A stretch of 64,000 bases of DNA, taken from NCBI RefSeq assembly GCF_028748185.1, contig NZ_CP118164.1, positions 124,001 through 188,000 of the forward strand, written 5' to 3'. The stretch is from Bremerella sp. P1 (GTDB lineage: Bacteria; Planctomycetota; Planctomycetia; Pirellulales; Pirellulaceae). Of this stretch, positions 1 to 64,000 are shown piece after piece; position 1 is the stretch's first letter, and the number at the start of each line of letters is the position of its first letter. A model generated the notes under the pieces. That model did no database searches, was not told where the DNA came from, and worked only from the letters and a program-made list of their open reading frames with translations. The translations under genes and the position numbers were made by a program.

Positions 1-34
1 AGCAATCGTCTCGCATCTCTGTGCTGTTGTTCAT
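1..34 (-). CDS. start of a gene running off the left edge (unknown product)
   Basis: An ATG at position 34 on the minus strand opens a reading frame MNNSTEMRDDC that continues past the window edge. It is preceded by a purine-rich ribosome binding site (GGGGCAGGA). It lies 57 bases after the stop of cheR on the same strand, so it is probably the next gene of the chemotaxis operon. A methylesterase (cheB) or another chemotaxis gene would be expected here, but eleven codons are not enough to say. Confidence 0.4.
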   Translation of the reverse strand, partial: MNNSTEMRDDC

Positions 35-51
35 ATTCCTGCCCCAAACTT

Positions 52-68
52 GCAAAACCAGGTTTTGC
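52..68. repeat. short perfect inverted repeat between cheR and the next gene
   Basis: GCAAAACC and GGTTTTGC face each other around a single base. The element sits in the gap between the cheR stop and the next minus-strand start. A one-base loop would have to open into a slightly larger loop in RNA. It could be an intercistronic stem or chance. There is no T-run, so it is not a terminator. Confidence 0.25.
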
Positions 69-91
69 GACGTCCATTACTCTTTTAGCTG

Positions 92-919
92 CTATTTACG
101 CAGATAGAGCCAAGGATGAATTCGTTCGAAACCACCCATCAGGTCGCTGATTCCTTCAGCTGCGCCGGCAACTAAGTAGCTACCTGGCTTCATGACTTGT
201 TCTACATTCTGCATCACTCGCTTCTTGGAGTCGGCATTGAAGTAGATCAATACGTTCTTCAAAAACACGAGATCAAATGGCGACTCGGAGAGTCGATCCA
301 ACAGGTTGTGCTGGCGAAACTTCGTCATCGCACGAAGCTTTGCGTTGGGTTCCCAGATGGCAGCTCCGCCCAGTTGGCTGAAGTAGCGACGTTTCAAGTC
401 GTCGGGGACCAAACGCATTGCCCGTTCATTGAATTTTGCTTCCTGGGCGTCTTTCACGGCACCAACACCAATGTCGGTTCCCAGGATCTGGACGCGCCAA
501 GCGGAAGGATTACGAATCGCGTCCGATACGCACGTCGCGATCGAATACGCTTCGTCGCCTGTGCTACATGCGGCCGACCAGACTCGCAGCGAGTTCTTAC
601 CGGCCTTCTGAAGCTCCGGCAGGTAGGTTCCTCGAAGCCACTTCCAGTTCGAATCATCACGAAACAGGTACGTTTCGTGGGTGGTCACTTCCTGCAGAAA
701 CCCGTCCCACTCGGCGTGCGAGATCGGAAGCTTCTTCAGAAAGTTGTAGTACTGCTCGAAGTCGGCAATTCCCGACTCTTTCAATCGACGGCGAATTCGA
801 TTGGAAAGCAGTTGTTTCTTAGAGGGTGAAATCTCGATGCCAGCCACGTCGTAGATCATCTTGGCATAACGCCGCATCTGGTCGTCGGTGACTTGTGCGG
901 TAGCGGCTAGTGAGGTCAT
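92..919 (-). CDS. cheR: chemotaxis protein methyltransferase CheR
   Basis: This 275-residue protein is a CheR-type S-adenosylmethionine-dependent methyltransferase, which methylates glutamate side chains in chemoreceptors during adaptation. The first 80 residues or so are the helical CheR N-domain. The motif HETYLFRD corresponds to the family's conserved substrate-side loop. The SAM-binding segment is VWSAACSTGDEAYSIAT near residues 115-130, and KNVLIYFNADSKKRV is the NVLIYF motif of the family. The C-terminus ends in HPWLYLRK as usual. No TPR extension is present, so it is the plain form. It follows the MCP gene by 97 bases on the same strand, and cheW precedes both. The encoded MCP lacks a C-terminal NWETF-like pentapeptide, so CheR here is probably of the pentapeptide-independent type (inference). 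Confidence 0.93.
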   Translation of the reverse strand: MTSLAATAQVTDDQMRRYAKMIYDVAGIEISPSKKQLLSNRIRRRLKESGIADFEQYYNFLKKLPISHAEWDGFLQEVTTHETYLFRDDSNWKWLRGTYLPELQKAGKNSLRVWSAACSTGDEAYSIATCVSDAIRNPSAWRVQILGTDIGVGAVKDAQEAKFNERAMRLVPDDLKRRYFSQLGGAAIWEPNAKLRAMTKFRQHNLLDRLSESPFDLVFLKNVLIYFNADSKKRVMQNVEQVMKPGSYLVAGAAEGISDLMGGFERIHPWLYLRK

Positions 920-1016
920 GCGTTGTATTCCTTAGTCAATCGTTTCTGCCCAAAACGGTGTCAGCTCATCTCGCGGCACCAGGCCGCGAGATGAGTGACC
1001 GTGTTTGCCTGCTCGC

Positions 1017-2768
1017 TTAGATACGGAAGCGGCTGACCAATTCGCGAAGCATGGTAGCCTGAGCACCCAATTCTTCGCTGCTGGAAGCCATTTCTTCCGA
1101 GGCGGCTGCCGACTGCTCGGTGACGCCCGAAACCTGCTGGATGGCACCAGCAACTTCGTTGGCGTTCTGAGCCTGTTCGACGGTCGCGGTAGCGATTTCC
1201 GAGATCTTGTCGGCCGTCGAGCTGACGCCAGCGATGATCTTTTCCAGAGCAGCACCGGTTTGGGCACTCAGGGTGGAACCATCTTGGACGCGTTGGGTCG
1301 ATTCCTTAATCAGCGAGGAAATCTCCTTAGCTGCTTCGCTGGAACGTTCGGCCAGCTTACGAACTTCGTCGGCCACAACCGCAAAGCCTAAGCCATGCTC
1401 GCCGGCACGGGCAGCTTCGATCGCTGCGTTGAGTGCCAACAGGTTGGTCTGGCTGGCGATTTCCGAAATCACCTGAATGATTTCGCTGATCTGTTCCGAG
1501 GAAGTCTTGATCAGTTCCATGGCTTCGATCGACTTCTGAACGGCGTTGCCACCTTCTTCAGCCATCGTGCTGGTGTCGCCAGCCATCCGGTTGGCTTCAC
1601 CGGCGTTGTCCTTGACCGAGTCGATGCTGCGGGTCAGTTCTTCAATCGAAGCACTCATTTCTTCGACCGAAGCACTCTGAGTTTGAGCACCCGTGGCCAG
1701 GTTCTGCGAGTTTTCAGCGATCACCGAAGCACCCTCAGCGAACTGCATGCCGCTGTCGACAACCTGGCTGATGATGTCACGCAGATCGGAGATCATGCGA
1801 TCGATCCCTTCGGCCAACTTGCCAATCGCGTCGTCGCGGTTCAGATCAACACGCTGGGTCAAGTCACCTTCAGCGGCAGCTTGAACGACAGCCAGAATCT
1901 GATCGACGTTGGCACGAAGTTCGGCCTGTTCGGCACGTTCACGCTCGGCACGTTCTTCTTCGGCCTGCTTTGCCTTGACCTGATCGGTAACCAGCGACCA
2001 GGCAACCATCGGGCCGGTGTAATTACCGTCCTTGTCGTAGATGGCACTGGCCTGCAGATCGAGGTATTCCCCTTCCAGTTCAATCTGGGTGTTAACCGGC
2101 AGATTGCTTGGGTCGCCCAACAGGCGACGCTGGTGCGCCGGGTTCTTATGGAAGATGTCGTACGAAGCACCGACGATCTTGGCGACAGGAACCGGCAAGA
2201 TGTGCTCGATGCTACGTAGCGTCTTTTCCGAAGCTGGGTTCATGTAGGTGATCGTGCCGTTCAGATCAGCCAGGAGAATATTGATCGGTGCGTTTTCGAC
2301 GATGGCCGTCTTTTCGGCAGCCGAAGCTTCCAGGCGACGCTTTTCGGTAACGACTTCCCAGGTAACCATTGGGCCGAGGTATTCGCCGGCTTCGTCGTAG
2401 GTGGCCGAAACCAACAGGTCGGCGGTTTGATCACCGAGTTCGATGTTGGTCCGAACCGGAAGGTTTTGTGGGTTGCTGAGAATTCGGCGTTGGTAAGCCG
2501 GATCCTTGTGGAAGATGTCGATCGACTGGCCAATGACAGCTTCTGGCTTGCAAGGCAGGTGAGAAGCGAGTTCTCGCAGCGTATCCAAGCTGGCTGGATT
2601 GACGTACGTGATGGTCAGGTTCTTGTCGGCCATCATGATATTGATGGGCGAGTTTTCGCTCATGGCTTTCGCTACCGAAAGCTCGTTGCGAAGGTCTTGT
2701 ACGTTTTCGTTGGCCTGAGACGTTTTATTTGCGGTCATGGTTTTATAACTCGGTGATTTAATAGTCAT
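1017..2768 (-). CDS. soluble methyl-accepting chemotaxis protein with tandem PAS domains
   Basis: This is a 583-residue chemoreceptor with no hydrophobic membrane segment, so it should be cytoplasmic. Two PAS domains at about residues 30-145 and 155-270 are close copies of each other: both contain the ENAPIN/ENSPIN start, a YMNPAS/YVNPAS strand, an SxDIFHKxPAxQRR segment and a final GPMVxW strand. A charged coiled coil and a HAMP-like segment ([21 protein letters not shown]) follow. The signalling domain has the receptor hairpin around [29 protein letters not shown]-type sequence near residues 435-465. The protein ends LVSRFRI without a CheR/CheB-tethering pentapeptide. The start at 2768 is an ATG with GGAGG upstream at long spacing; an ATG ten codons later is an alternative. 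Cytoplasmic PAS sensing of redox state or a ligand is family knowledge; the ligand is unknown. Confidence 0.93.
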
Positions 2769-2886
2769 GTAAGTGAACTGCCCCCTCCGGTGAACTTCGC
2801 GCGCTCCTGCTAGTTTGGCGATCCGCTTCGCTCGGGAAGCCGGATTGACCTGTTAACATGGTTCCGAGACGCTGCTCGGAGGCGGC

Positions 2887-3411
2887 TTAGCCGATGCGAG
2901 CTTCGATTTGCTCGACTTCGGCTTTGCCCAGGATCTTGTCGATATCCAGCAAGATCAAAAGCCGCTTGTCGAGTTTCACCAAACCCGTGAGATATTCACG
3001 ACCCAGACCAGCAACGGTCGGAGGCGGAGAGGAAATCTGATCCTTCGAGATTCGCAGGACCTCGCTGACGGCGTCGACAATGATGCCGACCGTCTTGCCA
3101 CCGACGTTCATGACCATGATGCGGGTCTCGTCAGTGGACTCTTGTTCTTGAAGCCCGAATCGCAGTCGCAAATCCACAATCGGAATCACGGTATTGCGGA
3201 GATTGATCAGGCCCTTGATATAGTCAGGCGTCTGAGGCACACGGGTGATCTCACCCATCAGGATGATTTCCTGAACACGGGTGATCTCGATTCCATATTC
3301 CTCCTTGGCCAATTGAAAACTGACCAGTTGCATGGAATTGAGCCCTTCGCGACGCTGAGACTCGTGGCTCGAACGCTCTTCCGTCTTTAGATCTTCAGTT
3401 GTTACGGACAA
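2887..3411 (-). CDS. cheW: chemotaxis coupling protein CheW
   Basis: A 174-residue CheW-domain protein that couples receptors to the CheA kinase. The core starts at QLVSFQLAKEEYGIEITRVQEI, and the typical motifs follow: a P-x-TPDYIKGLINLRNTVIPIVDLR segment, then GIIVDAVSEVLRI, and a C-terminal LLILLDIDKIL strand. The listed start is a TTG preceded by GGGAG at good spacing and gives a charged 25-residue N-tail. An internal ATG at 3333 would start directly at the fold and is the alternative. It is the first gene of a minus-strand set with the MCP and cheR. No cheA is in the window. Confidence 0.93.
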   Translation of the reverse strand: MSVTTEDLKTEERSSHESQRREGLNSMQLVSFQLAKEEYGIEITRVQEIILMGEITRVPQTPDYIKGLINLRNTVIPIVDLRLRFGLQEQESTDETRIMVMNVGGKTVGIIVDAVSEVLRISKDQISSPPPTVAGLGREYLTGLVKLDKRLLILLDIDKILGKAEVEQIEARIG

Positions 3412-3933
3412 AACTCTGTCTCCCGATCAGTGCTGGAACGAATTATCGATCCGCTGCCCCGAGATCCTCGGGCGGGACGGCCATGTCCGCGACTTGTTCT
3501 CCTTTACATTCGGATAAACGCCGTGAGTCAGGTGCATCCAGCCCACGCATGCCTGTGGCGTTCTCGTATAAAGGTCGGTTAGTAAAAACGAAAAAGTTTG
3601 GTCAGGTCGCAAATTTTCTCCCCCTGTTTGAGTCTTCCCCTCTGACCTAGCCGAAACAAACGGAACAACCCCACCAATATTGGGTAGTGAAGCGCAAAGC
3701 GCAGCGGCCCGCTTCAGTTGTCGTTGGAAATTCCGACCAGAATCGAAGCGAATATCACGGATGCCGGCCCAACTGCGGTTGAGCGCGAAAAGGTGAATTT
3801 TCTCACTTGGTATTTGACCGTCTGAGAGCGCGACCTATCGTTCGGTAGAAATTTTTAATTTCCCCAAAGGACCATTCTCCACCGGCCGACTCAGGCTGAG
3901 CGGGCAGGGCAAATCACAGGAGCATTACAGAAC
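3412..3933. other. intergenic region between divergent cheW and cheY
   Basis: This gap of about 520 bases carries the control regions of the minus-strand chemotaxis genes and the plus-strand cheY. No conserved reading frame is visible; an 83-codon plus-strand frame at 3399-3650 has no recognisable protein character. A small inverted repeat CTATCG/CGGTAG lies at about 3835-3848 just before cheY. A possible promoter for cheY is listed separately. Confidence 0.6.
3814..3841 (+). promoter_or_regulatory. possible sigma-70 type promoter of cheY
   Basis: TTGACC and TATCGT are separated by 16 bases, about 90 bases before the cheY start. The -35 matches five of six consensus bases and the -10 four of six. 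It is placed sensibly but is only moderately convincing. Confidence 0.3.
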
Positions 3934-4296
3934 ATGTCTACACGCGTACTCGTAGCCGACGACTCCAGCACCATGCGAAAGATCATTCTCCGTTCCCTTC
4001 AAGCGGTCGGTGTTCCGAACGCAGTTGAAGCTGCCGACGGGGAAGAAGCTGTCAAGATGTTCAAGCCAGGCGAGTTCGATCTCGTGCTGACCGATTGGAA
4101 CATGCCAGGCAAGAGCGGCCTGGAAGTGATTCAAGAAATTCGCAAGGTCGACGCAGACGTGAAGATCATGATGGTCACGACCGAAGCCGAAAAGTCGCGC
4201 GTCATGGAAGCCATCCAGGCCGGTGTTTCCGACTACCTGGTCAAGCCATTCACCGCCGACACGCTTCGCGAAAAGCTGGAAAAGCACGGCTGCTAA
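3934..4296 (+). CDS. cheY: CheY-type single-domain response regulator
   Basis: A 120-residue receiver domain with no output domain. The acidic pocket is Asp9-Asp10, the phosphoacceptor is Asp54 (LVLTDWNMPG), the switch residue is Thr82 or Thr83 (MMVTTEAEK) and the conserved lysine is Lys104 (LVKPF). The VADDSSTMRKI start and the MVTTEAEKSRV segment are typical of chemotaxis CheY, which carries the phosphosignal from CheA to the flagellar motor or another target. It is divergent from cheW across a 520-base gap and is followed by a strong terminator, so it is probably transcribed alone. Confidence 0.93.
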   Translation: MSTRVLVADDSSTMRKIILRSLQAVGVPNAVEAADGEEAVKMFKPGEFDLVLTDWNMPGKSGLEVIQEIRKVDADVKIMMVTTEAEKSRVMEAIQAGVSDYLVKPFTADTLREKLEKHGC

Positions 4297-4332
4297 TTTC
4301 CGCCACTCGCACAACAACCCAACAAAACAATG

Positions 4333-4371
4333 AGACGACAAAGCCCAAGCAGGGCGATGTCGTCTTTTTTT
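4333..4371 (+). terminator. rho-independent terminator after cheY
   Basis: AGACGACA pairs with TGTCGTCT, with an inner GCCC/GGGC stem and a short loop, followed by a run of seven T. It lies 37 bases after the cheY stop and just before the convergent end of the next gene. Confidence 0.85.
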
Positions 4372-4394
4372 ATTGCCGCGATGAACTGATCGCC

Positions 4395-5534
4395 TTACGG
4401 CTTCTTCGTGACTAGGATCTTCTTTTCCTGAATCTCGTAAGTGAAGTCGGTATCCTTGAAGACCGCATCCAGCAGGCCAGTCACGTCGACGGTCTTCACG
4501 CTGAAGGAAATCCGTTGCATCAGTGCTTCTTCCATTCCATCTGGCACTTCAAAATCCATACCCAGCTGTTGCTCAAGCGCCTTGAGCACCGGCCCCAGGG
4601 GAAGCTGTTCGACGTTGAGCGTGTAGCGCTTCTCGCCAGGCATCACGACCGTATTGCGTGCCGTTCCACCACGCAACAGTTTCGCAACTTGCTCTTGTAC
4701 TTGTTGCGGCCCAGTAACCGCTAGTTTCCGCTTGCCGTCGGACTGAACTTTAGCATCGGGAAACAGTTCCTGAATCTTCGCAATCGCTTCGTCGTGATTG
4801 CCTGCGTAGGGATAGACGCGTGTGAGAGAGAGTTCATCCGGAATAGCAACCAGTTGAAGCTCAACGCCATCGTCGGTCTTGTTGAACCGATACGACGCGT
4901 GATAGCCAGCCAACACCAGCGAAAGGTACTCGGTCGACTTCATTGGCGGAAAGTCCACCGCCGGCCATAGATCGTGTTTGATCACCACATCCAGATTGTT
5001 CCATCGCATGCCATGACTGGTGGCGACTTCCGTCAGAATCTCTTCCGGGGTCGATAGCTTCGGCCAGCCATACTTTTTTCGATCGAGCAACTTAACCGCT
5101 TCCGGGTACCCACTCGACTTGGCAAATTGCGTTTGCAGTTCCGCGACGGTCGGTAAACGACTAGCCGTATCTTGCGGCCCCAGATAGATCACGTCCCCGA
5201 CACGTGCCATGCCGATGCCAAGTTGAGCGGCGATTCGCTGGAGCCCCAGTTCCAACCGCTCGTTCGTGAATTTCATTTTCATCGTCTGATCGGGATCGAC
5301 CCGTCGGTCCAAAAAGATGGCCACTCGTTGCGTCTGCGCAAGCCGCATCAGCCCGTCGCGCAGGGGAACTTCCTCCCACGTTAAGTCGAAAGACGATTGA
5401 AGCTGCTTCTCTAGATCTGCCTCGGTCCGCCAGTCGATGTTCTCTTGTGCTTGAGCCTGGCTTCCTAATAGCAAAATCTGGGCTGTCAATACTCCGATGA
5501 GAAGCTGGGTAAGATTGCGCAAGTACGATCGCAT
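4395..5534 (-). CDS. secreted protein with STN/secretin N-domain-like repeats
   Basis: A 379-residue protein with a signal peptide (hydrophobic run to about residue 24, cleavage near AQAQ). Three segments resemble the small STN or secretin N-domain fold, in which a short amphipathic strand is followed by a helix and another strand. They are around residues 46-115 (DLTWEEVPLRDGLMRLAQ then IFLDRRVDP), around residues 225-290 (VYPYAGNHDEAIAKIQELFPDAKVQSD-type text) and at the C-terminus (YTLNVEQLPLGPVLKALEQQLGMDFE, then SFSVKTVDVTGLLDAVF). Such domains occur in secretins and TonB-dependent signalling receptors, but no secretin barrel follows here. The start is an ATG with GGAG upstream. It is convergent with cheY. 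The cellular role is unknown. Confidence 0.75.
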   Translation of the reverse strand: MRSYLRNLTQLLIGVLTAQILLLGSQAQAQENIDWRTEADLEKQLQSSFDLTWEEVPLRDGLMRLAQTQRVAIFLDRRVDPDQTMKMKFTNERLELGLQRIAAQLGIGMARVGDVIYLGPQDTASRLPTVAELQTQFAKSSGYPEAVKLLDRKKYGWPKLSTPEEILTEVATSHGMRWNNLDVVIKHDLWPAVDFPPMKSTEYLSLVLAGYHASYRFNKTDDGVELQLVAIPDELSLTRVYPYAGNHDEAIAKIQELFPDAKVQSDGKRKLAVTGPQQVQEQVAKLLRGGTARNTVVMPGEKRYTLNVEQLPLGPVLKALEQQLGMDFEVPDGMEEALMQRISFSVKTVDVTGLLDAVFKDTDFTYEIQEKKILVTKKP

Positions 5535-5654
5535 CGATTATTTGCTCCGGGGTTACCGCGTGATTACACTCGGACTTTGTTCAATGGATTGACCATAATG
5601 GATTTTCGTTCTCAGGACGAGAGAAATGCACTTTGATTGCCGTAAGGCCAACTT

Positions 5655-6317
5655 GTGAACGACTCCCCCGAGCGTCATCCCGTACTGCTTTCTATCTTCC
5701 AGAAATATCTTTCGGAAGAGAATACTGCCGCGTTTATTCATCGCGTTGCAGCGGTTTATACATGTGGAACATTGGAGCGTCTTTCCCAGCACGGTACGGC
5801 TGAAGTTCGCCGTGCTGCGGTAATGGCTCTTTGTTTTGTCAGTGACTATTCGTCGAATCACACCGTTGGCATGGCACTCAACGATGCCGACCGAGGCGTT
5901 CGCCTGATTGCCGAGAACGGCATTCGCTCTCTCTGGATTCGTGCAGGCACGCAAAGCCAGCGTCATCGTTTGCGCAAAGTCATGACGCAAATCCAAGGGA
6001 ACTCCTTAGATTCTGCCCTGCAGGAAGCCGATTCCCTGATCGTTGATGCCCCTTGGTATTCCGAAGCATACAATCAGCGTGGCCAAGTTTACTACAAGCA
6101 GCAGAACTTCGAGCGATCCCTGCGTGACAGTCATCAAGCTCTCGAAATAAATCCCTATCATTTTCCAGCGGCAATCTCGATGGGGCAGTGTTACCTTCGC
6201 CAGGGTGAAAACGTCATGGCGCTCGACAGCTTTCGTCGTGCCTTGCGTCTGAATCCTAATCTGGAATCGATTCGCACGCAGATCTCCTACCTGGAGCGAC
6301 AACTCGAAGAGATGTAA
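5655..6317 (+). CDS. HEAT-like and TPR repeat protein
   Basis: A 220-residue protein, probably starting at a GTG. The first half (about residues 20-100) has alternating helices with HEAT-type sequence (HGTAEVRRAAVMALCFV and ALNDADRGVRLIAENGIRSLW). The second half (about 115-215) contains two to three TPR units (SEAYNQRGQVYYKQQNFERSL, PAAISMGQCYLRQGENVMAL). It has no signal peptide or membrane segment. Repeat proteins of this kind are protein-binding scaffolds. It lies 47 bases upstream of glpD on the same strand and may share its transcript, but nothing in the sequence links it to glycerol metabolism. Confidence 0.8.
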   Translation: MNDSPERHPVLLSIFQKYLSEENTAAFIHRVAAVYTCGTLERLSQHGTAEVRRAAVMALCFVSDYSSNHTVGMALNDADRGVRLIAENGIRSLWIRAGTQSQRHRLRKVMTQIQGNSLDSALQEADSLIVDAPWYSEAYNQRGQVYYKQQNFERSLRDSHQALEINPYHFPAAISMGQCYLRQGENVMALDSFRRALRLNPNLESIRTQISYLERQLEEM

Positions 6318-6364
6318 GCTACAGGGGTTGGCCTTTTCCTTTCGCCCCAGCACGGATTGCGGAC

Positions 6365-7942
6365 ATGGCACAAGATCTCAACCCCGTCCTCATCCTGGGA
6401 GCAGGCATCAATGGTGCCGCCCTGGCTCGGGAACTGTTGCTCAATCGCGTACCGGTCGTTCTGATTGACCACGCCGACATTGCCTCGGGCACAACCAGTT
6501 GGTCGTCGCGTCTGATTCATGGGGGACTCCGGTATCTTGAACACGGTGAAGCCTCGCTCGTTTACGAATCGCTGGCCGAGCGTGAACGCTTCTTGAGCAA
6601 CTCACCAGAACATGTTTCGCCGCTCGAACTGATGATTCCGGTCAAATCTCAGTTCGCTGGACTGATTTCATCCGCTGCCGGATTCTTCAACCTTCCCATT
6701 TTCAAATCCAAGAATCCGTCGCGTGGTGCCTGGGCCATTCGTAGTGGATTGACCATGTACGACTTTCTGGCCGGAAGCCAGAACCTGGGCTCGCACAAAC
6801 GCATGTCCCAGAAGCAGTGGAAGCCGATCGGCTTCGATGCCAGCTTTGTCGATGTGTTCAGCTACTACGATGGGCAAATCGAATTCCCTGAACTTTACGT
6901 TTCAACACTCATTCACGACTGTGAGGAGATCGCCCAGCAGCACGGCATCCGGTTCACGCTTCGCACTTATCGTCGACCGAAGCTTAACGGTAAGCATTTC
7001 GAGTTCGAGAACCTTCTGGACTTTGATGCAGCAGTCGAAGCACTGGAGCCGTCGGCACTGGTCAACGCGTCGGGCCCATCCGGTGACGAAACGCTTCAGG
7101 AACTGGGCATTCGCTCGGACCGTCTCTTTGGCGGCACGCGTGGTTCGCATTTAATCTCGCACAAGCCGATATTGAAAGAAGCCCTCGGACCGCGTGGCAT
7201 TTATGCCGAAGCATTCGACGGACGTCCCGTCTTCATCTTGCCTTGGAATGGAGGCGTCTTGATCGGCACGACCGATATCCGGCACGAAGGCGATCCCGAG
7301 GTCGCAACGGCAAGCCAGGAAGAAATTGATTATCTGCTGAAGTGCGTAAATTCCGTATTGCCCGGCGTCGAACTGCAACACGAGGACATCGTCCAGCACT
7401 ATAGCGGCGTCCGACCGCTCCCGTACGTGCCGGCAGGCTCAACGGCTTCCATCCCGCGTGGGCACTGGCTCCACGAGCATACTTCGACACCATGGCCATG
7501 CTATACGATCGTGGGCGGTAAGCTGACGACGTGTCGCTCTCTGGCCGAGCACTCCGCCAAGACGATCCTTAAGCAACTTGGCCAAGAGGTCGTCGGCGAT
7601 TCCAAGACACGAAAAACTTACGAAGGAGATCCGCCGAAGATCGAATCGGGGCAACGTGCCCGGTTCATCATGCAGCACCTCACAGGCGTCGATGCCGTGT
7701 CAGACACTCAAACACTGGCAGAGGCGGCGATCTCACAGCTTCACGCGAAGACTCTTGCCGACGTCGTCGAACGCCGCTTGATGCTGGTCTTCCACCCAGG
7801 ACTCTCGCGATCCCACTTGAGTGCGATCGCCGACGCTTTGATTACCGATGGCAAGCTTTCCGTTGACGTCAAACAGGAAACACTGGAAGCTTACATCCAG
7901 AGACTACAATCGCGATTCGGAAAGCAGGTTCTTCCTGACTAA
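6365..7942 (+). CDS. glpD: FAD-dependent glycerol-3-phosphate dehydrogenase
   Basis: A 525-residue GlpD-family flavoenzyme that oxidises sn-glycerol 3-phosphate to dihydroxyacetone phosphate and passes electrons to the quinone pool at the membrane. The FAD-binding GxGxxG motif is at residues 12-17 (GAGING), followed by the family signature SRLIHGGLRYLEHGE near residues 50-64. Later motifs include RGIYAEAFDGRPVFILPW, GTTDIRHEGDP and GGKLTTCR. The C-terminal helical domain is present but short. glpK begins 24 bases downstream, so the two form a glycerol-use operon. No glpF or glpR is seen nearby. Confidence 0.95.
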   Translation: MAQDLNPVLILGAGINGAALARELLLNRVPVVLIDHADIASGTTSWSSRLIHGGLRYLEHGEASLVYESLAERERFLSNSPEHVSPLELMIPVKSQFAGLISSAAGFFNLPIFKSKNPSRGAWAIRSGLTMYDFLAGSQNLGSHKRMSQKQWKPIGFDASFVDVFSYYDGQIEFPELYVSTLIHDCEEIAQQHGIRFTLRTYRRPKLNGKHFEFENLLDFDAAVEALEPSALVNASGPSGDETLQELGIRSDRLFGGTRGSHLISHKPILKEALGPRGIYAEAFDGRPVFILPWNGGVLIGTTDIRHEGDPEVATASQEEIDYLLKCVNSVLPGVELQHEDIVQHYSGVRPLPYVPAGSTASIPRGHWLHEHTSTPWPCYTIVGGKLTTCRSLAEHSAKTILKQLGQEVVGDSKTRKTYEGDPPKIESGQRARFIMQHLTGVDAVSDTQTLAEAAISQLHAKTLADVVERRLMLVFHPGLSRSHLSAIADALITDGKLSVDVKQETLEAYIQRLQSRFGKQVLPD

Positions 7943-7966
7943 ACGCCCCTCGCAGGACTCGTCACC

Positions 7967-9460
7967 ATGCCTCAGTACATACTCGCTATCGATCAAGGCA
8001 CGACATCCAGCCGTTCGATCCTGTTCGATCACGATGCCCGGATTGTCTCGGTTGCCCAGGAAGAATTCCGCCAGATCTTGCCCACCCCGGGCCATGTCGA
8101 ACATGACCCCGAAGACATCTGGAACAGCCAACTGAACACGGTCCACGGGGCCTTGGGCAAAGTCGCACTGGAAGAAGTTGCCGCGATTGGCATTACCAAC
8201 CAGCGTGAAACCACTTTCGTGTGGGACAAACGTACCGGCAAACCGATTCATAACGCGATCGTTTGGCAAAGCCGCGTCTCAAGCTACCTCTGCGATCGAC
8301 TTCAAAAGGAAGGGCTGGAAGAGACAATCCGGCAAAAAACGGGCCTGGTCCTGGATGCTTACTTCTCCGCAACCAAGCTCATGCACCTTTTAGAAACGGT
8401 GGACGGTGCTCGCCAAGCGGCTGAAGATGGGCACTTACTATTTGGCACGGTCGACTGCTACATGGTTTGGAAGCTGACCGGCGGGAAGCGGCATGTCACC
8501 GACGTGAGCAACGCATCGCGTACCATGATGCTGAACTACGAAACGCTTGACTGGGATGACGAATTACTCGCCGCATATAACATCCCGCGGCAAATGTTGC
8601 CTGAGATCGTTGATTGCAGCGGTAAGTTCGCGGAAACTGATCCGGCCATCTTTGGGGCTTCGATTCCAATTGCGGGCATGGCCGGCGATCAGCAGGCCGC
8701 CTCATTCGGCCAGACTTGCTTCGATCAAGGCATGGTCAAGAACACGTATGGCACGGGAGCGTTCGCTTTGATGAACATCGGCGACAAGCCTGTCCTTTCC
8801 CAAAACAACTTGCTGACCACCGTCGGATGGAAGATCGGTGACCAAGTCAGCTACGCACTGGAAGGGTCTATTTTCGTCGCCGGGGCTGTCGTCCAGTGGC
8901 TGCGCGATGGCCTGGGCATTATTGAGTGTTCGTCCGAAGTCGAACCGTTAGCCGACACCGTCGAGGACAACGGCGGCGTTTATTTCGTGCCGGCGTTTGT
9001 AGGACTTGGGGCACCTTACTGGGACCCGAATGCTCGAGGAACGATTGTGGGCCTGACGCGCGGAACAACCGGTGGCCACCTGGCCAGGGCTGCCCTCGAG
9101 TCGATGGCCTATCAAACCCGCGACATGATCGAAGCCATGCAGCGTGATGCAGGTGTTCCGCTGCAAGTCCTTCAGGTCGATGGCGGGGCCAGCGTCAACA
9201 ACGCTTTGATGCAATTTCAAACGGATCTCCTGGGAACGCCAGTCCGTCGCCCGAAGGTCAGCGAGACAACCGCCCTGGGTGCTGCATTCTTAGCAGGCCT
9301 CGCCGTAGGGTTTTGGGAGTCGCAAGATGAACTTCGGGGGCTTTGGAAGCTCGACAGAGAGTTCGACCCGATTGCCGATCGTACTAAGATGGATCAGATG
9401 TACGCTCGCTGGAAAGATGCCGTCGAGCGAAGCCGAAATTGGGAAAGAGCAGGGGACTGA
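7967..9460 (+). CDS. glpK: glycerol kinase
   Basis: A 497-residue FGGY-family kinase, the standard length for GlpK. It phosphorylates glycerol to glycerol 3-phosphate using ATP. The N-terminal phosphate loop is [14 protein letters not shown] (residues 7-20), followed by the EHDPEDIW motif, [17 protein letters not shown], and the C-terminal signature region around [23 protein letters not shown] and [17 protein letters not shown]. It follows glpD by 24 bases. Its TGA stop shares its last base with the ATG of the next small gene, which indicates translational coupling. Confidence 0.96.
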
Positions 9461-9678
9461 TGGAGCTAGGAGTCTGGATCATGACGATCTTTACCGGGCT
9501 GTTGGGTGTAGGCGGAATCTGGGCCGCGGTCTCCGATAGCTCGTCCGTTTTTCAATCTCGCAAGATAGCCTTTCTCGAACATCGCATCGGGCACGTAAAT
9601 ACGCGTCTCTTCGTAGGGCTTGGCGGCTTCCTGTTAATCCTTTTGGCGATTAGCTTCATCGTCTTTCCACCAGGGTAG
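9460..9678 (+). CDS. small two-segment membrane protein
   Basis: A 72-residue protein starting at the ATG that overlaps the glpK stop (TGATG). It has a hydrophobic segment at about residues 4-22 and another at about 48-70, joined by a polar stretch containing AFLEHRIGHVNTRLF. No family is recognised. The overlap suggests it is made together with glycerol kinase, but no functional link can be read from the sequence. Confidence 0.6.
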   Translation: MELGVWIMTIFTGLLGVGGIWAAVSDSSSVFQSRKIAFLEHRIGHVNTRLFVGLGGFLLILLAISFIVFPPG

Positions 9679-9805
9679 GGACAACGCACGCGACGCTCGG
9701 AAATATTGGCAAGGTAGTTTTCTTTTGAAATACGCCCAATATTCTGGACCGGTCAACGAACAACCGTTCGACCAATCCCTTATTCTTCACTTCGTTATCG
9801 CCTAC

Positions 9806-11053
9806 ATGTTCGTCCCTCACGGAACCGATGCCCCCATCTATCACGTTCCAGCCGTCACCATTACGGTCATCATTCTCAACAGTGGCATCTTCTTCGCTCC
9901 ACCGCTCGTCGAGCACTTTCAGAATCCCGAGCCCAGCGACAGCCGCAATCGCTTGCCGGTTCTGACTTGGATAGTCGAAGGAGGAGGCTACGACGGACCA
10001 GAGGATTACAAGCTGCAATACGGCGAAGGAATTAAGCCTTGGCAAGGGATCACCGCTTCGTTTCTGCATGCCCATGCGATGCACTTGGTGGGCAACATGG
10101 TGTTTCTCTTGCTGTTTGGAATTATCGTCGAAGGAAAAATCGGCTGGTGGAAGTTCTTGCCGATCTATTTCGGAGTTGCCCTGATCCGGGGAATCTTCCT
10201 ACAGGCTACGGTCATGGTTTTCAATCCAGGCTTTCATGCGGCTTCGATTGGCGCGTCCGGAGTGATCTTTGCGATCATGGCGATTGCCCTCATCTGGGCG
10301 CCCATGAACAATATCGAAGTGACTCACGTTGGCTGGAGATATCGCACCACGCATGAAGTGGAAGAGGTGGACGTCCCGGTCTACGCCATGGCAGGTGTCT
10401 TTATCGTGATTGATCTATTCATCTCGTACGCGATTGTCCGAAGCCACGGCACTTTTGCGCCATTCACGCCTGTGCTGCATACGTCAGGAGCCATGATGGG
10501 AGCAGCGATCGGCATTGCGATGGTCAAATTCAATTGGGTCGACTGCGAGAACTACGACATCTTCTCAGTCTGGGCGGGTCGACACGAAAAGTCTCGCGAC
10601 GAACTCAATCAGCAATCGGGCGCCAAGAGTGAAGCAACGCTTGTCCAGCAAGGGCTTGAGCAGATTCGCCAGATCCTCGACGGAGGTAAGAACCCGCAAA
10701 TGGCTTACCGAGCCCATGTCAGCATGGCAGAGAAGTACGACTCGTGGCATCTGCCGGAACGCGAATTCTTGACGATTATCAAGCAGCTATCCGACCAGCA
10801 GAGGGACAACGACGCTGTACTTGCGATGGAGGAGTACCTGAAAGCCAATCGCCCTAAGCTGAATCAGGTACGTTTGAAACTTGCGTCCCTACTCTTGGAG
10901 CGAATGGACAAGCCCAATCAATCGCTTCGCGTATTAGCGAGCGTATCAGCAGACCATCTGAACGAACGGGAGAGAGCGATCTATCGAAACCTGGAGGAAG
11001 ATGCAACGCAAGCTAAGAATGCAGGCGTTCACGATTCTCTTGACGATTGGTAA
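9806..11053 (+). CDS. rhomboid-family intramembrane serine protease
   Basis: A 415-residue protein from the ATG at 9806, which gives the usual rhomboid beginning MFVPHGTDAP. A TTG 27 codons upstream is possible but less likely. The catalytic features of rhomboids are present: HLVGNM with Asn97, the serine motif GASG with Ser151, and the second catalytic residue His225 in a later membrane helix (LHTSGAMMGAAIG). About six membrane helices cover residues 14-240. The cytoplasmic tail of about 170 residues is helical and TPR-like (ending around ERAIYRNLEEDATQAKN). Rhomboids cut membrane proteins within the bilayer; the substrate here is unknown. Confidence 0.88.
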   Translation: MFVPHGTDAPIYHVPAVTITVIILNSGIFFAPPLVEHFQNPEPSDSRNRLPVLTWIVEGGGYDGPEDYKLQYGEGIKPWQGITASFLHAHAMHLVGNMVFLLLFGIIVEGKIGWWKFLPIYFGVALIRGIFLQATVMVFNPGFHAASIGASGVIFAIMAIALIWAPMNNIEVTHVGWRYRTTHEVEEVDVPVYAMAGVFIVIDLFISYAIVRSHGTFAPFTPVLHTSGAMMGAAIGIAMVKFNWVDCENYDIFSVWAGRHEKSRDELNQQSGAKSEATLVQQGLEQIRQILDGGKNPQMAYRAHVSMAEKYDSWHLPEREFLTIIKQLSDQQRDNDAVLAMEEYLKANRPKLNQVRLKLASLLLERMDKPNQSLRVLASVSADHLNERERAIYRNLEEDATQAKNAGVHDSLDDW

Positions 11054-11194
11054 CCGAGCAAACCTCCAGCCTCGGCCCCGCTGTGAAAACATTGATTACT
11101 CACTTACCGGTCGCGTATAAAACGGTACACCTCTTCCTCTCTTATCTCATAGGCATATCGGTACAACCGACTGCTGACGCTCGGAATCAGCATC

Positions 11195-11575
11195 ATGGCC
11201 AAAAAGACGAGCACGGACATTCCTGCGGATAAACTCGAGCAGTACGAGAAACTAGTGTCCACCCATCCCGACCTCGAGCGAAAAGGCGCTGCCATGCCCT
11301 ACACGTCACTCAACGGTCACATGTCCAGCTTCTTGACCAAGGAAGGCACACTGGCGTTACGACTGCCAGAAGAAGACCGCGATGCGTTTCTCAAGAAGTA
11401 TAAAACCAAATTGTGCGAGCAGCACGGCCGAGTGATGCGGGAGTATGTCGAGGTGCCTGATCGGCTGTTGAAAAAGACGAAGGAGCTCAAGACGTACTTT
11501 GATCTCAGCGTCGCTTATGTCGGCAGCCTGAACCCCAAACCGACGGCGAGGAAGAAAGCTACAAAGAAGAAGTAG
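11195..11575 (+). CDS. small basic protein, possibly TfoX-N-like
   Basis: A 126-residue soluble protein with a lysine-rich tail (ARKKATKKK). The central part (PYTSLNGHMSSFLTKEGTLALRLPEED, then MREYVEVPDRLLKKTKELKTYFDLSVAYV) looks like a compact alpha/beta domain. It has some similarity to the TfoX N-terminal or YjbR fold, but that is a guess. The gene stands alone, 141 bases after the rhomboid gene, and ends in a strong terminator. Confidence 0.7.
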   Translation: MAKKTSTDIPADKLEQYEKLVSTHPDLERKGAAMPYTSLNGHMSSFLTKEGTLALRLPEEDRDAFLKKYKTKLCEQHGRVMREYVEVPDRLLKKTKELKTYFDLSVAYVGSLNPKPTARKKATKKK

Positions 11576-11587
11576 ACCAAGAAGTAA

Positions 11588-11619
11588 AAAGACGACCGTT
11601 GGATGCAACGGTCGTCTTT
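11588..11619. terminator. bidirectional terminator between convergent genes
   Basis: AAAGACGACCGTT and AACGGTCGTCTTT form a perfect 13-base stem with a six-base loop. It has short T-tracts in both directions and lies between the 126-residue gene and the convergent thioredoxin-YHS gene. Confidence 0.8.
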
Positions 11620-11647
11620 GCTGTGCTTTCGAGTTCGCGTTTTTCGC

Positions 11648-12829
11648 TTAGCGACGCATGTTCTGCGAAGCCATGGCCTGTTGAACCATCGACGAGTAAC
11701 GCTGTGGATCGTTCCAGAACGTTTGCAGGCTTTCTTCGCTGCTGAATAGGTACAGCGTGCCGCGGTAAGTCAGACCGTATCGACGATCACCAGGCACGAC
11801 CTGTCCGTTACCCAGGTAAGCGACCGGGTCAATACCCGACATCACAGGGCTGTACTGATTGGGGTTGGCCAAAAATTTCTGCTGTTCACTCTGCGACGAG
11901 AACAAGTAGATCTGACCTTGGTGTTGAGCACCCCAGCGAGGATCACCCTTCTGCCACTTCATCTGCTCGACCAGCGTCACTGGGCAGTAGCCGTCCATCG
12001 CGAACTTAGGCTGCTGTGGCTCAGGCTTTGGTGCTGGAGCCGAAGGTGCCGGAGCGGAGGGGGCTGCAGGCGGTTGCTGCTGAGCAAACTGCTGTGCCGG
12101 AGGCTGCGAAGGAGCTACGTTCTGTGGCGGAGCATTCGAAGAGAACCGGCTTTGATTCGGGGCTTGGGTTGGCTTTACCTGGTCAGGGCTTGGCATCGAG
12201 GCAAATCGCGACGTCGCAGGCTGCTGTGGAGCAACTTGCTGAGTCGGTTGCGATGGAGCAGCCTGAGCTGGAGCAGGGTTCGAGGTGAAGCTCGAGTAAC
12301 GCGAGCCTTGCGGTTGGCTTGGGGCAACCTGTTGAGGTGCCTGCGGAGCGACTGGTGTCGTGTTAGCGGCCTGGGCAATCATGCCGGCTGCAGGTGCGGC
12401 CGGGCTGGCACTTGGATTCAGCTTAGCGGAAACCTGAGCCAAGATACCGGTGTAACGATCTTGGTCCTGAGGGCTGATCATGCGGTACACAACCTGACCA
12501 CTCGGGGCAATGACAACGTCTTGCGGCCAGCGATCGACGCCAAACTCTTTGGCAATCGCAGGCTCGTCACTCGCGTTAATCTTGATTGGAATGTAGTTCT
12601 GCTCGACAGCCTGGGCGAAGGTGGCTTGCGAAAAGACATTCGCTTCCAGCCGACGGCAAGGCGGGCAGTTATCAGCATAGAAGTGAATCAGAACTAACTG
12701 ATTCTTCATAGCCGCAACGCGCTTGGCGGTTTCCAGATCTGGTGCCCAGCGAACGGCATCCTCAGCGAGAATCATCGTCTGGAACGCCAGCAACAGGGCG
12801 ATAGCAGTTGTACGAGTAATTGGCGACAT
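11648..12829 (-). CDS. secreted thioredoxin-fold protein with two C-terminal YHS-like domains
   Basis: A 393-residue protein from the ATG at 12829; a longer frame to 12907 adds 26 residues in front of what looks like a signal peptide (MSPITRTTAIALLLAFQTMILA). Residues 25-125 are a thioredoxin fold with a CPPC active site at 55-58 and the cis-proline loop in DRWPQDVVIAP. Residues 139-274 are a low-complexity linker rich in Pro, Gln, Ala and Ser that repeats APSQP and SRFxS units. The tail has two YHS-like copies at about 279-326 and 329-379, each with a DGYCPV or GIDPVAY start and a YLFSS strand. YHS domains often occur with metal-handling proteins. The combination suggests an extracytoplasmic thiol-disulfide or metal-related role (inference). 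Confidence 0.85.
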   Translation of the reverse strand: MSPITRTTAIALLLAFQTMILAEDAVRWAPDLETAKRVAAMKNQLVLIHFYADNCPPCRRLEANVFSQATFAQAVEQNYIPIKINASDEPAIAKEFGVDRWPQDVVIAPSGQVVYRMISPQDQDRYTGILAQVSAKLNPSASPAAPAAGMIAQAANTTPVAPQAPQQVAPSQPQGSRYSSFTSNPAPAQAAPSQPTQQVAPQQPATSRFASMPSPDQVKPTQAPNQSRFSSNAPPQNVAPSQPPAQQFAQQQPPAAPSAPAPSAPAPKPEPQQPKFAMDGYCPVTLVEQMKWQKGDPRWGAQHQGQIYLFSSQSEQQKFLANPNQYSPVMSGIDPVAYLGNGQVVPGDRRYGLTYRGTLYLFSSEESLQTFWNDPQRYSSMVQQAMASQNMRR

Positions 12830-13097
12830 GAATGAACGAGCCCCGGTAAGCGAGTTCCAAAAATCAGCTTGGTTCGGTTTTCCATTGGTTCGTATCGGGA
12901 CAGCCACTTGTCCGAGTGCATCAAAAGTAACGGATTTGCAGAATTTCCTGGACGAAACTACAGAATGGGTCGTATCAATCGTTCCGATTAGGTAAATGAT
13001 ATGGGGGCTAAGTTACTTACTGACAACAACTTGCTTCTCATAAGCCTTTTCCCATGTAGAAAATGGGAAACTCTGTCGATTGAATGGGAATGATAGC
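12830..13097. other. intergenic region upstream of the thioredoxin-YHS gene and the rho promoter
   Basis: No gene is seen. An inverted repeat TTTCCCAT/ATGGGAAA at 13048-13070 lies just upstream of the proposed rho promoter, and another TGAATGGGAA copy lies at 13081-13090. These could be operator half-sites, but there is no direct evidence. Confidence 0.4.
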
Positions 13098-13125
13098 TTG
13101 ACACAACCGGGTAAATCCTTATGAT
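13098..13125 (+). promoter_or_regulatory. strong sigma-70 type promoter of the rho transcript
   Basis: A perfect TTGACA at 13098-13103 and TATGAT at 13120-13125 (five of six) are 16 bases apart. Transcription would begin near 13132, about 690 bases before the rho start codon, with no gene between. Confidence 0.6.
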
Positions 13126-13821
13126 GCCAGTAGTTTGATCGCCAACGATCTGTGGTTAAAACCTCGCGTTTTGCAGACTATGTTGGCCATCCTTTCTGCT
13201 CAAAGGCGTCGGACTGAGATCTTCAGCAAACGTCAAGTTCTTCGGGCAGTAATGGTTTTCTTTGAGACGTCACAATAAGTAGTGTGACCAGTTTGAGAAC
13301 CAAGGAAGCTTTCAGTTCTTCAGGGAACTGTTTCGGTTACCACGAGACTTCACTAGGGTAACTAGTCTTGCCAGGCAGCACTTTTTGGGGCCGCGGCAAG
13401 GGACTTTGGTAGCCACCGTTTTTCATTTGTGACTCGTTAGGTAACGGAATTACCTTACGGCCTTCATAAAACACCGAGCAGTTCGCCCTCGGCATCCTGT
13501 TCGGCCACTGCTGCCATTTTCAAGGCATCCTCGCTTTAGGCGAATGGCAACTTGGAAACCTCTCACACATCAGGCATTCTCGTGGGATGCCTCGTCCCTT
13601 ACGTGCGTGAGGTTGAGCTAGATTCGGCACAATCGCTTCGCCAGCTTTTGGCATGCCTTTGTGCGAGTTATCCGCTCCCAAAATACTTAGGAATCTTTAA
13701 CCCCCGTATCAGGTAGAACTCCCACTAAGGGAGAGCAACCTCAGGAATCTGTTAATACGATCCAGTGTTCTTTCTGAAGACACCGGTTCGAACCTGACTT
13801 CTGTGATTAGGTAGTTTTTCA
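13126..13821 (+). promoter_or_regulatory. long structured 5' leader of rho
   Basis: About 690 bases between the promoter and the rho ATG have no protein-coding character. They contain several stem-loops, including CAGTTC/GAACTG at 13313-13330, ACTAG/CTAGT at 13352-13366, CTTGCC/GGCAAG at about 13368-13400, CCGAG/CTCGG at about 13474-13491, and CTCCC/GGGAG at 13719-13733. Rho genes in several bacteria are autoregulated through their leader. A long leader fits that, but a separate small RNA in this space is also possible. No match to tmRNA, RNase P RNA, 6S RNA or SRP RNA was recognised. Confidence 0.45.
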
Positions 13822-15147
13822 ATGTCAAACAAACGGCAGACCCGCTCAAAATCTGGCGGGCGACGACGTGGTAACAGCGGTGGTTCCCAAAACGGACCAG
13901 GCCCAAAAGGGCGTGGTCGTTCCGGGGGAGGTCGACGCCGCTCTTCTCCGCCAAGCTCTAACGTGCCACGTAACAATCTTGAAAATGAAGAATTTGAACC
14001 AGGGGAACCCATTCCACTGGAACCTGGCTACGGCCTTCTCGAGATGCATCCCAACGGCTACGGCTTCTTACGCAGCCCTGCCAATAACTTCGCTCGCGAA
14101 CGTACCGATCCTTTCGTGCCCGGCACGATGATCGAACGTTACGGACTTCGCGAAGGGGTGATGATTCGCGGCATGATTCAACGTTTCCGCCGTGGACAAG
14201 GTCCTCGCCTGCGAGATGTCTTCGACGTCGACGGCATGCTGCCGGATGATTACCTGAACGTCAAATCGTTCGAAGAATTGACTCCGGTCAATCCTTCCGA
14301 GCATCTCAAGCTGGAATACGATGGGGGTCCTCTGACGAACCGCGTCGTTGACCTTCTTACGCCACTGGGCAAAGGCCAACGTGCGTTGATTGTCGCTCCA
14401 CCGCGAACCGGTAAGACCATGCTGCTGCAGAACATCAGCCGTGGTATTTCCGCCAACCACCAAGACGTCAAGCTGGTGGTCCTTCTGATCGACGAACGTC
14501 CGGAAGAAGTGACCGAAATGCAGCGTAGCGTGAAGGGTGAAGTGATCGCCAGTAGCTTGGATCGCGACATCGAAAGTCATGTGCGTCTTTCGCAACTCGT
14601 GATCGAACGCTGCAAGCGTCTGGCCGAATCAGGCCAGGATGTTTTCCTGCTGTTGGACTCGATTACCCGTTTGGCTCGTGCGTTCAATAAATGGGTCGGC
14701 GACAACCGTGGCAACAGCGCTATCATGTCCGGCGGTATCAACGTCAAAGCGATGGACATTCCTAAGAAGTTGTTTGCCACCGCTCGTTCCTTTGAAGAAG
14801 GTGGTTCGCTCACCATCGTCGGTACCGCTCTGGTCGACACCGGCAGCAAGATGGACGAAGTGATCTTCCAAGAGTTCAAGGGTACCGGCAACATGGAACT
14901 GGTCCTCGATCGCAAGTTGGCCGACCGCCGCGTCTGGCCGGCAATCGATATTTCGCAGTCGGGTACCCGTCGCGAAGAACTGCTGCTGACCGAGGAAGCT
15001 CTTAATGCTGTTGTCGCCTTGCGACGTACGCTGACCTCAATGCATCATATCGATGCGATGGAACAGTTGACCAAGCAGTTGGGCAAGTACGAGAACAACG
15101 ATCAGTTCATCAGCCTGATTGCCAACAGTCGCGATCGTTATCAGTAA
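13822..15147 (+). CDS. rho: transcription termination factor Rho
   Basis: A 441-residue Rho helicase, which loads on untranslated RNA and releases it from RNA polymerase. The first 55 residues are an Arg/Gly/Ser-rich extension (GGRRRGN, GRGRSGGGRRR) that is probably disordered and RNA-binding. The RNA-binding cold-shock-like domain follows (GYGLLEMHPNGYGFLRS, residues 69-85). The ATPase has Walker A APPRTGKT at 192-199, Walker B VFLLLDSITRLARAFN, and the C-terminal secondary-site region with MSGGINVKAMDIPKKLF. Compared with the E. coli protein it lacks the usual N-terminal helical bundle in recognisable form. It has its own promoter, a long leader and a terminator. Confidence 0.96.
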   Translation: MSNKRQTRSKSGGRRRGNSGGSQNGPGPKGRGRSGGGRRRSSPPSSNVPRNNLENEEFEPGEPIPLEPGYGLLEMHPNGYGFLRSPANNFARERTDPFVPGTMIERYGLREGVMIRGMIQRFRRGQGPRLRDVFDVDGMLPDDYLNVKSFEELTPVNPSEHLKLEYDGGPLTNRVVDLLTPLGKGQRALIVAPPRTGKTMLLQNISRGISANHQDVKLVVLLIDERPEEVTEMQRSVKGEVIASSLDRDIESHVRLSQLVIERCKRLAESGQDVFLLLDSITRLARAFNKWVGDNRGNSAIMSGGINVKAMDIPKKLFATARSFEEGGSLTIVGTALVDTGSKMDEVIFQEFKGTGNMELVLDRKLADRRVWPAIDISQSGTRREELLLTEEALNAVVALRRTLTSMHHIDAMEQLTKQLGKYENNDQFISLIANSRDRYQ

Positions 15148-15170
15148 CGACTGAGCCCAATCCAGCTAAC

Positions 15171-15911
15171 TCATTCGGAGCCGCTCGATATCGACGGCTC
15201 CGTTTTTGTTGCGCCAAGCTGTTTTTGGTCTCGCCAGATCAAGAACACAAAGAGCGGCACTGCGGCAAGTGCCGCCAATTGATAGGCGGTTAAGCCCAAT
15301 GCGATGACCGGTTCCGGGCGAAGCCACTCGGTGAAGAAGCGATACGTCATGTAAGTAATTAGGTAGATCTTGAACAACTGTCCAGGAAACATCTTCTTTC
15401 GCCAGAGCACAAAAAAAACCGCGGCGCACGTCAGGTGAAAGATCGACTCATAGATCTGGGCCGGGTGCCGCAGCAACTGCCCCCCATCCGGAGCACCAGG
15501 AAAGGCAACGCCCCATGGCAAGCTGCAAGCCTGGCCGAAACAACAGCCGGCGACAAAACAGGCCCATCGTCCGATACCGATAGAAACAGCCACCGGAACG
15601 ACAAAGCTGTCGCCTGTCTTAGTGCGGACATCAAGAATCCACTTGGCCAGTTCCACACCAAAGTACCCGCCCAGCAGTCCGGCAATGATCGTCTTGCCAT
15701 GGGCAAACCAAGCCGTCCCGTCAAGCATTCCTTCCCAGTCGTACATCGCGAAGGGAAGTTTCGCGCCAATCATCGCTCCGCAAAAACCACCCAGTGCAAT
15801 GCCTGCCTTTTCCCACCAGGCAAGTTCCAGCTTCTCTTGAAATAGCCGCAACAGGATAAAGCCGACGACAATCGCCACCAGCATGATCGCCATGTAAGCC
15901 AATTGGGTCAT
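15171..15911 (-). CDS. divergent prolipoprotein diacylglyceryl transferase (Lgt) family membrane protein
   Basis: A 246-residue membrane protein of the Lgt family with about seven hydrophobic segments. Recognisable Lgt motifs are IGRWACFVAGCCFGQ near residues 114-128, the HPAQIYE motif near 150-156 and YRFFTEWLRPEP near 191-202. The canonical HGG loop is replaced by a HGKTIIAGLLGG form, and the family asparagines in the GRxGNFxNG region are not kept (Cys and Ala instead). It therefore looks like the paralogous branch rather than the housekeeping enzyme. The ATG at 15911 overlaps the TGA of the upstream radical SAM gene, so the two are translationally coupled. True Lgt moves diacylglycerol onto lipoprotein cysteines; the acceptor here is unknown. 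Confidence 0.87.
   Translation of the reverse strand: MTQLAYMAIMLVAIVVGFILLRLFQEKLELAWWEKAGIALGGFCGAMIGAKLPFAMYDWEGMLDGTAWFAHGKTIIAGLLGGYFGVELAKWILDVRTKTGDSFVVPVAVSIGIGRWACFVAGCCFGQACSLPWGVAFPGAPDGGQLLRHPAQIYESIFHLTCAAVFFVLWRKKMFPGQLFKIYLITYMTYRFFTEWLRPEPVIALGLTAYQLAALAAVPLFVFLIWRDQKQLGATKTEPSISSGSE
15176..15207 (+). terminator. rho-independent terminator after rho, inside the end of the Lgt-like gene
   Basis: CGGAGCCG and CGGCTCCG form an 8-base stem, followed by five T, 28 bases after the rho stop. The hairpin overlaps the last codons of the convergent Lgt-like gene, whose stop is at 15171-15173. Confidence 0.8.
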
Positions 15912-17410
15912 CACGAACTCTCCACTGCCGTCTTCAGCGGAGGCAACTCCACGTGGCCGTCGCGATACAAAACGTTATAAGCACAGAACGGTACGACATG
16001 CCCGCTCGGCAGCAAGTGATGCACGCAGCATTTCATTACTCGTCGGACGTCAAAGTTGTATACATCTAAGAAGGAGGTGATCATGATGCGAAAGACATCT
16101 TCCGCTCCAAGCTCTTCCTGCATCGCCCGGGCAAAGAAGTCGACGGCGGCCTCGGCATGGCGTGGGTCCGAGGTGTTCAACGCGCCGATCAGTTCGTCAA
16201 TCGGACTGTTGCTGCTCAACACCGGCAGAGCCGAACCGCTAGAGGAGGGCGGGGGAGCACAACTTCCGCCAGGACAGCATGCCTCGCGAACCAGGTAACG
16301 CTCCAATAGTTCTTTGACAGCGCCCCGCTGGAAAGAGATTCCCCCGGAAAGCAGGTCCAAATGCTCCGCCGCCTTGATGAAACGCATCAGTGGAACCAAC
16401 TCCCCGTTGCGGCGATAGGCGTACGCCATCTGATGGCAGTTGGGATGAGCACACGGAAGCGGCATGAAGTCGGCTTCAGTGTACATGCCAGATGTTTGAT
16501 CGACGATCCCGCGAATGACATCGGGAAAGGTAATCCGGTTCTCCAATTCTTCTGGCAGAACATGTCGGCCCGAATAGGTAGCCGGTTGCAAGCTGAGCCC
16601 GGTGATCCATGGCCGTGTCGCGCAGTAACGCACGAGATCGCCGAGTTCGTCATCATTCACGCCAGGCTGTAGGGTCGAAACCAAGTTCACATGCAGCCCC
16701 GCTTCGCCACAGCGTTCGACGGCCTTGAGCTTGGTCTCGACCAGTGCCTCGCCCCTTAGCTGAAGTGAAGTCTGGTCGCGGAAACCATCAAACTGCAAAT
16801 AGACTTCCACCCGATCACACCGCTGGGCCAAGAAATCAAGCGTTTCGCGGTCGTGCGCCAGCCGAATGCCGTTGGTGTTAATCATCACGTAATCGATTGG
16901 CTGCGACAGGGCGTAATCAACAATTTCGCGGAAGTCCGGATGAATAGTCGGCTCGCCCCCGGAGATTTGCAGCACTTCCGGGTTCCCTTCGACCTCGACG
17001 TAGCGATCGATCGTTTGCTGGCACTGCTGGATCGTCAGATGCTTTCCGCCAGGGCCGCTCGAAGCGTAACACATCGGGCAGGCGAGATTGCAGCTCGAGG
17101 TGATTTCCAATAACCCAATGCAAGTGTGTTGTTCGTGCTCGGTACATAGTCCGCAATCGAGTGGGCAACCCTTGTTTGGCTCGACACCAAACTCACGCGG
17201 AATCTTACCAGGCACATTGAACTGCGTCTGGTCGTACCACGCAACGTCGGAGCAAACGTAGTCGTCGCGACTCCCGTGCACTTCACATCGCTTGCGGAAA
17301 TAAACCCTGTTGCCACGGGTAATAATCTTCGCCGGGACTACAGCATGACATTCGGGGCAAAGACTTTGCGTCACGCCGAGTACGGTATAGTCACGAAAAG
17401 CATGATTCAT
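15911..17410 (-). CDS. radical SAM protein of the Tes/MJ0619-like family
   Basis: A 499-residue radical SAM enzyme. The 4Fe-4S/SAM motif is Cys107-x3-Cys111-x2-Cys114 (SSCNLACPMCYA). It is preceded by extra cysteines typical of this branch: CPEC at 18-21, Cys42, Cys53, and GCPLDCGLCTEHEQHTC at 81-97. The SAM-binding GGE motif is ISGGEPTIHPDF. A C-terminal segment has further cysteines (EACCPGGSC and a later MKCCVHHL). The same layout is known from archaeal tetraether lipid synthase (Tes) and from the MJ0619 pterin methylase. Which reaction this member performs cannot be read from sequence. It overlaps the downstream Lgt-like gene by the stop/start bases, which points to a lipid-related substrate (inference). 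Confidence 0.88.
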   Translation of the reverse strand: MNHAFRDYTVLGVTQSLCPECHAVVPAKIITRGNRVYFRKRCEVHGSRDDYVCSDVAWYDQTQFNVPGKIPREFGVEPNKGCPLDCGLCTEHEQHTCIGLLEITSSCNLACPMCYASSGPGGKHLTIQQCQQTIDRYVEVEGNPEVLQISGGEPTIHPDFREIVDYALSQPIDYVMINTNGIRLAHDRETLDFLAQRCDRVEVYLQFDGFRDQTSLQLRGEALVETKLKAVERCGEAGLHVNLVSTLQPGVNDDELGDLVRYCATRPWITGLSLQPATYSGRHVLPEELENRITFPDVIRGIVDQTSGMYTEADFMPLPCAHPNCHQMAYAYRRNGELVPLMRFIKAAEHLDLLSGGISFQRGAVKELLERYLVREACCPGGSCAPPPSSSGSALPVLSSNSPIDELIGALNTSDPRHAEAAVDFFARAMQEELGAEDVFRIMITSFLDVYNFDVRRVMKCCVHHLLPSGHVVPFCAYNVLYRDGHVELPPLKTAVESS

Positions 17411-17480
17411 AGGGAGTTACTCTCTCGGACTCAGATCAAAATAGCGGTGGGCCCGCTGATCGATAGAACGTATTCCATGT

Positions 17481-17954
17481 CTAAAACCCTCCTGACGCCG
17501 CGATCACCATAAAGCAAAATGCCAACAAGGCGATAATGGCTGCAATACCTAACAGCACCATGGCACCTGCGGAAACGATCAACGCCGAAAAACACATGGC
17601 AATGCCACGCAACCAAGGGTTCTCACTTTGATTCCCCTTGAGAATCATCACGCCAACGCCAATGCAAAGCGGCGCAACGACGATTAAGTACGGCAGCAAA
17701 ACCCCAGGCTCTTCCGCATACACACCTAGCCCGACGACCATCGCCCCAAGGCCCAAGAAGATGAAAGCCCAAATCCCGAATATGCGGCCCACGCGATCTT
17801 GCCGGGGACGATCGATCGGAGAAACGATTTCAGCCTCGATTAATTCGTCTCCTTCGTAAAGGGGACGACGGCAGATCCAGCAGGCGTTGGCGAACGTGTT
17901 GTTCTCAGCACCGCACTCAGGGCAGTTAATGTGAGGCAAATCAGTACGAGTCAT
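17481..17954 (-). CDS. zinc-ribbon membrane protein
   Basis: A 157-residue protein from the ATG at 17954, which overlaps the stop of the upstream gene in an ATGA junction. Residues 9-30 form a zinc ribbon (INCPECGAENNTFANACWICRRPL, with two CxxC pairs). The rest has about four hydrophobic segments between residues 58 and 155. No catalytic motif is visible. It forms a two-gene unit with the membrane protein upstream. Function unknown. Confidence 0.75.
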   Translation of the reverse strand: MTRTDLPHINCPECGAENNTFANACWICRRPLYEGDELIEAEIVSPIDRPRQDRVGRIFGIWAFIFLGLGAMVVGLGVYAEEPGVLLPYLIVVAPLCIGVGVMILKGNQSENPWLRGIAMCFSALIVSAGAMVLLGIAAIIALLAFCFMVIAASGGF

Positions 17955-18604
17955 TTCGCCTCCTTTGCCTGAGCGTGCTCGAGTCGGTCGTGAAACTGCT
18001 GGGCGAGCGGTCTGGCCAGACGAACGATCTGACCGACGACGATCCCAGTCCCTCCCAGACATGCCAAGGAAACGCCTTGTTGTACAAGCGGAACGACATG
18101 ATTGGCATCGAACCATGTATCATCCACGGCGCCGACCGTTCCCACGTAAGCAGCCATCGCTCCGAGTGTTGCCAGCCAGACGAGTCGCAAGTCAAATCGC
18201 AACCCGGCCATGGCAATCACCAGGTAAAATGCCCCGGTCAACGAAGTTGCCATCGGACCGCCCGCGACACTGACAAGCAACGCAATCGCAAGCAAGTCAA
18301 CAATCGTGGTTACAAAGGGCAACCACACCGGCAAGACTCGCTTCAAGACGAGAAGCAAAACGAGTAGGGAAACCACGATCAACAGCACCGCGGCTCCGGT
18401 CGCGACACGCTGAAATAGAAGGTTCGCATCCTGGCCTTCTTCACTCAGCGAAAGAAAGTGAGCGACCTGGCAACCGTAAAGGACAATGACGGCGATCACT
18501 CGTAACAGGAGCACTCGCAATTCGCTCGCATAAGTTTGCCAGCGTCGAACAATAAACCATTGGCGATCCGCCACTGGTGAGTCGTGTTGAGAAGCAACGT
18601 TCAT
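17951..18604 (-). CDS. six-helix membrane protein, sensor-like
   Basis: A 217-residue protein with about six hydrophobic segments (residues 30-205), starting at the ATG at 18604; a TTG five codons upstream is the alternative. The arrangement resembles the membrane sensor modules that precede kinase or cyclase domains in other planctomycete proteins, but it ends in a short charged tail (QQFHDRLEHAQAKEAK) with no output domain. It overlaps the next gene by four bases. Function unknown. Confidence 0.72.
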   Translation of the reverse strand: MNVASQHDSPVADRQWFIVRRWQTYASELRVLLLRVIAVIVLYGCQVAHFLSLSEEGQDANLLFQRVATGAAVLLIVVSLLVLLLVLKRVLPVWLPFVTTIVDLLAIALLVSVAGGPMATSLTGAFYLVIAMAGLRFDLRLVWLATLGAMAAYVGTVGAVDDTWFDANHVVPLVQQGVSLACLGGTGIVVGQIVRLARPLAQQFHDRLEHAQAKEAK

Positions 18605-18680
18605 ACAAGAGTTTTTCAAAGTGCGAATTCGTATCAGGACATGCGCAACTCAATATAACGAGCTTTGGGAAACATAAGCA

Positions 18681-19226
18681 CTAAGTACCCGCCTGCGACT
18701 CGTCTTCTTTCACTTCAGGCTGAGTGGAAATGCCTCGCAACGTGAGGCGGAAGCAAAGCACGAAGGAAATCAAACCAGCGATTAGCCCGATCGGCACACC
18801 TCCGTAGAGCATATTGGCAAGGCCATATTCATCCGCCTTAGGGAAAACACTGTACGCGATCATCGCCCCTGCCCAGCAAACGGCATAAAAAGCAATGCCG
18901 GTCGCGATCCAGATGGGGATCATGATTAGTGCGGATATGAAAAGAGCACTTGCCTGGTCCCATCCTGCCGGCCAGTTCCCCGTGGCTTGAAACTCTCGAC
19001 GCATCGCAAGAATGGCTCGTAAGTTAGCCGGCACCAGGATCATTGCCGCCAGCACGCCTATGCCAGGCGAAAGAATGAAAAGGCCGATAATCAGCAAGAC
19101 GGAGAACCCTGCCGCAGCGAGCGTGCCATGATAGGCTCCCTCTGGAACATCGGCCTTCGTCTCGGCCGCGGCACTTTCGGACTCGGGCGACTCGAAGGGG
19201 TTCGGCTCTTTTTCCGACTCTGACAT
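18681..19226 (-). CDS. membrane protein with acidic N-terminal tail
   Basis: A 181-residue protein from the ATG at 19226. The first 35 residues are acidic and rich in Glu, Ser and Pro (SEKEPNPFESPESESAAAE), a pattern common in planctomycete membrane proteins. Four hydrophobic segments follow at about 43-75, 95-120, 125-150 and 150-175. No known family is recognised. It is probably transcribed separately from the two membrane proteins downstream. Confidence 0.7.
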   Translation of the reverse strand: MSESEKEPNPFESPESESAAAETKADVPEGAYHGTLAAAGFSVLLIIGLFILSPGIGVLAAMILVPANLRAILAMRREFQATGNWPAGWDQASALFISALIMIPIWIATGIAFYAVCWAGAMIAYSVFPKADEYGLANMLYGGVPIGLIAGLISFVLCFRLTLRGISTQPEVKEDESQAGT

Positions 19227-19356
19227 CACCAAGCCTGACTTTTTCTTCGGAAACGTGACCAGGGGCAGGATTAACCCTCGCCCATGATACGCGATAACGG
19301 CCCCCATTGCGGTCAAAATCCATCGCCGCTATTCTCTAGGATCGCACGATCAGTTA

Positions 19357-19418
19357 AGATGCACCGTGAACCACGAGCCCCCGTCAGGCCTCCCTTAGGG
19401 AAGCTTTACGGTGCATCT
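19357..19418. repeat. 11-base inverted repeat directly upstream of tRNA-Ser
   Basis: AGATGCACCGT at 19357-19367 pairs perfectly with ACGGTGCATCT at 19408-19418, and the stem can be extended by three more pairs including a G-U. A small inner hairpin TCCC/GGGA lies in the loop. The 3' arm ends four bases before the tRNA. It may guide 5' processing or end transcription from upstream. Confidence 0.5.
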
Positions 19419-19422
19419 ACCT

Positions 19423-19505
19423 GGAGGGTAAGCGAATGGTTAGCGGTCACATTGGAAATGTGATGCCCCCTTGTGGGGTTGCGAGTTCGAGTCTCGTGCC
19501 CTCCG
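19423..19505 (+). tRNA. tRNA-Ser (anticodon GGA)
   Basis: The acceptor arms GGAGGGT and GCCCTCC pair over seven bases. The anticodon stem TCACA/TGTGA encloses the loop TTGGAAA, with anticodon GGA at 19454-19456. A variable arm with CCCC/GGGG follows, as expected for tRNA-Ser, and the T arm is GCGAGTTCGAGTCTCGT. The CCA end is not encoded. Confidence 0.92.
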
Positions 19506-19509
19506 CTTC

Positions 19510-19541
19510 AAGCCGTGATGGATAATCCCTCACGGCTTTTC
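19510..19541 (+). terminator. terminator after tRNA-Ser
   Basis: AGCCGTGA pairs with TCACGGCT around an 11-base loop and is followed by TTTT. It starts a few bases after the tRNA. Confidence 0.75.
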
Positions 19542-19843
19542 TCTTGCGCAATATTCTTCATCGCAATCCTCCTCTTAAAGGCCCTGATGGCACCTCAAAG
19601 GCGAAAATCCGTTAGAAGTAAGCCGGAATAAATCTTTTTATTTCTGAAAGCCCCGGATATAATTCACAGGATGCCGAAGAGATTTTGCAGCGAGGGCCTC
19701 GTACTCATCTCAAGCCCTCCTTACTTCGGCCAGCTTTTTCCTTATCTCGTTTCACGTATTGCTTTCTGTTTCTATTGTCCGCACGGATGTTGAGACGCTT
19801 TTCATCTTCTACTTCTTAAAGCAACTTTTTTGCGAGGCTAAGA
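19542..19843. other. intergenic region with the probable promoter of the DUF1559 gene
   Basis: No gene is seen. A perfect TATAAT stands at 19658-19663; the matching -35 position reads TTTTTA, a weak match. Transcription from there would give a leader of about 175 bases before the pseudopilin gene at 19844. Confidence 0.4.
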
Positions 19844-20839
19844 ATGTCCTTATCTGTAAGTCCATCTCGACGCTCAGGTTTTACGCTGGTCGAACTTCTG
19901 GTGGTGATTGCCATCATTGGAGTTTTGATCGCCTTGCTCTTGCCAGCCGTTCAGCAGGCGCGCGAAGCGGCTCGGCGGATCCAGTGCAACAACAAGATGA
20001 AGCAGTTAGGCTTGGCACTGCACAACTACCACGACACCTATCAAAAGTTCCCTGCCGGCGCTCAAATGGGCGATGGTAAGACGGTGAGTTGTACGACCTC
20101 AGGACGTGGCATTCCTTGGACCGTCGCCATTCTTCCTTTCTTGGAATTGACGAACCTATACGATCAGGTCGACATGACGGCCGAGTTCGTTTCCTCGAAT
20201 GCCGAATCACCGACCAGTGGTGCGAACCGAAACGTATGGAAGACATCGGTTGAGGCGTTTCATTGCCCATCGTTTCCAGCGGAGGCTGTTGATAAGAATC
20301 ACACCAACTACTACGGCGTGATGGGTGGTGGCGATACGTCGCTTGGCAACTGCCAATCCAGCAATGCCGGACGACGATTCTATATCAACGGTATCTTGTT
20401 CCAGAACTCGCGGACAAACTTCGCAAGCATTGTCGACGGTAGCTCCAATACCTTCCTGGTCGGCGAATCACGCTATCAACTATTGGATGGCGGACGCGGC
20501 GACTCGCACTGGTTGGGCTGGGCATCGACCAATCGTGGTGGTGGTTCGGCGACAACCGGCAATCTGGCAGCTGCGCAGATTCAAATCAACAGCTGTGCTG
20601 GTAACTGTAACGGTGATCGGTACGACACCACCTTCGACAGTGCAGGTGGTAGTTACACGGTTCCTGGCGGCTTGGGCCAAGGTCTGCACCAACGAACATT
20701 CGGCAGTTATCATCCCGGCGGATGCCTCTTCCTGCTGGGTGATGCTTCGGTGCACTTCCTGAGTGAAACAATGGATTTGACGGTCTACAGAAACCTGGCA
20801 ATTCGCGACGACGGCAATGTCGTGTCAGTCACGAATTAG
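19844..20839 (+). CDS. DUF1559 pseudopilin-like protein (planctomycete type)
   Basis: A 331-residue protein of the DUF1559 family, which is hugely expanded in planctomycetes. The N-terminus is a prepilin signal: SRRSG followed by FTLVELLVVIAIIGVLIALL, with glutamate at +5 after the predicted cleavage site. The next helix, AVQQAREAARRIQCNNKMKQLGLALHNYHD, is diagnostic of the family. The C-terminus carries the H-x9-DG type motif (YHPGGCLFLLGDASVHFLSE). The protein is expected at the cell surface or in a pseudopilus. The small lipoprotein gene follows 56 bases later, a common pairing in planctomycetes. Confidence 0.93.
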   Translation: MSLSVSPSRRSGFTLVELLVVIAIIGVLIALLLPAVQQAREAARRIQCNNKMKQLGLALHNYHDTYQKFPAGAQMGDGKTVSCTTSGRGIPWTVAILPFLELTNLYDQVDMTAEFVSSNAESPTSGANRNVWKTSVEAFHCPSFPAEAVDKNHTNYYGVMGGGDTSLGNCQSSNAGRRFYINGILFQNSRTNFASIVDGSSNTFLVGESRYQLLDGGRGDSHWLGWASTNRGGGSATTGNLAAAQIQINSCAGNCNGDRYDTTFDSAGGSYTVPGGLGQGLHQRTFGSYHPGGCLFLLGDASVHFLSETMDLTVYRNLAIRDDGNVVSVTN

Positions 20840-20895
20840 GTCTTAGGCCGCGTCTACTTTGTTCCTAACTTCGGCTCTGTTACCACAGGAATGCC

Positions 20896-21318
20896 ATGCG
20901 ATCTCTTTCTTCACTCCGAATCTATTCCGGCGGCGTGCTTGCCCTGGCAGCGTTGCTGTTGGCCGGGTGCGGAGCCGAGAAGGCATCTGACGTCTTCTCG
21001 GTTTCGGGCAATATCACGTACGACGGAAAGCCAATCCCTAAAGGCAATATCTCCTTCGCGCCTGACGCCTCGCAAAACAATCAAGGCCCAGGTGCATCCG
21101 CGGAAATCAAAGATGGCAAGTACGAAATGATGCCGGGCAAGGGCATCAGCGGTGGACCCTACGTCCTTGTTATCAACGGGTATGATGGCGTGCCCGTCGC
21201 CAGCGGCGAAGGGGGCATGGATCCGAACGGAAAAGTGCTCTTCGAGTCGTATCGAATGACTGTCGATCTTCCTAAGGAGGATTCGCAACAGGATCTCGAG
21301 GTACCTAAGCAGAAGTAA
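20896..21318 (+). CDS. small lipoprotein with carboxypeptidase-regulatory-like fold
   Basis: A 140-residue lipoprotein. The signal peptide ends in a lipobox LLLAGC with the modified cysteine at about residue 25. The mature part starts with VSGNITYDGKPIPKGNISFAPD, a strand pattern typical of transthyretin-like or carboxypeptidase-regulatory-like domains that often follow DUF1559 genes in planctomycetes. It probably shares the transcript of the DUF1559 gene and ends with a clear terminator. Its role is unknown. Confidence 0.85.
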   Translation: MRSLSSLRIYSGGVLALAALLLAGCGAEKASDVFSVSGNITYDGKPIPKGNISFAPDASQNNQGPGASAEIKDGKYEMMPGKGISGGPYVLVINGYDGVPVASGEGGMDPNGKVLFESYRMTVDLPKEDSQQDLEVPKQK

Positions 21319-21351
21319 TTCTGCTGCCTGGCCAAACTGTTCATCACCATA

Positions 21352-21387
21352 AGCAGCTCCCATGAACCCGTGGGACCTGCTTTTTTT
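21352..21387 (+). terminator. terminator after the DUF1559-lipoprotein pair
   Basis: AGCAGxTCCCA pairs with TGGGAxxTGCT around a short loop and is followed by seven T. It lies 34 bases after the lipoprotein stop. Confidence 0.8.
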
Positions 21388-21529
21388 GTTTAGACAGCGG
21401 ACCGATTCGCTGGTACAGGCAAAGAATACAATGAACCTTTTGCCGGAAGTCGGTATCGAACCCATATCCCGGCAGCCGGCACTTCCGCTGGCCAGTCGAA
21501 TCACGTAAAACAGGTCTCTGAAACGATTT

Positions 21530-21602
21530 GCCCTCGTAGCTCAGGGGATAGAGCGACGGTTTCCTAAACCGCAGGTCGGAGGTTCGATTCCTCCCGGGGG
21601 CA
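21530..21602 (+). tRNA. tRNA-Arg (anticodon CCT)
   Basis: A 73-base cloverleaf. The acceptor stem is GCCCTCG/CGGGGGC, the D arm contains GCTCAGGGGATAGAGC, the anticodon loop TTCCTAA carries CCT at 21563-21565, and the T arm is CGGAGGTTCGATTCCTCCC-like. The discriminator is A and CCA is not encoded. Confidence 0.94.
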
Positions 21603-21775
21603 CTTAGTCGTCTACCGGCGCGTTCTTCCCAGACCATGTGTAGCTTATCCGCCTGGGACACTTTTTGGCCTGACCAAGCCAATTCTATTACCGACACCGC
21701 ACGTCCTTCATCAAAGCGGCGGTGAACGAGAAGCCTTTGTCGATGAGGGTAGAGTCCGGCTTTTCGAGCCGAACT

Positions 21776-21823
21776 AAAAAAAATGCCCCCGGCACACGGC
21801 ATTAAATCCGTGCACCGGAGGCA
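21776..21823 (-). terminator. strong minus-strand terminator with no matching gene
   Basis: Read on the minus strand, TGCCTCCGGTGCACGG and CCGTGTGCCGGGGGCA form a long hairpin with an eight-base loop, followed by eight T. No minus-strand protein gene ends here, so it implies a non-coding transcript arriving from the right. Confidence 0.75.
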
Positions 21824-21960
21824 CCCTTGGAGTTGGCCCGTTACAGCATAAAGTTTGACTGCTGAACGGCTGCCCTTGCCCACTCGTTTCCCTGATTTCT
21901 AACTTACTGACATTTTCCCGGTTCAACAGGAACGCAACCGGCACGCTCGGAGACACCTAC
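21776..21960 (-). ncRNA. candidate small RNA ending at the 21776 terminator
   Basis: The minus strand upstream of the terminator has no good coding frame but contains stretches that can pair, such as GTGCCGGTT with AACCGGG near 21917-21945 and CCGTT with AACGG near 21838-21868. The 5' end is unknown; 21960 is a rough limit. No known RNA family was recognised. The evidence is the terminator plus the absence of a gene. Confidence 0.3.
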
Positions 21961-22389
21961 CTCTTTGCTTGCTCAAATCCAATTTTCTGTCCTATTTCTA
22001 CGAAACGACAATTTTGGTGTCACATTATTCACGTCTTTTTCGCTTATCTACTTAGAGGCACGACGACAGCACATCATCCAGTTCATCGATCGTGAATGCT
22101 TAATTGAGTTGTGATGTGTTGAGTAATTTGAGTTTCAGCGGTTGGGGTTTTCACCTTGTGGTTTGTTAGGGGAAACGCCAATAAAGTCTCTTGAAATTGG
22201 TTGCTCACCGGAACTTCGCAAATCTTAACAAGGGCGCAATAGCTACCCTACACATGGCCAATACCGGCCCCCACTTGGCAGGTTGTCACCATTGGCAACC
22301 GTGAATACAGTGACACAGGCATCGAACGCGTGTGAAGTGAATCACCTTCGCTCGATCGACCGCCGGGACAGGAAAGCTTACGAGGAACA

Positions 22390-23034
22390 ATGAATCGAGC
22401 TTACGCGTGTAATCGAGATTTCTTGCGGCATCTCCGATTGCAAAACGGGTGGACGCAGGCCGATTTGGCCAAACGAGCAGGCTACAGCGAGCGATTGATC
22501 AGCAAAGCCGAGGCTGGTGTTCCTATTGCGCGAGACACCATTGTCGATCTCGCCGATGCGTTCAGCGAGATCAATGAAGAGCCGATCTACTGGGAAGACC
22601 TTGCCAGCGATCCGATCCAGCTCGCGCAGCGCTATCTCGACACGATTCATTTTTACCAGAAGGATTCGGTCGACCATCTTCTCGACTTCCTCGACCAGGA
22701 TGTTGTCTTTCGAATTGCAGGCGATCCTGCTCAAATCCCGTTTGCGGGTGAGCATTCTGGGATCGATGGCGTCCGTAAGTTTTTCGACATCTTTTTTACG
22801 GTCCTCGAGGTTCCCAAAGATCACGACTACAACCAGCATTATCAAGTGATGGGACAAGGTCCCAACGCGATCATCTGGGGCGAATCTTGGATACACCCCA
22901 TCGGGCAACCGATGGATCAGCCGATTCGCGTTTCCAACTTGCTCGTGTTTCGGCGGGGAAAATTAGTGTTGCTCGATGACTGCTACGACACGGCGGCCGG
23001 GGCTGCTCGCTTGAACGGCTCCTCGAAGGGGTAA
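22390..23034 (+). CDS. XRE-type HTH regulator fused to a SnoaL/NTF2-like domain
   Basis: A 214-residue protein. Residues 8-60 are a Cro/CI-type helix-turn-helix (LRLQNGWTQADLAKRAG, then SERLISKAEAG). Residues 75-205 look like a SnoaL or NTF2-like domain: YLDTIHFYQKDSVDHLLDFL, VVFRIAGDP, FAGEHSGIDGVRKFFDIFF, and the final strands VSNLLVFRRGKLVLLDDCYD. NTF2-like domains bind small hydrophobic ligands or act as enzymes, so this could be a one-component regulator sensing a small molecule (inference). The ATG is preceded by GAGGAA. It stands alone after a long gap. Confidence 0.85.
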   Translation: MNRAYACNRDFLRHLRLQNGWTQADLAKRAGYSERLISKAEAGVPIARDTIVDLADAFSEINEEPIYWEDLASDPIQLAQRYLDTIHFYQKDSVDHLLDFLDQDVVFRIAGDPAQIPFAGEHSGIDGVRKFFDIFFTVLEVPKDHDYNQHYQVMGQGPNAIIWGESWIHPIGQPMDQPIRVSNLLVFRRGKLVLLDDCYDTAAGAARLNGSSKG

Positions 23035-23056
23035 TCCGGATTGGCTTGTGAGGGGA

Positions 23057-23488
23057 TTATTGCCCTCGTTCCAACTCGTCTCTCAGTCGGTGTTCTGCTT
23101 CGCGGATCTCACCGGTCGGATCTTGCTCTGCAAAGTCTTCTGTCTCAAAGATGGGACGTATCTCGACGTCTGACTCTTCTCCTTCGGTCGGGCATGGACA
23201 GCGTTTTAGCCAGTCGATCGCTTCCTGCATCGAGTCGACTTTCCAGATCCAATATCCGGCAATCAATTCTTTGGTTTCCGTGAACGGGCCGTCGATCACC
23301 GTCCGCTGGTCTCCGGAGAAACGCACGCGAACTCCCTGAGAACTAGGCTTCAGACCTTCTCCGGCTTGCATCACCCCAGCGGCAACTAACTCCTCGTTGA
23401 ATTTGCCCATTGCCTGTAGCAGTTCGGCACTGGGCATAGCACCAGCTTCCGAATGTTTCGACGCTTTCACGATGACCATAACTCGCAT
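23057..23488 (-). CDS. YCII-related (DGPF-type) protein
   Basis: A 143-residue protein from the ATG at 23488, which is preceded by AGGAAG; a longer frame to 23560 is unlikely. It begins MRVMVIVKASKHSEAG and contains the signature IDGPFTETKELIAGYWIWKVDS. This dimeric alpha/beta domain family is common in planctomycetes and actinobacteria, often beside ECF sigma factors or VOC proteins. Here a VOC gene is divergent, 140 bases away. Its biochemical role is not established. Confidence 0.88.
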   Translation of the reverse strand: MRVMVIVKASKHSEAGAMPSAELLQAMGKFNEELVAAGVMQAGEGLKPSSQGVRVRFSGDQRTVIDGPFTETKELIAGYWIWKVDSMQEAIDWLKRCPCPTEGEESDVEIRPIFETEDFAEQDPTGEIREAEHRLRDELERGQ

Positions 23489-23628
23489 AGGAACTTCCTT
23501 TTTTTTTTGGATGAAAACCTTCGTGGGAAACTCTAAACTCACCCGATAGTCGTTCGACACGCTCGATAATCGACAAAGGGTACAGAATTCTTTGCGATTG
23601 ATCTCCTCTCACTTCAAGGAATCTCATC

Positions 23629-24015
23629 GTGACCGCCTTCAAACCGGAAAGCTATAACTCTGCATCTCCCTATCTGATTGTCAAAAGTGCCGATGCCACC
23701 ATCGAATTCCTCAAGCAAGTTTTCGACGGAAAGCCACTCCGACGTATTCCCCGAGAAGATGGAGGCGTTATGCATGCCGAAGTACGCATTGACGATTCGG
23801 TGATCATGATGGGGGAAGCAGCTGAACATTGGCCTGCGGTCAATTCGCATGTGCACGTTTACGTACCGGACGTCGACGCAACCTACCAGAAGGCACTCGC
23901 CGCAGGCGGAACCTCCATCATGGAGCCGATGCAAAGAAGCGAAGAAGATGACAAGCGGGGCGGGGTGGTCGACCCCAACGGCATCAGTTGGTGGATTGCC
24001 ACCCAGCCTGGTTAG
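23629..24015 (+). CDS. VOC-family (glyoxalase/bleomycin-resistance fold) protein
   Basis: A 128-residue PhnB-like VOC protein starting at a GTG with AAGGA upstream. It shows the paired beta-alpha-beta-beta-beta pattern: SPYLIVKSADATIEFLKQVFDG, MHAEVRIDDSVIMMGEA, VHVYVPDVDATYQKALAAG and a last VDPNGISWWIATQ strand. Such proteins are dioxygenases, glyoxalases or binding proteins; the metal ligands cannot be assigned with certainty. It is divergent from the YCII-family gene. Confidence 0.88.
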   Translation: MTAFKPESYNSASPYLIVKSADATIEFLKQVFDGKPLRRIPREDGGVMHAEVRIDDSVIMMGEAAEHWPAVNSHVHVYVPDVDATYQKALAAGGTSIMEPMQRSEEDDKRGGVVDPNGISWWIATQPG

Positions 24016-24064
24016 TCATCCAGGCTCGATGATTCCATTGGTGCTTTCGTAAGCGTCACAAGCT

Positions 24065-25891
24065 TTAGCCGTACCACCACGGAATGAGAATCACGCACAT
24101 GACCAGCACCAAGAACGTGAACGGCGTTCCGATTTTCAGATAGTCGCCAAACTTATACTCACCTGGCCCCATCACCAACGTGTTCACCGGGGAGGCCACT
24201 GGAGTCATGAACGCGGCCGAGGCTGCAATCGCGACCGTCATTACAAAAGGATACGGTGAAACATCCAACTGCTTGGCAATACTCATGGCAATTGGGGCCA
24301 TAAGAATGGCGGTTGCCGTGTTCGAGATGACCAGGCTAAAGCCAGTCGTCAGCACAAACAGGACTGCGATCAACACATGCGTTCCTGCCCCGTCCAACGT
24401 GCGCATCAAGAAGCTGACGGCCATCTCGATGCCATGAGTTTTCTCAAGCGCGATTGCGAATGGCATCATTCCGACGATCAGGAAGATACTTTGCCAACGG
24501 ATCGACTTGTAAGCTGTTTCGACATCCAAGCAGCGGAACAGTCCTAGAAGTAGGCAAGCGATCAAAGCGGCAATCGCATTGGGCACGATGCCTGAAACCA
24601 TCAGCACAATCATGACGGCTAGAGATGCAAGTGCCCATGGTGCTTGCGAGTGGGCAGGCGCGATGTCATCACTTTCCACCGGCATCGAGAGAACTAAGAA
24701 GTTTCGCTTTTGCGTCCTCAGATAATGGATCTGTTTCCAAGGACCGATCACCAACAGGATATCACCAGGACGTAGTTTTTCGTCAGCGATGGCACCCGTA
24801 ATTGCTTCTCCGCCTCGCCGTAACCCAATGACGCTAAGCCCGTGAATGGTGCGGAACTGCTCTTCTACAATCGTGCGCCCAATCAAGCCTGACTCAGGCA
24901 CCACAGCCACTTCCGCCATCCCGACATTTCGAGATTGTTGACTGAAGTAGGTCCCCTCGATTGGCAAGACGACGAGTCCGAGTTCGTCGACAAACTTCTC
25001 CAAATCGTTCTCGGGATAGACCAAATCGGCCAGCAGTACGTCACCCGGACGAATCTCGGTCTGCGAGATCGGATTGAGCAAATAGGTCTTCCCGCGACCT
25101 TGACGCTCGATGCCAATCAAGTTCACGCCGTTGCGCTGCCGCAGATCGAGTTCGCCCAGCGTTCGTCCTACGAGCTCGGAAGAGTAGGGAACCTGCAAAC
25201 GAAAGGCACGGTTTTGCAGCTGATACTCATCGATGAACGACTTGAGGGTTCGCCGACGAGAATTCGACATCGTCGTTAAGCTTTTGGCCGTCAACCAATG
25301 CCTTGCCAACAGCATATAACCGACGCTCACTACCAGGATCGACAGCCCCATCGGCGTAAACGAGAAAAAGTTGAAGCCCTCGCGTCCTTCACTTTTAAGA
25401 GCACTATCAACAATCATATTGGGCGGCGTCGCCACCAGTGTCATCATCCCGCTGATCAATCCTGCGACACTAAGCGGCATCATCATGCGTCCAGGATGAA
25501 TATTCAGGCGCGACGTCACGTTCAGCACGACAGGGATGAAGATCGCAACGATCCCTGTCGAACTCATCACGCTTCCTAGCAATCCAACACTCAGCATGAG
25601 CAGAACGACTAGCTTCGCTTCGCTGCTACCGGCTTTTCGGGCAAGCCATTGGCCGACCTGCAGCGCGATTCCAGTCCGCGTGATCCCTTCGCCGATGACG
25701 AACAACGCCGCGATCAGTACGACGTTCGGATCAGAAAAGCCTGCGAACGCTTCGGGTACGCTAATAATGCCAAAGACGGGCAGCGCAACCATGGCCGACA
25801 AAGCCACAATATCCATGCGCGGCCAGTCGAGAATGAACAGCACGATGCATACCAGAAGCAGTCCAAGTACGACCGCCAAATCCCATGGCAT
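24065..25891 (-). CDS. SLC13/ArsB-type transporter with two RCK_C domains
   Basis: A 608-residue membrane protein. Hydrophobic segments fill residues 1-195 and 390-608. Between them lie two TrkA-C (RCK_C) domains, at about 215-295 (SELVGRTLGELDLRQRNGVNLIGIERQG, IRPGDVLLADL) and about 315-380 (GLIGRTIVEEQFRTIHGLSVIGLRRGG, LRPGDILLVIG). Motifs such as TPPNMIVDSAL and TPVASPVNTLVMGPG match the two symmetric substrate-binding loops of the DASS/SLC13 family, which move dicarboxylates, sulfate or similar anions with sodium. RCK_C domains usually bind a regulatory ligand. The substrate is unknown. Confidence 0.92.
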   Translation of the reverse strand: MPWDLAVVLGLLLVCIVLFILDWPRMDIVALSAMVALPVFGIISVPEAFAGFSDPNVVLIAALFVIGEGITRTGIALQVGQWLARKAGSSEAKLVVLLMLSVGLLGSVMSSTGIVAIFIPVVLNVTSRLNIHPGRMMMPLSVAGLISGMMTLVATPPNMIVDSALKSEGREGFNFFSFTPMGLSILVVSVGYMLLARHWLTAKSLTTMSNSRRRTLKSFIDEYQLQNRAFRLQVPYSSELVGRTLGELDLRQRNGVNLIGIERQGRGKTYLLNPISQTEIRPGDVLLADLVYPENDLEKFVDELGLVVLPIEGTYFSQQSRNVGMAEVAVVPESGLIGRTIVEEQFRTIHGLSVIGLRRGGEAITGAIADEKLRPGDILLVIGPWKQIHYLRTQKRNFLVLSMPVESDDIAPAHSQAPWALASLAVMIVLMVSGIVPNAIAALIACLLLGLFRCLDVETAYKSIRWQSIFLIVGMMPFAIALEKTHGIEMAVSFLMRTLDGAGTHVLIAVLFVLTTGFSLVISNTATAILMAPIAMSIAKQLDVSPYPFVMTVAIAASAAFMTPVASPVNTLVMGPGEYKFGDYLKIGTPFTFLVLVMCVILIPWWYG

Positions 25892-25934
25892 CGCTTTTTA
25901 CCTTTCCCATCACCAACGGTCGAAGCAATCGGAA

Positions 25935-27452
25935 TTAACCTTCCTTTTCGACCGGGTGTCCTTCCTTGTTGATGGAATAAAAGTGCACGTCTTGTTGCGG
26001 GTACGGAATCGAGATGCCAGCTTCATCAAAGCGCCGTTTTACTTCTCGTGTAACTTCCGTCTTCACCTGCCACCAGTCCGAGGTCTTCGCCCAAGGCCGG
26101 CAAACAATATTCACCGATGATTCGCCCAGGTCGTGCGTGACGACCTGTGGCTCTGGCTTCTTCAAGACTTTCTCGTGACCGTTGACGACATCCAGGATGA
26201 TCTGTTCCGCCTTCTCGAAGTCGTCGTCGTACCCAATGCCAAATTCCATATCAACACGGCGCGTGTGGTTGGCGGTAATGTTGGTGATCACGTTGTTCCA
26301 GATTTCGTTGTTGGGAACATAGATCGTCTGGTTATCGAACGTTTTGAACCGCGTTGAAACCAGGTTCATTTGATCGATGACGCCTGTGATCCCGCCGGCG
26401 GTGACGACATCCCCGACATCGAACGGCCGATTCACGAGGATCATTAAGCCACTGGCAAAGTTGCTGAGTGTCCCTTGGAGCGCCAAACCAACGACCAGAC
26501 CAGTCGCCCCGATCGCGGCAATCACGGGAGTAATATCGATCTCTAACGCCGTCAAGGCAATCGCGAAACCGATGACCAGCACAATATCCTTAATCATCCG
26601 AGCAATCAGTTGCTCAGCGAGCTGGCTGAGCTTCAGCTTTTTCTCAAGAAGCCAATTTGTGACCCATTGAACGATTTTCGCAACCACCCAACTGATCAGA
26701 AGGATCAAGAGAAACTTGGCAACATTCCAGAACAGCCGTTGACCACCCTCTTTGGAAAGAAGCCAGCCGGTTATTGCTGCCCAGGTAGCCTTCGCGTCGG
26801 ACGTATCTACATCAATACCCGATACTGCAAGGATGTACTTGCGGTATTCTTCGACGTCGCCTCCCTTCTTTTCGAGCGAATACAAAACGACTTCCAGTCG
26901 GTCGACAAGCGCAGCCCTTTGATCCTGGAGCGAATTGATATCATCTAACAATCGATCCTTTGTGTTGGCCGCAAGATCGACGTTCATGGGGTCTTCTTCG
27001 GCCTCCGCCTCGTCTGGGTTGGGCTCGACATTCACATCGGGTTCGTCTTCAATGCCCAATTTTTCCTGGGCGGCATCCGTGATCTCCTTAGCTTCCTCTT
27101 CGACGAGTGCCTCGGCTTTGTCCTTCACTTCCTTGGCCTGTTCGAGCAGGTGCTTTGCCGCACTTTCATCCCCGGCCGCCATCGCCTCGTTGGTTTTCTT
27201 GACTCCCCGCTGCACAGCCGAGATCTGCTTGCCTTTGGTGACCAGCAGCTTGAACCAAGTTTCCGCTTCCCCTTCAAGCTCTTGCTTGGTCAGTGGCTTG
27301 ACCATGATCTTGAGCTGATCAAGCGGGATCTCAAGATCGACCGTCGTTATCGGGACATATTTCTCTTCAGCAGGATTTTCATCTTGTGCCCAGAGTGGCA
27401 TCGCTATGGCAGTTGCTAATAGCAGACCAATTGCCAAGCATCGAAACGGCAT
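25935..27452 (-). CDS. MscS-family mechanosensitive channel with periplasmic N-domain
   Basis: A 505-residue protein from the ATG at 27452 (GGGGGAG upstream), with a signal peptide ending near PLWAQ. Residues 30-215 are a charged, helical periplasmic domain with an acidic stretch. Three membrane helices follow at about 235-350. The MscS core is clear: NFASGLMILVNRPFDVGDVV, GVIDQMNLVSTRFKTFDNQTIYVPN and the C-terminal cage domain ending in ISIPYPQQDVHFY. Such channels release solutes during hypo-osmotic shock. It is in the same direction as the SLC13 gene, 43 bases before it. Confidence 0.92.
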   Translation of the reverse strand: MPFRCLAIGLLLATAIAMPLWAQDENPAEEKYVPITTVDLEIPLDQLKIMVKPLTKQELEGEAETWFKLLVTKGKQISAVQRGVKKTNEAMAAGDESAAKHLLEQAKEVKDKAEALVEEEAKEITDAAQEKLGIEDEPDVNVEPNPDEAEAEEDPMNVDLAANTKDRLLDDINSLQDQRAALVDRLEVVLYSLEKKGGDVEEYRKYILAVSGIDVDTSDAKATWAAITGWLLSKEGGQRLFWNVAKFLLILLISWVVAKIVQWVTNWLLEKKLKLSQLAEQLIARMIKDIVLVIGFAIALTALEIDITPVIAAIGATGLVVGLALQGTLSNFASGLMILVNRPFDVGDVVTAGGITGVIDQMNLVSTRFKTFDNQTIYVPNNEIWNNVITNITANHTRRVDMEFGIGYDDDFEKAEQIILDVVNGHEKVLKKPEPQVVTHDLGESSVNIVCRPWAKTSDWWQVKTEVTREVKRRFDEAGISIPYPQQDVHFYSINKEGHPVEKEG

Positions 27453-27581
27453 TTCGCACTCCCCCAATCAACGCGGTTTTCAAAGATAGCCCCGTCAGCG
27501 AATTTTCAGAACCAAGATATTTGCGAGGCTTGCCTCCATCTTGTGAGTCTTCGCCTACCGATGCAACCCTTGCTCAGGGCT

Positions 27582-28196
27582 TCAACTCTTGGTCTCGGCC
27601 TCGGGTCCTTTCCAAAGTTCTTCTTGCGTTGATAAATGAGCCGTTATCCATCGTGTATAGGCGAAGAGGTAGTCGCTCAGGCGATTTGCAAATGCCAACA
27701 CCCATGGCTCAATCGGTGAAAGTTCGTGCCGGCGAACCAGGACACGTTCCCATCGACGGCAAACAGTTCGCGCGACATGAGCATGCGCGCCCAACATGCA
27801 ATCGCCAGGGATGGTGAAGCCATCGATCGCATCGAACGTCTCTCGATACCGGTCAATGCGATCTTCCAGAAACGTCACTCGGGGATCGCTCGTCGCGTCA
27901 TAGCTCTGGGCATCAGACGCAGGAGGCTTAGCACTCGCCAGTACGGCTCCGGCCTCGTAGAGAGTATTTTGAATCTTCCGAAATATCTCATCCGTCTCCG
28001 CAGCAATTTTTGAGTTGGGGCGTGTACGGGGATCAGTGGCATAAGCCCGAACCACCCCCAAGAAGCTGATCAACTCATCCGATTCGCCGTACGACTCGAC
28101 CTCTAACGACGACTTGGAAACCTCAACTCCGCCAGCCAAGGCAGTTGAGCCTCCGTCACCGGCTCGTGTATAGATTCGATGGATGTGAATCGACAT
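27582..28196 (-). CDS. PduO-type cob(I)yrinic acid a,c-diamide adenosyltransferase
   Basis: A 204-residue ATP:cobalamin adenosyltransferase, which makes adenosylcobalamin. The start is the ATG at 28196 with GGAG upstream. Family motifs are IYTRAGDGGSTALAGG (ATP-binding N-terminus), VESYGESDELISFLG, the RKIQNTLYEAGAVLAS helix, and the C-terminal ARTVCRRWERVLVR and FANRLSDYLFAYTRW. No cobalamin riboswitch or other cobalamin gene is visible nearby. It is divergent from cls. Confidence 0.92.
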   Translation of the reverse strand: MSIHIHRIYTRAGDGGSTALAGGVEVSKSSLEVESYGESDELISFLGVVRAYATDPRTRPNSKIAAETDEIFRKIQNTLYEAGAVLASAKPPASDAQSYDATSDPRVTFLEDRIDRYRETFDAIDGFTIPGDCMLGAHAHVARTVCRRWERVLVRRHELSPIEPWVLAFANRLSDYLFAYTRWITAHLSTQEELWKGPEAETKS

Positions 28197-28296
28197 GGAG
28201 CTGCTCCACGGGTAAAACTGAGAACCTATCCTTTTCCCCATCATCGCAAATGGGCCCGTCTAAGAAAATGGCGGCCACCGAGGAACGGTCAGCTAG

Positions 28297-29730
28297 ATGG
28301 ACCTGCAATCCGTTACGATAGTCAGTCTGATACTGACTTCGATCCACATTCTGGGCATTTTCGCCGCGATCGATGCGATCATGAAGTCACGGACTTCCCA
28401 GGGTGCGATTGCCTGGATGATTCTGCTGATCCTGGTCCCGTATGTCGCGTTTCCCTTCTATTGGATCTTCGGCCGCAGTAAGTTTCAGGGGTACGTCAAT
28501 ACGCGGCGAATTCGGGCCAAGGACATTAAGGAAAACACGCAAACGTTTCGGGCAGTCGACCCCGCCGTAGTTGCCGACTTTCATGAGCAGCCTGAAAAGC
28601 TCGTCCTGGAACGCTTGGCCGACTTCCCCTACACGCACTCGAACGCAATTCGACTGCTGGTCGACGGGGAGGCAACCTTCGATGCAATCTACGAGATGAT
28701 CTCGGCTGCCTCCGAGTATGTTTTGTTTCAGACCTATATCTTTCGCGAAGATGGCGTCGGTAGGCGATTTACCGAGTTGCTGAAACGCAAAGCGAAAGAA
28801 GGGGTCGCCATCTATTTCCTTTACGATGAAATCGGCAGCTATCAATTGACTCGCAAGTTCCTGCATGAACTACGCGAGGCAAGCATTAACGTTCGACCTT
28901 TCCACACCACCCGTGGCAAAGGCAATCGGTTTCAGCTGAACTTCCGCAATCATCGCAAGATTATCGTCGTCGACGGCAAAGTTGCCGCGGTCGGCGGACA
29001 TAACTTTGGTGACGAGTATCTCGGTTTGTCGAAGCGATTCGGCCCATGGCGTGACACGCATATGCGTATTCAGGGTCCGGCCGTTCAAGCAGTGCAGTGG
29101 TCGTTCATGGAGGACTGGTATTGGGCTTCCGGCAGCAGCTTGAACGTTAACTGGGAAGAAGAACCGGCTGAAGATGGCAACGAGGTGGCGTTAGTTATTC
29201 CGATGGGGCCAGCCGACACGATCGAAACGTGCGGTCTGTTTTTCGTTCACGCGATCAATTCGGCCGAGAAGCGGATCTGGATTGCCTCTCCCTATTTTGT
29301 TCCAGACAAGCAAGTGATCTGCGCACTGCAGCTAGCAGCCCTTCGCGGGTGCGACGTGCGAATCATGCTCCCAGAGCGTCCCGACCACTTGTTAGTTTAT
29401 CTCTCCAGCTTTCACTTCATCTCGGAAACGGCGATCGCGGATCGCATTACGTTCTATCGCTATCAACCTGGCTTTCTTCACCAGAAGGTCATCTTGATCG
29501 ACGACGAGATGGCCGCAGTCGGTACTGCGAATCTTGATAACCGCTCGTTTCGCCTCAATTTCGAAATCATGGTGGCGGTCGTGGGCGGAGAATTCGCTCA
29601 TGCTGTCGAAGCAATGCTCTTGGAAGACTTCAAACATTGTCGGGAAGTCGATCCGCAAGAGATTCAAAAACGTTCGTTCTGGTTTCAGCTTGCCGTGAGT
29701 GGTTCTCGGTTGATGTCGCCGATCCAATAG
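28297..29730 (+). CDS. cls: cardiolipin synthase (phospholipase D family)
   Basis: A 477-residue membrane enzyme that joins phosphatidylglycerol molecules to make cardiolipin. Two N-terminal membrane helices (about residues 5-28 and 35-58) precede the two HKD motifs: His219/Lys221 in NHRKIIVVDGKVAAVGG and His395/Lys397 in LHQKVILIDDEMAAVGTAN. The region between contains DTHMRIQGPAVQAVQWSFMEDW. Length and layout match bacterial ClsA. It appears to be a single gene, divergent from the adenosyltransferase. Confidence 0.93.
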   Translation: MDLQSVTIVSLILTSIHILGIFAAIDAIMKSRTSQGAIAWMILLILVPYVAFPFYWIFGRSKFQGYVNTRRIRAKDIKENTQTFRAVDPAVVADFHEQPEKLVLERLADFPYTHSNAIRLLVDGEATFDAIYEMISAASEYVLFQTYIFREDGVGRRFTELLKRKAKEGVAIYFLYDEIGSYQLTRKFLHELREASINVRPFHTTRGKGNRFQLNFRNHRKIIVVDGKVAAVGGHNFGDEYLGLSKRFGPWRDTHMRIQGPAVQAVQWSFMEDWYWASGSSLNVNWEEEPAEDGNEVALVIPMGPADTIETCGLFFVHAINSAEKRIWIASPYFVPDKQVICALQLAALRGCDVRIMLPERPDHLLVYLSSFHFISETAIADRITFYRYQPGFLHQKVILIDDEMAAVGTANLDNRSFRLNFEIMVAVVGGEFAHAVEAMLLEDFKHCREVDPQEIQKRSFWFQLAVSGSRLMSPIQ

Positions 29731-29891
29731 CCTGCTAGCAGCAGCATTAACCGTAACATCGGCAAAGTTTACTTAACCGGAACCTGTCTGACGTCCGAAA
29801 ACGAGAAGGTGGCTTTGTCTTCATCAGCAGAGGGCAGGGCACGCCAATCGTACCTTGTGGAACTGCCACTTAGATTTTGCGGACGGATATC

Positions 29892-31649
29892 ATGCCAGCA
29901 TCGCTTCGCCCCAACTTGCTCGCGACTCTCACCCTCGCGACGACCGTTAGCATGACCGGATGTATTTTCCCGTTCACCCGGTCAAATGATACCAAGCTGG
30001 CAGAGATTGTCGCAGAAGACGCACAACCACAAGCCGAAAAGGAAGTTGCCGCCGCGCCCAAGCCGCAAGGGGAAAAGAAGATGCCCCCGTTTGCGCGTTT
30101 CCTAGGTGGAATGTTCGGTGGTGAAAGCACCCCGCAATCTGAACCGGAACCGGAACCGGATCCGATCACCACAACTGCTGCGGAACCAACCCAGCGTGTC
30201 GCAGCCGTCCCAGTCAAGTCGACAGCTCCAGAGCCGAGCACCGTTCTGCCCGCTCAAGAATTGGTAGAAGCAAAGCCCCAGACGCCAATCTTCAATCCAC
30301 CGAACAACCAAATGCCGGTTGTGGTAACTCCGGAAACGAATCCTATGGCAGACAAGCCAGATGTCGTTTCCAAGTTCACCCAAAAGGCAACGCAGATGAT
30401 CGAGTCTCCGCGACCCGAGGTCGTTGTCCAACCAACAGTTACACCACAATCGCAGCCCCAGCCGCAACCCGCACCACAAGCAGTTCCTGCCCCGCAGGTT
30501 GCCAAAACGACGCCCGTAAAACTAGGCGACGAGGCTCTGGATGCTCATGCCCGAGCACCATGGGGCGAGAAAAAGCTGCTTGAGAAGGCCATGGCCAATA
30601 GTTCAACCAACAGCACAACGCTTGAGCACTCCTTGGAATTGGCGTTGGAAACCGTGCGGCGAGAGCGACTTGGTGAAGGGCCAGCCCCAACGACTCAACC
30701 GGCAACTCCGAAACCAGAAATGACCGCCCATGTCGAAATCGAAGAAACGCCTTCCGTTCCGGCTCAGACAAAGTCCGCACCGCCATCGATGAAGGTCGCC
30801 GCCAACCCACTTCGCACTTCCAGTACGAAAACCGATTGGTCAGGCAGTTCACTTCGCAATAGCCAGCCGCAAACCATCGTGAACGACAAACTCGCTACGT
30901 ATCCGAAGACCGACTCAAAATGGTCGCCTAAGCAGGAACAAAGTCAGCCGGCAGCGGAAGCCGTTGCTAAACAGGAAGAGCCTGCGGTGGAACCTCAACT
31001 TACGGTTAACCCGTATGCGAAGACTCCAGCAGAAGCAATCGCGGCAACACCGAATCCAGGCCCACAACTGGTCGACAACTCAACGGCAGCCGCCAAGACC
31101 GCAGAAGAGACACCGAGTACAACCGATGACATTCACTTTCAGTCGTCGCTTTTAAGCAAGCTGCAAGCGGCAAACCGTCAGGCCAAATGGGATTTCGAGA
31201 CCACACCGCAAGAAACAGTGCCCACGGCTGAAGTGGCTAAGAAGCCAGAAAATGTCATGCCGCAGATTGTGGAAAAGGACGCCGCTCCTGAACCCGAGCT
31301 TCCTCTGGTTGCCACCAAGGAAACGGAACAGCCAACTGCCGAACCTGTCCCAGCCGAGCCCAAGACGACCATTAACCCATCGGTCGCTCAGGCGGAACCG
31401 AAAGAAGAACCTCAGGTGATCAAGCCGTTCATTATCGCGGAACCAGCACGAGCCACACCGGCTCGCGGTGGCTTGATTCGGGCAGCTACGCCCCAGCCGC
31501 TGGTTGTGGAGAACCAAGCCGGCAACCAGCAACAAGTATCGCCACAAGCTCCCAAGCAACTGCCGACTCTTGCTCCTGTCATACGAGCCAGTGACTACCA
31601 GAAGCCCTTACCAAGCAAGGGCGGCTCGAAGACTTACATTGTCAACTAG
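29892..31649 (+). CDS. large Pro/Glu/Gln-rich putative lipoprotein
   Basis: A 585-residue protein from the ATG at 29892; a TTG five codons earlier is possible. The N-terminus has a signal peptide with a lipobox-like SMTGC, so it is probably anchored in a membrane. Almost the whole mature protein is low-complexity and disordered, rich in Pro, Glu, Gln, Thr and Ala (for example PQSEPEPEPDP and QSQPQPQPAPQ). Only short ordered segments are seen, such as LLEKAMANSSTNSTTLEHSLELALETVRRERLG-type helices near residues 228-260. No known domain is recognised. It converges on the kinase-tubulin gene and their stop codons overlap in CTAG. Reading of function is not possible. Confidence 0.8.
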   Translation: MPASLRPNLLATLTLATTVSMTGCIFPFTRSNDTKLAEIVAEDAQPQAEKEVAAAPKPQGEKKMPPFARFLGGMFGGESTPQSEPEPEPDPITTTAAEPTQRVAAVPVKSTAPEPSTVLPAQELVEAKPQTPIFNPPNNQMPVVVTPETNPMADKPDVVSKFTQKATQMIESPRPEVVVQPTVTPQSQPQPQPAPQAVPAPQVAKTTPVKLGDEALDAHARAPWGEKKLLEKAMANSSTNSTTLEHSLELALETVRRERLGEGPAPTTQPATPKPEMTAHVEIEETPSVPAQTKSAPPSMKVAANPLRTSSTKTDWSGSSLRNSQPQTIVNDKLATYPKTDSKWSPKQEQSQPAAEAVAKQEEPAVEPQLTVNPYAKTPAEAIAATPNPGPQLVDNSTAAAKTAEETPSTTDDIHFQSSLLSKLQAANRQAKWDFETTPQETVPTAEVAKKPENVMPQIVEKDAAPEPELPLVATKETEQPTAEPVPAEPKTTINPSVAQAEPKEEPQVIKPFIIAEPARATPARGGLIRAATPQPLVVENQAGNQQQVSPQAPKQLPTLAPVIRASDYQKPLPSKGGSKTYIVN

Positions 31650-34600
31650 AGCTCAGCCCAATGCACATCGGCGCGTGTGAGCAGTCGGTCTGCGACAGGA
31701 ATGTAATCGGGACGGTTGTCGATCAACAGTCTTGCGGCATCTCGCAAGGGGATGTTTCCGCCCGACTCCATCCAGATAACCTTAGGCAGTTTGGTTCCCA
31801 GCGGAGAACTACCGGCCAGGTGAGGAGCTGAAGTCGTCACCGTGCTATTGTCAGCCACCGACTCGGGCATAAACATCAGTCGCGAGACGGCTGGGCCTAG
31901 CTGAGTAAGGCGACAGCTGGACGAAGCGACGCGTTGCTTCCAGTCTGGTCCGTCTTCCAAAGAACTGAGGAACTGACTCTCGCTTCCTTCTTCTGAAGCA
32001 TTGCGGCGTGCCAGGTCCTTGCCACACTCCATCATGACAGCAATAAGCTTGTTGACGCCGTTCCGTTCTTCGTGCAGCAAGTTGCAAAGCCCGCCATGCT
32101 CGGAATTCAGGATGTTGTCAATCTGGTTCTCCAGGACCAAAAGCTTCTCTAGAAACTTCGGGTCCTCCATCAGAGAAGTATCATCCAATGCCATCCGCTC
32201 GCGGGCCTTCATCTCGGCCATCTCTAAGCTGACGATTGTGTTTTTGATCCACATGTTGTCACGCATGATGGCGGTACGCAGATGCTGAAACACCTGACAG
32301 GTCGCCAGCACAATGACACTGTGGGTCCGCAGCAAAGCGTAATTGAGCCATAATGCTCGGAGCTCTGACATGCCGATCCGTCGATCTATTCCGCGTTTCG
32401 ACGTTTGGTGAATTACCGGGAATAGGGCAGTTCTTACTTTTTCGACTTCCTGTTCGGTTCGATCGCCCATCGCACGGACTTTTTCTTCCAGTTCACTCAA
32501 TCGCTGATCGACGACGACGGAAAGCTGTCTCACGCCTCTCACGCGGAACGAAGACTCATTGAGAATCAAATGAATCTGTTCGAGCACCTTCTTCTGATAG
32601 TGCGCCGCAATCTGACGGATATGCGGAGCGATTTCCGAGTGCAACGAAACGGCGATCAGCTTGCCTGGTTCGGCTTCCATGTTCGAGAGGCCGATCAACT
32701 GATCGAGCGAATCGAGGACGTGAATGGTCATCTCGGCAGATGAAGGCGGGATACGAGAGGAACTAATCTCATTGGCAAAGCGACCGACCGTTTCGCTGAA
32801 ATAGTCTTCTGGTCGACCACCAATTTCGTCTTCCACTACCTGAGTGACCATGTCGATCACGCTCTCGAGACCGAACTCGCAATCCTGGAAGATCTTGGCC
32901 GAGCGAAGATCAAGGAGCCTTTGATAATGATCTGCTCGGGACGAATCCTTTGGATCGGTATCGTTTAAGTGTGCGAGTTTTCGTTGCTCTTTCTCGCCAT
33001 GTCCCGTTCCGTGCCAGCGATGCAGCAACTCCATCGTGTAGCGAGCTGCTGCCAGATCGAGATGCCCGCTCGAGCATAACGCCTTACCAGCGAAAGCCCA
33101 GGCCGAAACAGATGGACCAGTGCCTTCACTCGATTCTTCCGAATCTCGAGAACGCTGAGCAACTTCGCGGCCTTCGTACACGTTCATGTACAGCAGGTCG
33201 GCAAGGTCGTGAAGATCGACCGGCACATTCCTTGCTTCAGAACCGCCTGTCTCAAACATCGTGATCTGTTTCGAGATCTTTTCGGTCCAGCGCTGCGGCG
33301 GTATTTTCGTGACGGCGTCGCCAGGATACTCACCGGTGACTTGGAAGTGATATAGCTCACGCAGACACGCATAGGTGTTGCAGCGTGCGAGGTCTTGCTG
33401 TTCGGTTCCGTTGGGCGTTGCATGAATCAGCCAGAGCGAAACGTCGTCGACGCTGCCGCCGAACTCTTCGATGACCTCTTGCGCCAGTGCGAATGCGTCC
33501 CAAACCATACCACTGCCGGTTCCACCGCTACTGCTCATGACAAGCACGATACGCGGCTTCTCTTGCCACGCGAAGTGTTCGTTGCGAGGATCCATGTTGC
33601 CCCGAGCGAGATCAATCGCATCGGCCAAGGCATCGCGGATCTGCTCTCGCAGACGCCCCGCGTGATCAGCAAACGCAAGTCGGCCCAGCGGACGCATGCC
33701 TTCCGTTTTCAGGGACAATGGAATGTTGTAAAGCCAACGCCGGCTCATCGACTTGGTCAAATGACGCGAGAGGTTGCGATATGCCTGAGGGCGGCGCAGC
33801 GGCATTTCCACGGTCGAAAGGGAAGGGGTTCCGGCTGCGGCCCCGAGTTGCCCGGTGCTCTGCACCAGGTCGGTCGTATCCGTATCAATTGCCACACAAC
33901 GGCACCAATGCTGTTCTGTATGCGTGCCAACAAGCTCCAGACGGCGATCCACAAAGTGACGAATAATGCGACTTCCTAAGCCACCGATACCTAGAACCAC
34001 GCTGGGACGTAGCTCGCGTTGGTCGCGATTATCGGCAAACGGAGGAAGAACGCTTTGCTTGCGAGGCGTTATCTCCTCCCAAATATCGCCTGACCGTGTT
34101 TGCCGTGGTCGGCTATCCTGGCTCAAGCGGATCGTTTGAGGATCGATGTCTCCTGAAGATTGTTTGGAGTCACTCGACTCGGTGTCGTTGCAGCTGATCG
34201 TCTTTGTGTCGGTCTTGGAGGACTCGACCGGTTCATACGCACCACTACGTACCTGGGGAAGGTGGGCAATACTATCGGCGTCGATCAACGCCCTGATCAT
34301 TTCTGCGCAATTGCGATAGCGTTCCGTTGGACTTTTCGCAAGCGCCTTGGACAGGATGTCTCGATCACGCGGAGGAAGCGTGTTTAGCCGCGGTGGACTA
34401 TTAAGATGCTGGGCGGTCAACTGGGCCAGGTTGCGACCAGGGAAGGGAAGGGTGCCGGTCAGCATCTCCTGGTAAACAATAGCCAAGCTGTACTGATCGC
34501 TCTGCCGCGTCGGCTGATCGTTGAACACTTCAGGCGAAGCGTAGAGTGGTGTCAGGCCGGCCATCATCGAGGCCGTCACATCCTGGATGGATTTGACCAG

Positions 34601-35077
34601 GCCAAAGTCGGCAACCTTGGCATGATTGCCGATAATGAGCAAGTTCTCGGGCTTCACGTCCAAATGCTGAAGCGAATGAACATAAGACATGTAGTCCAAC
34701 GCTTCAGCTGCGTCAGTCATGTATCGCAGCAGTTCATCACGAGGAATGCCAGGAAGCCCCTCCTTGCGACACTCGTCGAAACGATCCTTCAAGCAGCAGT
34801 CGGCCAGTTCGGTGACGACCACCAACTGGGAATCGATCACATCGATCCGTTCCAAAGAAAGGAGAAATGGGTGGCGAAGGTCTTTGATTCGGTTGAGCGC
34901 CTTCAGCTCACGCGAGGCTCGGGCTTCGTCATGGAAACCGAACACCAACTTGACGGCCTTGGAAAGACCGCCGGGCGCATCGGCTCGCCAGACTTCGCCG
35001 TAGCCACCAGCTCCAATTCGTTGTACGAGACGATATCCGTCAACTTCTCGTACGTTTGTACTTGTCTCAATCGACAC
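31646..35077 (-). CDS. Ser/Thr protein kinase fused to a tubulin/FtsZ-like GTPase domain
   Basis: A protein of 1143 residues if the GTG at 35077 is used (AAGG upstream); a GTG at 35146 adds 23 residues. Residues 14-268 are a Hanks-type kinase: GAGGYGEV loop, catalytic Lys43 (SKAVKLV), HLDVKPEN at 138-145, DFG at 157-159 and SPE in place of APE. The loop has Leu instead of Arg in HRD. After a disordered linker (about 275-350), residues 355-620 resemble the tubulin/FtsZ superfamily. This part has a glycine-rich first loop VVLGIGGLGSR, an AIDTDTTDL strand, a RPLGRLAF segment and SSSGGTGSG at 515-523, which contains the tubulin signature [SAG]GGTG[SA]G. The remaining 500 residues are mostly helical. 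The large bacterial tubulin-like (Tubulin_2/FtsZl-2) family is the closest known group. It could couple phosphorylation to assembly of a filament or membrane process (inference). Confidence 0.85.
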   Translation of the reverse strand: MSIETSTNVREVDGYRLVQRIGAGGYGEVWRADAPGGLSKAVKLVFGFHDEARASRELKALNRIKDLRHPFLLSLERIDVIDSQLVVVTELADCCLKDRFDECRKEGLPGIPRDELLRYMTDAAEALDYMSYVHSLQHLDVKPENLLIIGNHAKVADFGLVKSIQDVTASMMAGLTPLYASPEVFNDQPTRQSDQYSLAIVYQEMLTGTLPFPGRNLAQLTAQHLNSPPRLNTLPPRDRDILSKALAKSPTERYRNCAEMIRALIDADSIAHLPQVRSGAYEPVESSKTDTKTISCNDTESSDSKQSSGDIDPQTIRLSQDSRPRQTRSGDIWEEITPRKQSVLPPFADNRDQRELRPSVVLGIGGLGSRIIRHFVDRRLELVGTHTEQHWCRCVAIDTDTTDLVQSTGQLGAAAGTPSLSTVEMPLRRPQAYRNLSRHLTKSMSRRWLYNIPLSLKTEGMRPLGRLAFADHAGRLREQIRDALADAIDLARGNMDPRNEHFAWQEKPRIVLVMSSSGGTGSGMVWDAFALAQEVIEEFGGSVDDVSLWLIHATPNGTEQQDLARCNTYACLRELYHFQVTGEYPGDAVTKIPPQRWTEKISKQITMFETGGSEARNVPVDLHDLADLLYMNVYEGREVAQRSRDSEESSEGTGPSVSAWAFAGKALCSSGHLDLAAARYTMELLHRWHGTGHGEKEQRKLAHLNDTDPKDSSRADHYQRLLDLRSAKIFQDCEFGLESVIDMVTQVVEDEIGGRPEDYFSETVGRFANEISSSRIPPSSAEMTIHVLDSLDQLIGLSNMEAEPGKLIAVSLHSEIAPHIRQIAAHYQKKVLEQIHLILNESSFRVRGVRQLSVVVDQRLSELEEKVRAMGDRTEQEVEKVRTALFPVIHQTSKRGIDRRIGMSELRALWLNYALLRTHSVIVLATCQVFQHLRTAIMRDNMWIKNTIVSLEMAEMKARERMALDDTSLMEDPKFLEKLLVLENQIDNILNSEHGGLCNLLHEERNGVNKLIAVMMECGKDLARRNASEEGSESQFLSSLEDGPDWKQRVASSSCRLTQLGPAVSRLMFMPESVADNSTVTTSAPHLAGSSPLGTKLPKVIWMESGGNIPLRDAARLLIDNRPDYIPVADRLLTRADVHWAEL

Positions 35078-35175
35078 GATTAGGGACCTTATCTCGGCTC
35101 TGGGAGTGCGATCGTCGCAAGGGAATACCCAGTTGTATATTGGCACGCACTAATGCGTTTAGCTTTCACAAGGAA

Positions 35176-35197
35176 CCTCGCTCCCAAGGAAGCGAGG
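35176..35197 (-). repeat. hairpin between the FHA gene and the kinase-tubulin gene
   Basis: CCTCGCT and AGCGAGG form a perfect seven-base stem around eight bases. It lies in the gap between the FHA gene and the kinase gene on the minus strand. Only a poor T-rich stretch follows, so it may act as a weak attenuator rather than a terminator. Confidence 0.4.
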
Positions 35198-35241
35198 CTT
35201 GTTAATGGACGTCCTTGTCCCCCGAACCATCAAGCATTGCT

Positions 35242-36339
35242 TCAGGCGGGAAAGCGAACTACCGCATGGAATCCCATCTGCTCCAAAGCCTGATTGTCCG
35301 GTCCACTGGCACCTGATTGGGCGAGTGCCTGGCAACCGGTGGACGAAATCTCCTGAATGAATTCGTGAATGCTATTGGCAACCGCTGGGCTGCGTGAAGT
35401 CGCCGACAAGGCACTGGCGGCAACCCCGATCATCGTGCAGTGCTCAAGCACATCCGAGACAATCGGCGGTTTGAATTGATCAATTCCCACGACGGCCAGA
35501 TGAATGCCCATGCCACGCAGATCTTCGACAATTGGGTTATCAATCAAGTTGGCTTCCCAAACGTCGACCTTCGTTCCCAGAACGACTTTGAGCGATGAGC
35601 CAAACTTGGTTCGTATCCAGCCGACAGTTTCCAGCAGGTCTGGCCGCACAAAATCCGTTTGATCGAGTTCCAACAGCAGGAACCCACCTGTTTCCTGGCG
35701 TTCCTGAAGGGCAAACATGGCCGAAGTCTGCTGTAGCAATCGGAGCGGGTTCTCTAAGACAAGGGAACCTTTCAGCAGGCGAGTTTCTTCGTGACTTTGG
35801 TAAGCCTTACGAAACAGCGGGCACCAGTGCCCAACGGTCTTCTGTTCGCTGATGGATTGAATGGTTGCCAAGCCAGGATCGATACGCTTGAGCCCTGACC
35901 ATTGATTGACAGTCCTTAGGGCCTGAATCAATAGATGGGGATCTCCTACCGGCCGGGCAGCTTGGGCGCGATCTTCCATCGCCAGGGTGACGGTCTGGCG
36001 AGTGGTCGCGTCCGAAGGACAGTGGAAGTCGAATTCAAAGTCGGCGATCGAAACCGTGTCGCCATCCACCAAAATGTGTTCGTCGATCTTCTCGCCGTTG
36101 ATGTAAACGCCGTTCGTGCTGCGCAAATCGCGTATCAGGTAGCCGCTTCCGTGCCGGATAACTTCAGCATGCTCTCGCGAAACACGCCCCGACTCGACCG
36201 TTAAATTACAGGTCGCGTTGCGTCCGATGATGAACGGAAACTCGTCGAGTACCGTCTTGGTCGACCGTCCCGCGGCTGGATCAAGATACTCAAGGTAAAT
36301 CGAGTCGTTTCCGATTTGTGGAAGCAGCTGCGTCTGCAT
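35242..36339 (-). CDS. FHA-domain protein with degenerate EAL-like C-terminal domain
   Basis: A 365-residue protein from the ATG at 36339 (TAGGA upstream). Residues 15-105 are an FHA domain with the phosphothreonine-binding residues Gly39-Arg40, Ser54-Arg55-Glu56-His57 and Asn76-Gly77 (RSTNGVYING). Residues 130-365 follow the pattern of an EAL domain but lack the catalytic residues. LLLELDQTDF stands for the ELTE strand, LRGMGIHLAVVGIDQFKPP for the DDFG strand, and ALAQSGASGPDNQALEQMG for the EGVE region. FHA domains bind threonine-phosphorylated partners, and the kinase-tubulin gene follows 164 bases downstream, so this protein is a plausible partner. The EAL-like tail may bind a nucleotide or only protein. 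Confidence 0.85.
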   Translation of the reverse strand: MQTQLLPQIGNDSIYLEYLDPAAGRSTKTVLDEFPFIIGRNATCNLTVESGRVSREHAEVIRHGSGYLIRDLRSTNGVYINGEKIDEHILVDGDTVSIADFEFDFHCPSDATTRQTVTLAMEDRAQAARPVGDPHLLIQALRTVNQWSGLKRIDPGLATIQSISEQKTVGHWCPLFRKAYQSHEETRLLKGSLVLENPLRLLQQTSAMFALQERQETGGFLLLELDQTDFVRPDLLETVGWIRTKFGSSLKVVLGTKVDVWEANLIDNPIVEDLRGMGIHLAVVGIDQFKPPIVSDVLEHCTMIGVAASALSATSRSPAVANSIHEFIQEISSTGCQALAQSGASGPDNQALEQMGFHAVVRFPA

Positions 36340-36702
36340 TCGTCCTACCCTAATGCTGGCGTCTACTCGAAAACCGACACCGGACTGGAAGTACCCGCGT
36401 CGATCAGGAAAAGTCTTGTGAAAAGCTGCCACGTTGCGCTATTTGCTGCACTCCGCGGAGATTGGTGGAATAGTCACTCCCAAATCAAACATAGGTCATG
36501 AATGCTCTGCGTGACCGGAATTCTCTTCGGTTGGCCTCCAAAAAATAACGACCTTGCTGGAGAGGGGGCCACGCAAAAAACAACTTCTAGACTTGATTTG
36601 ACCTCATCCCTGACGGTTATGAACTATCTTTTCAATAGCCGCGCGGATACCGCCATGCGCCGCCGGCTTCCATATTCTCTTTTCTGGGTAGCAGGTAGTT
36701 CT
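36340..36702. other. intergenic region between the divergent FHA and REC-CBS genes
   Basis: This stretch of about 360 bases has no gene I can support. Upstream in-frame starts of the plus-strand frame (36502, 36619) lack good ribosome binding sites and coding character. A weak promoter-like pair TTGATT (36593-36598) and TTATGA (36617-36622) points to the plus-strand gene. Confidence 0.4.
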
Positions 36703-37950
36703 ATGGTTTCACGCGCTCTGCGAATCGTCGTCGTCTCTGAGGACCGTCAGCACCTTCGCGATTGCTTCGACTTCTTTGTCGCTTGTGGATATGAGGTTGA
36801 AACGCGCTGCGACTCGGTTTACCGCGAGTCCGATTCGCCCCAGAAAAAGGATGTTTTGATCTACGACTACGATGGCAGCCAGTCGACCATCAGTCACAAC
36901 AACCTATTCAAGATTGCCGTCGTTCCGGCAGATAAGACCGACCTGGTTGAGAAAGTCATTTCTGAGGCCGCCGACGATGTTGTTTTGAAGCCGGTCACCC
37001 CCGCTAAGCTACTTGTTCGAGTGAGAGCCGCCGCGGCGATACTCGAAGCAAGAGTAGCCGTTTCCCAGCAATTCGGGCGCAATCAGCGCAATCGCTATCC
37101 TGGCGAAGGCGCTTTTCTGGGAACCCTGCAAAACACGATCGAACAGATATCCGTTCACGGTCACTGCGTTTGCGCAACGCTGTTCAATGTTTCTAACTCG
37201 ACTTCCGATCGTTATCGGGAATGGCTGACCGGCCTCGAGGCGACCGGACTTCCTGATTCACGCATCTTCGAGTTATCCGGCAATCGCGTTGCGGTGGTTA
37301 CCCCAGCGTCTTCGCCCGATCAGGTGACCCACTGGGCGGCCGATCAGATGGCGCAGGCCTCAGTCCGCGATACCTCGCAGGCCGATGTTTCGCCGCTTAG
37401 TGTTTCAGGAAGCTTCGTGAGCACGCGTAACGAAGCTTCCACCAGCGAGCAAGTGTCGCTGCTGCTGACCGATCGTTTGAACCTGGCTTTGAGTCTGGGC
37501 GAAGGCCTTCTGGTCGATGATTCGTTGGAAAACGAGTGGCTGGCACAGCAACCCACGGGCAGTATCTTCGATGGCATGACCGCCGAGGATATCATGCAGC
37601 CCACGACGGTCCGTCTGAATGCTTCGGACAACGTCGAAAATGCGCTGGAGGCGATGCGACTGTGGAATGCGGACATTGCGCCGGTTTTCCAAGCCGACGG
37701 TACCCCCTGTGGTCTTATCCGCACGGATGATCTTGTCGAGATTGAAGACAAACAGCAGGCCATTGGACGCTACTGTTTGCCGAATATTCCCCAGGTTCGC
37801 TGTGATTCGACATTCAACGAGTTCGTCGCGTTATTCTCCTCGAACGATTCCTCCTGGCTGCAAGTCCTGCGAGAGGACACGCCGGTTGGTGTCATTCACT
37901 GCGACGACTTGACCTCGATGAATTCGCCTGTGATGGTTTCCCTGCCGTAA
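36703..37950 (+). CDS. receiver-like / degenerate GGDEF / CBS-pair protein
   Basis: A 415-residue protein from the ATG at 36703, chosen because the receiver fold begins at once (SRALRIVVVSEDRQHL) and GGTAG-type sequence precedes it. Residues 4-120 resemble a receiver with acidic pocket Glu-Asp, a central IYDYDG that could hold the phosphorylated aspartate, and a VVLKPVTP lysine. Residues 135-285 resemble a GGDEF domain whose signature has become LSGNRVAVVTP. It ends LLLTDRLNLALSLGEG, like the usual AD.ALY.AK..G end. Residues 300-410 are a pair of CBS motifs (TAEDIMQPTTVRLNASDNVENALEAM, then GLIRTDDLVEI), which often bind adenine nucleotides. It is divergent from the FHA-EAL-like gene. Function is unknown, probably regulatory. 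Confidence 0.72.
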   Translation: MVSRALRIVVVSEDRQHLRDCFDFFVACGYEVETRCDSVYRESDSPQKKDVLIYDYDGSQSTISHNNLFKIAVVPADKTDLVEKVISEAADDVVLKPVTPAKLLVRVRAAAAILEARVAVSQQFGRNQRNRYPGEGAFLGTLQNTIEQISVHGHCVCATLFNVSNSTSDRYREWLTGLEATGLPDSRIFELSGNRVAVVTPASSPDQVTHWAADQMAQASVRDTSQADVSPLSVSGSFVSTRNEASTSEQVSLLLTDRLNLALSLGEGLLVDDSLENEWLAQQPTGSIFDGMTAEDIMQPTTVRLNASDNVENALEAMRLWNADIAPVFQADGTPCGLIRTDDLVEIEDKQQAIGRYCLPNIPQVRCDSTFNEFVALFSSNDSSWLQVLREDTPVGVIHCDDLTSMNSPVMVSLP

Positions 37951-38118
37951 GCCAACGATACCTTCGGATCATAACGCGTGATGAAATGCATCTTGGTCGT
38001 CACGCTCAGGGCATTGGGCGTTTCGCTTGAAACGCTCCAGTTCTTCCCCTTCTAGACCGATACCGCGCAAAGCGATATGCAAGTGTGGCAAATTTGCGGC
38101 TGAAAGAATGAGGGATAC

Positions 38119-39438
38119 TTAATCGTTCCCGGCCACCACAGTGAAGTAGCTTCCCACGACCAGGTCAAAGTACTCTGGCCGCATCTCCATCGGAAAGCCT
38201 TTGTAGACGCAGTAGTTTCGGATTTGCGTCAGTAAGTCACGCGGTTGGCAGCGTCGCAGCGGACGTTGATTGGGCGTGTAATGCTTGTCGATTAGATGCG
38301 TTACGGACTCTTCGTCGTAACGGCAACCAAACTGCTTCGTGAAGATCTGAAACAGCTTGTGGAACTCTTCGTGCGAAGCATCTTCCACCTCGATCTTGTA
38401 CGGGATACGACGCAGGAACGCATCGTCGGTCAGATCCGAGGGCTCTAGGTTGGTGGAGAAGATGATCAGCTGCTCGAACGGCACCTGAATCTTCTTTCCG
38501 TTGGGCAATGCCAGGTAGTCGACTCGGTTTTCCAGCGGGACAATCCAGCGATTCAAAAGCTCTTGAGGCTGCATGCGTTGACGACCAAAGTCGTCGATCA
38601 GCAGACTGCCACAGTTGCTCTTCATCTGCAGTGGTGCCTCGCAGATGTTGTTGATTGGATCGAATCGAATCTCGAGACTATCCATCGTAAGTTCGCCACC
38701 AACAACGACCGTAGGACGCTGGATTTTGACCCAGCGATGGTCGAAGTTGTCATTCTTGATAATGCTGTTTTCTTCTTGATCGACCTTCTCATGGAAAGCC
38801 GCATCGAACAGCTTGATGTACTGGCCATCTTCGACAACGGTCCGTGGAATCCAGATTTCCTGTCCATAACAGGCCGTAATTCGCTTGGCCAGGGTCGTCT
38901 TGCCGTTACCTGGAGCACCATAAAGAAAGAGCCCAGCCCCGGAATTCACGGCTGGTCCCAAGCGGTCAAACATGCCTGGCTCGACGGAAAGTCCCTCGAA
39001 CGCACGACGCAGGTCTTCTTCTTTCGGCGTTTCGTTGCGTACCGACTGGGCCTCGACCGAGGTGATGTAATCGTCGAGCGATACAGGTGCCGCACCGAAG
39101 TAGGCACACGAGTTCATGTAGGTCTGTGCTCGGCTGCGTCCCTGGTCGGTCAGGGTGTAGGTGTAGTCATTCAGCGGTGCAGAACCGCAGTGGGTGATCA
39201 ATTGACGCGTACGCAGCGACGTGAGCAGCCCCTCGACCACGCCAAACGGAAGACAAATATGCTCGGCCGTCTTACGTCCGCTCAGCGATCCTATGTTCAG
39301 ATAGAGCTTGAGGATGATCGATTCGACCAAGGTCGGCGACAACTGAGTGTCCTCAAGTGTCTTGGGTTCTTCAGGGCGAAAACCATCATCCGCTAGCAAT
39401 GCCGCGAGAAGACCTGACTTAAGTTCGGTACCGGACAT
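38119..39438 (-). CDS. AAA+ family ATPase with N-terminal winged-helix-like region
   Basis: A 439-residue protein from the ATG at 39438; a longer frame adds 19 residues. The first 150 residues contain a winged-helix-like segment (GRKTAEHICLPFGVVEGLLTSL, then YTLTDQGRSRAQTYM). The AAA+ core follows with Walker A GAPGNGKTTL, Walker B LLIDDFGRQ, a sensor-1 region IIFSTNLEPSDL and an arginine-finger candidate in DDAFLRRIPYKIEV. The C-terminal helices end in RRCQPRDLLTQIRNYCVYKG. It is not a member I can name. It is divergent from a small conserved-looking gene and stands 168 bases from the REC-CBS gene end. Confidence 0.85.
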   Translation of the reverse strand: MSGTELKSGLLAALLADDGFRPEEPKTLEDTQLSPTLVESIILKLYLNIGSLSGRKTAEHICLPFGVVEGLLTSLRTRQLITHCGSAPLNDYTYTLTDQGRSRAQTYMNSCAYFGAAPVSLDDYITSVEAQSVRNETPKEEDLRRAFEGLSVEPGMFDRLGPAVNSGAGLFLYGAPGNGKTTLAKRITACYGQEIWIPRTVVEDGQYIKLFDAAFHEKVDQEENSIIKNDNFDHRWVKIQRPTVVVGGELTMDSLEIRFDPINNICEAPLQMKSNCGSLLIDDFGRQRMQPQELLNRWIVPLENRVDYLALPNGKKIQVPFEQLIIFSTNLEPSDLTDDAFLRRIPYKIEVEDASHEEFHKLFQIFTKQFGCRYDEESVTHLIDKHYTPNQRPLRRCQPRDLLTQIRNYCVYKGFPMEMRPEYFDLVVGSYFTVVAGND

Positions 39439-39790
39439 AGTTATGACTTCTGCAATATATGTAAGCGAAGAATGACTCGCCCGAGCAAGGCGCACGACAC
39501 TTGAAAAGTCTAGGACGTGAAGGCGAATTGGCTCCGATTAAGTAAGGTTTTTGGGCGATTTTCCAAAATCTTGAAAATACCCAAACACCAGCTAGCGCCC
39601 TGGCAATTTCCCGCCTGATAACAACATCCCAAGTAAAACTTCGCGCTAGCAATCAACATGTGGTGTCTTATGACCTAGACTTTCTCCTGTGACGATAATA
39701 ATAGGTACAACGGACGCGAAGTTTCATATTTCTTGCCGAGCCCTTTCATGGTAGGGTTCTGCAAATCACAAACTCACGCGAGTCAAAGTC
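39439..39790. other. intergenic region between the AAA+ ATPase and a small protein gene
   Basis: About 350 bases without a gene. Both neighbours are transcribed away from it, so it should carry two promoters. AT-rich stretches such as GATAATAATAGG at about 39694-39705 could be a -10 region for the plus-strand gene, but no good -35 is seen. Confidence 0.4.
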
Positions 39791-39985
39791 ATGGCCAACG
39801 AAAAAGCCAAACTGCTGCTAGAGAATTCGAACGATTACTTCGAGCGAATTTCCGCTGTCCAGGCCGCCCTGCAATTGGGGATGCCGATGGAGGAGATTGA
39901 AGACTACCTCGATTGGCTGCGACTGCTTCGTGCTGAGAAGTGCGAGATGGCAGCTGCCGGTTCGGCGAGCACTCCAGGAATCTAG
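39791..39985 (+). CDS. small helical protein
   Basis: A 64-residue protein. Residues 1-50 form two amphipathic helices (LLLENSNDYFERISAVQAALQLG and EEIEDYLDWLRLLRAEK) with a short Ala/Ser/Gly tail. It has no signal peptide and no known family. Its amino-acid composition is coding-like and it starts with a proper ATG. It may be an adaptor or a DNA-binding helper, but nothing in the sequence proves a role. Confidence 0.6.
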   Translation: MANEKAKLLLENSNDYFERISAVQAALQLGMPMEEIEDYLDWLRLLRAEKCEMAAAGSASTPGI

Positions 39986-40046
39986 CCGCCGGGGGGCTGT
40001 GAGAAACGGCCCTCAGAGAAATACCTTCTGCGAAGTGCTTCGCTTT

Positions 40047-40226
40047 CTACTGCTCTAGCTTCTTCAGCATCTCGATTGCTTGTCGAGCATTCTGCATCCC
40101 GCCAATCCGCTGAATGAACAATTGAACTCCAAGCAGTTCACTCGGCGATAGCAGATCTTGCCCGTACTCCATGAGAATCTCGAGTTCATGGGCAGGCAGG
40201 TTTTCGATCTCGACTCTTGAAAGCAT
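40047..40226 (-). CDS. small helical protein, convergent with the 64-residue gene
   Basis: A 59-residue protein from the ATG at 40226; a longer frame to 40262 is less likely. It is almost entirely helical (NLPAHELEILMEYGQDLLSP, then VQLFIQRIGGMQNARQAIEML). No family is recognised. The coding-like composition and the placement convergent with another small gene make it plausible. Confidence 0.5.
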   Translation of the reverse strand: MLSRVEIENLPAHELEILMEYGQDLLSPSELLGVQLFIQRIGGMQNARQAIEMLKKLEQ

Positions 40227-40577
40227 GAAAGTATCCGATCCGTATCCAAATCTTAGCGGCAACTAACGAGATGTATCGGAACGAAACTGCTCGGTGGTTA
40301 GTGCCGGGATGCCCGCTTCCGCATTGAAACATCAGATTCTCAAGGGTTGATGACCACTTATCGGACTGATCGGTAAAACCTGTGCTTCCTGATAGCACGC
40401 CTGCAAGGCGTTGGAGCATTCTTTGCCCCTTGCATTCGCTCTTTACCACTTTTGCGGTTTGTCCTGCATCGTTGAATTAACCATTCCAACCCTAACATTT
40501 CCGCCTTGCGGCAGCTCGGGCAGGGGACTACCATTGCCCCCCGCTTGTTCTCTCCGTTCTGAAAGGATTCTGACGAA
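40227..40577. other. intergenic region upstream of the methyltransferase gene
   Basis: About 350 bases separate the divergent small gene and the methyltransferase gene. I see no gene, no strong hairpin and no convincing promoter in it. Confidence 0.4.
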
Positions 40578-41471
40578 GTGAGTGCTCCTGAAGTCCTCGG
40601 CCAGTTTATTCCGCTGCACTACCACTATGACATGCTCCGCGACAATTACCGCATGACCTCGTTCCAGCAGGCCATTGCGGAAACCGTTCGCCCGGGCATG
40701 ACCGTCGTCGACCTGGGGGGCGGGACAGGCGTTCTCTCCTATTTTGCGGCCATGGAAGGCGCCAACGTCTACTACGTCGAGCGGAATCCCGAGTTAGTCG
40801 AGGTCGCCCGACGCTTCCTTCGCATGAACAAAGTCGAAGATCGAGTCACGATCATCCACCAAGACGCCGCCACGTTCGTCCCGCCTGAGCCGGTCGACGT
40901 AGTCACGTGCGAGATGCTACACGTCGGTTTAGTGCGAGAAAAACAGACTGAAGTGATCGAGGCCTTCAAACGCAATTACTCGCAAAAACACGGCCCAAAG
41001 CTTCCTCGCTTCATTCCGGAAGCCACCATCCTGGCCATCCAGCCGGTGATGCAGAGTTACCAATTTGCAGGCTTCCATGCTCCGGTCCCGCTCTTTCAGC
41101 CGCCGTCGGCAGAGGTCGCTGGCACCCAGGAACTTGGTTTGCCGGCTGTCTACCAAACGGTCGTTTACGACGAAGCCTACGCGCACCAGGTCTCCTGGAA
41201 GGGGCTTTTGACGATGCAGCAGGGCGGAACCCTTAACGCCTGGCGGCTAGTCACCAAGAATGTGCTATCGGTATTGATCGAGAAACAATCGGAAATCTGC
41301 TGGCACAATCAATACCTCGTGATTCCGTTGCACAAACCACTGGAGGTCGCACCTGGCGACCGCGTGGAAGTGCAAATCGAGTATGCCTACTGCACAGAAC
41401 TCTCGGATCTCTGGGACGGTATCTCTCAGCACATCGTTCCTCATACGATGGTCCGACGCGTCTCAGCCTAG
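40578..41471 (+). CDS. SAM-dependent methyltransferase, PRMT-like
   Basis: A 297-residue methyltransferase starting at a GTG with AAAGGA upstream. The SAM-binding motif I is VVDLGGGTGVLSYFAAMEG (residues 43-61), followed by VYYVERNP, an acidic motif, and VDVVTCEMLHVGL. The N-terminal helix with HYHYDMLRDNYRMTSFQQAI and the beta-barrel-like C-terminal half resemble protein arginine methyltransferases. The exact double-E loop is replaced by CEMLHVG, so it may act on another substrate. It stands alone. The substrate is not known. Confidence 0.85.
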   Translation: MSAPEVLGQFIPLHYHYDMLRDNYRMTSFQQAIAETVRPGMTVVDLGGGTGVLSYFAAMEGANVYYVERNPELVEVARRFLRMNKVEDRVTIIHQDAATFVPPEPVDVVTCEMLHVGLVREKQTEVIEAFKRNYSQKHGPKLPRFIPEATILAIQPVMQSYQFAGFHAPVPLFQPPSAEVAGTQELGLPAVYQTVVYDEAYAHQVSWKGLLTMQQGGTLNAWRLVTKNVLSVLIEKQSEICWHNQYLVIPLHKPLEVAPGDRVEVQIEYAYCTELSDLWDGISQHIVPHTMVRRVSA

Positions 41472-41515
41472 TCCCATTCTCGTCTGGTATCGATTATGTC
41501 GATTATGAAAGGGAT

Positions 41516-41540
41516 ACGCATCGCTCATGTCGCGATGCGT
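41516..41540 (+). repeat. perfect 9-base hairpin after the methyltransferase gene
   Basis: ACGCATCGC and GCGATGCGT pair perfectly around seven bases, 45 bases after the methyltransferase stop. No T-run follows. It may protect the 3' end of the transcript or act as a weak terminator before the histidine kinase gene. Confidence 0.5.
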
Positions 41541-41668
41541 CGATGGACATTGTGCTGATCTGACCTAGGTTTGGGTAGCTTTTCCGCTCCGCGGCCCGCT
41601 CTGAATTGCGCAACAGAGGCCGAGAAGCGACGGATTAGAGCCGCAACCCTTTCAGATCGACGTAAACA

Positions 41669-43162
41669 ATGACCGCGAATCGACCGGGGACATTCGCCCT
41701 CTTTGCCTGGTTATGCCCCACCGTGTTGGGCCTGACTCTGGTAGCAATATCAGCAGCAATCGCTATGGATCCGTCCGGAGTATCGCTTCCGGTCGTTCTG
41801 GCCATCGCCGGCTTAGCTGTTTCGCTGGGACTGAGCATCGTTCAGAAGCTCTCTGATGGCCAGAGTTCTCAAAAACTGTACGACCAGCTCGATAATCTGG
41901 TGGCCATGTCGTCAGATGACTTGGATCCTGAGCGTTTTCAGCAGCAGCTCGCCCAGGCCAATCTCTCGGAGCGTGGCCAAAGAGTACTGATGGAAATCTG
42001 TCAGTCGATTGATCGAGACCGCGAAAAGATCTTCGACTTCCAGCAGAAATCTGCCAGCAGTGAAGTCAAGTCGCACCTGGCCGAAACCCGAGCCGCACAA
42101 ATCAATTGGGTCATCGAAGGCCTGACCGAGCCGGTCTTGATGGTAAATCAATATGGTGAAATCACCTTGATGAATCCTGCCGCAGTCAAATTGCTGGGAC
42201 TCGAGGATGTGGCCGTAGGGACTCCACTAGATAAGGGCTTGAGCTGTGACTCGCTCGTCCAACTGCTACACGAAACCCGTCGCCGTAAGCTGAAATCAAC
42301 TCGCTTGGCCGAGATTGAACTGGAAGACACCGATAGCGAAAAGCACTGGTACCGCGTCACGGTGAATACCGTTTCGGAAGGAGAGCACGAAGGTGCTGCG
42401 GACTGTGGATTCGGTGCCGTCGCCGTTATGCGAGACATTAGCGGCTACAAGGCGATCCAGCGCCGCAACGCCGAATTTGTTTCGGCGGTTAGCCACGAAA
42501 TGAAAACGCCGCTGGCCGGCATCAAGGCGTACACCGAGCTTCTCGCCGACGGAGAAGCGGAAGACGAAGAAACCCGCGACGAATTCCTGGGCGTGATCAG
42601 CGGCCAAGCCGATCGCTTGCAGCGACTGATCGACAACCTGTTGAACTTGGCCCGAATCGAAGCTGGCGTGGTGAGCGTCAGCAAGAAGCCTCGCTCGTTG
42701 AACGACTTGCTCGACGAGGCCGCTGCGATCGTTCAGCCAACTGCGGAACAGAAGCAAATCACCCTCAAAGTCGAGCTCAGCCCGATGTACTTGGGTGTGC
42801 TGGCCGATCGCGACATGATCCTGCAAGCAGCGATCAACCTGCTGTCCAACGCAATCAAATACACACCGGATGGTGGCAGCGTGACGCTACGTAGCCGGAT
42901 GTCTGATCGCGAAGTTCACTTCGAGGTGGAAGACACCGGCGTCGGCCTGAGCCCGGAAGACTGCGAAATGGTCTTCGAGAAGTTCTATCGCGTGAAGAAA
43001 GACCAGAAGATGGCCTCCGGCACCGGTCTCGGCCTTCCTTTGGCCAAACACATTGTCGAAGACGTCCACAGTGGCACGCTTACCGTCAAAAGCGAATTAG
43101 GCAAAGGCAGCACGTTCATGATTGCCTTGCCCACTGTTCAAGTGATCGAACACGCGACCTAG
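41669..43162 (+). CDS. membrane sensor histidine kinase
   Basis: A 497-residue kinase. Two hydrophobic helices lie at about residues 8-33 and 38-58, with almost nothing between them, so there is no large external sensor. A PAS-like domain follows at about 150-260 (QINWVIEGLTEPVLMVNQYGEITLMNPAAVKLLG). The phosphorylated His276 is in VSAVSHEMKTPLAGIKAYTELL. The ATPase part has the N box INLLSNAIKYTPDGG, G1 EDTGVGL, and G2 GTGLGLPLAKHIVE. The receiver-type regulator gene begins 36 bases downstream and is probably its partner. Confidence 0.93.
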   Translation: MTANRPGTFALFAWLCPTVLGLTLVAISAAIAMDPSGVSLPVVLAIAGLAVSLGLSIVQKLSDGQSSQKLYDQLDNLVAMSSDDLDPERFQQQLAQANLSERGQRVLMEICQSIDRDREKIFDFQQKSASSEVKSHLAETRAAQINWVIEGLTEPVLMVNQYGEITLMNPAAVKLLGLEDVAVGTPLDKGLSCDSLVQLLHETRRRKLKSTRLAEIELEDTDSEKHWYRVTVNTVSEGEHEGAADCGFGAVAVMRDISGYKAIQRRNAEFVSAVSHEMKTPLAGIKAYTELLADGEAEDEETRDEFLGVISGQADRLQRLIDNLLNLARIEAGVVSVSKKPRSLNDLLDEAAAIVQPTAEQKQITLKVELSPMYLGVLADRDMILQAAINLLSNAIKYTPDGGSVTLRSRMSDREVHFEVEDTGVGLSPEDCEMVFEKFYRVKKDQKMASGTGLGLPLAKHIVEDVHSGTLTVKSELGKGSTFMIALPTVQVIEHAT

Positions 43163-43198
43163 TCGCGAAACACCATATACGTAGGAAGGAGGGCACTG

Positions 43199-43600
43199 AT
43201 GCCCGTCAAAGTTCTCATTGCCGACGACGAGATGCACATTTTGCGTGCAGCTGAATTCAAATTGAAACGAAGCGGCTTTGAAGTTACGTGCGTGGAAGAT
43301 GGCCAGGAAGCATGGGAGGCCATCCAGCAAGAACGACCCGACATCCTGATTACCGACTTTCACATGCCGCGAATGGATGGCTTAGCACTTTGCCGCACGA
43401 TTCGTTCCCATGGCGAGACGGCCGACTTACCTATCATCATGCTGACCGCCAAAGGCTATGACCTTTCCGGCGATGATGGCACGTCCGAACTCGACATCGC
43501 AGCAGTCTTGGCGAAGCCGTTCAGCCCTCGTGGCCTGGTGCAGTGCATCCAAGAGATCCTGGAAACCGGCAAGTACGTACCCAAAGTCGCTACCTTCTAG
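43199..43600 (+). CDS. single-domain response regulator
   Basis: A 133-residue receiver domain, starting MPVKVLIADDEMHILRAAEF. Asp53 in ILITDFHMPRMDG is the phosphate acceptor, the switch Thr is in IIMLTAKGYDL and the lysine in VLAKPFSPRGL. It has no output domain. It sits between the histidine kinase and a STAS gene and just ahead of the pilus ATPase gene, so it may signal to the pilus machine (inference). Confidence 0.92.
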   Translation: MPVKVLIADDEMHILRAAEFKLKRSGFEVTCVEDGQEAWEAIQQERPDILITDFHMPRMDGLALCRTIRSHGETADLPIIMLTAKGYDLSGDDGTSELDIAAVLAKPFSPRGLVQCIQEILETGKYVPKVATF

Positions 43601-43616
43601 CAACAACACCTAACGC

Positions 43617-43943
43617 ATGAATCTGTCGACTGAAATCTTTGGTGCCGTCATGGTGGTCCATACTCCTGAAGAATTGGGAGAGGATCAGGCCGACAACGTA
43701 CGCGCGTTTCTCGAATCACGCGAGCGTCAGAATCTGATCGTCGATCTCGACGGGACAGAAACAATTGATAGCGTCGGACTGGAAACACTGCTCGACGTGC
43801 AGGACACGCTGCGTGAAAAGGGTGGAGATCTGCGAATCGCCACGACGAACTACGCCAATCGTAAGATCCTCGAAGTCACGCGACTCGATTCAATGCTGGA
43901 AGTTTTCGACAGCGTCATCGATGCCGTCAAGAGCTTCGCCTAA
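43617..43943 (+). CDS. STAS-domain protein (anti-sigma factor antagonist type)
   Basis: A 108-residue STAS domain with the motif VDLDGTETIDSVGLETLLDV; Ser52 is in the position that is phosphorylated in SpoIIAA-type antagonists. Such proteins work in partner-switching with kinases or anti-sigma factors. No partner kinase of that type is adjacent. The gene lies 16 bases after the response regulator and 18 before pilB, so the set looks like one operon. Confidence 0.9.
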   Translation: MNLSTEIFGAVMVVHTPEELGEDQADNVRAFLESRERQNLIVDLDGTETIDSVGLETLLDVQDTLREKGGDLRIATTNYANRKILEVTRLDSMLEVFDSVIDAVKSFA

Positions 43944-43961
43944 GCGGAAAGGAAGGATGCC

Positions 43962-45692
43962 ATGGAATCGATGATGAACCCGATGACCAGCGCCCCACCT
44001 CGGCTTGGTAATCTTTTGATCCGCCGCGGGTACGTGACCGTCGAGCAACTGGAACAAGCACTCGCCTATCAGAAAATGAAAGGCCAGGGCAAGCTTCTGG
44101 GTGAAATCCTTGTCGAGCTTGAATTCTGCTCCGAGGACCACGTCATCGAGTGTTTGGCGACCGAGTACGGTGTACCTCATGCGCGGTTGGAAGCCCGTCT
44201 GTACGACCCGAAAGTGGTCGACCTGCTTCCTCGCGAATACATCGAAAAGCACGGCATTTTTCCGCTGTTCAAAATCCGAGGGGTGCTGAGTGTTGCCCTA
44301 TCGGAACTCTCGAACCTGTTTCTGATCGACGAGATCAAAACCCAAACAGGTCTTCAGGTTCAAATTGTTGCGGCGTCGTCCAAAGACATCCGCCGCATGA
44401 TCTCGCAACTGCCTGACTCGCGGGTCTTCGTGATCGATGACATCATCGAAGACAACAACGAGACCGAAGTCACGCTGATCGAGGATGCGATTGAAGACAT
44501 TGGTGACGTCGAAGAAATCGCCGGTCAGTCCCCAGTGATCCGACTGGTGAACTACGTCGTCTACAACGCAGTAAAAGAAGGGGCAAGCGATATTCATATC
44601 GAGCCCGCCGAACGCTGCATGCGAGTTCGCTACCGGATCGACGGCAAGCTGCACAAATCGCTCGAAGTTCCGATCCACTTGCTCAACGCGGTCAGCAGTC
44701 GTATCAAGATTATGGCCGGGCTCGACATCAGCGAACGCCGGTTACCGCAGGATGGCCGCGTGAACGTGATGCTCGACTCGCGCAAGATCGACCTTCGTGT
44801 GAGCACCTTCCCAGGCAACCGAGGCGAGAAGACGGTAATTCGTGTTCTCGATACCAAGAAGGTCACGCTCGTCCTTAAGAACCTGGGCTTCGCCGAAGAC
44901 ATTCTCACACGGCTCTCCGCCAACGTGCATGCTCCCAACGGCATCGTCCTGGTTACCGGCCCGACCGGTAGTGGTAAGTCGACGACACTCTATGCGGCGC
45001 TCAATGAGATCGCCACCATGGAGAACAACATCTGCACGGTGGAAGATCCCATCGAATACCACTTGCCGCTGATCAATCAATTCCAAGTCCAAGAACGCGT
45101 CGGCCTGACGTTCTCGGTCGCTTTGCGTACGCTGTTGCGACAAGATCCCGACGTGATCATGGTGGGTGAAATTCGTGACGAGGAAACAGGGCGAACTGCC
45201 ATTCAAGCGGCTTTGACCGGTCACTTGGTGCTCAGCACGCTGCACACCAACAACGCTCTTTCCGCAGTCACGCGACTGGTCAACATGGGCGTCGAGCCCT
45301 ACTTGATTGGTGCCGCACTCAACATGGTTCTCGCACAGCGACTTGTTCGACGAATTTGTCCGAAGTGCAGCGAAGCGTATGAACCGGACCGCAACCTTCG
45401 TAAGGCCCTCGACCGGATGGGCTACGAGATCGATTCCTTCCGTCGCGGTGTTGGCTGCCGGGCATGTCGCAACACCGGCTACAGCGGACGTATCGGCGTT
45501 CACGAACTATTGACCATTTCGGACGAACTGCGAGATGCCATCGTCAATGGTGCTTCGCTGGCCGAGATGCGGAAGATCGCTCAGAACAACAACTCGTTGA
45601 TCGGGATGCAGCTAGACGGATACCGCAAGGTGAAAGAAGGAATCACGACCGTCGAAGAAGTCATTCACGCGACCGGGGACATCGTCTATTAA
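43962..45692 (+). CDS. pilB: type IV pilus / type II secretion assembly ATPase (PilB/GspE) with MshEN-type domain
   Basis: A 576-residue hexameric ATPase that powers assembly of pilin subunits at the inner membrane. The N-domain matches the MshEN pattern RLGxxLxxxG...LxxALxxQ...LGEILVELEF...V, which in some proteins binds cyclic di-GMP. The second N-domain runs to about residue 150. Walker A GPTGSGKST is at 333-341, followed by the Asp box VEDPIEYHLP, Walker B DPDVIMVGEIRDEETGRTA and the His box GHLVLSTLHTN. The tetracysteine zinc motif is CPKC...GCRAC. The gene belongs to the kinase-regulator-STAS-pilB-pilC operon. PilB versus GspE cannot be decided. Confidence 0.93.
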   Translation: MESMMNPMTSAPPRLGNLLIRRGYVTVEQLEQALAYQKMKGQGKLLGEILVELEFCSEDHVIECLATEYGVPHARLEARLYDPKVVDLLPREYIEKHGIFPLFKIRGVLSVALSELSNLFLIDEIKTQTGLQVQIVAASSKDIRRMISQLPDSRVFVIDDIIEDNNETEVTLIEDAIEDIGDVEEIAGQSPVIRLVNYVVYNAVKEGASDIHIEPAERCMRVRYRIDGKLHKSLEVPIHLLNAVSSRIKIMAGLDISERRLPQDGRVNVMLDSRKIDLRVSTFPGNRGEKTVIRVLDTKKVTLVLKNLGFAEDILTRLSANVHAPNGIVLVTGPTGSGKSTTLYAALNEIATMENNICTVEDPIEYHLPLINQFQVQERVGLTFSVALRTLLRQDPDVIMVGEIRDEETGRTAIQAALTGHLVLSTLHTNNALSAVTRLVNMGVEPYLIGAALNMVLAQRLVRRICPKCSEAYEPDRNLRKALDRMGYEIDSFRRGVGCRACRNTGYSGRIGVHELLTISDELRDAIVNGASLAEMRKIAQNNNSLIGMQLDGYRKVKEGITTVEEVIHATGDIVY

Positions 45693-45706
45693 GTAAGCAA
45701 TAAGCC

Positions 45707-46903
45707 ATGCAAACCTTCGCCTATCAAGCCAAAGACAAGCTCGGGAATATTCACGATAGTTCCATCGATGCCGACAGCCTCGATGAAGCCCGTAGCGTGC
45801 TCGCCAGCGATGGTCTGCAGTTGATCTCGATCGAAGAAGAAGCTTCCGGCGGGTTTTCGCTGGGCGGCAACCGCATCACCAAGCACGACATCATCTACAT
45901 GACCAGTCAGCTGTCGGTGATGATTGAAACTGGCATCAACCTCTCGACGGCCCTGGATGGTATTGCATCGCAGGAAAAGAACGAAGCTCTGAAGAAGCTG
46001 ATGCTCGACATCAAGCGAGAAGTCGAAGGAGGTGAAGACTTCTCTGCAGTGCTTTCGAAGCATCCGAAGTACTTCGACCAAACCTACATCGCCCTGATTC
46101 GTGCGAGTGAACAAACGGGCCTCATGGGCGAGATGCTCGAGAAGGTGGCACTATACCTTCGCAAGGAATCCGAGACCAAAGGAAAGATCCGTGCGGCACT
46201 CGCTTACCCAGCAGTCATGATTCTGCTGGCATGCGGTGTGACTATCTTCCTGCTGACGTTTGTGCTGCCGAAGTTTGAGCCGCTGTTCAACCGCAAAGGG
46301 GTAAAGCTGCCTGGGCCAACGGTCTTTATGATGACGGCTTCGGACTTCCTGCTGAACTATTGGATGTATTGGGGTCCGGCATTGATCGCCACCGGCGTGG
46401 CCTTTTACTTCTTCCGAAAGAGCGAGCCGGGACGAAAGGTCATCGACACCGTCAAGCTCAACGTCCCGATCATCGGTCCGATGATTCGCAAGGTGACCAT
46501 TGCCCGAAGTCTCAATACGCTTGGAACCCTGGTGCGTAGCGATGTTCCCATGCTGCAGTCCTTGGAACTTACTTCGCAGGTTTGCAACAACGCCAACTAC
46601 TCGCAGCTTTGGCGTAACGTGATCGATGCCGTTACTTCCGGTAGCCAGATTCACGAGAGCCTCCGAAAGAGCAAGCTATTCCCAGCAACGATCGTGCAGA
46701 TGATTGCCGCCGGCGAAGAGACCGGCCGCCTGGACGACGTTCTCGAGAAAGTGAGTACTCACTACGAACATGACGTCGATCTGTCGATCAAAACGACCAC
46801 CAGCCTGATCGAGCCAATCATGATTGCCGTGATGGGGGTCGTCGTCGGGGGGATCGCCCTGGCGCTGCTGATGCCGATCTTCTCGCTGAGCCGCAACGTC
46901 TAG
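45707..46903 (+). CDS. pilC: type IV pilus / type II secretion inner-membrane platform protein (PilC/GspF)
   Basis: A 398-residue protein with two GspF-type cytoplasmic domains (about residues 65-190 and 270-390) and three membrane helices (about 165-187, 215-235, 370-395). Motifs SQLSVMIETGINLSTALDGIA and IARSLNTLGTLVRSDVPMLQSLELT are typical. It follows pilB by 14 bases and forms the platform for the ATPase. Confidence 0.93.
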   Translation: MQTFAYQAKDKLGNIHDSSIDADSLDEARSVLASDGLQLISIEEEASGGFSLGGNRITKHDIIYMTSQLSVMIETGINLSTALDGIASQEKNEALKKLMLDIKREVEGGEDFSAVLSKHPKYFDQTYIALIRASEQTGLMGEMLEKVALYLRKESETKGKIRAALAYPAVMILLACGVTIFLLTFVLPKFEPLFNRKGVKLPGPTVFMMTASDFLLNYWMYWGPALIATGVAFYFFRKSEPGRKVIDTVKLNVPIIGPMIRKVTIARSLNTLGTLVRSDVPMLQSLELTSQVCNNANYSQLWRNVIDAVTSGSQIHESLRKSKLFPATIVQMIAAGEETGRLDDVLEKVSTHYEHDVDLSIKTTTSLIEPIMIAVMGVVVGGIALALLMPIFSLSRNV

Positions 46904-47097
46904 GGAAACGAGCCCTCGATACAATCCGTTTGAGGGGGCTCAACTGCTGGCAAGCGAACGAAGAGATCACGCGACCGGTACAGATTAACATTTTGGCCTA
47001 CCTGCCAGCACTGGAGGGGACATTTCCTCGTTCAGATCATCCTGAGCACTTCCGATTCTTCTACGGTCGAATCTCTTTCCTGGCTCAGGACACTTAT

Positions 47098-47277
47098 ATG
47101 AGTACTTCCGCTCGAATTGCTAATATTGTCGACGAACTTTGCCGACGCCAGGATCAAGTTCTGAAAGAGCTGGACAGCCTCGACCAGCAAATCGAGCAAG
47201 TGCTGAAATCGCTGGCTCCAAAGCCCGAACCGGCCACGATTCCTGTGACGGTTCAATCCGATCGCAAAGCCGCCTAG
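47098..47277 (+). CDS. small coiled-coil protein
   Basis: A 59-residue protein from the ATG at 47098 (AGGA upstream). A longer frame beginning at 46930 is possible but its start region does not look coding. Residues 5-40 form a long helix (VDELCRRQDQVLKELDSLDQQIEQVLKSL) and the tail is Pro/Thr/Val-rich. It is convergent with the ubiB-like gene, almost touching it. Function unknown. Confidence 0.55.
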   Translation: MSTSARIANIVDELCRRQDQVLKELDSLDQQIEQVLKSLAPKPEPATIPVTVQSDRKAA

Positions 47278-47280
47278 CGG

Positions 47281-48966
47281 TTACTCTCGGTCCAGTTTCC
47301 CGGAACGATTAATCGCCAGTACCAGGCGAAAGCCGATCGCAAAGCTGATCACCAGACCAATTGCTCCTGGGATCGAGATGTCTTTCATCTGCAGCCAAAC
47401 CTCGTCCTTGAAGAGCAGGGGAGGAACATCCGAGCTGAGCATTTGCGACGATCCCATGAACAACGCCGCCGTGATGATCCCCATCACCATTCGGTTGACC
47501 GATGGTTCCAACCGGCGATGATCAAGGTGGATGTCGAACTTGCCAACCCGCACCAGTTCCAGAATCTCGCTAATCCGTCGCGGCATCACCTCGGCCAGGC
47601 GTTCCAGCTCGTTGTACATCCGCCACAGTTTCCGCAGGCGACGCTGGGGCGAAAATCGCTTCAAGATGATGCGGCGACGATGCTTGTGCAGCAGTTCACT
47701 TAAGCTGAACTGCGGATTGAGCATTCGCCCGGTACCGTCCAGCATCATCATGGTCTTCAGCAGCATGACGACCTGGGGAGGCAGTTGAATGCGATAATTC
47801 CGCACGATCTTGAACATCTCGTTCACGGCATCGGCGAAATTCAGGCCTTCAAGCTGTTGGTTCGCAAAGTCCGAAACATAGTCATTCGCGTCGCGGCGAA
47901 GCGCGCGTTCGTCCAGATCGGGTGGAGTCGAGCCAATCCGAATGATCGTGGCGGTCAGCAGATCGGCATCACGGCCGGTGATCCCCATCAGCAAGTCTTC
48001 GATGTCTTCTCGCAAACGATCGTCAATCCGACCGACCATCCCGAAATCGAGCAGGCCAATCACGTCCCCAGGCAGCAGCACTAAGTTGCCTGGGTGAGGA
48101 TCGGCATGGTAGAAGCCAGTATCGAAGATCATATGCATGTACAGCTCGGCACCACGCCGGGCCACTTCACTCAAGTCAATCCCCTCGGCCACCAATCGTT
48201 CTTGTTCGTTCAGCTTAATCCCGTCGATGTACTCCATCGTCAGCACACGCGGCGTGCATAGGTCGGGATAGACCTTCGGGATCTGAACCGTTTCGTTGTG
48301 CTCGAAGGCCGCTTCGAACTGCAGGATGTTGCGTTCCTCGCGTCCGAAATCGAGTTCGCGGCGAAGTGCGCGCTGGAACTCGGCAACGGTTGCCTTGGGG
48401 TGATAGTCGCGAAACTCAGGCACGTTCTCTGCTAATGCAGCCAGGCCGGTCAGGATGTCGAGGTCTTCATAGACCTTCTTTTCGATGCCATGATGCTGCA
48501 CCTTGACGACGACCTTCTCGCCAGTAAACAGCCGAGCAAGATGGACCTGGCCAATCGATGCCGAGGCGAAAGCTTTGTCTTCGAACGTCGAGAAAAGCTG
48601 ATCGATCGGCTGACCGAGCTCTTCTTCAATCAGCTTGCGAACCTGCTCCGGCGGATCGGCCGGTACGTTGGCCTGAAGCTTTTTCAGTTCTTCCGCCTGA
48701 TCGACACCAACAATATCGGGCCGTGTGCTCAGGATCTGTCCCAGCTTGATGAATGTGGGACCCAAGTCTTCCAGGGCCATTCGAACGCGTGCTTCGCGCG
48801 TGTACTTGGCCAGCACCTCGCCATCTCGATCTTTGAGGAATCCTTTGGCGAAGTCGAATTGGAAGCGTTGGATCCAGTCCGCCAGGCCGTACCGACTAAG
48901 CACCGATAAAATCTCGGTCCAGCGGTTTACGTTGCGATAAAGCTGGGGAATGTTGGTAAGTCTCAT
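47281..48966 (-). CDS. UbiB/ABC1-family protein kinase-like ATPase
   Basis: A 561-residue protein from the ATG at 48966 (a TTG four codons earlier is the alternative). The UbiB signature is [21 protein letters not shown]-like (here [20 protein letters not shown]), followed by the A-rich [12 protein letters not shown], the lysine [11 protein letters not shown] and the metal motif [11 protein letters not shown]. Two membrane helices close the C-terminus (about 500-520 and 530-550). Family members support quinone biosynthesis or lipid export and are atypical kinases. Its neighbours are the pilus genes, which do not indicate a link. Confidence 0.92.
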   Translation of the reverse strand: [561 protein letters not shown]

Positions 48967-49213
48967 GAATCTTCTCAAAGGAGGTAGACACCCCTTTCAT
49001 ATTATTTCAAGCATCTACGACCAAGCTATGGCGTAGCAAGTCTTGACCGCCTCAGCATAATGCCGCAAACTTTCCATGTCCGCACTTCTCGGGCCAAAAA
49101 TAGGCAGTCCGGGGCAAAGCAGGGCCGTTTCGTCCGATTTTTCGGTCGATTACCCCTTATAATGCGGCAATCCTCGAAAGCCTGACCCGTTGTCCTCCGA
49201 CGGAAACCTACTC

Positions 49214-50473
49214 ATGAAAAGCATTATTCCCGCCGTTCTTCTTCTCGTCACTACCATTGTTTCGTCCGCAGCCGCGGATAATTGGCCATCTTGGCGCGGT
49301 CCTGAGAATCAAGGAATCAGTTACGAAAAGAATCTGCCCACCCAGTGGAGTGCCGACAAGAATATCGCTTGGCGTTTGCCGATGCCAGGGGCAGCTGGTT
49401 CGACTCCGGTCATCTGGGACGATCACATCTTTCTGACTTCGGTTGCCGATGACGACCTGGTTTTGATGTGCGTCGGTACCGATGGCGTCGAAAAGTGGCG
49501 ACGCAAGCTGGGCAGCGGAAATCGCGACGTCCGCGGCGACGAAGGCAACTCGGCCGCTCCGTCTCCTTCGACCGACGGAAAACATGTCTGGGCATTCTTC
49601 TCCAATGGCTCGCTCGCTTGCTTCGATTTTGAAGGCAAAGAAGTCTGGCAGATCGACGTCCAGGAAAAGTACGGCAAGTTCGATATCCAGTTCGGTTTGA
49701 CCAGCACCCCGGTCCTGCACAACGACAAGATCTACCTGCAACTGATCCACAGCGGTGGAGCTAAGGTCGTGGCAATTGACAAAGCCACCGGCAAAGAAGC
49801 CTGGGTCACCGACCGAACGAGCGACGCCCGCCAGGAGTGCGAACATAGCTATGCCTCGCCGATCGTGTACGACGGCAAGGAAGCAAAGTTCCTGCTGACT
49901 CATGGTGCGGACTACTCAATCGCCTACGATCTGGAAACAGGCAAAGAGATCTGGCGCGTCGGCGGCTTGCATCCTCCGGGACGTTATGACGTCACCCTGC
50001 GGTTTGTTTCCTCCCCAGTCGCGAAGGATGGGATGGTCGTTGTCCCTTCCGCCAAGCGAGGCATCACGGCCGCGGTGAAGACCACTGGCAAGGGAAACAT
50101 CACCGACAAGAAGGACCTCTACTACTGGACGTTCGAGATCACGCCTGACGTTCCGTCGCCACTGATCGTCGATGACCTGGTCTATCTCTGTCGCGAAAAC
50201 GGCAACCTGATTGCCCTGGAGAAAGAATCCGGCAAGCAGCTGTACGAGGAACGCACCAACCGCATTCGCCATCGGGCATCCCCCGTTTATGCGGACGGCA
50301 AGATCTATCTCACCGGACGTGATGGCATGGTGACGGTAGTGCAAGCAGGCCCAGAATTTAAGATCCTGGCTCAAAACGAAGTGGGGGAAGCGATTGCCGC
50401 TTCGCCAGTCATCAGCAATGGTCGAATCTACCTGCGGACGTTCGATGCCCTCTGGGCGATCGGAAGCGAGTAG
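49214..50473 (+). CDS. secreted PQQ-like beta-propeller protein
   Basis: A 419-residue protein from the ATG at 49214, with a signal peptide ending near SSAAA. It begins with DNWPSWRGPENQGIS, a very common planctomycete PQQ-repeat start. It contains blades such as WQIDVQEKYGKFDIQFG, GKEAWVTDRTSD, DLETGKEIWRVGG and ALEKESGKQLYEE. Propellers of this kind can be dehydrogenases or BamB-like scaffolds; no PQQ-ligand residues can be assigned. It is followed by another secreted protein gene. Confidence 0.9.
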   Translation: MKSIIPAVLLLVTTIVSSAAADNWPSWRGPENQGISYEKNLPTQWSADKNIAWRLPMPGAAGSTPVIWDDHIFLTSVADDDLVLMCVGTDGVEKWRRKLGSGNRDVRGDEGNSAAPSPSTDGKHVWAFFSNGSLACFDFEGKEVWQIDVQEKYGKFDIQFGLTSTPVLHNDKIYLQLIHSGGAKVVAIDKATGKEAWVTDRTSDARQECEHSYASPIVYDGKEAKFLLTHGADYSIAYDLETGKEIWRVGGLHPPGRYDVTLRFVSSPVAKDGMVVVPSAKRGITAAVKTTGKGNITDKKDLYYWTFEITPDVPSPLIVDDLVYLCRENGNLIALEKESGKQLYEERTNRIRHRASPVYADGKIYLTGRDGMVTVVQAGPEFKILAQNEVGEAIAASPVISNGRIYLRTFDALWAIGSE

Positions 50474-50604
50474 TTTCTTCCCCTGGCCAGTCGCGTCGGT
50501 ATTTCCTGAATAATCGCTACTCTTGAGCCGATAACAGCCCTAAGAGGTTGCCCGATTCGTACGGACTACCACCAATGCCACCAGCTAGCAAAACCGATAG
50601 TGCC

Positions 50605-51534
50605 ATGCGTATTTGCTTTGCTCTGATCCTTGCGTTCTCCTGTTTCTCCTCGACGGTTGTCTGGGCTCAGAACCCAGTCGTACCAGGCCAAGGCCAACGT
50701 GTTTGGTTCGATGACCTGGAAGACGAAAACTGGGAGTACATCGACAACCATCCCAAGTCGAGCCACGAACAGGACAACAACATCCGCCTGCCTGGCGGCA
50801 TGTCGAAGAACAAGCTGTGGGGCGAAAGCAGCAAGCGTGGCCATCCCGACTACGTTCGCCGAGTGGAAACACCCGAAGGGGGCATCCCTGGTAGCGAAGG
50901 CGCGCTGCTGATGATGACGCTGCAGTCCAACATCCCGTTCCGCGCAAGCAACGAACTGGGGCAGGACGACTTCATCTGCCGCGTTCCAGGGCGATACTCG
51001 GTACGCCAATACCCGAGTGCCGTGACCCGAGTTTACCTGCCGCCGTTCGAGAAGTGGGAACAATACAAGGGAGCCGCTACCTTCGGTTTCCGTACCACCT
51101 GCGTCGGTAGCCGCTCGAAGAAGAAGGGTGCTGGTATCTTCAGCTATACCTCGAACGAGACCGAAGAGAACTGGCCAGGTATCTTCATTGAGTTTCAACC
51201 GGCCAAGCCTGGTACCGAACAGGAATCGGCCGCCCAATGGATCATCCGCGGAGCCCCTTATGGTGACGTCCGAGGTCCGAAGATCAGCGTCGATCAACTC
51301 GGCTGGTGGACGATTGGCATGTCGTTCACTCCAGATGGCCGCTGCCATTACTTCATCTCGCAAGGTGCCGACGACCTGACCTCCAAAGACCTGGTCGCTT
51401 CGTACCTGCCGTATAACTACAAGATCGAGACGGTCAGCGGGATGTTCTTCAACGTCTTCAATCTCGACAACGGCAAGAGCTGGTCGACCCCATGGGTGAT
51501 CGATGATCCCGCTTTCTACGTGGGCCGTCGTTAA
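50605..51534 (+). CDS. secreted protein of unknown function
   Basis: A 309-residue protein from the ATG at 50605, preceded in frame by other possible starts. The signal peptide ends near VVWAQ. The mature part has many beta strands and aromatic residues (RVWFDDLEDENWEYIDNHP, FGFRTTCVGSRSKKKGAGIFSY, WPGIFIEFQP, WWTIGMSFTPDGRCHYFIS). This pattern suggests a concanavalin-like beta-sandwich, but no named family is recognised. It lies 131 bases after the PQQ propeller gene and may be co-transcribed. Confidence 0.75.
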   Translation: MRICFALILAFSCFSSTVVWAQNPVVPGQGQRVWFDDLEDENWEYIDNHPKSSHEQDNNIRLPGGMSKNKLWGESSKRGHPDYVRRVETPEGGIPGSEGALLMMTLQSNIPFRASNELGQDDFICRVPGRYSVRQYPSAVTRVYLPPFEKWEQYKGAATFGFRTTCVGSRSKKKGAGIFSYTSNETEENWPGIFIEFQPAKPGTEQESAAQWIIRGAPYGDVRGPKISVDQLGWWTIGMSFTPDGRCHYFISQGADDLTSKDLVASYLPYNYKIETVSGMFFNVFNLDNGKSWSTPWVIDDPAFYVGRR

Positions 51535-51543
51535 ACCGTTGCT

Positions 51544-51975
51544 CTAGCTTGCCGGCACAGCGGAAGCATCCGACGCGATGGCTTCCGCCTTAGGCATCGG
51601 CAACAGATAGCTTCGCAGCGTTTCCACCGTTCGAGGACCAATCCCCTTAACACGCTGCAAGTCTGAGTGATCGAGAAACGGTCCCTGCATTTCTCGCGAT
51701 TGCACAATCCGCTTGGCAAGCGTCTCACCAATTCCAGGCAGTTGAGCGAGTTCCGCCCACTCGGCCTGGTTCACGTCGACTAAAAACCGATATTCGACGG
51801 CAGGTGCCTGGTCGATGTCGATATAGTCGATCGACCGCATCTTCTGGATGCCGAAGTAGGCCGCCCCCGAAAGCACTGCCATCACCAAGATCGATGCGAT
51901 CACAAGCTGATCGCCGCGGCGCAGAAACCACCGCATCACGATTCGCTCTTCTGGTTTTTGACGCCGCTTGCCCAT
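51544..51975 (-). CDS. membrane-anchored helix-hairpin-helix (ComEA-like) protein
   Basis: A 143-residue protein with an N-terminal membrane anchor (about residues 22-44) and a pair of helix-hairpin-helix motifs: VDVNQAEWAELAQLPGIGETLAKRIV, then LDHSDLQRVKGIGPRTVETLRSYL. ComEA proteins bind DNA during competence, and the layout fits. The neighbouring pseudopilin genes fit a DNA-uptake idea, but no other com gene is present. It is convergent with the unknown secreted protein gene. Confidence 0.88.
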   Translation of the reverse strand: MGKRRQKPEERIVMRWFLRRGDQLVIASILVMAVLSGAAYFGIQKMRSIDYIDIDQAPAVEYRFLVDVNQAEWAELAQLPGIGETLAKRIVQSREMQGPFLDHSDLQRVKGIGPRTVETLRSYLLPMPKAEAIASDASAVPAS

Positions 51976-52077
51976 GTCACCCCTTGGTCACGAAGCCCCC
52001 ATTATCAACAATGAAGGCCAGCAAGGCGAGTTTTTCCGTCTCGTCCGTCGAATCGCCCACAAAATACAGCGAAAATC

Positions 52078-53001
52078 ATGGCCAAGCAGTTCCATCAAGT
52101 CACCTGGGATGACCTTCTTCAGGATGATTGCCGCCAACTTCTCGATCTGGCCGTGCGTGAAGACTTAGGTCGAGAACACGACTGGTCCACGCTTAGCCTG
52201 ATTCCCGAGTCGGCGATGGGTGAAGTCAGCATCGTGGCTCGCCAGGAAGGCGTTCTTGCCGGCAGCCAGATCATCGACTTGATGATCGACGAATTGGAAC
52301 TCGATATTGAAGTTGCTTATCACCTGAGCGACCGCTCGGCGATGGTGCCTGGCGACAAGCTGATCACGCTCAGCGGTAGCGTTCGCGATCTACTCACCAC
52401 CGAGCGTATTGTCTTGAACTTCCTGGGCCGCCTGGTTGGTATCGCCACACTCACTCGCACGTACGTTCAGCAGGTCGAGGGCACCTCCGCCAAGGTATAC
52501 GACACCCGAAAGACCACCCCTGGCTGGCGGCGACTGGAGAAGTACGCCGTTGGGTGTGGTGGCGGAACCAATCACCGCACGGGACTTTATGAAGCCGTGA
52601 TGCTCAAAGACAATCACCTGGCCTGGTACACCCAGTTCACCGGCAAGTCGGCTCAGCTTGGGGACCTGGTTGGTATCGTTCGACAGTTTCTCATCGATCA
52701 ACTGGGAGAAGCCAACGGTTCGCAGCGGATCATCGAGATCGAAGTCGACCGGATTGAGCAACTAAAACAAGTTCTACCCAGCCAGCCGGATATCGTCCTG
52801 CTCGACAACATGGACTGCGACACTCTCACCGCCGCGGTCAAGCTGCGTGATGAATTAGCTCCGAGCGTACAACTGGAAGCCTCTGGTGGAGTCAATCTGC
52901 AGACCATCCGCGGAATCGCCGAAACAGGCGTCGAGCGGATCAGCGTCGGGGCACTGACCCATTCCGCCGTAAACGTCGATCTGGGCTACGATTGGGGCTG
53001 A
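52078..53001 (+). CDS. nadC: nicotinate-nucleotide pyrophosphorylase (quinolinate phosphoribosyltransferase)
   Basis: A 307-residue NadC that converts quinolinate and PRPP to nicotinate mononucleotide in NAD synthesis. The catalytic motif is DTRKTTPGWRRLEKYAV, followed by GGGTNHRTGLYEAVMLKDNHLAW, and IEIEVDRIEQ, ILLDNM-like and LEASGGVNLQTI segments form the phosphate site. The start ATG at 52078 is placed at the edge of the fold. nadA and nadB are not in the window. Confidence 0.95.
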   Translation: MAKQFHQVTWDDLLQDDCRQLLDLAVREDLGREHDWSTLSLIPESAMGEVSIVARQEGVLAGSQIIDLMIDELELDIEVAYHLSDRSAMVPGDKLITLSGSVRDLLTTERIVLNFLGRLVGIATLTRTYVQQVEGTSAKVYDTRKTTPGWRRLEKYAVGCGGGTNHRTGLYEAVMLKDNHLAWYTQFTGKSAQLGDLVGIVRQFLIDQLGEANGSQRIIEIEVDRIEQLKQVLPSQPDIVLLDNMDCDTLTAAVKLRDELAPSVQLEASGGVNLQTIRGIAETGVERISVGALTHSAVNVDLGYDWG

Positions 53002-53013
53002 TCGACAATTAGA

Positions 53014-53031
53014 TGTTGCGTTTTCGCAACA
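53014..53031. repeat. perfect hairpin after nadC
   Basis: TGTTGCG and CGCAACA enclose a TTTT loop, 13 bases after the nadC stop. There is no T-run, so it is a possible weak terminator or an RNA-stability element. Confidence 0.4.
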
Positions 53032-53186
53032 TTCCCCCAATTCGGACCAAGGACTTTTCGATTATCTGCCGCAACTCTTCTCGCGGAAATTGACGAATGC
53101 GCGGGCAAACCTAAGTTTCAGACGGACCATCAGGCACACGTTATTGCCTGATTTTCTCGCTTCCAGCGTCCCTGAAACTCGTGAAG

Positions 53187-53798
53187 ATGCCTGCAACCAT
53201 AACCCCAAGCCGCTCCCACTTTGGCTTCTCGCTGATGGAAGCCGTCGTCGCGATGTCGATCGTGGCGTTCGCCAGCAGTGTGCTGCTTCTGGGCGTCGAG
53301 GCGACCTTGGAGTCGGTCGAAGAGCAGGAAGAGATCACGATTGCCGATGGGCTTGCCCGACAAATGCTCGACGAGATTCAAGGGCAAAGCTGGGTTGATC
53401 CCGTATTGCGGGCTTATCCTTATCAAACTTCGCTCTCAGCATCGGCAGACGAACGACTTGGCCCCGGCAGGTCGCAGTTCGACGACACGGACGACTACAA
53501 CAACTACCAATCTACGCCTCCGGTTCATATCGGCGGCGAAGCACTTGGAGCGACCGACTCGACCGGCGATACCTTGCCAGAAGCATTCCGGCCGCGAAGT
53601 GATTTCTTGTCCAATTGGCGACTGACAGTCGAGGTCGCCTACCTGAGCGAAAGCGATCACTCGGTTCAAATGGCCGACTATCAACCGACCAATTATCGAG
53701 CCCTGATTTGCCGCGTGTACCGCCGCAACCGAGATAACACCTGGCGAGAAGTCGTTTCTCGAGAACGAGTCATTTCCTATATCCCTGCTCATGACTAA
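53187..53798 (+). CDS. pseudopilin (minor pilin, GspI/J-like)
   Basis: A 203-residue prepilin from the ATG at 53187. The prepilin peptidase site is SHFG then FSLMEAVVAMSIVAFASSVLL, with Glu at +5. The rest is a small C-terminal domain with a disordered region (DDTDDYNNYQS). It is the first gene of the pseudopilin group and overlaps the next gene by eight bases, which supports a single operon. Confidence 0.9.
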   Translation: MPATITPSRSHFGFSLMEAVVAMSIVAFASSVLLLGVEATLESVEEQEEITIADGLARQMLDEIQGQSWVDPVLRAYPYQTSLSASADERLGPGRSQFDDTDDYNNYQSTPPVHIGGEALGATDSTGDTLPEAFRPRSDFLSNWRLTVEVAYLSESDHSVQMADYQPTNYRALICRVYRRNRDNTWREVVSRERVISYIPAHD

Positions 53799-54582
53799 CG
53801 GTCCCTTCAATCCGAAACGAGGACTCTCGTTAGCCGAGTTGCTGGTTGCCAGCGCGGTGATGGGGATCATTTGCCTCTCCTTCGGCACGTTGGCTATGTC
53901 CGTGCAGATGGCCAATGAGTATTCGCAGGAAAAGAATCTCGTAGGGCAACATGCTCGTGTCATCCTGCAGCGTGTCGAACGCACGATGCAAGGGGCTCAC
54001 GCGAGTGAAAGCTTCCCCGGAATCTTGCCAATCACCTATTACTACGCCAGTTACGATTTCCCTCAGGCAATAGCCGTTTGGGATCCAGATGGCAGTCCGC
54101 TTGGAAACTACCCTCAGGTCAACGAACTCGCCATCTTTGCGGCCGATCCCGAGAATCCCAATCGGTTCGTGGAAATTCGCAACGCGAGTGATACAAGTTC
54201 AGCCCCTGGTCTTACCGATGAAGCCGGCTGGCGAACGCTCGTTGCCAACCTGATCGACAGTTCCGATAGCGAAGTTGTGGAGATCAGCGATCTGATCCGT
54301 GCTGGCAAGGCCGGATCGAATTATTACAGCACGCTTCGCTTTCAAACCCGAGTCGTCCCCAGCGACGCCGACATCGCCGCCGCGCGGTCCGGCTCAGTCG
54401 ATTGGGAGGATTTGAATTGGGCCACCAGCATCTATTCGTCCAAGGCCGGCATCCGGCAGGTTTGGTGTCACTTTGAGTGGCAACTGGTCCCCAGTTCTAA
54501 CATGGACGAACATAGTCGCCTGCAAGAACAAGCGGTCCCGTTCTTCGGTTCCTCGGCCATTTACTATCAGGTGACGAAATAG
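53791..54582 (+). CDS. pseudopilin (GspJ/PilW-like)
   Basis: A 263-residue prepilin-type protein. The signal reads KRG then LSLAELLVASAVMGIICLSF, with Glu at +5. The long C-terminal part is mixed alpha/beta (ITYYYASYDFPQAIAVWDPDG and RQVWCHFEWQLVPSS) and resembles GspJ-type minor pseudopilins. It overlaps its upstream neighbour and is followed two bases later by the LamG-carrying gene. Confidence 0.9.
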   Translation: MTNGPFNPKRGLSLAELLVASAVMGIICLSFGTLAMSVQMANEYSQEKNLVGQHARVILQRVERTMQGAHASESFPGILPITYYYASYDFPQAIAVWDPDGSPLGNYPQVNELAIFAADPENPNRFVEIRNASDTSSAPGLTDEAGWRTLVANLIDSSDSEVVEISDLIRAGKAGSNYYSTLRFQTRVVPSDADIAAARSGSVDWEDLNWATSIYSSKAGIRQVWCHFEWQLVPSSNMDEHSRLQEQAVPFFGSSAIYYQVTK

Positions 54583-54584
54583 CC

Positions 54585-56786
54585 ATGGCCAGTCATTCCA
54601 TTCGCTATCGCCGCAAAGGCTTTGCTGTTGTGATTGTCCTGGCACTGCTGTCAGTGACCCTGGCATTGTCGTATTCGATGATGCGCGTGCAGTCGACCAC
54701 CAGCCAGATCCAACAGAACATGAGTCGCCAGGCCGATGCCCGGCAAGCGGCGATCTCCGGCGTTTCCGCCGGGGTGCGTGAAATGTACGAAGCCGACTGG
54801 GGCGGAATCGATTCGACGCTGCAAATGAACCTGAGTGACAATCGCTCGTACCTGGTTAGCTACCAGTCGGGCGATCCTTGGCTTGAAGCCGACGATCCAG
54901 ACTACTCAGAGAAACCTTTTCGAGTAACCGTCGTCTCCACGGGATACGCGTTTGATCCGGCCAATCCGACGGTGCGGTCTGAATACAAGATCCGTGCGGT
55001 CGTGCAGCTCGTACGTCGAAAGCTGCAGTCCAATCCCAGCAGCTATGCCGCGGCGGCGGGCCATTCCATGTACAGCTATGGCACCGGCACCAATCGGCTG
55101 GAAGCCCCGAACCAGGTCCGCGGAAAAACGTTTATCAATGGCAAGCTCGATCTGTGCGAAGACTGGCAAAAGACCAATCGCCCGTTTCACGGCTTGATCG
55201 ACGAGATTGCCATTTATGACCGCGACATGAGCCATGCGGAACTCATGATGATTGGTCTGGTTGGCAATCTTACCAATTCGTCAGTCTCCGGTGCGTTTTC
55301 GACGACCGGCGTTCGACATTGGTGGCGATTCAACGAATCTGACTCGACATCAACCGTCGCGACTGACTCTGCTGGTGGAAGACACGGGACCTATATGGGA
55401 GGCGTTTACCCCGGAGTCAACGTTGGCGGTGGCAACAAAGCCGTCTATCTCGACGGCGTCTCGGGCCGCGTTGATTTAGGTAATCTATCGCTTCCCAACC
55501 CGTACAACTTCACGATCATGGCCTGGGTCATGCCAATAACATTGACCGGAGATAACGTCGATGGGCGGATCATATCCAAAGCAACACATACTGACTCCAG
55601 CGCGCATGAATGGATGCTCAGCACGACCAGGAGCGGCGGAAACTCATACCCCAGAGTTCGCCTGAAGACGTATACGCACTTCTACGAAGAGGTCCCCAGC
55701 AGCGGATCGCTTTCGACGAATTCCTGGATTCACCTGGCGATCACGTTCAACTCGACCACCGATCAGGCAAGGTTATATGTCAATGGGACTCAACGTGATT
55801 CGTGGACCGCGTATGGCGTCCCTAAGTCCTCCAACGACATCCTGGCCTGGATCGGCGACAACCCGCCAGGCTCAGCCCGATCTCGCTACCTGGAGGCCAC
55901 CAAGAGCCTGGCCGACGCCGACCTGGGTGACTATCGACCACTCGCCGGGGACGTCACCCTTTCGAGTGATCGCAACGAGTTGAGTACGGCGTTAACCCTT
56001 AATCGCCAGCTTGGGTGCGAACTCTCCTATCGGTCGACTTCGGCTAGTTCGATCAGCAGCTCCACGCTGGCAGGTTCGACGTATCGCCTATATCCAGGCG
56101 GTACCGAGTACACCATTCCCACCGTCAGTTCGACCGTTCACTACCAGACACTTGAACCCGATATCGACACCAATCCGCTGGGGATCTTTCGCGCCTCAGG
56201 CACGGTCTCCCTCGAAACCCAGACCAAACTAACGGGAACGTTGATTACCCAGAGTTCTGGAAGCGACATCCGAATGAGGGGGAGTCAGATCAACATCACA
56301 GGCGTCAACTTGCCGGCGCTCGATGGCGACTCGACCGTGTACCAATTGCCGACCCTCATCGCCGCGGATGATATTGAAGCCAGCTACGGCGTCAACGCGA
56401 ACATTGAAGGAGCCATCGCGGCAATCGGCGATCTTGAAATCGAAGACTTGTACTCCGACTCCGTATTCCAACTTTCGGGCCAGGCATTCGTTGACGAGTT
56501 CAAGCTGAACGCCCGGTCCAACTGGGCTACGGTCGCCTACTATTCGTCTTACTATCTGACCAACTTCGTGAATTACGTGGGGCATGCGAATACTTCAGCC
56601 AACTTCGCAAGCTGGCTCAACGATACAAGTTCCGCGAAATTTGAGAATAACGTTACAATCGACCTGCCTGAGACGGCTCCCACTTACCAATGGCTGGACC
56701 TCAGCCAGCCGATTTATCAAAAGGGAGACGATGACACAGGCCTCGTATGGGAACTCGTCCGTTGGAAGGACGAGGGTGGCACCTGA
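54585..56786 (+). CDS. GspK/PilX-like protein with embedded LamG/concanavalin-type domain
   Basis: A 733-residue protein. The N-terminus (RRKG then FAVVIVLALLSVTLALSYSM) is pilin-like but lacks Glu at +5, as in GspK/PilX proteins. The next 100 residues are helical and typical of that family. At about residues 195-460 there is a LamG-type concanavalin fold (HWWRFNESDSTSTVATDSAGGRHG, YLDGVSGRVDLG, FTIMAWVMP, SWIHLAITFNSTTDQARLYVNG), a domain not normally found in pilins. It is flanked by two DEIAIYDRDMSHAE and DLGDYRPLAG segments. The remaining residues form a beta-rich region. A surface adhesin or substrate-capture role at the pilus tip is plausible (inference). Confidence 0.85.
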   Translation: MASHSIRYRRKGFAVVIVLALLSVTLALSYSMMRVQSTTSQIQQNMSRQADARQAAISGVSAGVREMYEADWGGIDSTLQMNLSDNRSYLVSYQSGDPWLEADDPDYSEKPFRVTVVSTGYAFDPANPTVRSEYKIRAVVQLVRRKLQSNPSSYAAAAGHSMYSYGTGTNRLEAPNQVRGKTFINGKLDLCEDWQKTNRPFHGLIDEIAIYDRDMSHAELMMIGLVGNLTNSSVSGAFSTTGVRHWWRFNESDSTSTVATDSAGGRHGTYMGGVYPGVNVGGGNKAVYLDGVSGRVDLGNLSLPNPYNFTIMAWVMPITLTGDNVDGRIISKATHTDSSAHEWMLSTTRSGGNSYPRVRLKTYTHFYEEVPSSGSLSTNSWIHLAITFNSTTDQARLYVNGTQRDSWTAYGVPKSSNDILAWIGDNPPGSARSRYLEATKSLADADLGDYRPLAGDVTLSSDRNELSTALTLNRQLGCELSYRSTSASSISSSTLAGSTYRLYPGGTEYTIPTVSSTVHYQTLEPDIDTNPLGIFRASGTVSLETQTKLTGTLITQSSGSDIRMRGSQINITGVNLPALDGDSTVYQLPTLIAADDIEASYGVNANIEGAIAAIGDLEIEDLYSDSVFQLSGQAFVDEFKLNARSNWATVAYYSSYYLTNFVNYVGHANTSANFASWLNDTSSAKFENNVTIDLPETAPTYQWLDLSQPIYQKGDDDTGLVWELVRWKDEGGT

Positions 56787-56806
56787 TCAAGTGAAGGAAT
56801 TGAATC

Positions 56807-57049
56807 ATGAACGAAGCTAAATCGCGCTGGCAACTGCTGGTGATCTTCAATGTCGTATGCCTGGCAGGTGGATGGTGGTATTCGCAAGGTCATGCAGCGC
56901 CACCAGAAACCAAACAGCCGTTTGCCAACGCAGTACAACAACGTGAATCCATGATTCGGCTCTTGCAGGAATCGAATCAACTGTTGCGTGAACAAAACCA
57001 ATTGCTCAAGTCGGGCAAACTGAAGGTACAGATCACGGAATCCCGGTAG
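56807..57049 (+). CDS. small membrane-anchored coiled-coil protein
   Basis: An 80-residue protein preceded by GAAGGA. It has a membrane helix or signal sequence at about residues 8-26 (LLVIFNVVCLAGGWWY) and a coiled coil at 43-68 (RESMIRLLQESNQLLREQNQLLK). It lies inside the pseudopilin operon, five bases before the next pseudopilin gene. It could be a small assembly factor, but no family is recognised. Confidence 0.7.
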   Translation: MNEAKSRWQLLVIFNVVCLAGGWWYSQGHAAPPETKQPFANAVQQRESMIRLLQESNQLLREQNQLLKSGKLKVQITESR

Positions 57050-57053
57050 GTCC

Positions 57054-57683
57054 ATGCTTCGCACCACGATAAATCGCTCGATTAAGATCGCGAGGCCCGC
57101 ACGGCTGCGTCGAGGGCTGACGCTGATCGAGATCTTAATCACCGTTGCCATCCTGGGGATCTTGGCGGCGGCGATCATCCCCCAGTTCGGTGCGACCGCG
57201 CCGGACCAGGTTCGCGGTGCGGCTCAAATCATCGCGGCCGATATGGACTATGCCCGTTCGCTGGCGATCTCCAATAATTCGACGTATCTGATCACGTTCA
57301 GCAAGACCCGCAACGGTTATATGTTGACGCATTCAGGCACGAATACTTCGCTGGATACGCTGCCCGACAATCCGTTTCGGAAGCCATCGGATGATTCCAA
57401 GTCGCTGATCGTGATGCTCTCCGATTTTCCCCATGTCGGTTCGAGCGTTACGATCGCTGCAGTCGTTACAGACGAACCCTCTCCCCAAGAGGTCACTTCG
57501 ATTGAGTTCGACACGCTCGGTCAGACATCGCGAAAGCAACCTACACTTATTTGGCTTTCCTCCAGGGCTGGGGCGGAGGATATCTACTTGCCGATTGAGA
57601 TCAATCCGGTCACCGGACTGACAACCATTGGTGAGTTCACCACCGTAGCCCCAAACACTTCGAGCGCAAAAGCCTCGACCTGA
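57054..57683 (+). CDS. pseudopilin (GspH/FimT-like)
   Basis: A 209-residue protein with a prepilin site RRG then LTLIEILITVAILGILAAAI and Glu at +5. The following segment AAQIIAADMDYARSLAISNNSTYLITFS is characteristic of GspH/FimT pseudopilins. It follows the small membrane protein with five bases between and precedes pilM. Confidence 0.92.
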   Translation: MLRTTINRSIKIARPARLRRGLTLIEILITVAILGILAAAIIPQFGATAPDQVRGAAQIIAADMDYARSLAISNNSTYLITFSKTRNGYMLTHSGTNTSLDTLPDNPFRKPSDDSKSLIVMLSDFPHVGSSVTIAAVVTDEPSPQEVTSIEFDTLGQTSRKQPTLIWLSSRAGAEDIYLPIEINPVTGLTTIGEFTTVAPNTSSAKAST

Positions 57684-57748
57684 TCCGGCGTGAACCGAAG
57701 CGAATCGGCCGCGTCCGTGGCAAGGCTTTCGGTTTCCATACGGCTCCC

Positions 57749-58816
57749 ATGATTCGGCTTCCCTTTGCTCGCTACAATCCGATCGGAATCGATATCGGCT
57801 CGAAATCGATCAAGATGATCCAGTTCACGAAGGACTATGGATCGATCCAGGAAGCGACGTCGATCGAGCTTCCTGAAGGCGTCTCGGCCGACAAGGACTT
57901 CGACGCCTACCTGGAAAGTTTGAGCCAGACCCTTCAGAAAGCTCGAGTTGGCCGCAACTTCCGGGGGCACGACGCCGTCATCTGCATTCACCAACGTGAC
58001 TTGTTTCTGCACAACATTCGCGTGGGCAAGAGCGACCCGAACGCGTTATCCAACATCGTTCACCAGGAAGCGGCGGACCGCATCCCTTATTCGATGCTCG
58101 ACGCGGAAATCCGCTTTGTCGAGTCAGAAGATATTCGCCAGGGCGAACAGACTCTCCGCGAAGTCATCATCATGGCCTGTTTTCGGCCCAAACTCGAAGC
58201 GATTCTCGCGACGTGCGAAAAAAGCGGTTACCGTCCCGTTTCCGTCGACGTCGAACCGATGGCCATCTTACGTTCCTTTACAACGCAGCACCGACGTGAA
58301 GCCGACGAAGACGATCGCGTTATTTACATCCACGTCGGCTACACCAACACGTTGGTGATTATCGCCCAAGGCAAACAAGCCCTGTTTGTGAAATACATCG
58401 ACGTCGGTGGACGCCACTTTGACGAAGCGGTCGCACGACAACTCGATATGAGCTTGTCCGACGCCGTCAACCTCCGCAAACACAATTCCGACCGTCGCCG
58501 CTCGCAGCAGACTCCAGAAGTCGAGCGTAGTGTCATCAACGCGATGCGAGACGAACTCGAACGATTGCAAACCGAACTTGCCATGTGCATCCGCTACCAT
58601 AGCGTCACGTTCCGCGGCAAGCCTCTGGTACGCATGGTGCTCTCAGGTGGCGAGGCCACCGAATCTCTTCGCACAGAGCTTCAACGCGTCACCGGTATCG
58701 AAACCGAACTGGGCGACCCGCTAAGAATCTACGAATCGCCTCAGAACTTCGGTCGACGTTCGCAATGGGACGTTGCCGCAGGCTTGGCTACCCGGCAGTT
58801 GGGAGGATCGAAATGA
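57749..58816 (+). CDS. pilM: type IV pilus assembly protein PilM
   Basis: A 355-residue actin-like ATPase of the PilM family that sits under the inner membrane and binds PilN. The N-terminal phosphate loop is GIDIGSKSIKMIQF, with further actin-fold motifs VDVEPMAILRSF, VIYIHVGYTNTLVII and VLSGGEATESLRTEL. The stop overlaps the ATG of pilN by four bases, which is the usual order pilM-pilN-pilO-pilP-pilQ. Confidence 0.93.
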   Translation: MIRLPFARYNPIGIDIGSKSIKMIQFTKDYGSIQEATSIELPEGVSADKDFDAYLESLSQTLQKARVGRNFRGHDAVICIHQRDLFLHNIRVGKSDPNALSNIVHQEAADRIPYSMLDAEIRFVESEDIRQGEQTLREVIIMACFRPKLEAILATCEKSGYRPVSVDVEPMAILRSFTTQHRREADEDDRVIYIHVGYTNTLVIIAQGKQALFVKYIDVGGRHFDEAVARQLDMSLSDAVNLRKHNSDRRRSQQTPEVERSVINAMRDELERLQTELAMCIRYHSVTFRGKPLVRMVLSGGEATESLRTELQRVTGIETELGDPLRIYESPQNFGRRSQWDVAAGLATRQLGGSK

Positions 58817-59544
58817 CTTCCGACGAAATCGAATTCTTGCCCAAGAAGTATCGCGAAAAACGCAAGAGCCACAACTTTCAGATCTCGCGTCTGTTTCTGA
58901 TCGTTGCCATCGTTGCGAGTATGTCGGTCGTACTTCTATATCAACTCGCTTCGCTACACGCCGTGAACCGCCAGGTAGCTACCCTCGACGAGCAACACAA
59001 CAAGGTCATGCAGTTGATGCAGGAAGTGGAACGTCGGCGAGTCGAAGTCGTCGAGAAACGTCACCACGCCAAACTGCTCACCTTCCTGGATCATTCCTAT
59101 CCGAAGTCGCAGGTAATCGCGGCCATAGCCAATCCGCTTCCCACCGAGATCACGATCACTCGGCTTCAAGTCTCGGTTGAACAGGTTGCCAATGTGGGTA
59201 CCAAGCCACCTTCGGAAAAGGGGAAGACAGCTGCCAAGGGTCATCCCATGGAGTTGGATCTCAAACAGTTGATTGACGAAGCGAAGTCGCATCGTTGTAC
59301 CGTAGAAGTGGAAGGGACCACCGACGATACCTCTTGCTTGTACACATTTCTCGCCTCGCTGCACCAAGCCGAGATTATCGAATCGGCCAAGATCGAGTCG
59401 ATTGATCCTCATCAAAAGACCGACGGAAGCGAGTTCTCCAATTTCACGGCCCATGTGAAAGTGAAACGCGGCTACCTGACGGACTTCGAGACATTGGTAG
59501 GACGAACCGTCGAAATCGCACCGAGTCAGGAGGGCATCCGATGA
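58813..59544 (+). CDS. pilN: type IV pilus assembly protein PilN-like
   Basis: A 243-residue protein from the ATG at 58813. A cytoplasmic N-tail with EIEFLPKKYREKRK (the PilN contact with PilM in the family) is followed by one membrane helix (about residues 27-47), a coiled coil and a ferredoxin-like periplasmic domain. The C-terminal part matches PilN-type strands. The gene overlaps both neighbours, which confirms one operon. Confidence 0.88.
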   Translation: MTSDEIEFLPKKYREKRKSHNFQISRLFLIVAIVASMSVVLLYQLASLHAVNRQVATLDEQHNKVMQLMQEVERRRVEVVEKRHHAKLLTFLDHSYPKSQVIAAIANPLPTEITITRLQVSVEQVANVGTKPPSEKGKTAAKGHPMELDLKQLIDEAKSHRCTVEVEGTTDDTSCLYTFLASLHQAEIIESAKIESIDPHQKTDGSEFSNFTAHVKVKRGYLTDFETLVGRTVEIAPSQEGIR

Positions 59545-60089
59545 AGCTTCAACTACCCAAAAGCTCGACGCCAATCCTGCTGGTATGCCTTGGCCTGCTG
59601 GTAACCTTCGTGATGCTGGTTTACCTACCACTCAGCCGAAGCATCGCTGCCGCGCATGACTCGCTTGAACTCAAGCAGTCGCTCGTCAGCCAGGAAGGCT
59701 CTTTGCTAGCACAAATCGAACGGCATGCCCAAGAGTTGGAAGACGTAAAAAACTACACCCAGTCCTGGGAGGAAGTTCCCAATGCCAACTTCTATCTCAG
59801 CCAGATGCTGGGAGAGATATCACAGCATGCCAAGCAAGCCGGTACCGATGCACTACGCCTGGAGCCAGGCCAGGCAACCGAGATGCAAGCAGTGCAGCGC
59901 ATCCCGGTGCGGCTCGGTTGCACTGGCACGTTTCAAGAGATTCATGACCTGATCGGCCGGATCGAGAACCTCCCGTATAAGATCTGGCTCCGCCGAGTCG
60001 AGCTAGCACCCAAGAGCGACCAACAGCGCGACCTTACCTGTGAGATGGAATTTGAGGCTTTTATCGTCTCGGTAAAGAATTCGCATTAG
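59541..60089 (+). CDS. pilO: type IV pilus assembly protein PilO-like
   Basis: A 182-residue protein with one membrane helix (about residues 10-32), a coiled coil (residues 33-75) and a ferredoxin-like C-terminal domain with IPVRLGCTGTFQEIHDLIGRIENLPYKIWLRRVEL, a typical PilO motif. PilN and PilO form the inner-membrane alignment complex. It overlaps pilN by four bases. Confidence 0.88.
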   Translation: MKLQLPKSSTPILLVCLGLLVTFVMLVYLPLSRSIAAAHDSLELKQSLVSQEGSLLAQIERHAQELEDVKNYTQSWEEVPNANFYLSQMLGEISQHAKQAGTDALRLEPGQATEMQAVQRIPVRLGCTGTFQEIHDLIGRIENLPYKIWLRRVELAPKSDQQRDLTCEMEFEAFIVSVKNSH

Positions 60090-60126
60090 GAAGACTATTC
60101 CGTATTCCGATAACACGAAAGAAGAG

Positions 60127-60831
60127 ATGCCCCGGTGTCTCATCCAAACCGTGAACATACAGAAAACAACCAATCAACTGACCAAAGAGATCAAACGGAA
60201 TCCTGCCAAGGCAGCGGTTCTGGGTGGTTTGCTTTTGGTCGCCATCTGGTTCTGGTATCCCCTCGTCCAAAAATGGATGGGGAGTAGCTCCAGTTCCGTG
60301 GCTGCGAATTCAGCGGAAAATGACTTGGTAATCCCTCAGGCAGCACCGCTTCCCACCCTGGAAGAGCCTTCGGTCTCCAAGCAAGTTCCTAAAGGAAAGA
60401 CAGACTGGCGGGCAGTCGCCCAGCAGATCAGCGACGATCCCTGGATGAAAGAGGGAACGTTGCCCAACGAAAACTTTGATCCGTTCTTCCCGGAAGAACA
60501 ACCAGAGACAGTCCTGACCGCAACAAGCGTCGAGACAGATTCGACTCCCGACTTGGACGTTCCGCCTGAAACGGCTGGTTTGGCCGTCACTTCGGTGATC
60601 GTCGGTGGTCGAGTCCCAATTGCCCGAATCAATCATCAGAACTATCGCGTGGGTGACACCATTCGTGCCACCGACGCCAACATCCGCTACACGCTAGTCG
60701 ACGTGCATTCGTGGGGAGTCACGCTGAAGGGAACTCAGCAACTCCACCAACTGCCCATCGACGAATCGCCGCTGACGACGAATCAAAGATTGGTCCTCCG
60801 CAACGGAAATTTGATTTCCCCCGAAAACTGA
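60127..60831 (+). CDS. PilP/GspC-like periplasmic protein
   Basis: A 234-residue protein with an inner-membrane helix (about residues 29-46) and a long disordered periplasmic linker. A C-terminal domain starts at about 150 with ETAGLAVTSVIVGGRVPIARINHQNYRVGDTI, then YTLVDVHSWGVTLKG. This resembles the beta-sandwich HR domain of PilP or GspC, which contacts the secretin. The ATG at 60127 is used; a GTG eight codons later is an alternative. It lies between pilO and the secretin gene, as expected. Confidence 0.82.
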   Translation: MPRCLIQTVNIQKTTNQLTKEIKRNPAKAAVLGGLLLVAIWFWYPLVQKWMGSSSSSVAANSAENDLVIPQAAPLPTLEEPSVSKQVPKGKTDWRAVAQQISDDPWMKEGTLPNENFDPFFPEEQPETVLTATSVETDSTPDLDVPPETAGLAVTSVIVGGRVPIARINHQNYRVGDTIRATDANIRYTLVDVHSWGVTLKGTQQLHQLPIDESPLTTNQRLVLRNGNLISPEN

Positions 60832-60856
60832 GATCCTCAATCGACATGGAAGTCGA

Positions 60857-63016
60857 ATGAAAAAATTCCTTATCCTATCGCTGCTGCTGGTCAGTACCTC
60901 TGGCGGGATTGCCTTGGCAATCTTCCTGGAGTCGTGCGATTTATCTCAGTTTGAGCTGCCCGAGTTCCTGGCCCAACCATCTCAGGTCGATACGCCAGTC
61001 GAACCCAAGGCCGAAGTTGCCGCCAATAAGCCAAGTGTTCATATCGATCCAGCAGTGCGACCAGCCACTCAGATCGAACTCGAACCCCGCGTTACGCAGC
61101 AGTTCGATCTCGAAGCGATCAAGAAGACCTTGCAAGACTCGCAGGCCACCCAGCAGAAGATGGCCGACTCCCAAAACCGATCGTGGGAAGTGCTCAACAA
61201 GGCGATCGATTCCATGAAGGAAGTCGCCACTTCCAAGGTAGATGCCAGCAAGCCACAGCCGGAGATCGCACCGGTACCGCAAACGCAAACGACTACCACG
61301 CAGGCTCCCCTACCAAGCGAAGTAATCCCTGCTGATGGTGCGACTCCCAATGTCCTGCCACGCCCCTCGCAGCCTCGGATCATTCCCGATGAAGGGGACG
61401 ACAAGCTGACGATTGTGATTCAAGACAGCGACATTCGCGAAGTCTTGGAACTGCTCAGCGAGCAAGGGCAACTCAATATTCTGCCGAGCCAAAACGTCCA
61501 AGGGACTGTCTCCGCATCGCTGACCAAAGTGGATATTCGCACCGCGCTTGCCGCCATCTTGCGATCGACCGGATACGTCATGCAGCAGGAAGGGGACTTC
61601 ATTTACGTCGGCACGCCGGAAGACATGGAGAGCATGCAGCGTCTGCACGATCAGATCGGTACGCGCATCTATCGCCTGAAGTACATCCGGGCAACCGAGG
61701 TGCAAACGCTGATCACGCCTATGCTCACCGAAGGAGCTGGCACGATTAGTATTTCCACCGAAGCCAAAATCGGCATCTCTCCCGACTCGAACAACCCTGG
61801 CTCTGACGATTACGCCGGCGTCGAAACGGTGATCATCCGCGACTACGAACAAAACCTTGCCAAGATTGATCGAGCCATTCTTGAGATCGACTGTCGGCCG
61901 CTTCAGGTTGCGATCGAGGCGATGATCCTCAGCGTTCAACTCGATGACTCGCTCGACATGGGCGTCAGCTTCGAAGCTCTTCGCCAAAACGACCATATCC
62001 GACTGATCTCAGGCTTTCCACCGCAGAGCCTGGCCTCGTTGGATCTCGACGAAGGGGGACTCAAACTTGGCTACCTGGATGCCAACTTGTCTCTATTCGT
62101 CGAAGCTCTGGAAGGGGTTGGCGAAACCAACGTGATTGCGGCCCCCCAGCTGTTGGTTCTCAACAAACAAAAAGCCGAAATCCTGATTGGTGAACAGAAG
62201 GGCTACATCAGCACGACCGTCACCGAAACGGCCTCGACTCAATCGGTCGAGTTCCTGGAAGTCGGTACCCAGTTGCGTATTCGCCCCTTCATCACCAACG
62301 ACGGCATGGTTCGTCTGGATGTGCATCCTGAAATCTCGACCGGTGAAGTTCGCGTCGAGTCGGGCCTTACCATTCCCGACAAGGAAGTCACCCAGGTCAC
62401 GACCAACATCATGTGCCCAGATGGCCGCACGGTCGTGATTGGTGGTCTGATCAAAAGCAGCCAGACTAAAAGTGCCTTACAGATCCCTTACTTAGGCAGC
62501 TTGCCTGGGGCAGGGCTCCTGTTCCGCCAGAAATCGGAAGAGTTGGAACGCCAGGAGTTGATTGTTCTGATCACGCCACGCATTGTTGATCCGAACCATA
62601 TTTCCGAAGACGGCGAGAAGGCTCGCGACTTGTTCGAGATTCAGCACGAATACAGTGCCGACAAGATGAGCCCGTTGAGCAAGCGACATATTGGCCGTAA
62701 TTACTATCGCCTGGCCACCTCGGCCTGGGCCACCGGTGATGCCTATTCCGCACTACGTTACGTCAACCTGGCCATTCACTACGACAACACCCAGTTGGAA
62801 GCGGTCGCGCTGCGTGAGGAAATCATTAGCCAGACCGGCCTTGGTGATCGCACGGTTCATTCCCACTTGAAAGAAGGGCTCGCTCCGTGGAATCACCCCC
62901 ACGGCGTGCAAGTTTCGCCGTGGCACCTCGACCAAATCGAAACCGGCCCTCCGATCACGCCAGGCTACCAACCGCCGGAATTGATTCCCAATCCGCGGGT
63001 CGTCCCCCATCAATAG
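60857..63016 (+). CDS. pilQ: secretin (PilQ/GspD)
   Basis: A 719-residue outer-membrane channel. A signal-like N-terminus is followed by a disordered linker, then N-domains: LTIVIQDSDIREVLELLSEQGQLNILPSQNVQG (STN), and IYRLKYIRATEVQTLITPML (N1/KH-like). The secretin core has VIAAPQLLVLNKQKAEILIGEQ, VGTQLRIRPFITNDGMVRLDVHPEIS, VIGGLIKSSQTKSALQIPYLGSLPGAGLLF and the end ELIVLITPRIVDP. A TPR-like tail follows at residues 590-700. The secretin is the exit pore for the pilus or secreted substrate. Confidence 0.95.
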   Translation: MKKFLILSLLLVSTSGGIALAIFLESCDLSQFELPEFLAQPSQVDTPVEPKAEVAANKPSVHIDPAVRPATQIELEPRVTQQFDLEAIKKTLQDSQATQQKMADSQNRSWEVLNKAIDSMKEVATSKVDASKPQPEIAPVPQTQTTTTQAPLPSEVIPADGATPNVLPRPSQPRIIPDEGDDKLTIVIQDSDIREVLELLSEQGQLNILPSQNVQGTVSASLTKVDIRTALAAILRSTGYVMQQEGDFIYVGTPEDMESMQRLHDQIGTRIYRLKYIRATEVQTLITPMLTEGAGTISISTEAKIGISPDSNNPGSDDYAGVETVIIRDYEQNLAKIDRAILEIDCRPLQVAIEAMILSVQLDDSLDMGVSFEALRQNDHIRLISGFPPQSLASLDLDEGGLKLGYLDANLSLFVEALEGVGETNVIAAPQLLVLNKQKAEILIGEQKGYISTTVTETASTQSVEFLEVGTQLRIRPFITNDGMVRLDVHPEISTGEVRVESGLTIPDKEVTQVTTNIMCPDGRTVVIGGLIKSSQTKSALQIPYLGSLPGAGLLFRQKSEELERQELIVLITPRIVDPNHISEDGEKARDLFEIQHEYSADKMSPLSKRHIGRNYYRLATSAWATGDAYSALRYVNLAIHYDNTQLEAVALREEIISQTGLGDRTVHSHLKEGLAPWNHPHGVQVSPWHLDQIETGPPITPGYQPPELIPNPRVVPHQ

Positions 63017-63028
63017 TAAGTGCTCTCT

Positions 63029-63550
63029 ATGTCCACACGTTCGGTCGCCTTGCTACTTCTGGTTACCTTGGCTGCTCAATGCATCGGCTGTGCTATTCCG
63101 CCGACCATGCGCGAGGCGTTCATGGATCCCGGTAAAGAGCAGCGAGAGCGGAAAGAAGAGATCCATCGCCTGGTCGACCAGCGGCATATTCAAACCCGAC
63201 TTCAAGCGGCATCGGCCATGCTTGACGCAGGCCGCTTTGCCGATTGTGAGCGTGTTCTGGCAGAGATCGAAAAGATCGACCCCGGCTGCAAAGAGATGCA
63301 ATTGATCCGCGGCGAGGCCCTGATGAGCCAGAACAAGTTTGCCGAAGCGGCCCTGCTTTACGAGAAAGTCCTCAAGACGCATCCGGCCGATGCGAACCTG
63401 CATCACTTGCATGCGATGGCACTTGAATTCTCCGGCGATTCGGTTGCGGCGATGATTGCCTTCCAACGAGCAGCGGAACTTTCGCCGGATAGTTCGCTCA
63501 TCCAACTCAGCCAGATTCGCACGGATGCCCCTGGCACGACCACTCGCTGA
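63029..63550 (+). CDS. TPR lipoprotein (possible pilotin-like)
   Basis: A 173-residue protein from the ATG at 63029. Its signal peptide ends at a lipobox-like CIGC. The mature protein has TPR repeats (QTRLQAASAMLDAGRFADCERVLAEIEKIDPG, then SQNKFAEAALLYEKVLKTHP). It follows the secretin gene directly. Lipoproteins with TPRs often act as pilotins that bring secretins to the outer membrane, as in PilF/PilW. This is a good match in position but is inference. Confidence 0.85.
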   Translation: MSTRSVALLLLVTLAAQCIGCAIPPTMREAFMDPGKEQRERKEEIHRLVDQRHIQTRLQAASAMLDAGRFADCERVLAEIEKIDPGCKEMQLIRGEALMSQNKFAEAALLYEKVLKTHPADANLHHLHAMALEFSGDSVAAMIAFQRAAELSPDSSLIQLSQIRTDAPGTTTR

Positions 63551-63605
63551 CCTCTAAGCTACGGACGATCCCGATTCGTCCACCTTATCGTTCCAGCCGT
63601 GCGTC

Positions 63606-64000
63606 ATGAAGATCCTCGCACTCGAGCCCTACTATGGCGGCAGCCACCGTGCCTTCCTGGATGGCTGGATTGCGAAGAGCAGGCACACATGGACCTGCCT
63701 GACGCTGCCAGCTCACCACTGGAAATGGCGCATGCGTCACGCGGCGATCACCTTCTCCGAGCAGCTCGCCGCCATCAAAGAGAAAAACTTCGACGGGATT
63801 GTTTGCAGCGACATGCTCAACCTGGCTGCCTTTCGCGGTCTCGCCCCGCAGCCTATTGCACGACTGCCCGTGGTCGTCTACTTCCACGAGAACCAGCTGA
63901 CCTATCCCGACGAATTCCGGACGCAGCGAGACTTCCATTACGCGTTCGACAACTTTCAAACTCTGCTGGCCGCGGACCAGGCCTGGTTCAACTCGGCCTA
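63606..64000 (+). CDS. glycosyltransferase of the DUF3524 / tRNA-queuosine mannosyltransferase-like family (truncated by window end)
   Basis: The ATG at 63606 opens a frame with no stop up to the window end (131 complete codons). It begins MKILALEPYYGGSHRAFLDGW, the recognisable start of DUF3524/GTDC1 proteins. It then shows LPAHHWKWRMRHAAITFSE, DGIVCSDMLNLAAFRGL and VVYFHENQLTYP. Members include the enzymes that mannosylate queuosine in tRNA-Asp. The C-terminal GT1 domain would lie outside the window. The gene lies 55 bases after the lipoprotein gene. Confidence 0.85.
   Translation, partial: MKILALEPYYGGSHRAFLDGWIAKSRHTWTCLTLPAHHWKWRMRHAAITFSEQLAAIKEKNFDGIVCSDMLNLAAFRGLAPQPIARLPVVVYFHENQLTYPDEFRTQRDFHYAFDNFQTLLAADQAWFNSA

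Follow-up and report, generated by a model that had tools for sequence, protein, structure and literature searches.

We analysed a window of 64,000 nucleotides of Bremerella sp. P1 (GCF_028748185.1, contig NZ_CP118164.1, positions 124,001-188,000, forward strand), in which one gene encodes a Ser/Thr kinase fused to a tubulin-like domain, next to genes for an FHA-EAL protein, a REC-GGDEF-CBS protein and an AAA+ ATPase (Table 1). The fusion gene is a single open frame with a GTG start and no internal stops (window:31646-35077:-). A first-pass annotation of this DNA had given the correct coordinates, to which we add the minus strand. Its central claim, that a Hanks-type kinase is joined to a tubulin-superfamily domain, is borne out by Pkinase and Tubulin_2 Pfam matches within one intact frame, and the translation places the kinase motifs where it had put them (HLDVKPEN at residue 138, DFG at 157-159), with GIGGLG at 363 and SGGTGSG at 517. 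An alternative in-frame GTG lies upstream of the start, at 35146, and would give a protein of 1166 residues.

Table 1 Features of the kinase-tubulin locus, in window coordinates.
Feature	Position	Strand	Basis
Kinase-Tubulin_2 fusion gene, 1143 aa	31646..35077	-	Open frame and Pfam
Hanks-type Ser/Thr kinase domain, residues 15-255	34313..35035	-	Pkinase E 4.4e-29; catalytic residues
Thr/Ser-rich linker, residues 270-355	34013..34270	-	Sequence; relatives' linkers enriched in T.[VIL][FLIV]
Tubulin_2 GTPase-like domain, residues 360-585; T1 GIGGLG 363-368, T4 SGGTGSG 517-523	33323..34000	-	Pfam E 8.1e-24; model and Foldseek
Mainly helical region, ~residues 669-1053	31919..33073	-	AlphaFold secondary structure
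Small alpha/beta domain near C-terminus, ~residues 1054-1131	31685..31918	-	AlphaFold model
Conserved C-terminal tail RxDxxW, residues 1135-1140 (RADVHW)	31658..31675	-	Conservation
FHA-EAL protein, 164 bases upstream of fusion, same strand	35242..36432	-	FHA E 4.7e-18; model and Foldseek
Degenerate receiver/GGDEF-like/CBS protein, divergent from FHA-EAL gene	36502..37950	+	CBS E 4e-7
AAA+ ATPase, fusion-linked subfamily	38119..39495	-	Weak Pfam AAA matches only; intact GAPGNGKT; co-occurrence

Domains of the fusion protein

Relatives were collected by scanning genome contigs. The scan with the single protein found none, and that with a domain alignment found 134, of which 80 were kept as named loci. 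The N-terminal kinase is present in 79/80 of these, the exception (L086) beginning at a contig end, and in 38 of 42 Tubulin_2 frames drawn from the phylum; the four frames without it (L052, L055, L070, L071) were left out of the fusion alignment. The association of kinase and tubulin-like domain thus exceeds chance. All nine kinase residues checked, covering the glycine loop, the VAIK Lys, the HxD Asp, the DFG Asp and the APE Glu, are kept in 113/113 fusions.

The window protein scores 85 bits against Tubulin_2 (PF13809, cut-off 27), and the AlphaFold model of residues 350-1143 (pLDDT 88) fits the FtsZ/tubulin fold. At E<=0.001, Foldseek returned 45 PDB matches, all of them FtsZ/CetZ chains except for a single chain from a gamma-tubulin ring complex; in a sequence profile search against the PDB the best tubulin match was no better than E 0.97. 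The domain resembles FtsZ and tubulin in this predicted fold and in its T1 and T4 loops. Among 113 fusions, the third T1 column is always Gly, while T4 starts with Ser or Ala, followed by Gly in 112 and 111, with Gly in 97 at the fifth position and in 111 at the last. The fusion differs in falling under the Tubulin/FtsZ cut-off (PF00091, 22.9 bits against 33) and in its T7 loop. The catalytic T7 loop of FtsZ and tubulin has the form NxDxx[DE]; here a canonical FtsZ-type motif is unrecognisable, and 6/73 sequences have an N.[DE]..[DE] of any kind there. An acidic residue stands three positions before R295 in 58/73.

The linker between the two domains carries putative phosphorylation sites. The FHA-type pattern T.[VIL][FLIV] occurs in 32 of 66 dereplicated linkers (10/76 near-copies dropped) against 9.5 +- 2.7 in shuffles, a count that 0/500 shuffles reach. 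The Ser form is at the level of shuffles (13 against 11.2), and the loose pattern S..[FLIV] is mildly enriched (54 against 46.0; 7/500 shuffles). After a further 10/66 linkers with no EAL state were dropped, the Thr pattern was found in 30/56 linkers from loci with the FHA-EAL gene, divided between two sets with 16/31 (expected 4.5) and 14/25 (expected 3.2), neither reached in 1000 shuffles. As a control we used a family of fusions lacking FHA-EAL (f13), in which 1/15 linkers has the pattern (expected 2.8; 3/18 near-copies dropped). The window linker itself holds TKTI and TIRL, both of which fit only the looser T..[FLIV] form.

The last 500 residues, described in the first-pass annotation as of unknown fold, are predicted to comprise a long stretch of helices and a small alpha/beta domain, followed by a conserved tail. 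Searched against PDB sequences, the C-terminal profile matched only coiled coils and helical bundles. The RxDxxW tail is retained in 71/75 fusions (5/80 cut at the 3' end were left out).

Genes beside the fusion

An FHA-EAL homologue adjoins the fusion in 70/80 named loci, and in 50/50 of those with at least 5 kb of upstream and at least 2 kb of downstream flank (30/80 have shorter flanks); these loci are related by descent, and so the counts are not independent events. EAL-domain genes are rare: 31 fusion genomes have 61 between them, and 24 of these genes lie within 8 kb of a fusion where ~0.2 would be expected. The window FHA domain is intact, and R40, S54 and N76, which we take to be the FHA ligand residues of a phospho-Thr reader, are invariant in 67/67 sequences. 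The EAL half has fared differently. A Pfam EAL match is present in 18/20 relatives and absent from the window copy, which retains 0/10 catalytic residues, so that phosphodiesterase activity should not be assumed for the window protein. All ten residues are kept in 52 of 89 FHA-EAL proteins, a set that includes some records present twice via two sources. The EAL fold is nevertheless predicted for the window protein (pLDDT 81.4, pTM 0.62), its model matching EAL entries in Foldseek with E values down to 3.2e-11 and, among the matches listed, target TM scores as high as 0.67. On a quick tree, five changes of EAL state are needed, although the state may have changed only once.

The divergent REC-GGDEF-CBS protein of the window is degenerate too. 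Among 13 aligned relatives, GGDEF is found in 11, CBS in 7 and the receiver in 4, and the GG[DE]EF motif is missing from the window copy. Relatives occur in 15/50 named loci with enough flank. A degenerate EAL, as in the window, is accompanied by a degenerate REC-GGDEF-CBS neighbour in 19/20 cases, an intact EAL in 0/38.

The AAA+ ATPase is found in 41/50 loci with enough flank, the other nine lacking it within the flank. Defined at 698 bits or more, its subfamily has 24 copies in 22/22 fusion genomes tested outside f13 (of 28), which together hold 24 fusions, and 23/24 copies lie within 8 kb of a fusion. Copy number follows fusion number, with two in two-fusion genomes, once on another contig. 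Among 20 fusion-less genomes the subfamily was found in none, there being just a paralogue (638 bits or less). In the window a divergent gene sits between the ATPase and the fusion, so co-transcription is not a given.

Clustering of neighbours in 37 loci, which were not Pfam-scanned gene by gene, showed AAA, FHA-EAL and REC-GGDEF-CBS proteins to be widespread; the same partners are retained in lineages that differ in gene order and strand, and the module is kept across orders. The f13 fusions, with up to three copies per genome, have neither FHA-EAL nor an AAA of this kind at the seven loci examined, and thus the fusion can work without them. The f13 proteins also retain the RxDxxW tail (9/9), which speaks against FHA-EAL or AAA as its partner. 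A stricter form of the tail pattern was found in the last 40 residues of 0/73, 0/57 and 0/26 partner proteins.

Relation to described systems

Kinase-tubulin fusions in planctomycetes are already known (2010, 2023, 2024). Makarova and Koonin reported an additional N-terminal kinase domain in four planctomycete FtsZl1 members (PMC2875224), and later papers mention that planctomycete Tubulin_2 proteins have a kinase at the N-terminus and find tubulin-like domains to be the commonest partner among those exclusive to cytoplasmic kinases (PMC9871819, 2023; PMC11032199, 2024). The available text of these later papers does not mention FHA-EAL, AAA, the linker sites or the C-terminal tail. The first-pass annotation had placed the protein in a Tubulin_2/FtsZl-2 group. 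The Tubulin_2 part of that assignment holds, whereas FtsZl2 is ruled out, since the 2010 text reserves FtsZl2 for a family of proteobacteria and counts the kinase fusions of planctomycetes as FtsZl1 (PMC2875224). The window protein shares with FtsZl1 the Tubulin_2 domain, the GTP-loop motif and a long helical/coiled-coil region, but its last domain is alpha/beta rather than the purely helical C-terminal domain described there (PMC2875224).

The main FtsZl1 context in 2010 was vWA, GTPase and OmpA genes, frequent but not universal; none of these is among the 16 window neighbours we scanned with Pfam. A reviewer, noting that FtsZl1 of Pirellula staleyi has a diguanylate phosphodiesterase gene next to it, suggested signalling, to which the authors replied that such neighbours were confined to one or a few related organisms (PMC2875224). 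Here, by contrast, the neighbouring EAL domain is part of an FHA protein and recurs in different families and orders. The present neighbour counts thus reopen the signalling question, set aside at the time as a case of few organisms. Our literature search found no description of the conserved FHA-EAL/AAA context, nor a demonstrated function of FtsZl1/Tubulin_2 proteins. An enzymatic likeness is seen in Bdellovibrio DgcB, an FHA-GGDEF diguanylate cyclase activated by a phosphopeptide (PMC6733907). There too FHA is fused to a c-di-GMP enzyme and phosphopeptide reading switches the enzyme, but DgcB makes c-di-GMP and reads its own N-terminus, whereas FHA-EAL would read a peptide in the linker of a different protein.

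Proposed mechanism and alternatives

The conserved FHA-EAL neighbour and the dedicated ATPase suggest a role for the tubulin-like part as a hub of signalling. We propose that the fusion is a cytoplasmic FtsZl1/Tubulin_2 signalling scaffold whose phosphorylated linker docks the EAL protein, with AAA+ remodelling, a reading that we regard as evenly balanced between right and wrong. It builds on the domain architecture with its kept kinase residues and predicted tubulin fold, on the gene partnership, on the Thr enrichment that is lost without FHA-EAL, and on the invariant FHA residues. The N-terminal kinase would phosphorylate Thr sites in the linker of the fusion, either that of the same molecule or that of an adjacent subunit, and the FHA domain would dock on the phospho-Thr, carrying a c-di-GMP phosphodiesterase to the tubulin-like scaffold. 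In the window's lineage the docked protein would instead be one with an EAL fold but no catalytic activity. How densely kinases and linkers are packed, and hence docking, may be controlled by the nucleotide state of the tubulin-like domain or by its assembly, and the fusion-linked AAA+ ATPase may remodel or disassemble the complex. More tentatively, and leaning slightly towards doubt, we envisage a phosphorylation-gated c-di-GMP machine, in which self-phosphorylated linkers recruit FHA-EAL, AAA+ provides turnover and the assembly state is passed on to the local level of c-di-GMP; in the lineage of the window, the enzymes for c-di-GMP would have decayed jointly, and the hub would no longer depend on c-di-GMP hydrolysis. 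If true, this would put the tubulin-superfamily fold to an unusual use, as a scaffold for second-messenger signalling in FtsZ-less bacteria.

The fusion could instead form the filament in an FtsZl1 machine that remodels membranes, with the kinase as its regulator, the c-di-GMP proteins only reporting cell state. Family membership and the 2010 proposal (PMC2875224), the predicted tubulin fold and the helical C-terminal half of the model speak for this, but with the vWA, OmpA and GTPase genes missing from the scanned window neighbours, AAA, FHA-EAL and REC-GGDEF-CBS as the widespread neighbours, and the 2010 authors themselves unsure whether FtsZl1 forms filaments (PMC2875224), we consider it unlikely. 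That the partnership is inherited synteny, with no joint function, is quite unlikely in our view: the loci are all planctomycete and related, and the window EAL is dead, yet the partners persist through changes of order and strand, AAA copies follow the number of fusions, once with a copy on another contig, and the linker motif tracks the presence of FHA-EAL.

A part in cell division was also weighed. The first-pass annotation had remarked that many members of the organism group divide without FtsZ, and the Bremerella genome (1 contig, 99.68% complete) indeed has no PF00091 match, the control being positive in 13/14 genomes, and the domain is found in 5/393 genomes of the phylum sample, four from one genus and the fifth a fusion gene itself. 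This absence, and the single Tubulin_2 gene of the genome, would suit a protein that assumes part of the role of FtsZ. However, Tubulin_2 exceeds the cut-off in 45/393 genomes of this equally FtsZ-poor phylum and fails to reach it in 348, and of 20 genomes that share the window's family code 13 have such a match and 7 do not; this distribution makes a stand-in highly improbable. Only slightly better placed, and still very unlikely, is a conflict or anti-phage system built on the kinase and scaffold. The kinase part has matches among the PADLOC kinases, including mad6 and PD-T4-6, and GTPase-tubulin-HSP70 conflict systems are described in which a tubulin-superfamily protein likewise belongs to a multi-gene signalling system (PMC7159879). 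Their partners differ, however, with no such GTPase or HSP70 seen beside the fusion in the window. The PADLOC matches are confined to the kinase domain, save a short one to the AAA (IetA, E 6.6e-8), FHA-EAL and the REC-GGDEF-CBS protein have none, and the module is stable across orders with constant partners rather than patchily mobile.

A link to type IV pili was considered too, because the window encodes a GspE/PilB-type ATPase that includes an MshEN domain (43962-45692), 8.9 kb upstream of the fusion start. A PilB relative is present in 1/80 named loci, but their flanks end ~8 kb upstream, short of that distance, and the count therefore says nothing either way.

The kinase–tubulin fusion and its predicted fold

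Both the kinase and the Tubulin_2 domain fall within one reading frame, as the first-pass annotation had proposed, while the FtsZ/tubulin GTPase model PF00091 scores under the Pfam cut-off against the fusion. Three papers show that this architecture is already known. Makarova and Koonin described FtsZl1 in 2010, with an N-terminal kinase on 4 planctomycete members (PMC2875224), the kinase remark is repeated for FtsZ-like, that is Tubulin_2, proteins (PMC9871819), and a tubulin-like domain is given as the commonest among domains unique to cytoplasmic kinases (PMC11032199).

Features of the window and of the fusion protein
Feature	Position	Strand	Remarks
Convergent protein	29877-31649	plus	590 aa, Pro/Ala/Glu-rich; lipoprotein-like start
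Kinase–Tubulin_2 fusion	31646-35077	minus	Single open frame, 1143 aa
Protein kinase domain	Fusion residues 15-255		Pfam, far above cut-off
Tubulin_2 domain	Fusion residues 360-585		Pfam, far above cut-off
FHA protein	35242-36432		Adjoins fusion
Receiver/CBS protein	36502-37950	divergent	Near fusion
AAA+ ATPase	38119-39495		Near fusion
GspE/PilB-type ATPase and T2SSF/PilC genes	43962-46903	plus	MshEN domain in the ATPase; T2SSF/PilC gene follows

The genome (one contig, 6,955,728 bases, 99.68% complete) holds one Tubulin_2 gene and no PF00091 match, with a control that matched in 13/14 genomes. Across the 393 genomes of the phylum sample, Tubulin_2 matched in 49 (45 above cut-off) and PF00091 in five, four from one genus and the fifth through a fusion gene. 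Separate PF00091 genes, of 445-460 aa, were confined to G111, G132, G155 and G332 (family f65); they also match Tubulin_2 weakly and are possibly true FtsZ or an intermediate form.

Fusion residues 350-1143 were modelled by AlphaFold from 73 aligned sequences (mean pLDDT 87.9, pTM 0.80). Foldseek returned 45 PDB matches with E ≤ 0.001, comprising FtsZ and CetZ chains and one gamma-tubulin ring complex chain (top match E 5.8e-5, probability 1.00, TM to target 0.46), and the viral matches were phage tubulins. The predicted fold is of the FtsZ/tubulin type. The model contains a strand (256-261) followed by a helix (269-286), which we interpret as the S6-H7 elements that the authors of 2010 were unable to place (PMC2875224). 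No canonical T7 catalytic motif can be made out (6/73 aligned sequences); an acid lies 3 residues ahead of a conserved Arg in 58/73. The GTPase-like part is followed by long helices, then by a small alpha/beta domain and lastly by a short RxDxxW tail. The tail columns held R in 39, D in 38 and W in 38 of 39 sequences of the first alignment, and the pattern occurs in 71/75 complete named fusions vs 1.3% of shuffles. It is also present in 9/9 fusions of f13, the family whose fusions lack FHA-EAL, 4 to 23 residues before the end.

Conserved neighbours of the fusion

Alignments with relatives identify the window's FHA and CBS proteins as members of the FHA-EAL and REC-GGDEF-CBS types, since Pfam detects EAL in 18/20 homologues of the former and GGDEF is found in 11/13 of the latter. 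The named loci, which are the best 80 of 134, have the FHA-EAL homologue at 70, the AAA at 56 and the REC-GGDEF-CBS type at 25. For the 50 of these whose flanks reach ≥5 kb upstream and ≥2 kb downstream, the corresponding numbers are 50, 41 and 15. Partner order and strand vary from lineage to lineage, and neither FHA-EAL nor AAA neighbours were found in 7/7 f13 loci examined. Loci L063-L069 of f13 carry three kinase–tubulin genes per genome without these partners, some as tandem pairs (L066, L068).

EAL genes are few in fusion genomes (61 in 31), and 24, in 22 genomes, lie ≤8 kb from a fusion vs about 0.2 expected. The genomes without a nearby Pfam EAL are the six of the window's genus, whose copy beside the fusion has degenerated beyond Pfam detection, and three of f13. 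GGDEF proximity alone carries less weight, because each genome has 2 to 14 GGDEF genes. The fusion-linked AAA subfamily (≥698 bits) numbers 24 copies in 22 non-f13 fusion genomes with 24 fusions; 23 lie ≤8 kb from a fusion and one is on another contig. It was absent from 20 fusion-less and 4 f13 genomes. The profile was built on fusion-linked members and is biased toward them, but the score gap to a widespread paralogue (≤638 bits) is clean. One AAA+ paralogue, L073 (C1:6760066-6761328 of the window's own genome), is 52% identical to the fusion-linked ATPase, and copies of its type are widespread in fusion-less genomes.

In the open-licence literature we found no description of this FHA-EAL/kinase–tubulin/AAA association beyond what a reviewer noted in 2010 about a single Pirellula staleyi gene beside FtsZl1; the published exchange has the authors answering that such neighbours occur in one or a few organisms alone (PMC2875224).

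The gene at 29877-31649 converges on the fusion and overlaps its stop by 4 bases. Its product has no match in Pfam, and homologues occupy the same place at 10/39 locus labels, each of which belongs to the window's family code. Upstream of the GspE/PilB-type and T2SSF/PilC genes lie a histidine kinase, a receiver and a STAS gene; MshEN is a c-di-GMP-binding domain.

Linker sites and a proposed scaffold

Phospho-Thr is the ligand of FHA domains, which also show a preference at the +3 position. The linker between kinase and Tubulin_2 contains T.[VIL][FLIV] in 32/66 dereplicated sequences vs 9.5 ± 2.7 in shuffles (0/500). The Ser form of this strict motif is not enriched (13/66 vs 11.2), and a looser Ser form is mildly so (54/66 vs 46.0, 7/500 shuffles). 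The Thr form is found in 1/15 f13 linkers (expected 2.8), and the window's linker has the looser form only (TKTI, TIRL). FHA columns R40, S54 and N76 are invariant (67/67).

We take the kinase–tubulin protein to be a scaffold whose kinase would phosphorylate its own linker, on which FHA-EAL could then dock, with the AAA+ protein remodelling the scaffold complex. The first half of this mechanism is supported by the sequence statistics and by the DgcB precedent (PMC6733907); the assembly and AAA steps we infer. Four points count against the mechanism: the window's EAL is dead, f13 fusions manage without the module, 9/50 flanks lack the AAA, and the loci are related by descent.

Two states of the EAL domain

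Among 89 FHA-EAL proteins, all ten checked catalytic and binding residues are present in 52, nine in 2 and no more than six in 35; the window protein has 0/10. In its model (pLDDT 81.4, pTM 0.62) it nevertheless retains an FHA-plus-EAL fold, which matches EAL entries with E down to 3.2e-11. Over 58 loci with 5 kb upstream, a REC-GGDEF-CBS neighbour without GG[DE]EF accompanies 19/20 degenerate EALs and 0/38 intact ones; 2/38 intact-EAL loci have a neighbour with intact GGDEF. Given this pairing and the retained partners, it appears that the two c-di-GMP enzymes decayed jointly in the window's lineage, with the partnership kept. The Thr linker motif occurs in 16/31 linkers with intact and 14/25 with degenerate EAL. 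A quick tree built from 113 fusions requires 5 changes of EAL state, and a single origin is conceivable. A second FHA-EAL protein of the window's own genome, L079 (C1:841085-842095), lies away from any fusion and has the genome's only Pfam-detectable EAL.
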